From a virus: a DNA stretch of 27,706 bases. The notes beneath the pieces were generated by a model. That model was not told the origin of the DNA, ran no database searches, and worked only from the letters and a program-made list of their open reading frames with translations. The stretch is from positions 1-27,706 of the IMG/VR virus record IMGVR_UViG_3300011114_000190; one strand, 5' to 3'. Positions within the stretch are counted from its first letter, which is position 1; the number at the start of each line of letters is the position of its first letter. Positions 1 to 27,706 of this stretch are shown in pieces. The position numbers and the translations under genes were made by a program.

Positions 1-752
1 TTCATTTTTTCGGTCTGGCTACCTTGAAGAAACTTTGCAAGGTCCATTGCGCTTGGATTGCCACTCATTGCCAAAGCAGGCAAATTCAACCCGTTTGCTG
101 TTGATTGCGGAATAATTCCTTGCGTAGCAGTAGGAACCTGACCACCAACTGGAGAAGGAACGGCAGAAGAAACAACAGACGGTGCGGCACTTGGATTTCT
201 AGCTTTATCCAATATGTTTTGAAATTCTTGTTGCTCAATGTTTTTAGACAACAACGTGTTAGCCAAACCAGAAGAAATCGGATTTTGTGCGCCTTTCATT
301 AAATACGCCATTTGCTCGGCGTTTGTCCTTGTTCTTGCTGGCAGACCGGCTTGGATTGGTGCTTGAACCATTCCATCTGCAACTTGCAAATTAGGATTGT
401 CTTCATAGTCTGCGGCAGTCGGCTTGTATTCATAGGCCGAAACAGGAGCAACTCCAGGCTGACTGACTATGTTTTTAATCCAATCCTGCGCTTCTGTTTG
501 CGCTCTTTCACCCAGTTTCTGCCTTTCCTCCTTTATCGCTCGTTCCTCTTTTCCTGCCGTATAGCCCTCAAGTATCTTTGCAAGCCCTGACAGGTGCGAT
601 ATAGGAGCTTGAATGCCGTTATAAGTGCCTGGAGCCTGCATCGGCTGGAGGCTTTGCTGCGCCATAATGTCAGCCATTTGCTGCCGCCGAGCCAGCGCAT
701 CTAACTGCGCTTGGTACGGATTTGCCAAATTGAAGTTGACCATTTCAGCCAT
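1..752 (-). CDS. Putative internal virion (DNA-ejection) protein, 3' end cut by window edge
   Basis: An open frame of 250 codons starts at an ATG at 752 and runs off the left edge without a stop. An AAGGA ribosome-binding site lies about 7 bases before the start, 10 bases after the stop of the previous gene. The visible part is rich in Ala, Gln and Pro. Its N-terminus (MAEMVNFNLANPYQAQ) is followed by Gln-rich helical sequence; a charged helical stretch with many Glu and Lys lies near residues 60-85. No enzymatic motif was seen. It follows another Ala/Gln-rich protein at the end of the tail module, where P22-like phages carry ejection proteins. That role is inferred from position and composition only. 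Confidence 0.6.
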   Translation of the reverse strand, partial: MAEMVNFNLANPYQAQLDALARRQQMADIMAQQSLQPMQAPGTYNGIQAPISHLSGLAKILEGYTAGKEERAIKEERQKLGERAQTEAQDWIKNIVSQPGVAPVSAYEYKPTAADYEDNPNLQVADGMVQAPIQAGLPARTRTNAEQMAYLMKGAQNPISSGLANTLLSKNIEQQEFQNILDKARNPSAAPSVVSSAVPSPVGGQVPTATQGIIPQSTANGLNLPALAMSGNPSAMDLAKFLQGSQTEKM

Positions 753-762
753 GAGAATTCCT

Positions 763-1689
763 TTACGCAGTCTTGCCTGGGTTGTACGCTTTAACACCAG
801 CACCGGCTAAGTTATACAAACCGGCAATGTTGGTGTTGTAAGCGTTCATATCCTGCCCGTACTGATTCATTGCCGCATTGCCTTGAGCCTGCGCCCCAGC
901 AAATACCGGAGCCGGTGCTACGTTTGCGCCTTGATAACCTTGAAACTGCGGCATCTGGATTTGTGATCCACCCATAAGTCCGATAATTTCGTTGAGAGGT
1001 TGGTTTCGCAACTGCAATCCTCGTCCCAACGCTTGGTCGGATGCGGTATTGGCAAACTGACCGCCTTGCAAAGCCTGATTAAAGCCTTGCGCGTTTGCTT
1101 GAGTATCCAACCCAATTCCTTGCAAAGCGGCTTGTGAGAGCAGGTCGTTTTTCTGTTGATTTACGTCAATCATTGCATTTCCGTAAGCCTCGCCGCCAGC
1201 CACTAAGCCTTGATTAGCCAGCCTTTGGCGGGTCTGAGCGTCCATTCTGTCAATGGCAGGTTGCAGTCTCCGCAAAATAGCCTCTTGCCCCGTCGTTCCG
1301 GCATTCACCGGCATTCTGGCAATTCCGCTTGTATCCAGCGAAGTTTGAATAGGCGGCAAATTGGGATTAAACGCGGTTCCTAGCACGTTAGAGGCAGTCC
1401 CGACTCCTTGTTGGGCAAGGTTAGCCAATCCCATTTGAACTCGTTGCTGGGCCTTTAAAGCGGCTTGTGCATCGGGGGTAAGCGTCTGAGTTATGTTTGG
1501 TTGATCGTTTGGACCAAAAGTAACCGTCTGTGATCCCAAAGGTCCGTAGACATTGGGATTTGTCATGTAATTTTGCGTTTTTGCCGTTTCCACATTAGCA
1601 GCACCTTGAGCCTGTGCCGCTCCCGTGTAATCAGGAACAGCAGGTGCAGACGGTTGGCTTTTGCCTAAAATATCGCTTACGAAACCCAT
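763..1689 (-). CDS. Ala/Gln-rich putative DNA-ejection / internal virion protein
   Basis: The 308-residue product begins MGFVSDILGKSQPSAP and is low in charge and rich in Ala, Gln, Asn and Gly. This layout resembles a widespread class of podovirus proteins encoded after the tail hub genes, often annotated as internal virion or DNA-transfer proteins. Residues 125-185 look like an amphipathic helix with Arg and Gln repeats; the C-terminus is Ala/Gly/Asn-rich. The ATG at 1689 has a GGAGG site in TTGGAGGAATC just upstream and overlaps the end of the GNAT gene by 13 bases. No catalytic residues are recognisable, so the function is inferred from position and composition. A tail-needle or fibre-attachment role is an alternative. 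Confidence 0.6.
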   Translation of the reverse strand: MGFVSDILGKSQPSAPAVPDYTGAAQAQGAANVETAKTQNYMTNPNVYGPLGSQTVTFGPNDQPNITQTLTPDAQAALKAQQRVQMGLANLAQQGVGTASNVLGTAFNPNLPPIQTSLDTSGIARMPVNAGTTGQEAILRRLQPAIDRMDAQTRQRLANQGLVAGGEAYGNAMIDVNQQKNDLLSQAALQGIGLDTQANAQGFNQALQGGQFANTASDQALGRGLQLRNQPLNEIIGLMGGSQIQMPQFQGYQGANVAPAPVFAGAQAQGNAAMNQYGQDMNAYNTNIAGLYNLAGAGVKAYNPGKTA

Positions 1690-2120
1690 GATTCCTCCAA
1701 TTTCTTCAAGTATTGCGGCTTAATCCACTTTTGGGCATTTGCCCTCAATAGTCCGTAAATGTACAAATCGCCTCGTGGCGTTGCGTCCCGCATGATTCCT
1801 TCCAATTGCGCCCCTAACATCACGGCAAACCGGCGAGAATCTTTGTTCCCTTGCTCAATGGTTCCGGTAATTCTCTTGCAGTCAAGTTTTACAAAAGCAT
1901 AGTGCATTGCGGTTGCGATAAAGCCCGGGGTTATCCGCTCGGCAGAAATGTGCATCATTATGCTGGGGGGCGTGTAGCCGTTAAAAATGATTCCGGCAAC
2001 CAGTTTGTCGTTTTTATTGAGCAACCCAAAAGCGGTATGAAGCCCCCAATCAGCAGGACGGTTTTGCTTGGTCGCCACATACTGACCGATCAATTCTTTA
2101 GGCTCGTGAATAATCCTCAT
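1677..2120 (-). CDS. GNAT-like N-acetyltransferase in the tail module
   Basis: The 147-residue product (start MRIIHEPKELIGQYVA) resembles small phage acyltransferases of the GNAT fold. The clearest signal is the C-terminal half, with NKDSRRFAVMLGAQLEGIM near residues 90-110, matching the usual GNAT pattern of Asn, Ser and a '(K/M)LGF..EG'-like turn. The ATG at 2120 forms an ATGA overlap with the stop of the tail hub gene, so it is preferred over in-frame ATGs at 2132 and 2165. GNAT proteins transfer an acyl group from acyl-CoA, usually to an amine. The substrate here is unknown; its place among virion genes hints at modification of a virion or host-envelope component, which is inference. Confidence 0.72.
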   Translation of the reverse strand: MRIIHEPKELIGQYVATKQNRPADWGLHTAFGLLNKNDKLVAGIIFNGYTPPSIMMHISAERITPGFIATAMHYAFVKLDCKRITGTIEQGNKDSRRFAVMLGAQLEGIMRDATPRGDLYIYGLLRANAQKWIKPQYLKKLEESWVS

Positions 2121-3694
2121 ATCCCAGCCCATCCGCTTTGATAGACCACATCCGTGGAGGCCCATTCTATTTGCAAGCCAGAACTTGCGCTATTCATGTT
2201 GATGGAGCCGCAATAACCTATCCCCGTCACGCCTTGCCAAGTGTTTGTAATCTGCAATCCAGAACCCCACACACCTGTATCCCATTTTGCGGTATCCCAA
2301 AGCGCAACAGAAGACCCTGTAAATGACAAAGCCGCCGTTGTGTTATCAAGGTTGAAATCGACGTTTATTCCGACATTTATAGTGGGAGTGCCGTTTGTAA
2401 ATATGCTGGGTCTGGCTCTGGTGAAATACTTTTTAACGCCGCGAGAACCAAAGTAATTAAACGCTTGAAAAGCATTTGCAGAAATATTGCTGGTGTTGTC
2501 CGTATAGGTTTGATCCCACGCCTTACCAACAAATCCATTACCGCCGAAATAAGGGTCATCGTTAAATGTTTCCCAGACGTTGGCCTCCCAACCAATAAAC
2601 TGACACCAACTAGTTGTGATCGTATTCATCACATATTGCTGCTGTTGTGATCCTTCTGAAACGGGGACATTGATCCAGACCGCGTTGCGTTTGGCGTTGT
2701 AATAAACCTGCCAGCCCACATCTGCGTGATTGCCGCCGTAGTTTGTAGTCGCTTCAGTAATTGCGCCCTGAATCTTGTTTGATAAAGCAACTCTCGGGTC
2801 TAATCTTGAGCTTTGTAATGCCGCCGCCATCGGAAGCAATCCGTCATACGTCAGGATCAGAAGGTCGCCAGACCATTTGAGCATTGAGCGAGTGCCGATA
2901 GGACTGCCCAGTTTCCAAACGCCTGCTAATGCCCACGTTGCCGCGCTGGATGGATCTGTGCCGCGATAGACAATTACCTCGCCGGTGCTGGTAATAAACG
3001 CAAGGTTGTCGTCCATGCCATAACCGGCATCAAGCGTCCAAGTGTCCAGATCCACCAAATGACCGCCAAACTTGGCAATTGAACTGAGATCCAGAACTTG
3101 AGCTGCACCGCCAACAGAACTAACCGGAAGATACCATGCCTTGAGCGTGTCCTTCTGAATGAACCAAAGACGATTCTTGAACAAGGTCACATTGCCAAGC
3201 GTTGTAGTAGTTACCCCAGTTATCGCCGGAGTAGAAGATCCATCTATTGCCACCCAATTTGTGCCGTCATACAACAGCGGTTTGTCCACGCCATTGACCG
3301 CATACAGATAACTGCCACCTGCGGTTGTAATGTTGATGTATTCCCAGATCGCGCTGGTGATACCGGAACTAACGACAGCACCACCAACTGCGCCGCCTGC
3401 GGTGACGTTGTAGATTTTAAATGTCGGGGTTCCAACCACCGCAAACATATTTGTTGTTGCGCCGCCAGAATAGACAAACAGGCTTTGAACCTGTCCCGTC
3501 ATTCCCGTTGCCCACTTGCTATAGCCACCTCTCAAAACACAATTTGAAACAGTCGGAAAGTAATTGATTAAGGTCACCGCATCAAGCGGCTCCATATTGG
3601 CAAGCGAATCCCTCGCATTCCAGCCCCCAACTGGAGCCGGAACAGACTGAACGCCTGCCGCAGTTTTCTGAACAAGACTTTTAATTCGAGCCAT
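2117..3694 (-). CDS. Tail hub / packaged-DNA stabilisation protein (P22 gp10-like role)
   Basis: The product is 525 residues from the ATG at 3694 (MARIKSLVQKTAAGVQ), overlapping the previous gene by 14 bases. An upstream in-frame start at 3724 would add 10 residues inside that gene and is not preferred. The sequence has an early PAPVGGWNARDSLANM segment followed by beta-rich, Gly/Thr/Trp-rich sequence, as in podovirus tail proteins annotated as packaged-DNA stabilisation proteins. Near the C-terminus it carries a WDTAKWDTGVWGSG tryptophan-aspartate repeat, also found in shorter form in the 11436-12098 protein. It lies directly after the adaptor gene, as expected for a short-tail assembly. The family call is by overall resemblance and context. 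Confidence 0.72.
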   Translation of the reverse strand: MARIKSLVQKTAAGVQSVPAPVGGWNARDSLANMEPLDAVTLINYFPTVSNCVLRGGYSKWATGMTGQVQSLFVYSGGATTNMFAVVGTPTFKIYNVTAGGAVGGAVVSSGITSAIWEYINITTAGGSYLYAVNGVDKPLLYDGTNWVAIDGSSTPAITGVTTTTLGNVTLFKNRLWFIQKDTLKAWYLPVSSVGGAAQVLDLSSIAKFGGHLVDLDTWTLDAGYGMDDNLAFITSTGEVIVYRGTDPSSAATWALAGVWKLGSPIGTRSMLKWSGDLLILTYDGLLPMAAALQSSRLDPRVALSNKIQGAITEATTNYGGNHADVGWQVYYNAKRNAVWINVPVSEGSQQQQYVMNTITTSWCQFIGWEANVWETFNDDPYFGGNGFVGKAWDQTYTDNTSNISANAFQAFNYFGSRGVKKYFTRARPSIFTNGTPTINVGINVDFNLDNTTAALSFTGSSVALWDTAKWDTGVWGSGLQITNTWQGVTGIGYCGSINMNSASSGLQIEWASTDVVYQSGWAGI

Positions 3695-4592
3695 AACCGC
3701 TGTCAGGAATGTTGTCGTAACCAATCAAGACAGTTCCTGGCCTTGGAGCAAAACTTAGGTTTGCGCTAGACATATCAAGAGCTTGGGCTGCTTCAAATTC
3801 CTCCAGATAGTTGCGATACATCGCGGTGGTATCAAAACCCTTAGCTTCAAAATACTTGAGCTTGGTGGACAAAACCATCAATCTAGACGGGTAGATGGTC
3901 GTATCCGTGTCCACCGTGAAACTGGTCTTTACCGTCCCAGCAGCATTATTCGCCCACCCATTGCTGCGATATTCAAACCCAAGATATTCAGCACCAGAGT
4001 TGCCAGGCCAAATCTGGAAATAATTGCCCAAAAGCCTCCAGCGGATTCTAGGGCCGGTTGAGATGTAACCAGACAGCAACCATTCCCATTGCTGGGCATC
4101 CTCTGGGCCGAGCATTTCCCAATGTTTGGACTTATCCCACATCGTGCGAGGAACCAATGCTTCGTAATCAGTCGGCAAGTCGTATTTCATTTTCTGAAAG
4201 TAGACCGTCGCAGCAGATCCACCAGCCGCGCTAAAGTCGGCGTTCATCGTCACTTGAGTGGCAGAATCTACGCTGGCAATAAAACAGTTTTGATTGATAC
4301 CCGTTCCAATAGCTTGGTAAGTCGTATCAAGTCCGGTGGTGCTGGGGATGCCTGTAATGACCCGACTAGCCGTTGTCCAGTTTCCTGTAGTGGTCAGATA
4401 TTGAGTATAAAACTGATGCTGCCTAGTCATCGCTCGCCACGGATGCCTGCGGAGCAGCTCATAGCCCGTCGCATTCATCAAGGCAAGAATCTGGACCACA
4501 TCCTGATTAGTATTGCCTGCCACATAAGTCGGTGTGGCAACGCCCAGTTCGTTTGTGACTTGCTGGACTAATTGCAGCATCGTGTCCGACAT
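3681..4592 (-). CDS. Head-tail adaptor / tail tubular-type protein
   Basis: The 303-residue product begins MSDTMLQLVQQVTNELGV and has an early ALMNATGYELLRRHPW stretch (about residues 37-52). That N-terminal pattern, a helix followed by 'G.ELLRRH.W', is typical of podovirus adaptor or tail tubular A-type proteins that dock on the portal. The middle is beta-rich and Thr-rich; the rest includes PRTMWDKSKHWEML and aromatic segments. It starts directly after the stop of the 175-residue gene and overlaps the tail hub gene. The role, joining portal to tail hub, is inferred from family resemblance and order. Confidence 0.7.
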   Translation of the reverse strand: MSDTMLQLVQQVTNELGVATPTYVAGNTNQDVVQILALMNATGYELLRRHPWRAMTRQHQFYTQYLTTTGNWTTASRVITGIPSTTGLDTTYQAIGTGINQNCFIASVDSATQVTMNADFSAAGGSAATVYFQKMKYDLPTDYEALVPRTMWDKSKHWEMLGPEDAQQWEWLLSGYISTGPRIRWRLLGNYFQIWPGNSGAEYLGFEYRSNGWANNAAGTVKTSFTVDTDTTIYPSRLMVLSTKLKYFEAKGFDTTAMYRNYLEEFEAAQALDMSSANLSFAPRPGTVLIGYDNIPDSGYGSN

Positions 4593-5120
4593 TTAGACCT
4601 CTTTTCTGGGTCGCCCAGGCTTGCGTTGAACCATCAGCATCGCCATCTGAGCCTTAAGCTCTGCCAGTTCTGATCGGGTTTCTTCCAATTCTGAACTGTT
4701 TTTGCTTTGGTTTTTCTTGGTCAAATAAGACCTGGCACGTTCGCGCAATCCAGCCGCTCCCATGCCTACTTTTTGAATCTGCGAGTCAGATGCAGTTGCT
4801 AGTTGCTCAACCGTCTGAAACTTCAAAATCTGCAATTCAGCTAATTGCATATCATTGAATTCTTCCGGGTCATCTCTGTGCCATTGCATCAAAGGAGTTC
4901 CAATCACCGGAGCATCATCATTCTGCATCTGAAAGTGCAACCATTGACGCGGGAAACGCTGCTTGTGGTGATCCGCAACCATCTGCTCGTTAATGGAGGT
5001 TTTATCACCTGGAATCATAATCCGAACAAACGGCTTGCCCTTGTACGGCTCCCGCTCAAATACATAAAACTCCACGCTCAAATGTGAGTCTGCGTTATTT
5101 ACGTCGCTGTCTAAAGCCAT
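4593..5120 (-). CDS. Conserved-looking phage protein with C-terminal coiled coil and GRPRK tail
   Basis: The 175-residue product has a compact N-terminal region containing EFYVFEREPYKGKPFVRI and QRFPRQWLHFQMQNDD, then an alpha-helical middle resembling a helix-hairpin-helix (LATASDSQIQKVGMGAAGL, about 106-124). A charged coiled-coil-like segment follows (ELEETRSELAELKAQM), and the end is the basic KPGRPRKEV. GRP cores are seen in AT-hook-type minor-groove binders, so contact with packaged DNA is possible but unproven. Its place between decoration-like genes and the adaptor suggests a head-completion or assembly role. No specific function is recognised. Confidence 0.6.
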   Translation of the reverse strand: MALDSDVNNADSHLSVEFYVFEREPYKGKPFVRIMIPGDKTSINEQMVADHHKQRFPRQWLHFQMQNDDAPVIGTPLMQWHRDDPEEFNDMQLAELQILKFQTVEQLATASDSQIQKVGMGAAGLRERARSYLTKKNQSKNSSELEETRSELAELKAQMAMLMVQRKPGRPRKEV

Positions 5121-5138
5121 GTCGTCTCCTGTGGGGAT

Positions 5139-5504
5139 TTAAGTTTTAGTGCCGTTAATGCTGTACCACATTGCATTAGTTACCGCAAAAAAGATGCTTG
5201 TGTGATCTTTGGAAATTGATGCTGATGTGGTTTGGTTCACCGTTGTAGCGGATTCGTAAGGGTAGACCTTAATCGTGCTTGCGCCGGAATTGGCTATGTA
5301 AATTGTTGTTCCCATTTGTGTAGGAGGTAACAAAACGCCAGTTCCAGCGGCTGCCGTATCAACAGAGTTATAGACATACGTTAATTGCAAAGCGTCCGAT
5401 CTCGTTGATCCCGTCGCAGTCAGCCCATCAACACCGTCGCCACAAATGGCAACGGTCATTAGTTGAGCCGCTCCTGCGCCGAGAACCCGCGACGGAATAG
5501 TCAT
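5139..5504 (-). CDS. Small virion-type protein, copy 2 of a tandem duplication
   Basis: The 121-residue product starts MTIPSRVLGAGAAQL at 5504, where the ATG shares its A with the preceding TAA stop (TAATGA). It aligns along its length with the 119-residue protein encoded just upstream: both share IPSRVL, ICGDG, ATGS, DALQL, GV(I/L)LPPT(E/Q)MG, an I.N.SG segment and a YP pair. The sequence is Thr/Ser/Ala/Gly-rich and beta-prone with no Cys pairs, signal peptide or membrane span, as in capsid decoration proteins. Function is inferred from composition and its place between capsid and tail genes. A longer start at 5528 would lie wholly within the upstream paralogue and is rejected. Confidence 0.62.
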   Translation of the reverse strand: MTIPSRVLGAGAAQLMTVAICGDGVDGLTATGSTRSDALQLTYVYNSVDTAAAGTGVLLPPTQMGTTIYIANSGASTIKVYPYESATTVNQTTSASISKDHTSIFFAVTNAMWYSINGTKT

Positions 5505-5863
5505 TACGCAGTCAGAACCGCTGCCCAAGTCGTTGCGCTGGTCGCAAACAAAATCATGCTTTTAGCGGTAACCATCGTCAAAGTTGATGCTGCTGCATTG
5601 ATGGTTGAACCGGATTTCGGGTAAATGGTAATGGTCACTCCAGAGTCGTTACGAATGCCCACCATCGCACCCATTTCAGTCGGAGGCAAGATAACGCCGG
5701 TTGAAGCCGAGCTGGTGGTAATCGTGTTCCAGACTGCCGACAATTGCAAAGCGTCTGTAATGCTGCTTCCAGTCGCCACAAGTGCCGTTGCGCCATCGCC
5801 ACAAATGCTTGTGGTTGCCAACGAGGAAGTGCCTGATGCCAAAACTCGTGAAGGTATAGCCAT
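5504..5863 (-). CDS. Small virion-type protein, copy 1 of a tandem duplication
   Basis: The 119-residue product starts MAIPSRVLASGTSSLA, with an AGGAGAAAC ribosome-binding site just upstream of 5863. It is the paralogue of the next gene, and the two have diverged a good deal while keeping the ICGDG, DALQL and LPPTEMG blocks. The protein looks like a beta-sandwich: short hydrophobic strands separated by Thr/Ser/Gly turns. It directly follows the glycosyltransferase cassette, so it could be a surface decoration protein and a possible acceptor for sugars; that link is speculation from adjacency. Confidence 0.62.
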   Translation of the reverse strand: MAIPSRVLASGTSSLATTSICGDGATALVATGSSITDALQLSAVWNTITTSSASTGVILPPTEMGAMVGIRNDSGVTITIYPKSGSTINAAASTLTMVTAKSMILFATSATTWAAVLTA

Positions 5864-5874
5864 TTTCGTTTCTC

Positions 5875-6555
5875 CTAAAACCCTAGTTTTAAAATGTGGA
5901 ACTGCTTTTCACCCAACTGCAAACCTCGGAAAGTCTTATCCTTTTCTGCAAACCAGACCTTATACATGGGCGAATTTTTGTAATGCTCAAAGCCTGGAAT
6001 GCCTTGCGTCCAATGCAAAATGTGCGCCTTTTTATTTTCCCCGTACTCATCGCACAACCAATTCCACTCAGCAGGAAGTTCTCCAATTTGCGCGTCTTTC
6101 AGCCAGTTGAATTGATGGGAAACCAGAGAGTTTTGAGCTTTAAATTTGTTGGCTTTATGCCCACAATTCAAAAGCATCAAACTTGACCAGTTTTTGCGCT
6201 CGTAATCAATATTCGGGCATTCCATGTCCGTCCCGATATATTTGAATTTTGCGCTTGTTTTATACGTATTTTTGACTACTTGGACAGCATATTTTTCATC
6301 CCGCAGGTTCCAAAGTTCGGCAATGTCGGTAATGCAGACCATATCGCTGCCATCCGCAAATATGGCCCAGCCTTCGTAATCGCACAACTTCGGAATGCTG
6401 AACCGCGAATAAGTGAAGGCATTGCTGCCATTCCCTTGCTGACCGTGAATTGGGATGATAGAAACCGGCTCAGAGGCCCGTGAAACTACGCTATTGACAA
6501 AAACACTCAGCCCTGCCGCTTCTCGTTTGTCCCACCCGCAGAACAGCCGGATCAT
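5875..6555 (-). CDS. Glycosyltransferase, GT-A type (DxD-like)
   Basis: The 226-residue product has features of a GT-A nucleotide-sugar transferase. An N-terminal strand (MIRLFCGWDKREAAG) precedes a Ser-rich helix, then YSRFSIPKLCDYEGWAIF leads into DGSD at residues 68-71, which fits the metal- and nucleotide-sugar-binding DxD motif. Later blocks are SLMLLNCGH (about 124-132) and HILHWTQGIPGF near the C-terminus, with a conserved-looking His/Trp. It overlaps the methyltransferase gene upstream by ATGA (6555/6552). Sugar donor and acceptor are unknown. With its three neighbours it probably modifies a virion component or host glycan. Confidence 0.75.
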   Translation of the reverse strand: MIRLFCGWDKREAAGLSVFVNSVVSRASEPVSIIPIHGQQGNGSNAFTYSRFSIPKLCDYEGWAIFADGSDMVCITDIAELWNLRDEKYAVQVVKNTYKTSAKFKYIGTDMECPNIDYERKNWSSLMLLNCGHKANKFKAQNSLVSHQFNWLKDAQIGELPAEWNWLCDEYGENKKAHILHWTQGIPGFEHYKNSPMYKVWFAEKDKTFRGLQLGEKQFHILKLGF

Positions 6556-7031
6556 GGCTTCCTCGCTGAAATTCTCATATCACGCTGCGGAACATGGAAA
6601 AACGGGGTTTCATGCTTTATGTCCTCAAATCCGGCCCGAGCCAGCAAATCGACAATTTCCTGCTTTGAATAGCACCAATGGTGACGCATTGCAGGGGGAT
6701 CATCCATGCCGAACAATGCAGCACCAATCAAATGCTGTTTGCGATTTCCTTGATTCCAAATTGCAATGATATTGTCTAGACAAGGCATTTCTAGCGAAAT
6801 TGTGCCTTTTCGCTTTAGAAGGCGTTTCCACTCCGCAACCGTGTTTAATACGTCTTTGCGTTCAATATGCTCAAACAGGTGAATGGCTGATATTTCATCG
6901 GCACATTCATCATCCAAATTGATTTTTCGTACGTCGGAACGGATGTCAACATCGCCCACAATGTCGATATTTAACCAACCAGGCCAATGCCTATCACCCG
7001 CTCCTAGATGGAGTCGAACACGGTCGCCCAT
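6552..7031 (-). CDS. SAM-dependent methyltransferase of the sugar cassette
   Basis: The 159-residue product starts MGDRVRLHLGAGDRHWPGW. LHLGAG (7-12) is a class I methyltransferase motif I, followed by a NIDIVGD strand that would end in the acidic SAM-ribose contact. AIHLFEHIERKDV (about 49-61) matches the FEHI motif common in methyltransferases linked to glycosyltransferases. A C-terminal HHWCYSKQEIVDLLARAGF fits the usual helix. The ATG has an AGGAGCGCA site and overlaps the GT-B gene by 28 bases. It is somewhat short for the family but contains the core fold. A sugar-methylating role is inferred from its neighbours. Confidence 0.78.
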   Translation of the reverse strand: MGDRVRLHLGAGDRHWPGWLNIDIVGDVDIRSDVRKINLDDECADEISAIHLFEHIERKDVLNTVAEWKRLLKRKGTISLEMPCLDNIIAIWNQGNRKQHLIGAALFGMDDPPAMRHHWCYSKQEIVDLLARAGFEDIKHETPFFHVPQRDMRISARKP

Positions 7032-7855
7032 TGCGCTCCTATCTCTTCTGGTGAAAATTTCAATCGGATGTAATCCTGCGCTTTTGTGGTCAGATCAAGC
7101 AGGTCTTTCTGGTAGCACCTAGCAAACTGAACGCCGCCATGAACCGGACCCACCCAGACGTAATCCCTGAATTGCCGGTTTATTTCGCTTTTCCCAGCCA
7201 CAACAAAACATCCCGCCATAACCGCGCATATAAGCCTATTTGCGCTCTTGTAGGTGTTTTCTTCGGCAGTCGGTAGGATTACCACATCTGCAATTGAAAG
7301 CTCCCCACGGAGCGCAGATTCAGACCATGCGGTATATTTTGGCAGGATGCCGTTTGAACCTGTGCAATAGCGAATATTGAGGTTTTTGGTTACTACCTCA
7401 TATTGGCTGATTTCCCCAATATTAAGCTGATGACCAAACCACAAAAACTTGTCGCCTTTGGCATGGGGTTTTTCCTCAAATTCCCACGGGTCTGGGACAA
7501 CTTGAGCGCACACACCCGTTTTCAAATAGATGCGCTTTGCCATTTCCTCGCTTGAGCAGACCACCCGATCCGCTTCCTTGGCGCAGGTTGTATAAGTCTC
7601 GGCCCAAAACGGATTCTGAAAATGATCGTCGCAGATGTCCACAATGGCTTTTGCGCCGGAAGCCTTTACCCGCCGAATATTCTCTACGTCATCTTTTGTG
7701 GGCTTGCTGAAAACAATAAAATCGCCTTCGCCGCCGTTTATAGAGGTTTTGTAACCATGCGTTTGTAGCTGGGCAGCGGGGATCTGCACCCGCAGCCGGT
7801 AGGAGGCCATTGTTGGGCCTCCTCGATGAATAAACGCTACGCCGCGAGCTTCCAT
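7004..7855 (-). CDS. Glycosyltransferase, GT-B type
   Basis: The 283-residue product resembles GT-B glycosyltransferases. An N-terminal strand-loop-helix (VAFIHRGGPTMASYRLR) is followed by a strand with DICDDHF (about 73-79), and a C-terminal half contains FLWFGHQLN, ADVVILPT and a SANRLICAVMAGCFVVA stretch typical of the donor-binding domain. The start at 7855 keeps the first strand and has a GAGG site 5 bases upstream. An ATG at 7810 with a strong AGGAGG would remove that strand, so it is taken as an alternative. It overlaps the DUF115 gene by 19 bases. Donor and acceptor cannot be read from the sequence. Confidence 0.75.
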   Translation of the reverse strand: MEARGVAFIHRGGPTMASYRLRVQIPAAQLQTHGYKTSINGGEGDFIVFSKPTKDDVENIRRVKASGAKAIVDICDDHFQNPFWAETYTTCAKEADRVVCSSEEMAKRIYLKTGVCAQVVPDPWEFEEKPHAKGDKFLWFGHQLNIGEISQYEVVTKNLNIRYCTGSNGILPKYTAWSESALRGELSIADVVILPTAEENTYKSANRLICAVMAGCFVVAGKSEINRQFRDYVWVGPVHGGVQFARCYQKDLLDLTTKAQDYIRLKFSPEEIGAQWATVFDSI

Positions 7856-8613
7856 TCACGCCTCACCTTGAGAATTTCTGCTATTAAACCATCTCCGCGA
7901 GCTTCTATGGTGACATCCGGCATCACCGTGTAAATGAGTTGAAATTCGTTAGCTTGTTGCGCCATAGCCATATTGCTGACGAACCGTTTACGGTCTATCC
8001 CATCCCCGACATAAATATCCACCGTTTTTCCGGCTTTTTCACCCGTAAAACGCTTGGTCCCGTCTTCCTTAATGCAGGAATCGTAACCAATCAGGATGAA
8101 CTTGCGAAATCCCATCAGGTAGCCCAGATTGATCGCTCGCAGGCCGGAAGTCGTACCGCCACCTACCGCAAGTCGCCCACCAATAGCTTGAGATTCTTCA
8201 TCCATTGACCAACTATTCCAGACTAGGATTTTCTTGCCTGCTAGATGGTCAAACATCACAGGGGGGCAGCGGGAAGCCACCAAATAGGTCGTGTGGTCGT
8301 TTTTACGCTGAACGCCGTTAGTCCTATCCCGAGGATCAAGATCGACCCACAAATCAGGTTCTACGCCGTTTTCACATAGATAATCATGCGCTCCCTTAAT
8401 CGCGCAGATTGGCCTTCCATTCGCTCGATGCTCTTTTATCTCTGCTAGAAACTCCGGCAAAGATGGCCCACTCCCCGCCAGCACCATGGTTCCATCGTGC
8501 CGACAGGGAGAGGGTTGAAACTCTGGAAGATTTCGGGACAGGGCAGACCGAATATACGCAGCGTTCTCGCTAGGAGTACCCGCTGCCCTGATCTTAATTT
8601 CCAGTTTTTCCAT
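7837..8613 (-). CDS. DUF115 / MptE-like protein (Maf-type glycosyl transfer family)
   Basis: The 258-residue product shows the hallmarks of the DUF115/MptE-like superfamily: MVLAGSGPSLPEF (43-55) with the GSGPSL loop, WVDLDPRDR (89-97) and a later GGGTTSGLRAINLGYLMGF block (about 151-169) followed by ILIGYDSC. Known members include archaeal pterin diphosphokinase and bacterial Maf proteins that attach nonulosonic sugars to flagellin Ser/Thr. In phages these genes sit beside glycosyltransferases, as here. It starts at 8613 through a TAATG overlap with the decoration-like gene, so it is co-translated with virion genes. Reaction and target protein are unknown. Confidence 0.75.
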   Translation of the reverse strand: MEKLEIKIRAAGTPSENAAYIRSALSRNLPEFQPSPCRHDGTMVLAGSGPSLPEFLAEIKEHRANGRPICAIKGAHDYLCENGVEPDLWVDLDPRDRTNGVQRKNDHTTYLVASRCPPVMFDHLAGKKILVWNSWSMDEESQAIGGRLAVGGGTTSGLRAINLGYLMGFRKFILIGYDSCIKEDGTKRFTGEKAGKTVDIYVGDGIDRKRFVSNMAMAQQANEFQLIYTVMPDVTIEARGDGLIAEILKVRREWKLAA

Positions 8614-9092
8614 TAGGTTCCGACAATACCGGAGCCAATGTTCGGGTAGCCTGCAATACAGGTCACCGCAGTAGCATTTGAAATTGAGGTTGTCGCCACA
8701 AGTCCAAACACAATCCCGCCCGAAACAACAGCGTCATCAAGAACGCCAGAAGTTGCGGTGGTGTAAAGCGGCACGCTTGGAGCCGCATTTGCCGCCAGAT
8801 TGACAAGCACCTTGCCGCCCAGTTGCACCCAGCCATAATAGCCAGAGGCAATGGAGGTCTGTGCAAAACCAACCCGCTTGCAAGTTGCTGCAAGCGTCGT
8901 GGTCAGCATCTGCGCCTTTTGCGTGTCATAAACCGCAACGGCAGCATAGGTGCTGATTTCCGACAGAGCTTGCACATAAATAGCCTGGCCGCCATCAGAC
9001 GTATTTACAACGGTCCCAGTAGTAAACTGGGAAGTCGTATCTACGTTGGTAAGGGTCACGCCGATGGTATTGCTAACGCTGAATGTAGGCAT
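8613..9092 (-). CDS. Putative capsid decoration / head protein
   Basis: The 159-residue product (MPTFSVSNTIGVTLTNVD) is Thr/Ala/Val-rich and beta-prone, with a central SGYYGWVQLGGKVLV segment (about 91-105) of the kind found in small phage head decoration proteins, then Gly/Ala-rich strands to the end. It lies directly after the capsid gene, the usual place for a decoration protein, and has an AGGAGATAAAAAC ribosome-binding site. Its stop overlaps the DUF115 start (TAATG). That coupling links production of this head protein to the sugar cassette, making it a candidate acceptor. The decoration role is inferred from position and composition. Confidence 0.65.
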   Translation of the reverse strand: MPTFSVSNTIGVTLTNVDTTSQFTTGTVVNTSDGGQAIYVQALSEISTYAAVAVYDTQKAQMLTTTLAATCKRVGFAQTSIASGYYGWVQLGGKVLVNLAANAAPSVPLYTTATSGVLDDAVVSGGIVFGLVATTSISNATAVTCIAGYPNIGSGIVGT

Positions 9093-9104
9093 GTTTTTAT
9101 CTCC

Positions 9105-10106
9105 TTAAGCTATCAGCACGCCGCTGAACTGCGGACCGCTGGAGGTAAGATTGCCAGCCCACCCAATCAACTTGACAATAGCGTCTTGGTTGACTGCCTG
9201 ACGTTCTCCACCGATAGGCACAAAATTACGATCTGCATGGGGCCGGAACATGATGTATTTTGTGTTCAGGAACCACATGTGATTTGCCGTTGCCGCCGAA
9301 CCGATACCACCGTCCAGAACAACGTCAGATGCCATACCCGCGCCATAGTATTTCAGCGAGGCAAAGCCAGCACCCGCCATCGAAGAACCCGAATCAGAAA
9401 TACGCTGAATCGATTGCAACGATTGCAGATAAAGGCGGTAGTAGTTGTTATCCGCAACGATTAGATCGGGCTTGTCCGTTCCGCGAATCAACTGAACCGC
9501 AATCGTGTCCATGTATTGCTGGATGTTGGATGCAGTAACAGCCGCGCCGCCGTTCGTCACGCCAGAGTAAGCAACCGAACGCCAGAAGGTCCAAGTGGCA
9601 CGATCAATGCCGCCATAGGTTCCGGTGCTAGGTGCGTCAGGAACAGCCAGGCCCAAACCCGTGATGTTTTTGCCGCTGTTGCCGGTTCCGTCCAGATAAA
9701 TATCCGAACCGATACGGTTTGCCAGTTGCGCCTCGGCTACGTTCATCCGACCGTCAAGCAGGTCAATGATCGCTTCCTTGCCGCTGTTCTGGATCATCTC
9801 CAGACCGCTGATCGAAACCGCAGCAGCGTATTGCGTGATGCTGAACTGCGCCGAGCTAATCGGGCTGTTCTGGCTCACGTTCAGCACTTCGTAACCCGAA
9901 TAAGAATTCGTGTTATTCGTTGCCGTGTCGTTGTACATAATTTCTTGCAAAATTACGTTACCACCGCTGAAAGTTTTGACGTTTCCGCGTTCTTTCAACC
10001 TGCGAAGCAGGGCATTGTTGTTTGTTACGTTATCGGCCAGCTCACCAGTACGACTTTGGATGTTTGTCGCAATGATGTCGCTGATCGAAGAGTTGGCGAA
10101 AGCCAT
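9105..10106 (-). CDS. Major capsid protein
   Basis: The 333-residue product is the likely shell protein. It directly follows the scaffold gene, has a strong AGGAGATAAAAAA site, and shows a typical capsid composition: Ala/Gly/Asn/Ser-rich, an early helical region (ALLRRLKERGNVKTFSG, about 32-48), a long helix near residues 105-140 (NSGKEAIIDLLDGRMNVAEA), a region consistent with the spine helix, and a C-terminal set of strands. Residues PDLIVADNNYYRLY and MFRPHADRNFVPIGG resemble pieces shared by podovirus capsid proteins of similar length. No cleavage site is obvious. The call rests on order, length and fold-like pattern. Confidence 0.82.
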   Translation of the reverse strand: MAFANSSISDIIATNIQSRTGELADNVTNNNALLRRLKERGNVKTFSGGNVILQEIMYNDTATNNTNSYSGYEVLNVSQNSPISSAQFSITQYAAAVSISGLEMIQNSGKEAIIDLLDGRMNVAEAQLANRIGSDIYLDGTGNSGKNITGLGLAVPDAPSTGTYGGIDRATWTFWRSVAYSGVTNGGAAVTASNIQQYMDTIAVQLIRGTDKPDLIVADNNYYRLYLQSLQSIQRISDSGSSMAGAGFASLKYYGAGMASDVVLDGGIGSAATANHMWFLNTKYIMFRPHADRNFVPIGGERQAVNQDAIVKLIGWAGNLTSSGPQFSGVLIA

Positions 10107-10130
10107 TTTTTTATCTCCTAATCAAATGAA

Positions 10131-11093
10131 TCAAAGACGCTCGCTCACGGCATCAAACTGCTCTGCCAAAAGTGACCGCCGATCTTGCGCTTTGGTTGTC
10201 GTTGCCATTCCTGGTGTGGAACTTTTGACGCTGACCGCTGCCGCCCGAGCCGACTTAACAGCCTTATTCGCTGCCATCCTCTTTGCTGCATCAACTTCAG
10301 CTTGTTTGCTCTGTTGAACTGCATCAAACAGGTTCGGATCTAAGCGTATTGCCTTTTCGTATGCGTCTTGCAGGTCAGTCGCCATGCCGCTCTGTAGGAG
10401 CTGAATCATGGCAGGCCGAGCTTCCTCAAAATGTTCTACCTTCTGGGAAAACTGACCAATTTCCCCCAAAAGCGTTTGATTCTGGGCCTGCTCTTGCTGC
10501 TGCTTCCAAGTATTCACTTCGCCGCGAACCGCATTTAGTTCGTTTTGAAGCGCGTAAACCACTGGATCTGCTAGGGTTTGTTGTGGCAAACCCTCCATCT
10601 GCCCCAAATTTACACCGTATTGCTGTGCAAGTCGATTAAATAGTTGCAATTTCTGTTCTGGTGTGCTGTATCTAAGCGCGTGATCGGCTTCTAGCAAGGC
10701 TTTGACCGCCTTGGGAGCGTCAATTCCCAACCCTGAAATCGTCTGCATGAAAGGTTGGACCACCTCCTGCATCTGGTCGGCAAACTGCGCTTTTGCCTTC
10801 AAAGGCTCAACTCCCGCCTTCATCTGCTCTTCACGGGTCCAGGCGTACTCCTTCAGCCTGTCATCGGCAGTCTGCCAAACTTCGTGATAATCCTTTTTCC
10901 AGCTTGCCGGTGGTTGTTTCCAAACCGGTTCTTCAACGGGTGCTTCCTCCTCCGGTGCGGGGGCAAACTTACCCGCCTCGTCTCGCGGAGCTTCTGTTTT
11001 TGCAGGTTCTGCTACCTCGTCAAATTGCTTTTCGAGCAGCTCGCGCCTTGCATCGCCGTTTTCAACTGGGACTATCTCGTTTAGGTCTGACAT
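10131..11093 (-). CDS. Scaffold-like protein
   Basis: The 320-residue product is highly charged and helical: an acidic, Pro/Glu-rich N-terminus with the RDEAGKFAP block often seen in phage scaffold proteins, then long Gln-rich helices through the middle, and a basic C-terminal tail. It lies directly before the capsid gene. Two matching segments are seen: RRELLEKQFDEVAE near residues 16-29 and RRSLLAEQFDAVSER at the C-terminus, so the same short helix is repeated at both ends. The role would be to guide procapsid assembly and then leave. A prohead protease domain was not seen. Confidence 0.75.
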   Translation of the reverse strand: MSDLNEIVPVENGDARRELLEKQFDEVAEPAKTEAPRDEAGKFAPAPEEEAPVEEPVWKQPPASWKKDYHEVWQTADDRLKEYAWTREEQMKAGVEPLKAKAQFADQMQEVVQPFMQTISGLGIDAPKAVKALLEADHALRYSTPEQKLQLFNRLAQQYGVNLGQMEGLPQQTLADPVVYALQNELNAVRGEVNTWKQQQEQAQNQTLLGEIGQFSQKVEHFEEARPAMIQLLQSGMATDLQDAYEKAIRLDPNLFDAVQQSKQAEVDAAKRMAANKAVKSARAAAVSVKSSTPGMATTTKAQDRRSLLAEQFDAVSERL

Positions 11094-11112
11094 TTTGCTC
11101 TCCCTGTGGGGG

Positions 11113-11439
11113 TTATCGTCTGGTGAATCGAAGGTCGTCGCGTAATTTGTTCAGAATCTTGTTTGCATCGGAATGCGTCATATTTGCGAGTTGTTCCCGC
11201 AAAATATCTTTCCTGTTGTCCTTTGGTTTTTCCACCTTGCTTTCCATCGACTCGTTGCCGATTTCAATGCAATTGTGTTGTCTCAGGTGTTCTCGGTGCT
11301 GCCGCCTGCCGGTAATCATTGAACCGTCAGCCATTGACTGATAAGGCTGAATATCGGGCAGGATGTAGTGCTGCGGATCGGCCTCATATTCCCCAACTTC
11401 AAACGCCTCTCCATTTTTGTAAATCCATCGTTTTCTCAT
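11113..11439 (-). CDS. Conserved small phage protein upstream of scaffold
   Basis: The 108-residue product begins MRKRWIYKNGEAFEVGE and contains SMITGRRQHREHLRQHNC (about 40-57) followed by IEIGNE. A similar SMITSR..HR.HL..H.C.E.GNE arrangement is familiar from small proteins encoded beside capsid genes in many podoviruses, whose function is not known. The His-rich block could bind metal. The C-terminus is a basic helix. Its ATG overlaps the stop of the repeat protein by ATGA (11439/11436), so it belongs to the same operon. Confidence 0.65.
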   Translation of the reverse strand: MRKRWIYKNGEAFEVGEYEADPQHYILPDIQPYQSMADGSMITGRRQHREHLRQHNCIEIGNESMESKVEKPKDNRKDILREQLANMTHSDANKILNKLRDDLRFTRR

Positions 11440-12098
11440 AACAGAGCCAAAACCTCCTCATCGTCCATCTCAAGATGCTCTTTGTAGAGAGCCTCAACCT
11501 TCGTTATATCCCGCATCAACTTGTCAAAATCTATTTGCCGAACCAGCGGAGCCGTTTTCTGTCCTTGTGCTTTGGTCTTTACATACGGGGCAACTATCTT
11601 CTCTGCTACTTCTGGCCTGCCCTCTACAATCCGTTCGTAAAGATCAATTATTTCTGCTTTGCGTTTTTCTTTGGTTGCTCGTTCTTCTGCCCACTTTCTC
11701 TTTTTATAGTCCCCGTCGTGCGTGTCATCAATGATGATAATGGGGGGCGCGTAAACGGTGACGTTTCCCGCCACTCCCGTCGCTTCTGTACCAGTAAGTG
11801 ATGCAGTTGCAGATGTATTGACATTTCCTACGCTCCCAGTCGCTGAAACGCCGGTAAGCGCAATCGTGATGCTAACGCCTTGATTTCCGACTTCGCCCGT
11901 AGCCTGCACGCCCGTAAGCGCAATCGTGATGGTCGGTGATACTGCACCGGATGCGCCCGTCCCAGCCACGCCCGATAAGGTTTCAGAACTGGTAACGCCC
12001 AAGCTGCCAGCAGATGCGGTTCCCGTGTTTCCGGTGGCGGGAAGGTTATCCCAAAGCGCGGCATCCCACGTTCCTGTATCCCATGGGCCTTGAGCCAT
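11436..12098 (-). CDS. Virion-type protein with 20-residue Gly/Thr tandem repeats and a charged helical C-terminus
   Basis: The 220-residue product has three parts. Residues 1-20 hold a WDTGTWDAALWDN motif. Residues 41-118 hold four units of exactly 20 residues built on LTGxxATGxxGN (a fifth, degenerate unit may precede them). Residues 119-220 are highly charged and helical, beginning with a PIIIIDD strand and running through KKRKWAEERATKEKRK. The repeats suggest an elongated beta structure such as a head fibre or surface filament; the helical end may anchor it. A related WDTAKWDTGVW segment occurs in the tail hub protein. No family function is known to me; the position in the head module suggests a virion component. 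Confidence 0.62.
   Translation of the reverse strand: MAQGPWDTGTWDAALWDNLPATGNTGTASAGSLGVTSSETLSGVAGTGASGAVSPTITIALTGVQATGEVGNQGVSITIALTGVSATGSVGNVNTSATASLTGTEATGVAGNVTVYAPPIIIIDDTHDGDYKKRKWAEERATKEKRKAEIIDLYERIVEGRPEVAEKIVAPYVKTKAQGQKTAPLVRQIDFDKLMRDITKVEALYKEHLEMDDEEVLALL
11745..11978 (-). repeat. 60-bp tandem repeats inside the 220-residue virion-type gene
   Basis: Four in-frame units begin at codons 41, 61, 81 and 101, each exactly 60 bases except the last, which is shortened. Similarity remains at the DNA level: GTAAGCGCAATCGTGATG occurs at about 11854 and again at about 11914, exactly 60 bases apart. The units encode LTGVQATGEVGN, LTGVSATGSVGN and LTGTEATGVAGN, with a more diverged LSGVAGTGASGA first. 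Confidence 0.85.
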
Positions 12099-12554
12099 TT
12101 ATGCAATTCTGAGCAGCGCATTCGTGCTGTCATTTGTTGGCATCGTCAGCGAAAAATTCCCTGCGGTAATGGTTTGGCTTCCAAAGGTATGAACGCTGAT
12201 TGCCTTGTTGCTTTGCGTTGAGTTATAAACCAGCACCGCATCAAAAGCCGTTGCCAGAGTGACGTTGGTCCAGCTAAAGCTCGCGCTCGGAGTCCAATAT
12301 CCTGTTGTTCCGCTGGTCGTCGGGGCGGTCGCATTCGTGACGGTTATTCCTCCAGCCGAATAATTTGCGCCCGAAACTTCGCCGGAAACGCCGTAGGCAG
12401 TTGTTGCCGCCCCTTGGCTTGAACTTGCCAGATACAAGGCAGCTTTTAAGGTATCCGCACCCGTCCCTGCTCTGATAACAGTTGTTCCAAGCGCATGAAT
12501 ACCTGAGAGAATTTCGCTTTTAAAACTTGTGCAAATTGCCTGCGCGTTAGCCAT
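12099..12554 (-). CDS. Small Ser/Thr/Ala-rich phage virion-type protein
   Basis: The 151-residue product starts MANAQAICTSFKSEIL, followed by SGIHALGTTVIRAG. This resembles a common class of phage proteins that begin 'MA.AICNSFK.ELL.G.H', then 'KAALY.AS...TAYG.SGEVSG.NYSAGG'. The rest is beta-rich with many Thr, Ser and Gly. Such proteins are found among head or tail genes; their exact position in the virion is not established to my knowledge. It starts 8 bases inside the preceding 64-residue gene and abuts the repeat protein gene. Confidence 0.68.
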   Translation of the reverse strand: MANAQAICTSFKSEILSGIHALGTTVIRAGTGADTLKAALYLASSSQGAATTAYGVSGEVSGANYSAGGITVTNATAPTTSGTTGYWTPSASFSWTNVTLATAFDAVLVYNSTQSNKAISVHTFGSQTITAGNFSLTMPTNDSTNALLRIA

Positions 12555-12741
12555 TCAATCCCCCAGCCTCTGTTAGTAAAACCATTGGTCTTTTTAATTT
12601 CACGTGCGCTGAACGATGGACCAACTCATTGTCTAAGTAATATTCAATCCAAACGGTGTTTTCGTTGTCATCTTCAAATCCTCCCTCTTTTTTAACTAGC
12701 AGGGAATCATCCATCTCGCCTTTGGTGGTGGTGACTATCAT
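12547..12741 (-). CDS. Small acidic hypothetical protein after the portal
   Basis: The 64-residue product (MIVTTTKGEMDDSLLVKKEG) overlaps the portal stop by ATGA (12741/12738) and runs 8 bases into the next gene, which supports it as a real gene. It shows a strand pattern with EYYLDNELVHRSAHVKLKR and no Cys, signal peptide or membrane span. No function is recognised. It is likely made together with the portal by translational coupling. Confidence 0.55.
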   Translation of the reverse strand: MIVTTTKGEMDDSLLVKKEGGFEDDNENTVWIEYYLDNELVHRSAHVKLKRPMVLLTEAGGLNG

Positions 12742-15029
12742 TGGGTGACAATCTCCACGCCAGCCGCTCGACCATCTGGACCGCGCACAATCCGTTTCGG
12801 TGCTGCCAGCATCTGCATCATGCCGCCCATCTGATTCATGGTCTGGTCGTGCCGTCCGAGCATCGCATCATGCATCCCCGCCATGCGGTCAATCGCCATC
12901 TTCACGTGGTCACCTAGCTCCATCGTGATCTTCTCGGATGCTGCCTGCTGCGCCTCAATTGCGGGGATGTCCAAACTAGGATTAGCCGCAATTCTTGCCA
13001 CCATGATCTTTGTTGCCGCCTCAAGCTCGGTTTTCCAACGGTTGAATTGCTCCTCGGATTGGAGCTTTTGCTGCGCCATCGCTGCATCATATTGCTGGCG
13101 TTGCGCCTCGGTCTGTGCCGCTGCCTGAGCTTTCATCTGCTCAATCTGCATTTCTGCTTGGATCTTCGCCTGTTGGATTTGTGCATCAAACTGCGCTTTT
13201 GCCTGTGCTGCCTGAATATCGGCCTGCGCCCTCATTTGGTCTGCTTGCTGTTGTGCTTGCAGCTTCATCATTTCTGGATCAGGTCGAGGTTGTTGCGGTT
13301 GTGCTTGCTGCTGCTTCAATTGATCCAGAGCAGCATCCAAAGCACCTTCAATCGGTTTGGATTGCTTGAATGCTCCAATACCAAACTTCATCACCTCAAC
13401 CAGCATGGGTGTAATGGCTGGGCTGGCTTGGGCAACCGGCAACGCTTCTTTGAGGAATCCACCGAACGCCTGGATGAACTCAATTCTGTCGCGCTTGGTT
13501 TGCTGTTCGTCCATTTGGACCAGACTGTCAGCGGCAACATCAATGCGGAAACTTCGCAAAGGATTGTCTTTCAACAATTCCAGAGCTTGCGGGATTAACT
13601 GCTGGTCAGCCGGCTGCATTTGTTGCGCTGCGGCATACATCAGGATTGTTTGCGGTTGGAATTTGGAACAGATAACCTCGGTTTTCAGCCTAAGCAATTC
13701 AGTTGCAAACATCGCAACGTCTTCCTGCATCGCTCTCAATCGCAGGCTGGCATACTGCCCTTTGATCTGCTGGGCAGTTGCGGTCTCGCTTGCCATAGTC
13801 GAGCCGCGAATAATGTCCGATAGTCCGGTGATCTCATAAATCTGATTTTTGATTTCGGTCCTAGCCCGATAGCATTGCAGCAGGGCATCAGCCAGGGTAT
13901 CCAGCGGCAGGAGGTCAATGCTGCCTTTAAGACCGCCCTTCTCCCCAAACGCCATCCACTTATCAACGGGAATCAGAGCATTATTCTCGCCCTCGGTCAT
14001 CAGACGTTGCAGGGCAGGCTGACTTGCGTCATAGACTCCGCGCACCCTTAAAGCCTTCACTAGCCCATCAATGCGGTCTGAGAGAATGTCCAGCTCTACT
14101 GCTTGGTCTTGATAGAGAACGAAGTCGGGGATTGGCACAAGCGTGTCGCTCGTCATCGTTGCATATAAAGGTCTGGCGCATGGGAAGAATCCCTGCAATT
14201 CCAGAGGATCATCGCGCTCGTCGATCAACTCCGGCATTGACTTGCTGAACCAGTAGACTTTCCCAGATTCTTTGTCCCAAAGCTCGCAAATCTTGGCTCG
14301 CGTGTGCTCTTTGGTGGATTGTCCGTAGGTCTTCAGCGTGTCAGGGCCAGCGTCAAATGGGATTTTCTTGCCCATTTCATCGCCAAAACGCTCGATCAAG
14401 GCGTCTCGGGTCATATACACCCAACGCCAGACGCAGGTCACCTCCTCCCATGTTCTTGCTAATGAATGTCCAAAGTCTTTCCAATGCACATAATCAGTAG
14501 GAGCGCATTCGTATTCAATCTCCTCCATCGGCTCAACTTCATCGGCGGTTGCATCCGTCTGCATCCCCTCTTCCGGCTCGTCAACGTCCTCGGTCAATTG
14601 GACCCCGTCCTCGGGAATATCCTGCGCCCGAACGTGCGGCTCATACCGAACCCACGCAACGCCCCTGCCGCCCAGAAACCTGTCCTCAACGCAATATTTC
14701 ATGGTTGATCGAAAGTCGGGGTAATGCTCAATCTCAAAGTCTAAAGCTCGCTCGATCAGTTGCGAGGCCACCCGCCCCACTTGGTCATTGTCGCCAAACC
14801 TGCGGGAAACATCGGCTTTCGGGAGTCGGGCATAAACAGCGGGAATCAGCGTCTGGACGTTTGACCAGAGAATGTTGAACTTTGCGGTTTCGCTGGTAGC
14901 TTGACTGCGGTTGTCATCCCGATAACGCTTGATGATCTTCTGGGTGCGCTGTTCCCACTTTTTAAAGTCGCCATCGTAAGCAGCAACTGCGTGGAGCCAC
15001 TTTTGAACGCCGGTGCTGGTTGGTTCCAT
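12738..15029 (-). CDS. Portal protein, P22-type
   Basis: The 763-residue product is a large P22-like portal, the dodecameric channel at one capsid vertex through which DNA enters and leaves. The N-terminus (EQRTQKIIKRYRDDNRS; AKFNILWSNVQTLIPAVYAR) and later DYVHWKDFGHSLARTWEE and YEITGLSDIIRGSTMASET blocks are typical of this portal class. Residues about 570-675 form a long Gln/Ala-rich helix (QAQQQADQMRAQADIQAAQA and onward), matching the C-terminal helical barrel of P22 portal. The length is close to P22 gp1 (725 residues). It starts directly after the stop of the 262-residue gene. Confidence 0.88.
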   Translation of the reverse strand: MEPTSTGVQKWLHAVAAYDGDFKKWEQRTQKIIKRYRDDNRSQATSETAKFNILWSNVQTLIPAVYARLPKADVSRRFGDNDQVGRVASQLIERALDFEIEHYPDFRSTMKYCVEDRFLGGRGVAWVRYEPHVRAQDIPEDGVQLTEDVDEPEEGMQTDATADEVEPMEEIEYECAPTDYVHWKDFGHSLARTWEEVTCVWRWVYMTRDALIERFGDEMGKKIPFDAGPDTLKTYGQSTKEHTRAKICELWDKESGKVYWFSKSMPELIDERDDPLELQGFFPCARPLYATMTSDTLVPIPDFVLYQDQAVELDILSDRIDGLVKALRVRGVYDASQPALQRLMTEGENNALIPVDKWMAFGEKGGLKGSIDLLPLDTLADALLQCYRARTEIKNQIYEITGLSDIIRGSTMASETATAQQIKGQYASLRLRAMQEDVAMFATELLRLKTEVICSKFQPQTILMYAAAQQMQPADQQLIPQALELLKDNPLRSFRIDVAADSLVQMDEQQTKRDRIEFIQAFGGFLKEALPVAQASPAITPMLVEVMKFGIGAFKQSKPIEGALDAALDQLKQQQAQPQQPRPDPEMMKLQAQQQADQMRAQADIQAAQAKAQFDAQIQQAKIQAEMQIEQMKAQAAAQTEAQRQQYDAAMAQQKLQSEEQFNRWKTELEAATKIMVARIAANPSLDIPAIEAQQAASEKITMELGDHVKMAIDRMAGMHDAMLGRHDQTMNQMGGMMQMLAAPKRIVRGPDGRAAGVEIVTQ

Positions 15030-15818
15030 TTATTCTCGCCCTAGTATATTGACAGCTTCTTGTTCGGAGGGGCTCAATGACTTACCTTTAAGAAGTTTTT
15101 TCTTTGCATTTTTATACCGTATTTGCATTGCAGTTTGGTCCGCAAAAATTTGGTTTTTCATAAATTCTGATGGCCCTTGAGCTCGCATTTCCATTGCCAT
15201 ATCAAAAAATTTTTGCATTGATTGCGGATCATCCGAAATTTCATGCACAAATTGGTTGTTAAATGCACCTTTTGAATGACCGGATATTCTTGCAGGATCA
15301 CGTATATAACGACCCGTTTGTGGGTCAGAAACAGTTATATATGATGATGGCCCCGCCGCGCTCCCCGAATGTTGCACATCCGTTTGAAAACCTTCTTTAT
15401 TAAGCATAGTGGATAATTCATCCGCTTTGCTGCGGATTAAATCTCTGCCTAAATTGGGCAAACCCTCTGTGTTTAAAACATTTAATTGCATCCCCGTTTT
15501 GCCCATGTAATTCTCAAGACCTCTTGCTAGTTCTGGTCCTGCAAAACGACCCGCCGCTTTAACGCCTTGCATTGCCGGTCCTGCCATTGGAATGGCTGAC
15601 AACGCTAAGTCTCCAACAGCACCAACAGCATCGGCGGCGTTTTGATTTTGTTTCCACGCTGGATAGCGCGGGTCCATTACAGAAGTCGGTGGGGTCATGT
15701 TGGCGCGGTAAGCCTCCCCCTGCGCGGCAATGTTCGGATTCATGGTTGCCGGTCGTTGTGCGGCATCCAGCTCCTGCTGGTAACGCAACGCTGCCGCTAT
15801 GCGGTCTGCATCAGCCAC
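15030..15818 (-). CDS. Possible virion cargo / polyvalent-type protein between terminase and portal
   Basis: A 262-residue product from the GTG at 15818, which has an AAGGAG site 5 bases upstream and overlaps the preceding stop by 8 bases. A longer ATG frame from 15857 lacks such a site. The N-terminal third is Ala/Pro/Asn-rich with a Gly/Ala hydrophobic stretch (VGAVGDLALSAIPMAGPAM, about 80-98) that could meet a membrane. The middle has NYMGKTGMQLN, and SSYITVSDPQTGRYI followed by ISGHSKG resembles a beta-hairpin used in effector-like modules of phage polyvalent proteins. The C-terminus is a basic helix. The cargo or effector role is inference from this pattern and the location; no catalytic set is recognised. 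Confidence 0.55.
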   Translation of the reverse strand: MADADRIAAALRYQQELDAAQRPATMNPNIAAQGEAYRANMTPPTSVMDPRYPAWKQNQNAADAVGAVGDLALSAIPMAGPAMQGVKAAGRFAGPELARGLENYMGKTGMQLNVLNTEGLPNLGRDLIRSKADELSTMLNKEGFQTDVQHSGSAAGPSSYITVSDPQTGRYIRDPARISGHSKGAFNNQFVHEISDDPQSMQKFFDMAMEMRAQGPSEFMKNQIFADQTAMQIRYKNAKKKLLKGKSLSPSEQEAVNILGRE

Positions 15819-16101
15819 GATTGCTCCTTGAAATGGCTCGCGCCTTAGCCTGTGCATCCTCTTTGCTGGATGCGCCCCATGCTTTCAAAGCCAATGCCAG
15901 ACGGGTGGGTTTCCCGTCCTTTTCCATCGGTCCAGGCATATTGCCCATGCGAGCAAGGAAAGACGCTCGTCGGGGATTGTCGCCAGCCTTTACGGGGGGT
16001 TTAAGTTCACCGCCCGTTTCGGCCTTGTAGGATGCTCGGCCCTTGGCGTTCAACCCGCCTTCAGGGTTTTTGCCTTCCTTGCGCGTCCAAGCGGCTGTCA
16101 T
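15811..16101 (-). CDS. DUF6321-like small basic phage protein
   Basis: The 96-residue product begins MTAAWTRKEGKNPEGGLN and contains GRASYKAETGGELKPPV and PRRASFLARMGNMPGPM. This 'W.RKEGKNP.GGLN.KGR.SY ... RR.SF.ARM.GM.GPM' arrangement matches a conserved small phage protein family that I recall as DUF6321, function unknown. It is basic and could contact DNA. The ATG at 16101 shares a base with the TAA of the gene before it (TAATG); the longer frame from 16161 reads through that gene and is rejected. Confidence 0.7.
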   Translation of the reverse strand: MTAAWTRKEGKNPEGGLNAKGRASYKAETGGELKPPVKAGDNPRRASFLARMGNMPGPMEKDGKPTRLALALKAWGASSKEDAQAKARAISRSNRG

Positions 16102-16412
16102 TATGCGGAGAATATCCCGACAGCTACAACGGTCGCACCCGCGCCTGTGGTGATTTTCCAAGCACCCGTATTTGATACCGCATTGACTTCGACCGAATAA
16201 ACGCCAGGCACGTTTGTGGCAGCACCGGTCAAAATGACAATGGAAGTTGCCCCATCAAGCAGGGTCACTCCTGAAGAGGCAACCGTCACCACCGAAATTA
16301 TCAGCCGGTGGACGTAATCACCGATTGCGCCTGTGCCGCCCAAAACTTGCGCGGTCTGCGAGGCTGCAACGGTTTCGTATTGGAAACGATAGGGAAGGTT
16401 AACGCCGCTCAT
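16101..16412 (-). CDS. Small beta-rich virion-type protein after TerL
   Basis: The 103-residue product starts MSGVNLPYRFQYETVAA at 16412, in an ATGA overlap with the TerL stop and with a GGAG site 9 bases before. The longer frame from 16448 lies within TerL and is not preferred. The protein is Val/Thr/Ala/Gly-rich, with alternating hydrophobic residues and a YVHRLIISVVTVASSGV strand pair, suggesting a small beta-sandwich such as a head decoration or trimer protein. No specific function is recognised. Confidence 0.6.
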   Translation of the reverse strand: MSGVNLPYRFQYETVAASQTAQVLGGTGAIGDYVHRLIISVVTVASSGVTLLDGATSIVILTGAATNVPGVYSVEVNAVSNTGAWKITTGAGATVVAVGIFSA

Positions 16413-17746
16413 AGTCTTTGACTCCTGATTGTTTTGTGGGTCGCCCACATATCGTTCAACGTAACTGTGTTCTCTGGTCCAACCATCAAAGGCTTGATTA
16501 CATCCGGTGGTTTGACCTTGGGTTCAATGCGCCACGCAATAGCCAGCATCCGCATGGCATCGGCGGGATGACTCGTCCAGTCGTGTCTTGGGGTCTGCCT
16601 GAACGCCTTTTTATCTTCGTCATACTCCCTCTGGTATTGCCTCAGAGCCTCAAGGCCATCAAAGCATCGCTCCTCGTCAAACCATGTATGCGGAAGCATC
16701 TGGCGCACCGCTTGGATGCCGTCCTGAACAGAAAGATCCGGCACGATTGCCATGTTGTTGATGCCCAGATGCTCTGCCATTTGCTCGATAACCGACTTAC
16801 CGCCCGAGGCTAGGGTCTTGGCTCGAGCATCGTGCGGAAGGTAATGTTTTCCATATTTGTAGGGTTTAGCCTTGATGACCGCCGCCAGTTCGTTCACATT
16901 CGCCCCGCTTACCGCGTAATAATCGAGAACGTGAATCTCGCCTCGGATGACCTGATACCACCAGACAGCGGTGTCATCTCGATAGCCAAGATCCCACGCG
17001 GTATGCACAGGAACTTCGGGCTGGTAGTCCACCTGACAGATCCGGCCCTTTTCGGTGGCCTCGCGCAAGTCCTCCCCGTAGAACGCCCCGAGGATTGCAG
17101 CCTCAAAACTGCACTCATATTCCTGGTCGTACTGGTCTTTGCTCAGTTGCGCCCGAGCTGCGGCAAGCTCGCCATCAGGTAGGAGACCAGACTTGCTGGC
17201 AGGCAGTTCTAGCAAAAACCACTCATCCTTGAGTTTGGCAGCTGTCTGCCGGATGTCCCAAAACTGGTTTTTACCTTTGGGAGTGCCACCAAAGACCGCC
17301 CATCCCTGCCGGTCGGAGAGCGCGGGTCGGATGACGTTGCCCCAAACGCTCGGTTTAAAGTCCCCGAATTCGTCCATGTAGATTCCGCTGAACCCCAATC
17401 CTCGGATCGCATCGGCGTTATCCGCACCAAATAGCCTGATCTTTGACCCGTTGAGCAGAGTCACGGTCAGTTCCGCTTCGTTACTATCAGCCGCAATCGG
17501 CTGACTATAAAACTTGAGATATTCCCAGACCACCGACTTAGCCTGGCTCCTAAACGGCGCAACGAAGCCATATAGAGGCATGGGGTCGCGGGACATAAAC
17601 GCGGCTCGGATAATGTCGTTGATTGCCGCCACGGTCTTCCCTGCGCGTCTATGCGCCACAAGACACGCCCATCGTTGTGTCCGGTTGTGGAATGGGGAAA
17701 ACGCTTTTCTCGGCGCATAGGGGAGGATTATTTCTCGTCGGCCCAT
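16409..17746 (-). CDS. terL: Terminase large subunit (ATPase-nuclease DNA-packaging motor)
   Basis: The 445-residue product has the two-domain terminase layout. The ATPase domain shows a Walker A-like HRRAGKT (32-38), an adenine-side Q24, a Walker B ending in IYMDEF with D125 and E126, and a coupling-type FGGTPKGKN motif. The C-terminal RNase H-like nuclease domain shows AWDLGYRDDTAVWW (near 245), YLPHDARAKT and HPADAMRML, supplying the expected acidic residues. It cuts concatemeric phage DNA and pumps it through the portal. It overlaps the small subunit gene by 19 bases. The packaging mode (pac or cos) cannot be read from the sequence. Confidence 0.93.
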   Translation of the reverse strand: MGRREIILPYAPRKAFSPFHNRTQRWACLVAHRRAGKTVAAINDIIRAAFMSRDPMPLYGFVAPFRSQAKSVVWEYLKFYSQPIAADSNEAELTVTLLNGSKIRLFGADNADAIRGLGFSGIYMDEFGDFKPSVWGNVIRPALSDRQGWAVFGGTPKGKNQFWDIRQTAAKLKDEWFLLELPASKSGLLPDGELAAARAQLSKDQYDQEYECSFEAAILGAFYGEDLREATEKGRICQVDYQPEVPVHTAWDLGYRDDTAVWWYQVIRGEIHVLDYYAVSGANVNELAAVIKAKPYKYGKHYLPHDARAKTLASGGKSVIEQMAEHLGINNMAIVPDLSVQDGIQAVRQMLPHTWFDEERCFDGLEALRQYQREYDEDKKAFRQTPRHDWTSHPADAMRMLAIAWRIEPKVKPPDVIKPLMVGPENTVTLNDMWATHKTIRSQRL

Positions 17747-18069
17747 CGGCAGATCATCTCTTGGGGACCACCGTCAGGGCCGGATTGCTCATGTCTTTGG
17801 GTTTCAGCCCACCGCATCTGAGCCTTCGTCCACCAGATCATTGCTGTGGTGTCCTGGCCCACCGTCGCCTTGTTAAACAGGGTTTTTGCCACCGCAGCCG
17901 AGGCTTGAGCCTTGCCCAGTCCTAGCTCGAGGTCGTAGTGCTTGCGGAGCGTGTCAGGGGCAATGCCTATCAAAGCGGCTATCTGATCTTGAGGCAAGCC
18001 GAGGCCCGAGGCACTCTGCGCTTGTTGCCTTGTTTTGTCGGTTGGACGGTGCGGTTTAATAAATGACAT
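17728..18069 (-). CDS. terS: Terminase small subunit-like DNA-binding protein
   Basis: The 113-residue product has a helix-turn-helix region (GLPQDQIAALIGIAPDTLRK, about 24-43) followed by a helical block with ELGLGKAQASAAVAKTL and ATVGQDTTAMIWWTKAQMRW. This pattern is common in proteins encoded just before TerL in podovirus and prophage genomes, where they are annotated as terminase small subunits or DNA-binding proteins. TerS recognises the packaging start site and guides TerL. The overlap with TerL supports the call; length is near the short end for TerS. Confidence 0.72.
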   Translation of the reverse strand: MSFIKPHRPTDKTRQQAQSASGLGLPQDQIAALIGIAPDTLRKHYDLELGLGKAQASAAVAKTLFNKATVGQDTTAMIWWTKAQMRWAETQRHEQSGPDGGPQEMICRWADEK

Positions 18070-18088
18070 TCTTTTTAAGAACGCGAGA

Positions 18089-19309
18089 TTATGCGGCTTT
18101 CTTCAATGAAATGAAAGGCTTACCATTTGATTCAAGCGTTGCTGTCTGTCCTGTGAATTCCTGCCAGCGTTGGACGATGACATCGCAGTATTTGGGGTCG
18201 AGTTCCATGAGATAACCATACCGTCCGTTCTTCTCGGCAGCAATGATTGTGGTGCCGGAGCCGCCAAATAAATCGAGGACAATGTCCCCGCCCTTTGTGT
18301 TGTTAAGCATCTGGTATTCAAACAACCCTACGGGCTTCATCGTTGGATGCTCGCCATTACGAGATGGCTTGTCAAACTCAAGAATGGTTGTCTGCTTGCG
18401 ATCTGTGGCCCACAGGTGGCCTGCTCCTTCCTTCCACCCGTACAGGCAAGGCTCATGCTTCCAATGGTAGTCTTGTCGCCCCATGACCAACGACGACTTT
18501 TTCCAAATCAAGCATTGACGCACATTTAGACCAGCGTCATTGCATGCGCCTCGGAAGTTGTAACCCTCCGTGTCGGCATGCCAGATGTAGAACACCGCGC
18601 CTTTCTTCATTACGGTGTTGGCGGTCACAAATGCATCACGCAAGAATTGTCGGAACTGGTCGTCGCCCATGCTGTCGTTTTGAATGGTTAGTTTTTCCTT
18701 TGTTCCACCCTCGTAAGCCACGTTGTAAGGTGGGTCGGTCAGCAGCATGTCAGCCCCCCCCCCCGCCATCAGCTTCTCAACCGCATCAATGCTGGTCGAG
18801 TCCCCGCACATCAGCCGATGCTTGCCCAGCAGCCAAACGTCCCCCAGAACGGTCACAGGGGCTTCAGGGACTTCAGGAACAGCATCCTCGTCTGTCAGCC
18901 CCTCCGTCCCTGTTGGAGCCAGCAGTGCCTCGATCTCGTCGGTGCTAAAGCCCGTCAGGTCAAGATCAAAGCCCATGTCCTTCAGATCGGTAAGCTCTAC
19001 CGCCAGCATCTCGTCATCCCAACCCGCATTCAGGGCCAGCTTGTTGTCAGCAATAACGTAGGCTTTCTTTTGCGCGTCGGTCAGATGAGTGAGTCGGATG
19101 CTAGGAACGTCAGTAATCGCTAACTTCCGCGCCGCCATTACCCGTCCGTGACCGGCAATAATGCTTCCCGTTTCGTCAATCAGGACGGGATTGGTAAAGC
19201 CGAATTCCTTGATGCTGGCAGCAATCTGGGCCACTTGAGCATCGGAATGGGTGCGGCTGTTCCTGGCATACGGAATCAGCGCGTCCAGCTTTATTTGTTC
19301 AAGTATCAT
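18089..19309 (-). CDS. ParB-like domain fused to DPPY-type DNA methyltransferase
   Basis: The 406-residue product joins two domains. Residues 1-110 are a ParB/Srx-like fold (LIPYARNSRTHSDAQVAQIA, GSIIAGHGRVMAAR with GHGR, YVIADNKLALNAGWD). Residues 150-400 are a beta-class DNA methyltransferase with catalytic DPPY near 191 and SAM-binding VLDLFGGSGTT near 346. DPPY points to adenine-N6 or possibly cytosine-N4 modification. No partner endonuclease is nearby, so it looks like an orphan phage methyltransferase protecting phage DNA from host restriction or marking it. An 11-base G run lies in the coding strand just before DPPY (codons 182-185). A candidate promoter precedes it. Confidence 0.88.
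   Translation of the reverse strand: MILEQIKLDALIPYARNSRTHSDAQVAQIAASIKEFGFTNPVLIDETGSIIAGHGRVMAARKLAITDVPSIRLTHLTDAQKKAYVIADNKLALNAGWDDEMLAVELTDLKDMGFDLDLTGFSTDEIEALLAPTGTEGLTDEDAVPEVPEAPVTVLGDVWLLGKHRLMCGDSTSIDAVEKLMAGGGADMLLTDPPYNVAYEGGTKEKLTIQNDSMGDDQFRQFLRDAFVTANTVMKKGAVFYIWHADTEGYNFRGACNDAGLNVRQCLIWKKSSLVMGRQDYHWKHEPCLYGWKEGAGHLWATDRKQTTILEFDKPSRNGEHPTMKPVGLFEYQMLNNTKGGDIVLDLFGGSGTTIIAAEKNGRYGYLMELDPKYCDVIVQRWQEFTGQTATLESNGKPFISLKKAA
18754..18764 (-). repeat. G11 homopolymer inside the methyltransferase gene
   Basis: Eleven consecutive C on the given strand (G on the coding strand) encode Ala-Gly-Gly-Gly-Ala just before the DPPY motif. It is the longest homopolymer noticed in the window. 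A change of one base would shift the frame ahead of all catalytic motifs. With 11 bases the frame is open. Confidence 0.95.
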
Positions 19310-19357
19310 CTTTTTGTTTAGATGCCATAATTTCGCCCAAAAGGTGAATTTTTACAG

Positions 19358-19384
19358 ATTATCCCTGATTATTGAGCGCGTCAA
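19358..19384 (-). promoter_or_regulatory. Candidate leftward promoter for the packaging/virion block
   Basis: The -35 TTGACG matches 5 of 6 consensus bases and the -10 GATAAT matches 5 of 6, with a 15-base spacer; TAATCT at a 17-base spacer is a weaker alternative. It lies about 50 bases before the methyltransferase start. No transcript data were available. Confidence 0.45.
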
Positions 19385-19404
19385 GTTGCATGGTGCTTGA
19401 ATTG

Positions 19405-19426
19405 TTCTCAGTACCATTTCTGAGAA
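19405..19426. other. Inverted repeat upstream of the candidate promoter
   Basis: TTCTCAG and CTGAGAA form a perfect 7-bp stem around an 8-base loop, about 20 bases upstream of the leftward -35. There is no T run on either side, so a simple intrinsic terminator is unlikely; an operator or a regulatory hairpin is possible. Confidence 0.5.
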
Positions 19427-19472
19427 GGGGAGAAGTTTAACGCTTTCGCGCATTCAAGATCCGCAGCCATGC

Positions 19473-19784
19473 CTACGTTGTGGAACCCTTCACCGACAAT
19501 AGTAACGCTTGTTCCTTGAGCAGTCGAACGACTGTCAGCACCCCTTCCACATCCCGCACGATAAATATTTGCCCCTGCCAGCCTTCAAAGAACCGCAACT
19601 GGTCGTCGGTTTCCTTGCCCTTTAAATTTTTGACCTCGATTAGCATCGTCACGCCGCACCAGGACACCAGCAGATCCGGCACTCCTTTGCCAAGCATGGC
19701 GAGGCTTAGGACTGAGGCTCCGAGCTTTCGGAACGCCTCAACAACCTCGGCATGGTTGGCATCCACCTTAGCGTTTCGGCGCAT
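19473..19784 (-). CDS. PD-(D/E)XK nuclease, VRR-NUC / resolvase-like
   Basis: The 103-residue product has the core of a small PD-(D/E)XK nuclease: MLGKGVPDLLVSW (about 30-42) supplies the PD, and MLIEVKN supplies ExK. An N-terminal helix (HAEVVEAFRKLGASVLSL) and a later Gln in DDQLRFFEGWQGQ complete a VRR-NUC-like fold. Related phage enzymes cut branched DNA such as Holliday junctions. It starts through a TGATG overlap with the Ref-like gene and lies in the leftward recombination set. A junction-resolving role before packaging is plausible but inferred. Confidence 0.75.
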   Translation of the reverse strand: MRRNAKVDANHAEVVEAFRKLGASVLSLAMLGKGVPDLLVSWCGVTMLIEVKNLKGKETDDQLRFFEGWQGQIFIVRDVEGVLTVVRLLKEQALLLSVKGSTT

Positions 19785-20065
19785 CAGTTTTCCAATTGCT
19801 TGATTTGCAAGGCTAAAAGGTCGTATTCTGTGCCGTAACGAGCTTCAAAGGCACTTCGCCACGGGTGTCTGCTTGTGTACTCCGCGCAATTTGCACCGCC
19901 TCGATGGTGGAGCGCACAAAGCCCAAGCACATATTTTTCGCCCTTGCGCCTACCACCTTGCAGGATGTGGTGGATCTCGGCAGGGGTCTGGATACCGGTT
20001 TGCTTGCAGACAATGCAACCCAAATCCCGAACCGCGGCGTGGAATGCCTTTTCGTCATTCGTCAT
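19784..20065 (-). CDS. Ref-like HNH recombination nuclease
   Basis: The 93-residue product (start MTNDEKAFHAAVRDLG at 20065) has a zinc-binding HNH core: CIVCKQTGIQTPAEIHHI with a CxxC pair and the HH, then LCALHH and a C-terminal SRHPWRSAFEARYGTEYDLL. This matches the Ref family named for phage P1 Ref, a RecA-dependent nuclease that cuts DNA at displaced loops. A longer frame to 20167 reads back through NinB and is rejected. It overlaps NinB by 11 bases, which supports a shared recombination module. Confidence 0.82.
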   Translation of the reverse strand: MTNDEKAFHAAVRDLGCIVCKQTGIQTPAEIHHILQGGRRKGEKYVLGLCALHHRGGANCAEYTSRHPWRSAFEARYGTEYDLLALQIKQLEN

Positions 20066-20381
20066 GCAGAGCAGGGATTCGGATGTCGGCGTGGTGGGAT
20101 GCCGCGTGGAGCCAATCCAGCCACTCAGAAAAGCGTTTTTTCCCGTAGCGACTTGTACGCCTGCCAAGCATCACAATGCCGCCATCAAGACCTGTAGCAA
20201 TTCTGGGGCTGGTTTCTCCCTCAAAGGCACAGGTCAGGACATCCTTCCATTCGTCGGCGGTCAGGTAGCACATCGAGCCGTTGACTGACCATTGCTTTTG
20301 CTCGGCCCACGCTTGCAGGATGGGCCATTGAACCGCGTTTTGACCGCTGTTTCGGCGTTCCTCGCAGACAAGGCAAATCAT
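20055..20381 (-). CDS. ninB: NinB-like recombination protein, shortened at the N-terminus
   Basis: The 108-residue product starts MICLVCEERRNSGQNA at an ATGA overlap with the HTH gene, with a GGGAG site 8 bases upstream. Residues 9-100 align in pattern with lambda NinB from its 'ER.RS..QN' motif onward: WSVNGSMCYLTADEWKDVL, IVMLGRRTSRYGKKRFSEWL. Lambda NinB (Orf) is about 146 residues and binds single-stranded DNA and SSB, helping strand exchange. The first 35 or so residues of that protein are missing here and replaced by a Cys-containing MICLVCEE. It may be a trimmed functional variant. Confidence 0.75.
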   Translation of the reverse strand: MICLVCEERRNSGQNAVQWPILQAWAEQKQWSVNGSMCYLTADEWKDVLTCAFEGETSPRIATGLDGGIVMLGRRTSRYGKKRFSEWLDWLHAASHHADIRIPALHDE

Positions 20382-20593
20382 GCAAACAACTCCCGCTGAC
20401 CTTCCCAAGAATACCGCGCTACCCGCTTGCCGTTGGGTAGGTCAATCATTTCGCTTTTAACGGGGTATCCAGCCCTCTGAAGCTCGGTCATTCTCTGGCT
20501 GAGTGCCATGACTCCATAACGCTGCAACGCCTCCAGAGTTGTTAAATACTGCCCAGATTGCAAGGCTTTCAGCAAAACATCTTTCTGGCTCAT
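20378..20593 (-). CDS. Small winged/helix-turn-helix DNA-binding protein
   Basis: The 71-residue product starts MSQKDVLLKALQSGQYLT at 20593, with a GGGAG site 6 bases upstream and an ATGA overlap with the small upstream ORF. It has the pattern 'LEALQRYGVMALSQRMTELQRAGYPV' followed by LPNGKRVARYSW, which is typical of a small phage helix-turn-helix domain family (HTH_39-like). It probably binds DNA within the early leftward region. Target site and effect are unknown. Confidence 0.72.
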   Translation of the reverse strand: MSQKDVLLKALQSGQYLTTLEALQRYGVMALSQRMTELQRAGYPVKSEMIDLPNGKRVARYSWEGQRELFA

Positions 20594-20700
20594 TTTTTCT
20601 CCCAATGGTAAGTAAAACCACTCAGCTTTTCGGTTGCATCCACGGATTTCAGGTCAAATTCAGCCATCCATTCGTCCACGATCAGAGCGCACTCAGGCAT
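20590..20700 (-). CDS. Tiny hypothetical ORF between P-like and HTH genes
   Basis: A 36-residue frame (MPECALIVDEWMAEFDLK, ending in YHWEKK) starts within the last codons of the P-like gene and ends in an ATGA overlap with the HTH gene. It would close what is otherwise an 87-base gap in a series of overlapping genes. A start at 20727 (MSRQQRRQLMPE) would give 45 residues. It is acidic and helical, with no recognised domain. The overlap pattern is the main support. Confidence 0.45.
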   Translation of the reverse strand: MPECALIVDEWMAEFDLKSVDATEKLSGFTYHWEKK

Positions 20701-21259
20701 GAGCTGCCGCCGCTGCTGTCGGCTCATCTTTGCTGGCAGACGTAGAGCCAGCCTTTCTTCCCATGTCGGCATCAACCACCTCTTGCGCCCATTTAACAGC
20801 TATTGCCGCCAAACACTCCCCGTCTTTTTGCCGCACAAGGATTTTGTACGCCCACTCTTTGTTAGCCGGTTTTGGCTTAAGCATTGCGCGGATCTTCGCC
20901 ATCGCCGCCTGGCCCACATCGCTTAGAGGTTTCGGAGGTTCCAGTTGCGCGAAAGGCTCCGGTCCCTTCCCTGCCTTGCAGAGCTGCCAGAATTCCACCG
21001 CATTCGGAGGCCAGACCATCTCTTTCTGCATCCTGCCCAAAGCGTATTTGATCTGGTCTGGCGTGATTCCTGCGAGTTGCTCGCCCCAGACCTGACACCA
21101 TTCGTCGATGGCATCCGGCTCAACAAAGCTAGAAAGGAATTTTGTCTGATACACCGTCCCCAATCTCTTGTGCAACGCCTGAACCCACGACCTTTTCAGC
21201 CAGTTGGGATTCCATTTTGAGTTGGTCTCGAATGTATTTTCCTGCATTGAATTTTCCAT
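20693..21259 (-). CDS. Lambda P-like replication protein (putative helicase loader)
   Basis: The 188-residue product resembles the phage P-like replication proteins that bring the host DnaB helicase to the origin. The central region KRLGTVYQTKFLSSFVEP, WGEQLAGITPDQIKYAL and WPPNAVEFWQLC (about 75-95) matches the 'F......W...LAG....I..GL......WPPS..EFR.LC' pattern of this family. The C-terminus is Lys/Ala-rich. The ATG at 21259 has an AAGGA site 7 bases before it and overlaps the DUF1376 gene by 131 bases. That overlap is long, but the strong site supports it; a shorter start near 21163 is the alternative. Confidence 0.72.
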   Translation of the reverse strand: MENSMQENTFETNSKWNPNWLKRSWVQALHKRLGTVYQTKFLSSFVEPDAIDEWCQVWGEQLAGITPDQIKYALGRMQKEMVWPPNAVEFWQLCKAGKGPEPFAQLEPPKPLSDVGQAAMAKIRAMLKPKPANKEWAYKILVRQKDGECLAAIAVKWAQEVVDADMGRKAGSTSASKDEPTAAAAAHA

Positions 21260-21917
21260 TTTTGGTTCCTTGTTGGGTTTTTAAGGGGAATACGCCTTTC
21301 CAGCCGTTTGCTGTGCTTTGGTCCAAAACAGCAGCAACGTCCTGACCTTCTGCCTGCATGGTTTTCAACTGATTGATGATGAGCATCTTGGCGCGGTCGG
21401 TGAATGCGCCTTTGCTGGCTTTGCGGGATTCTAAAAATCCTTGCCAAGCGGGTTCGGAAATCCAATCGGGGACAATAAACGCCGCTTTTGTTTTTAAATG
21501 GTTATCGTTTAATGGTTCTCGTTTCTCGGTTACTGGTTCACGGTTCTCGTTTAGGGTTATTTTGGGTTCGGTTTGGCTAACCCGTAGGTTATCTTTGGGT
21601 ATTGTCTTTGGTCTACCGCCTTTGATTCCGTTGGTTTTTTGCTTTTGAAGAAATGAGTGGTAAGCGGCAATTTCTCTGTCTGCTCGCTTGTTCCGATAGC
21701 CTTCGTCTGTCAATTGGAAGAACTCATCAAGCACCAATTGAACAAATACAGAGTCAACCCGTAACCGGCGGGAAACCTGTGGGATATCGGTGGGTATCGG
21801 CGTTTCGGTGTCGTAATAAACATCCAAAAGTCGCCTATAGGCTAAATCCTCTTCCGGCGTTAAATGCGCCGTATGCTTAAGATAATCGCCAATGTTGAAA
21901 TTGTAGTAATACAACAC
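21129..21917 (-). CDS. DUF1376 (YdaU-like) replication-initiation protein
   Basis: The 262-residue product has the DUF1376 hallmark at its N-terminus: YYYNFNIGDYLKHTAHLTP, then EEDLAYRRLLDVYYDTETPI and a winged-helix segment to about residue 85. These phage and prophage proteins occupy the lambda O-like slot and are thought to bind the origin. A charged linker with repeated TEKREP/NENREP follows. The C-terminus holds a helical domain (WQGFLESRKASKGAFTDRAK) and ends SDKIPF, close to the IPF tip of bacterial SSB. AAGGAG lies only 3 bases before the GTG at 21917 but 6 before a TTG at 21914, so TTG may be the true start. Confidence 0.8.
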   Translation of the reverse strand: MLYYYNFNIGDYLKHTAHLTPEEDLAYRRLLDVYYDTETPIPTDIPQVSRRLRVDSVFVQLVLDEFFQLTDEGYRNKRADREIAAYHSFLQKQKTNGIKGGRPKTIPKDNLRVSQTEPKITLNENREPVTEKREPLNDNHLKTKAAFIVPDWISEPAWQGFLESRKASKGAFTDRAKMLIINQLKTMQAEGQDVAAVLDQSTANGWKGVFPLKTQQGTKNGKFNAGKYIRDQLKMESQLAEKVVGSGVAQEIGDGVSDKIPF

Positions 21918-21936
21918 AGTCTCCTTCGGTGCTGGC

Positions 21937-22059
21937 CTATCCGGTGAGAGATTCCGGTGGTCGGCACCCTTGACGGGTTTTGAAACGGTCAGATAGACCA
22001 GCCCGAAAAAGACTGTATATCCGATCCACTATGCGCTTCTCACGGCGCGTATTAATCAT
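21937..22059 (-). CDS. Tiny basic hypothetical protein
   Basis: A 40-residue frame (MINTRREKRIVDRIYSLF, ending in RPPESLTG) starts in an ATGA overlap with the zinc-finger gene and ends just before the ribosome-binding site of DUF1376. It is strongly basic and could bind nucleic acid. No family is recognised. Its support is the unbroken coupling of starts and stops on both sides. Confidence 0.45.
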   Translation of the reverse strand: MINTRREKRIVDRIYSLFRAGLSDRFKTRQGCRPPESLTG

Positions 22060-22208
22060 AAATCTAAATCTTGCTCAATGTAAAGCTCTTTCAAAAAATA
22101 GTTGGGCGTTATCTTTTCGCCCAGATCAGGACAGGTCGCACAGACCACCCGCCCATCGGGTAGCGTTACCGGCAGGGTCTCGATCTGATTGCAGCCTAAA
22201 CAGGTCAT
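22056..22208 (-). CDS. 50-residue zinc-finger protein
   Basis: A 50-residue frame (MTCLGCNQIETLPVTLPD ...) starts in an ATGA overlap with the stop of the methyltransferase gene. Two CxxC pairs, CLGC at 3-6 and CATC at 23-26, are separated by a VTLPDGRVV beta-hairpin; together they would form a compact zinc ribbon. The rest is a charged helical tail rich in Leu and Asp/Glu. Its role is unknown; DNA or protein binding would be usual for such a fold. The paired cysteines and the exact overlap argue that it is real. Confidence 0.65.
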   Translation of the reverse strand: MTCLGCNQIETLPVTLPDGRVVCATCPDLGEKITPNYFLKELYIEQDLDL

Positions 22209-23242
22209 TTAAACAAGTTAATTTGAGCAGTTTCATTTAGGGCATTTCTAATTCTTTCATCCTGCAATGCTTTGTACGCCGGGTTGAATTCGCACCCTAA
22301 ATAGTCTCGACCGTTAGCTATCGCCACAGCAGCCGTTGTGCCGCTGCCCATGAACGGGTCTAGCACCACGCCACCCGCAGGTGCACCCGCTAAGATGCAA
22401 GGCGTAATCAGGTCAGATGGGAAAGTGGCGAAGTGCGCTCCTTTGTATGGTTTGGTAGTTACTGTCCAGACGCTGCGTTTGTTGCGCCGCCCCGTTTCGT
22501 TTTGCACCCACTCATTACCGCTTTTTGTGCGGCTTTTCTCGCTATCATCATCGCCATATTTATTACCACCAAAGCGTGGCCCCACAGCTTTCATGTTGCC
22601 ATTTGTCTTTCCCGGAACCCTGTCGCTTCCGGCTTGTTGCGCCAGTGTCGGCTGGGCCAGTCGCGCCACACTACTCGCAGCTAACTGCTCGGCAATCGCT
22701 TCGTTGTCAAAGTAATACTTCTGCGACTTGCTCAACAGAAAAATGTATTCATGCGCCTTCGTGCATCTGTCCTGCACAGACTCAGGCATAGGGTTAGGCT
22801 TATGCCAGATAATGTCTTGACGCAGATACCAGCCATCTGCCCTAAGTGCAAAGGCCAGCATCCACGGTATGCCAATCAAGTCTTTTTCTTTTAATCCGGG
22901 TAATATATTTCCGCGCCTAGCGCAAATATCTGGCAAATCTTGCTTTGTATTGCTAACGGATTGTTTAACAAGTGCCTGTCCTTTTCCCGGACGATAGTTG
23001 TAATAACTATAGCCAATGTTCAGCCACAGCGTTCCATCGTCCTCCAACACATCCCAAACGCATCGGAACACTTCGACCATCGCCTTAATGTAAGCCTCTG
23101 GCGTTTCCTCTAGGCCGATCTGCCCATTGTGTCCGTAATCACGCAGCCCGTAGTAGGGCGGTGAAGTCACGCACGTTTGCGCCTTCACGCCCTGCTCTTT
23201 CCAACCTTGCATTGTTTCGCGGCAGTCTCCAAACTCAATCAT
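22205..23242 (-). CDS. SPPY-type DNA methyltransferase (probable cytosine-N4)
   Basis: The 345-residue product is a beta-class DNA methyltransferase. Catalytic TSPPYYGLRDYG lies at 26-37, and the SAM-binding VLDPFMGSGTT near 291-301 is followed by the EFNPAY adenine-ring strand. SPPY in this order is typical of cytosine-N4 enzymes. Between them a variable, Lys/Asn/Gly-rich stretch (about 195-260) is the likely target-recognition region. No partner endonuclease is close. It has a GGAGG site 7 bases from the ATG and overlaps the small HTH gene by 8 bases. The recognition site is not predictable from sequence alone. Confidence 0.88.
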   Translation of the reverse strand: MIEFGDCRETMQGWKEQGVKAQTCVTSPPYYGLRDYGHNGQIGLEETPEAYIKAMVEVFRCVWDVLEDDGTLWLNIGYSYYNYRPGKGQALVKQSVSNTKQDLPDICARRGNILPGLKEKDLIGIPWMLAFALRADGWYLRQDIIWHKPNPMPESVQDRCTKAHEYIFLLSKSQKYYFDNEAIAEQLAASSVARLAQPTLAQQAGSDRVPGKTNGNMKAVGPRFGGNKYGDDDSEKSRTKSGNEWVQNETGRRNKRSVWTVTTKPYKGAHFATFPSDLITPCILAGAPAGGVVLDPFMGSGTTAAVAIANGRDYLGCEFNPAYKALQDERIRNALNETAQINLFK

Positions 23243-23447
23243 TTATGTGCCTCCACGATGCAAAATGCCGCACCTTTTCGATTGTGCGGTAATGCACGCC
23301 ATATTTCTTGGCCTGCGCTTTTGCGGTCATGCCGAACCGGTTTGTGCGGATCTCGCGCACCAGCTCGGGATTGAGTTTCGATTGCGGAAGGTCGGAACCG
23401 CGTTTGGCGGTGCTGATTGACGTTGACAGGTATTCGGAGCGGATCAT
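23235..23447 (-). CDS. Small helix-turn-helix protein before the methyltransferase
   Basis: The 70-residue product has a helix-turn-helix pattern: KLNPELVREIRTNRF, then MTAKAQAKKYGVHYRTIEKVR (about 40-60), where the AKKYGV turn and TIEKV recognition helix are clear. Such domains occur in phage resolvase-like and HNH-associated DNA-binding proteins; here the domain stands alone. It overlaps the upstream small gene by ATGA and the methyltransferase by 8 bases. It could regulate the methyltransferase, but only adjacency supports that. Confidence 0.65.
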   Translation of the reverse strand: MIRSEYLSTSISTAKRGSDLPQSKLNPELVREIRTNRFGMTAKAQAKKYGVHYRTIEKVRHFASWRHIND

Positions 23448-23653
23448 TTGACTTTGTCAAACAGGAAAACGTAACAAGAATGATGCAAACTGCTATCAGT
23501 TGCCTCGTTTTTTTTTCGCACCAAATATTGAGTGCCGCCAGGGGTTTCTCGTTTTACGCTTTGCATTGTGTATTCCTCGTTCGTCCTCAACAACAAAAAA
23601 CGATAACCAACCGGAACGTGCCGAACGCATAATTGATTGGCATGGCGCATCAC
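23444..23653 (-). CDS. Small hypothetical protein between sigma-like and HTH genes
   Basis: A 69-residue frame opens with GTG at 23653 in a GTGA overlap with the stop of the sigma-like gene and ends in an ATGA overlap with the HTH gene. An internal ATG at 23566 has a better GAGGAA site and would give a 40-residue protein (MQSVKRETPGGTQYLVRK). No domain is recognised. The overlaps suggest a real gene; which start is used is uncertain. Confidence 0.5.
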   Translation of the reverse strand: MMRHANQLCVRHVPVGYRFLLLRTNEEYTMQSVKRETPGGTQYLVRKKNEATDSSLHHSCYVFLFDKVK

Positions 23654-24264
23654 TTAACCCAATTAGGTGTTAAACCGGCTTTTTTCAGAATTGCCACATT
23701 TTCAGGTTGCAGCAATCTTCGCAAACCGCGTTTTTCAATCTGCCGCACCCGTTCTCTGGTAACACCTAACTTCTTGCCCATGTCCTCAAGCGTCAGTTCC
23801 TCGTCGCTCATCATCCCGCGCAGCACCTTTTCTTCTTGTGGCTTTGTCCTGTTTGCCAGCAGATCATTTACAACACGCGCTGTTTCAATTTTTAACAAAG
23901 CATCTTCGGGACTGGGCAACGCCGCTATCTGCTCTCCCTGCTGCCGAGACAATGCCTGAAACTGCCCTATATCCATGTCAATTTCGCGCCAACCAATGTT
24001 TGTGCGAAGCTTTAGCATGAGCTGCTCTGGTGTCCAGAGATCGGTAGGCGCGGCCCCGAGCACCTCCATAACGACTTTGGCAACCCTCCCGAATTCTCCG
24101 GTCTGTCCGATGGGACAATCACGCATTGCAACCAACCCCTGCACCGCGCCATTTCGCAGTTCTGCCGAGCGTTCAAATTCTGCAATGGATTTGAAACCTG
24201 CTGCCTCAATAGCAGACAGCAAAAGATTGTTTTTTACGGCTACTTTTATTCGATAGGCTTTCAT
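23650..24264 (-). CDS. Sigma-70 region-4-like regulator
   Basis: The 204-residue product ends in a clear sigma-70 region 4: MSDEELTLEDMGKKLGVT then RERVRQIEKRGLRRL (about 151-184), the DNA-contacting helix-turn-helix for a -35 element. Its first 90 residues (MKAYRIKVAVKNNLLLSAIE, EVLGAAPTDLWTPEQL) form another helical unit typical of phage proteins of this class. Sigma regions 2 and 3 are absent, so it cannot act as a complete sigma factor. It may redirect or block host polymerase, for example at the late promoter. It overlaps the Cro-like gene by ATGA with a GGAGGAAACA site. Confidence 0.78.
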   Translation of the reverse strand: MKAYRIKVAVKNNLLLSAIEAAGFKSIAEFERSAELRNGAVQGLVAMRDCPIGQTGEFGRVAKVVMEVLGAAPTDLWTPEQLMLKLRTNIGWREIDMDIGQFQALSRQQGEQIAALPSPEDALLKIETARVVNDLLANRTKPQEEKVLRGMMSDEELTLEDMGKKLGVTRERVRQIEKRGLRRLLQPENVAILKKAGLTPNWVK

Positions 24265-24449
24265 TGTTTCCTCCGTTTGTATTTAGTCTCATCGACCATC
24301 AGTTTTCCCCCCGTCATCACTTGCAGCCGGTAAGCCACTCCCCGAACTACCAGCACCCCCCAAGCCTCGACCGCCTGCCGAGTAATACCCAGAGCTTCAG
24401 CAAGCTTCCGTCGCCCTCCAAAATGTTGCACAGCATCAATCGTTTTCAT
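24261..24449 (-). CDS. Cro-like repressor
   Basis: The 62-residue product starts MKTIDAVQHFGGRRKLAE at 24449, with a GGAA site just upstream. Residues 4-30 form a helix-turn-helix typical of Cro/YdaS-type repressors: FGGRRKLAEALGITRQAVEAWG, followed by a small beta segment (VVRGVAYRLQVMTGGKL). It lies first in the leftward operon next to a divergent operator-promoter region, exactly where Cro sits in lambdoid phages. A longer frame to 24779 would cross the promoter region and the plus-strand genes, so it is rejected. Confidence 0.82.
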   Translation of the reverse strand: MKTIDAVQHFGGRRKLAEALGITRQAVEAWGVLVVRGVAYRLQVMTGGKLMVDETKYKRRKQ

Positions 24450-24510
24450 GGCTTTTCCGTGGTTGCAATGGGCGCACTCTAACCTTGAAATAAATAAATT
24501 GCAATAATAC

Positions 24511-24539
24511 TTGCAAAGCAATTTTCCTTGCATTATAGT
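24511..24539 (+). promoter_or_regulatory. Candidate rightward early promoter
   Basis: TTGCAA (24511-24516) and TATAGT (24534-24539) are spaced by 17 bases, matching the sigma-70 layout; 4 of 6 and 5 of 6 consensus bases match. It would start transcription about 25 bases before the first plus-strand gene. Confidence 0.55.
24532..24537 (-). promoter_or_regulatory. Candidate leftward -10 element
   Basis: The minus strand reads a perfect TATAAT here, overlapping the rightward -10. No good -35 is seen at the right distance. A second possibility is TTGCAA at 24516-24511 with TTATTT 17 bases on. Either would drive the Cro-like operon. Confidence 0.35.
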
Positions 24540-24569
24540 TCTTTCATCGCAACCGAACCGGAGAACGAA

Positions 24570-24704
24570 ATGACCAAAGCCGAAATGAAAAAAGAATTTG
24601 AAAAATACTACGCAGCTCTTGTTGAGGATGGCGAAATGGAAGGAGCAAAGTTCGACAAAGCAGAACAATGGCAATGGTTCCAAGACAACTACCCGCAAAA
24701 CTGA
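24570..24704 (+). CDS. 44-residue helical early protein
   Basis: The first rightward gene encodes 44 residues (MTKAEMKKEFEKYYAALV ... WQWFQDNYPQN). A GGAG site lies 7 bases before the ATG and the candidate promoter just upstream. The product is acidic, helical and aromatic-rich at its end. No family is recognised. As the first early gene under Cro control it could be a host-takeover or antirepressor-type peptide, but that is only position-based. Confidence 0.62.
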   Translation: MTKAEMKKEFEKYYAALVEDGEMEGAKFDKAEQWQWFQDNYPQN

Positions 24705-24743
24705 TTCTTCTGCCTCTGCAAAGCGGGGGTTTAGGAATACGCA

Positions 24744-24760
24744 GCCAGAGCGAGTCTGGC
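24744..24760 (+). other. Hairpin in the leader of the 116-residue gene
   Basis: GCCAGA and TCTGGC form a perfect 6-bp stem with a 5-base GCGAG loop, 9 bases upstream of the GGAGG ribosome-binding site. There is no U tract after it, so it is more likely to affect translation or RNA stability than to terminate. Confidence 0.45.
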
Positions 24761-24777
24761 AACTAAACGGAGGCAAC

Positions 24778-25128
24778 ATGAGTTATCAAAACGAAGCACA
24801 CGGTGACGAGGATACGTTGGCAGAACCCAGCAAGCGAAACTACGAGCTTGCGCTTGAGCAAGTTGTCGAAACCATCATGCTCCACGGTCAATATCCTGCA
24901 CCCAAGCGTGGCGGGTTCACGCGCTCGCAGTTTGACATTTACGATTTCTTGCTTGAAAACAGAGACCCGTCTTACTTTTTTGAAATGTACATTGCGGTGC
25001 TGACCGGCGCAGATATTTACGACCGGAAACAACGCGAGACTAAGAAGGTGGAGGCAATGCTTGCAGACCACTTTCGCAACAGCGAAATTGTAGAAGCGAT
25101 TGCATTAGATATATCGAGGGACAAATGA
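24778..25128 (+). CDS. Hypothetical early protein
   Basis: The 116-residue product starts MSYQNEAHGDEDTLAE at an ATG with an ideal CGGAGGCAAC site; a longer frame from 24598 runs through the 44-residue gene in another frame and is rejected. Residues 18-110 look helical and contain ALEQVVETIMLHGQYPAP, RSQFDIYDFLLENRD and MLADHFRNSEIVEAIAL. No motif or family is recognised. It overlaps the following membrane peptide by ATGA, so it belongs to the early operon leading to the recombination genes. Confidence 0.68.
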   Translation: MSYQNEAHGDEDTLAEPSKRNYELALEQVVETIMLHGQYPAPKRGGFTRSQFDIYDFLLENRDPSYFFEMYIAVLTGADIYDRKQRETKKVEAMLADHFRNSEIVEAIALDISRDK

Positions 25129-25211
25129 GCATTTCAGAATGGGTTTCTAACGTCTGCGCTATCGGCGCAATCATCGTATTTTCAATTCTTATATGGGGCA
25201 ACAATGAATAA
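25125..25211 (+). CDS. 28-residue single-span membrane peptide
   Basis: A 28-codon frame (MSISEWVSNVCAIGAIIV ... WGNNE) has a CGAGG site 5 bases before its ATG, an ATGA overlap with the previous gene and an 8-base overlap with ERF. Residues 7-25 are hydrophobic enough for one membrane-spanning helix, flanked by Glu and Asn. Such tiny early phage peptides often act on host membrane proteins, but no homologue is recognised here. Confidence 0.6.
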   Translation: MSISEWVSNVCAIGAIIVFSILIWGNNE

Positions 25212-25782
25212 ATCAGAAAGCACCAAGGAGCTGGCAACCTCGCTCGCAAAAGCGCAAGGAAGCATTAAAGGAGCAATTAAGGATTCAAGCAATCCTTTCT
25301 TCAAATCCAAATATGCAGACCTTGCATCGGTGGTTGAGGCAATCCGCAGCTCATTTGCAGCCAACGGTTTGTCATACATCCAGACCATTGAGCCTTCCCA
25401 GGCTGATGAGGTGCGGGTCGAAACGATAATCTTGCATTCCAGCGGGGAGTGGATTTCCTGCGGGGTCTTGGCCCTGCCGGTCAGCAAAGTGGATGCCCAA
25501 GGATACGGTTCTGCGTTGACGTACGCCAGACGCTACGGTCTGTCGGCAGCCGTAGGAGTCGCACCGGAAGATGACGATGGCAACGCAGCCACGGCAGCGA
25601 AACCCAAGCTAATTGATTATTCCAAGCACCTTGCAGCACTCGGAGCCGCGCCAACATTAGACGATTTGCAGAAAGTTTTTACCGTTGCCTACAAAGCCGC
25701 TCAGGTGGCAAATGACACGGCAGGAATGCACCTCCTGACCAACGCCAAAAACGAACGCAAATCTGCTCTGGTGCAACTATGA
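25204..25782 (+). CDS. erf: ERF-family single-strand annealing protein
   Basis: The 192-residue product matches the ERF family of phage recombination proteins. NPFFKSKYADLASVVEAIR (about 30-48), the GLSYIQTIEP strand and the GSALTYARRYGLSAAVGV block (about 102-119) are its hallmarks. ERF promotes annealing of complementary single strands, replacing host RecA in phage recombination and circularisation. The C-terminal third is a variable helical linker. It lies just before a YqaJ exonuclease, which would supply its substrate; the two overlap by ATGA. P22 Erf is 204 residues, so the length fits. Confidence 0.9.
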   Translation: MNKSESTKELATSLAKAQGSIKGAIKDSSNPFFKSKYADLASVVEAIRSSFAANGLSYIQTIEPSQADEVRVETIILHSSGEWISCGVLALPVSKVDAQGYGSALTYARRYGLSAAVGVAPEDDDGNAATAAKPKLIDYSKHLAALGAAPTLDDLQKVFTVAYKAAQVANDTAGMHLLTNAKNERKSALVQL

Positions 25783-26396
25783 TTGTCGTGGATTGCGCTC
25801 AAGGAACACCGGAATGGCTTGCGGCTCGAGCCGGTAAAGTGACCGCCAGCATGATTTCGGCGGTCCTGATGAAGCCGGAAACGGCTGGATTCAGGGACTA
25901 CCAAGCGCAGCTGGTTGCCGAGATTTTGACCGGCAAGCCTCAAGGTTCAGATTTTACAAACGCGGCGATGCAATTTGGGACAGAAACCGAGCCTTTGGCT
26001 AGGAGCGCATACGAGGCGCATACGGGGTTTTCGGTGGACGAAGTAGGCATGGTTATCCACCCAACAATTGAACGCTCTGGGGCCAGTCCTGACGGTCTGG
26101 TGGGCAATTCTGGGTTAGCCGAGATTAAATGTCCCAAGGTGGCTACCCACCTAGCTTATCTAGTGGCTGGAGTTGTGCCAACCACCTATAAAAACCAGAT
26201 GTCCTGGCAGATGGCCTGCACCGGCAGGGACTGGTGCGATTTCATCAGCTTCCGGCCTGACTTGCCCGAAAACTTGCAATTGTTTGTAGTGCGGTATCAA
26301 AGAGATCCGGCAAAGATTGCCGAGCTGGAAACTGCGGTGGTCAACTTTCTGGCTGGCGTGGATCAAATGATTAACAAATTGAAAGGAATTAAATAA
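25779..26396 (+). CDS. YqaJ-family (lambda Exo-like) exonuclease
   Basis: The 205-residue product is a lambda exonuclease-type enzyme. GTPEWLAARAGKVTAS (9-24), FGTETEPLAR (66-75), GASPDGLVG (101-109) and LAEIKCP (113-119) supply the usual motifs, with D105, E115 and K117 as catalytic residues of the PD-(D/E)XK core. A later YKNQMSWQMACTGRDWCDF completes the family pattern. It resects double-stranded ends so that ERF can anneal the exposed strand. It is about the size of lambda Exo (226 residues). It overlaps ERF by ATGA and the next gene by TAATG. Confidence 0.92.
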   Translation: MIVVDCAQGTPEWLAARAGKVTASMISAVLMKPETAGFRDYQAQLVAEILTGKPQGSDFTNAAMQFGTETEPLARSAYEAHTGFSVDEVGMVIHPTIERSGASPDGLVGNSGLAEIKCPKVATHLAYLVAGVVPTTYKNQMSWQMACTGRDWCDFISFRPDLPENLQLFVVRYQRDPAKIAELETAVVNFLAGVDQMINKLKGIK

Positions 26397-26635
26397 TGGC
26401 TTACGAAATTCGTGAATTGTCAGGTTCCCTGTTTAAGAACGAGAAAAAGACAGAGGAAAAACATCCACAGATGCAGGGATCTTGTCTGATTGAAGGCGTT
26501 GAATACTGGGTTTCGGCATGGACAAAAGAAGGCGCGAAAGGTCGCTGGCAGTCTTTGGCGTTCAAACGCAAGGACGCAAAGCCGGATGCGAAACCAGCCA
26601 GCATTGAACAAATGGACGACGACATTCCCTTTTAG
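26396..26635 (+). CDS. Short protein with an SSB-type DDDIPF tail
   Basis: The 79-residue product has an N-terminal beta-rich part (MAYEIRELSGSLFKNEKK; CLIEGVEYWVSAWTKEG; RWQSLAFKRKD) and a linker ending MDDDIPF. E. coli SSB ends in DFDDDIPF, the tip that recruits many replication and repair proteins, so this protein may either bind single-stranded DNA or imitate the SSB tip. It is far shorter than SSB (about 178 residues), and a full OB fold is not certain. Its location with ERF and Exo makes a recombination-accessory role likely. The start shares a base with the exonuclease stop (TAATG). Confidence 0.75.
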   Translation: MAYEIRELSGSLFKNEKKTEEKHPQMQGSCLIEGVEYWVSAWTKEGAKGRWQSLAFKRKDAKPDAKPASIEQMDDDIPF

Positions 26636-26644
26636 GAGAAAACC

Positions 26645-26890
26645 ATGAGCCGCAACGCTTTTGCTCAATGTGAGCGCGAATACAACGATTGCGAGGAGGC
26701 TCTGGAAATGGCCCGAGCCGAACGGCAACAGGTCCGGCCCTGCCCGTTTTGCCGCAATCCTGAGCCTACGGTAGATGAGATTGAAGTGGGGATCTGGGCT
26801 ATCTGCTGCGATACCTGCAAAGCAATCGGACCTCATCAAGACGGCGAGCAGTCGCCGCAACTCGCTTTGGACAAGTGGAACCGCAAATGA
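26645..26890 (+). CDS. Lar-like zinc-ribbon protein (restriction alleviation family)
   Basis: The 81-residue product has an N-terminal helix (REYNDCEEALEMARAER) followed by CPFCRNPEP (33-41), an acidic strand, CCDTCKAIGP, and a final ALDKWNRK. The CxxC pairs plus 'A...WNRR' ending match the Lar family, whose Rac prophage member reduces restriction by type I enzymes in E. coli. The N-terminal helix is an addition to the shortest Lar proteins. An AGGAG site lies 5 bases before the ATG. Antirestriction is inferred from family membership and the two methyltransferases in this genome. Confidence 0.78.
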   Translation: MSRNAFAQCEREYNDCEEALEMARAERQQVRPCPFCRNPEPTVDEIEVGIWAICCDTCKAIGPHQDGEQSPQLALDKWNRK

Positions 26891-27057
26891 AAACAGACGA
26901 ACAGCACGTTCTGGATGCGGTCAGGGCTGAAAAAGTCCTGATGGCAAGAGAGCGGCATGGAAAACCGTTTGCTTACGAAGCTGGTTCAAACTGGAAACCC
27001 CGGCAGGTTCCACTCTTAACGGAGTGGTTGCAGTCACGCGGCAGGGAGGTGAAATGA
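26887..27057 (+). CDS. Small basic hypothetical early protein
   Basis: The 56-residue product starts MKTDEQHVLDAVRAEKVL at 26887 in an ATGA overlap with the Lar-like gene. It is charged, with a C-terminal WKPRQVPLLTEWLQSRGR. No family is recognised. The longer frame from 26875 would lie in the previous gene and is not used. Confidence 0.6.
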   Translation: MKTDEQHVLDAVRAEKVLMARERHGKPFAYEAGSNWKPRQVPLLTEWLQSRGREVK

Positions 27058-27311
27058 ACGAGCGGATCAAGGCATTGGCACAGGCTGCAAAGTATGCAGC
27101 GACAGCGGCTTTGCCTTTAGGCGAAGCTGGAGATGATTTGTTCGTGCAGAAATTTTCGGAACTCATCATCAAGGACTGCGTTGAGTGCTGCGTGGTGGTG
27201 GCTCAGGCGACGATAGATGCTGGTGACAATGATGCTTATTCGGATGGCAGGGAAGACGCTGCTGCGCTCTGTAAGTCAGCAATAAAACGACATTTTGAGG
27301 AACTGAAATGA
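27054..27311 (+). CDS. Small hypothetical early phage protein
   Basis: The 85-residue product starts MNERIKALAQAAKYAATA at an ATG with an ideal GGGAGGTGAA site. It is a helical, acidic protein with the pattern 'FVQKFSELIIKDCVECCV' (about 30-47), shared in general form with common small phage ORFs of unknown role that read MNERI..LA...... FAELI..EC. The double Cys could bind metal. It overlaps its neighbours by ATGA on both sides. Confidence 0.65.
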   Translation: MNERIKALAQAAKYAATAALPLGEAGDDLFVQKFSELIIKDCVECCVVVAQATIDAGDNDAYSDGREDAAALCKSAIKRHFEELK

Positions 27312-27706
27312 TTGCAACCACGCTAAACAAAATCCGTGAACACCATCCCTGCGCTGACGGTTGGAAGAAACTTTTGGGTCATTTAGGCAAGACCGAGGCT
27401 GATGACGAGCCATTGCCCTTTTCGGTCATTCTTAAAAGCAATGGGTTAGATGACGCATTGTGGTGCTGCCGTTCTGCGCCTGAGTACGACAGAGAGTGGC
27501 GATTGTTTGCGGTCTGGTGCTCTCGTCAAGTCCAGCACTTAATGAAAGATCAGAGGAGTATTGATGCTCTGGATGTTGCAGAAAGGTTTGCGAATGGCCT
27601 TGCAACGCAAAACGAATTGAGTGCTGCGTGGGCGGCTGCGGGGGATGCTGCGGGGGATGCTGCGGGGGTTGCGGGGGATGCTGCGTGGGCGGCGGTGGCT
27701 GCTGCG
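27308..27706 (+). CDS. Ala-rich repeat protein, cut by right edge
   Basis: The frame opens at ATG 27308 (ATGA overlap) and is still open at the window end, giving 133 codons. Residues 1-104 (MIATTLNKIREHHPCADG; LPFSVILKSNGLDDALWC; EYDREWRLFAVWCSRQVQ; ALDVAERFANGLATQNEL) match a familiar phage protein type that goes on into a long Ala-rich AAxDAA repeat helix. From about residue 105 the sequence is AWAAAGDAAGDAAGVAGDAA. The resemblance of the repeat part to some proteins labelled as putative immunity (Imm5-like) is noted; the function in phages is not known. Confidence 0.68.
   Translation, partial: MIATTLNKIREHHPCADGWKKLLGHLGKTEADDEPLPFSVILKSNGLDDALWCCRSAPEYDREWRLFAVWCSRQVQHLMKDQRSIDALDVAERFANGLATQNELSAAWAAAGDAAGDAAGVAGDAAWAAVAAA
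27622..27706 (+). repeat. GC-rich 12-bp tandem repeats in the Ala-rich gene
   Basis: Units of GCTGCGGGGGAT or close variants occur in tandem up to the window edge, each with a G5 run and encoding Ala-Ala-Gly-Asp. Variants with GTT and TGGGCG are mixed in. The array may continue beyond the window. Confidence 0.85.

Follow-up and report, generated by a model that had tools for sequence, protein, structure and literature searches.

A putative virion-glycosylation cassette centred on a Maf-like transferase and a decoration gene in the head operon of an Mx8-type podovirus

The locus at positions 5875-8613 of the virus record analysed here is probably a virion-glycosylation cassette, with the C1-type decoration protein encoded at 8613-9092 as its putative main acceptor. 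Virion self-glycosylation with methylation, as proposed in the original prediction, was the reading best supported by the comparative loci, but the list of targets was narrowed. The products of 8613-9092, 5504-5863 and 5139-5504 had been named as equal candidates; the first is now favoured, and the other two are less likely because they did not co-vary with DUF115 and occurred both with and without it. What the sequences show directly is the gene identities, the operon position, purifying selection, modular variation of the locus, C1-DUF115 pairing and recurrence of the accessory enzymes in other virion operons.

The window (the whole stretch of DNA analysed, 27,706 nt) is IMG/VR record IMGVR_UViG_3300011114_000190, a 27.7 kb fragment of a podovirus with an Mx8-type capsid. 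Its minus strand carries a head and tail operon in the order terminase, portal, major capsid protein (MCP), decoration-type gene, four cassette genes, two small genes and tail genes (Table 1). The MCP was about 50% identical to the capsid proteins of Myxococcus phage Mx8, Stenotrophomonas phage BUCT555 and Bradyrhizobium phage ppBjS10J-1 (51-53% for Mx8 and BUCT555), and the phage was therefore assigned to the Mx8-type podoviruses. In almost every relative, the variable locus was followed by the conserved gene gF. Promoter-like and terminator-like sites in the window showed no excess over shuffles. Contigs of relatives were binned in several MAGs.

Table 1. Features of the variable locus and its anchors in the window.
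Feature	Position	Strand	Length (aa)	Evidence
Major capsid protein (Mx8-type), upstream anchor of variable locus	9105..10106	-		phrog_9953 major head protein, 2.3e-108
C1-type decoration/head protein, likely acceptor	8613..9092	-		phrog_29386 virion structural protein; co-varies with DUF115
DUF115/Maf-like transferase, putative core enzyme	7837..8613	-	258	PF01973 MptE-like/DUF115, E 6.6e-19; TAATG coupling
GT-B (GT4-like) glycosyltransferase, accessory	7004..7855	-	283	11/18 family members match Glyco_transf_4; weak GT-B model matches
Class I SAM-dependent methyltransferase, accessory	6552..7031	-	159	PF13489 (Methyltransf_23) and PF08241 (Methyltransf_11) over cut-off; LGAGDxxWPGW motif
GT8-like GT-A glycosyltransferase, accessory	5875..6555	-	226	PF01501, 1.4e-4; phrog_28018, 4.6e-25; FADGSDM motif
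d1, small Ser/Thr-rich virion-type protein (C2 family), probably not DUF115 partner	5504..5863	-		S+T 31.9%
d2, paralogue of d1	5139..5504	-		ATG start; listed ORF extends to 5528
gF, conserved gene, downstream anchor of variable locus	4593..5120	-		phrog_20268, 5.3e-15

The four overlapping minus-strand genes that had been proposed agreed with the ORFs in all coordinates, and successive genes overlapped by 19, 28 and 4 bases. The predicted TAATG coupling of the DUF115 gene to the gene upstream was found at the junction, which reads 'cctaatgg'. The upstream gene matched a family of virion structural proteins, phrog_29386 (1.1e-6), and its product resembled the 'major virion structural protein' p49 of Mx8 over a central 39-aa stretch. 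The two small genes downstream, d1 and d2, were duplicated as described (44% identity over 117 aa, E 7e-33). In all four cassette genes dN/dS against the nearest relative, L001, was 0.04-0.10, a sign of purifying selection, so these are not chance ORFs. Their identities as DUF115, GT-B-like, methyltransferase and GT8-like genes held in Pfam and PHROG searches, in matches of other family members and in structural models.

The PF01973 score of the DUF115 protein was 68.8 bits, above the curated cut-off of 34.6. A model built from 35 relatives (mean pLDDT 82.7, pTM 0.84) matched best the Magnetospirillum Maf glycosyltransferase 5MU5 (E 1.4e-7), followed by archaeal HPPK and, more weakly, sialyltransferases. 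The window protein also weakly matched the sialyltransferase-like family phrog_4603 (5.6e-4). G-x-G-x-S, D-x-R, GGGTT-type and other motifs were invariant or nearly so across divergent phage copies; in part of the family GWS replaces GPS, with G and S kept. The window DUF115 combines the Maf fold with the conserved G-x-G-x-S and GGGTT motifs; it is a DUF115 protein, possibly Maf-like in its action, rather than a flagellin Maf. The M. jannaschii HPPK was matched nearly as well as Maf (about 2.5e-7 to 6.8e-7 versus 1.4e-7), as would be expected if DUF115 were an MptE-like 6-hydroxymethylpterin diphosphokinase with an incidental location. This is hardly credible: scans of the window gave no pterin-pathway genes, relatives carry DUF115 fused to methyltransferase and glycosyltransferase domains, and the gene is strictly paired with the decoration gene.

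The GT-B gene was assigned largely through its family, 11/18 members of which matched PF13439 (Glyco_transf_4; best 3.9e-5); the window copy itself gave no credible Pfam family match, and a low-confidence model (pLDDT 61.7) matched GT-B folds. For the methyltransferase, the glycine-rich SAM motif LGAGDxxWP was nearly invariant in the family. It weakly matched the mycofactocin oligosaccharide methyltransferase MftM (1.8e-6, far under its cut-off), and it probably carries out sugar O-methylation, judging by its family. The PF01501 (Glyco_transf_8) score of the GT8-like protein, 22.0 bits, fell just below the cut-off of 24.3, and the protein was 38% identical to annotated phage glycosyltransferases. 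A PDB profile search with GT-B and GT8 gave no useful match.

Modification of phage DNA by the glycosyltransferases was considered, phage-enzyme DNA glycosylation being known (work cited in PMC12619734) and the GT-B model giving a weak match to T4 DNA alpha-glucosyltransferase (1y6g, 4.5e-4). It is very improbable, since several non-DNA GT-B enzymes were matched equally well in the same search, DUF115 stands alone in most relatives, and a Pfam scan of 30 window proteins (the record being a fragment) detected no base hydroxymethylase. Two N6/N4 DNA methylases were present among these proteins.

The four cassette proteins had no transmembrane-like segment (hydropathy maxima 0.5-1.5), a point against a lipid-carrier system in the membrane, and the cassette holds neither the membrane flippase nor the membrane-bound transferase of O-antigen conversion. 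Its enzymes might still alter a host surface polysaccharide (LPS or O-antigen), giving a superinfection block or a receptor change; phage glycosyltransferases with host-surface use are known (mentioned in PMC12619734), and a lysogenic life is possible, with a Cro-like regulator in the window and a relative inside the Pandoraea iniqua genome. That role is nevertheless decidedly unlikely. The cassette is flanked by head genes of the virion operon and coupled to the decoration gene, its proteins are not membrane-like, comparable enzyme sets occur in virion operons of other lineages, and action on host polysaccharide would leave the C1 pairing unexplained. Placement of glycosyltransferase genes inside the virion gene block is that of a phage virion-glycosylation system.

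The comparison sample comprised about 200 related loci. The first 80 were retrieved with a DUF115 query and are therefore biased and uninformative on DUF115 absence. Complete loci with MCP identity of at least 70% fell into 111 with C1 and DUF115 and 14 with C6 and no DUF115 (0 mixed), C6 being a 98-aa type unrelated to C1 that occupies the slot directly after the capsid gene. The same pairing was obtained in two scans seeded with capsid protein only, without DUF115 (49 C1 with DUF115 versus 14 C6). In whole records, PF01973 was detected in 0/9 C6 records (up to 34 kb, three of 34 kb) versus 6/6 C1 records. Trees of the MCP and of the tail gene gE were made with FastTree. On the gE tree the C1/C6 and DUF115 traits switched jointly in 6/6 supported independent pairs (sign test, p 0.031); the MCP tree gave only 3 supported independent switches, too few for a sign test.

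Protein distances of DUF115 and C1 were also correlated. The partial rank correlation was 0.73 given MCP and gE (70 loci; 0/400 permutations as high) and 0.74 given all other genes. For DUF115 and the d1/d2-type protein it was 0.04 and -0.06, respectively, although the d1/d2-type gene lies as close to DUF115 as C1 does, in most loci only a few bases away. Again given all other genes, the remaining seven adjacent pairs in the operon gave -0.08 to 0.27, and adjacency alone therefore does not explain C1-DUF115 co-divergence, though adjacency and joint exchange may account for part of the pairing. The co-divergence held in each of the three DUF115 subfamilies taken singly (0.22 to 0.85; 0.53 in the first once loci with the GT-B insert were excluded). 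The pair was retained at MCP identity down to 49% (L315), in L291-L312, where the d1/d2 gene does not follow, and in L102-type loci, where an extra gene stands between C1 and DUF115. Homologues of C1 without DUF115 were found in Mx8, ctMlz233 and a Brevundimonas contig, and distant relatives (capsid 41-56%) include C1 without DUF115; dependence of C1 on DUF115 is thus not universal, and the modification is not needed in all phages.

As evidence at the sequence level, the comparative data point to pairing of C1 and DUF115 rather than to chemistry, and would also fit DUF115 as a non-enzymatic or chaperone partner for C1 folding or assembly. We regard this as extremely improbable, the G-x-G-x-S, D-x-R and GGGTT-type motifs being near-invariant in divergent copies, as for an enzyme, and DUF115 recurring as a methyltransferase fusion.

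Glycosylation of the virion with d1/d2 or another virion protein, not C1, as acceptor is unlikely. The d1 protein has the highest Ser/Thr content of those listed, both d1 and d2 adjoin the cassette, and the C-terminal domain of C3 variants resembles BclA (weak match, 0.0068). On the other side, d1/d2-type genes are present in C6 phages without DUF115, are absent behind DUF115 in L291-L312 and show no co-variation with DUF115. Ser/Thr content was rejected as acceptor evidence: C6 is as Ser/Thr-rich as C1, yet was never found with DUF115 at loci with MCP identity of at least 70%. The accessory GT-B, methyltransferase and GT8 enzymes could act on d1/d2.

Five states of the locus were distinguished between the capsid gene and gF: DUF115 alone (most relatives); DUF115 with GT-B and methyltransferase; these three with GT8 (the window plus seven other distinct records); a DUF115-methyltransferase fusion of about 448 aa; and a GT-DUF115-methyltransferase fusion of 659 aa in L163. 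The 'four-gene cassette' first described is thus real in that the four genes are present, but it represents one of several forms taken by a modular locus whose core is the decoration gene with DUF115. The two kinds of fusion suggest that DUF115, the methyltransferase and a second glycosyltransferase share one pathway. The GT-B distribution was derived from the DUF115- and MCP-seeded scans; a GT-B-seeded scan of viral contigs gave nothing beyond the nearest relative. No glycosyltransferase is annotated at the locus in the isolates Mx8, BUCT555 and ppBjS10J-1 or in the metagenome-assembled ctMlz233. DNA searches of the phage collection with the cassette and with 24 kb of the window gave 0 matches, as did tblastn with DUF115 (two versions) and GT-B, and no annotated isolate carrying them was found. 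The only cultured record among the relatives is of C6 type, without the cassette, and lies inside the Pandoraea iniqua LMG 31009 genome.

Two other lineages have similar modules in their virion gene blocks, where the capsid or neck genes are of other kinds. GT8 relatives in some unrelated phages adjoin the same kind of methyltransferase. In the SU10-type phage contig L192, a GT8-GTB-MT set like that of the window lies between an SU10-type capsid gene and an SU10 adaptor gene; its capsid family is unrelated to that of the window, and a TPR protein and a radical-SAM/SPASM protein precede the set, at the place of DUF115. In L183, an MT-GT8-sialyltransferase-like set is placed between the head-closure and neck genes, in a block that also holds tail-terminator and tape-measure genes, and its sialyltransferase-like gene belongs to phrog_4603, the family weakly matched by the window DUF115.

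In the proposed mechanism, the cassette genes would be expressed late, and DUF115, acting like Maf, would place the first sugar on exposed Ser/Thr of C1. The donor sugar would have to come from the host nucleotide-sugar pool; no nucleotide-sugar synthesis genes were found among the scanned window proteins, which cover part of the phage. Judging by their enzyme families, the GT-B and GT8-like enzymes would extend the glycan with further sugars and the small methyltransferase would methylate it. A short methylated glycan on the capsid surface would result. Glycosylation itself, late expression, the Ser/Thr linkage, the donor sugar, the order of steps and the benefit, perhaps in adsorption, immunity or protease protection, are what we infer.

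Maf enzymes O-glycosylate flagellin Ser/Thr, and their central PF01973 domain resembles the sialyltransferase Cst-II (PMC11339370). The phage protein has in common with Maf flagellin glycosyltransferases (MAF_flag10/DUF115, 5MU5) the PF01973 domain and the best structural match, and its gene is likewise placed beside that of a surface structural protein, the presumed Ser/Thr acceptor. It differs in size and architecture: Maf 5MU5 has 632 residues, of which the 258-aa phage protein clearly corresponds to the central domain only and lacks the large domains on either side. Flagellin Maf is a three-domain enzyme that transfers nonulosonic acid to Ser/Thr of flagellin, whereas the phage DUF115 has a single domain and its gene stands in a head operon as the partner of a capsid decoration gene. 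Phage-encoded virion glycosylation is known. It is proven for mycobacteriophages Che8, Corndog and Myrna, in which glycosyltransferases encoded by the phage act on its capsid or tail-tube protein (Freeman et al. 2023, cited by PMC12363180, PMC12619734 and PMC12691614). Compared with those systems, as far as these sources describe them, the window has DUF115 as its core enzyme, a decoration protein as its likely target and methyltransferases in the set. Mx8 (AF396866) has the same order of MCP, decoration-type virion protein and tail genes, with a homologous MCP and a similar decoration protein, but no DUF115, GT or MT is annotated between the last two. In titles and abstracts of mostly open-access literature, nothing was found on DUF115/PF01973 on phage capsids; in the same literature, no paper was found on a decoration protein with glycosyl- and methyltransferases, nor any description of a decoration protein that has a Maf-like transferase as its partner.

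C1 and its own Maf-like transferase may form an exchangeable 'capsid coat' unit, a proposal for which we consider the case evenly balanced. Phages of one lineage with near-identical capsid proteins would swap a glycosylated coat (C1 with DUF115, in some with extra sugar and methyl enzymes) for a bare one (C6), much like flagellin/Maf variation in bacteria, and similar modules would have arisen in unrelated phages at corresponding positions of their virion operons. If the cassette acts as proposed, it offers for study Maf-like enzymes that are small, consist of a single domain and have natural fusions, and each transferase comes with an identifiable acceptor. The function of a capsid glycan would be testable, as nature provides closely related pairs in which one phage has the cassette and the other lacks it (capsid protein >90% identical), and virion glycosylation would be widespread in environmental phages, beyond the mycobacteriophages.

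Enzyme sets similar to the cassette were present in other phage lineages (Table). The five-gene row of an SU10-type phage (L192) was flanked by capsid and adaptor genes, and is possibly a further virion-modification module, one that includes a radical-SAM step. The set of another tailed phage (L183) was surrounded by head-closure and neck genes, and its sialyltransferase-like gene matched phrog_4603 (7e-30).

A relative of the window phage (L172) was contained in a 1.23 Mb contig of the cultured bacterium Pandoraea iniqua LMG 31009 (NZ_CABPSF010000002.1). Its decoration gene was of the C6 type with no adjoining DUF115, and PF01973 gave 0 matches over the cut-off across the whole genome of this strain.

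Variant forms were also seen: a tandem pair of DUF115-type matches lay downstream of the decoration gene in L315, and the small d1/d2 protein had a variant form encoded by C3 genes. The C-terminal domain of this variant matched BclA_C weakly (0.0068), and the C3 protein is possibly a head fibre.

Two N6/N4 DNA methylases were encoded in the window, and the N-terminal part of the one at 18089-19309 gave a ParB-like match. Temperate ancestry of the phage is suggested by the P22 Cro-like regulator and by the genes for ERF recombinase and YqaJ nuclease that follow it in divergent orientation.

Several relatives carried an HNH homing-type endonuclease gene as an insertion between the capsid gene and the decoration gene, and exchange of the capsid-gF locus may be driven by the inserted endonuclease.

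Table. Positions of features in the window and related loci (MT, methyltransferase).
Locus	Position	Feature	Match
L192	341-7573	TPR protein, radical-SAM/SPASM protein, GT8, GT-B, MT (consecutive)	
L183	4510-6256	MT, GT8-like, sialyltransferase-like	
L172	7001-11857	Relative of window phage	
L315	5995-7317	Tandem DUF115-type pair	
L008	7996-8823	C3 gene (example)	
Window	18089-19309	N6/N4 DNA methylase	
Window	22205-23242	N6/N4 DNA methylase	
Window	24261-24779	P22 Cro-like regulator	
Window	25204-25782	ERF recombinase	
Window	25779-26396	YqaJ nuclease	
L069	5802-6275	HNH endonuclease	HNH_3, 1.2e-10
L030	462-929	HNH endonuclease	
L162	4625-5080	HNH endonuclease	
L307, L308		HNH endonuclease, same insertion place
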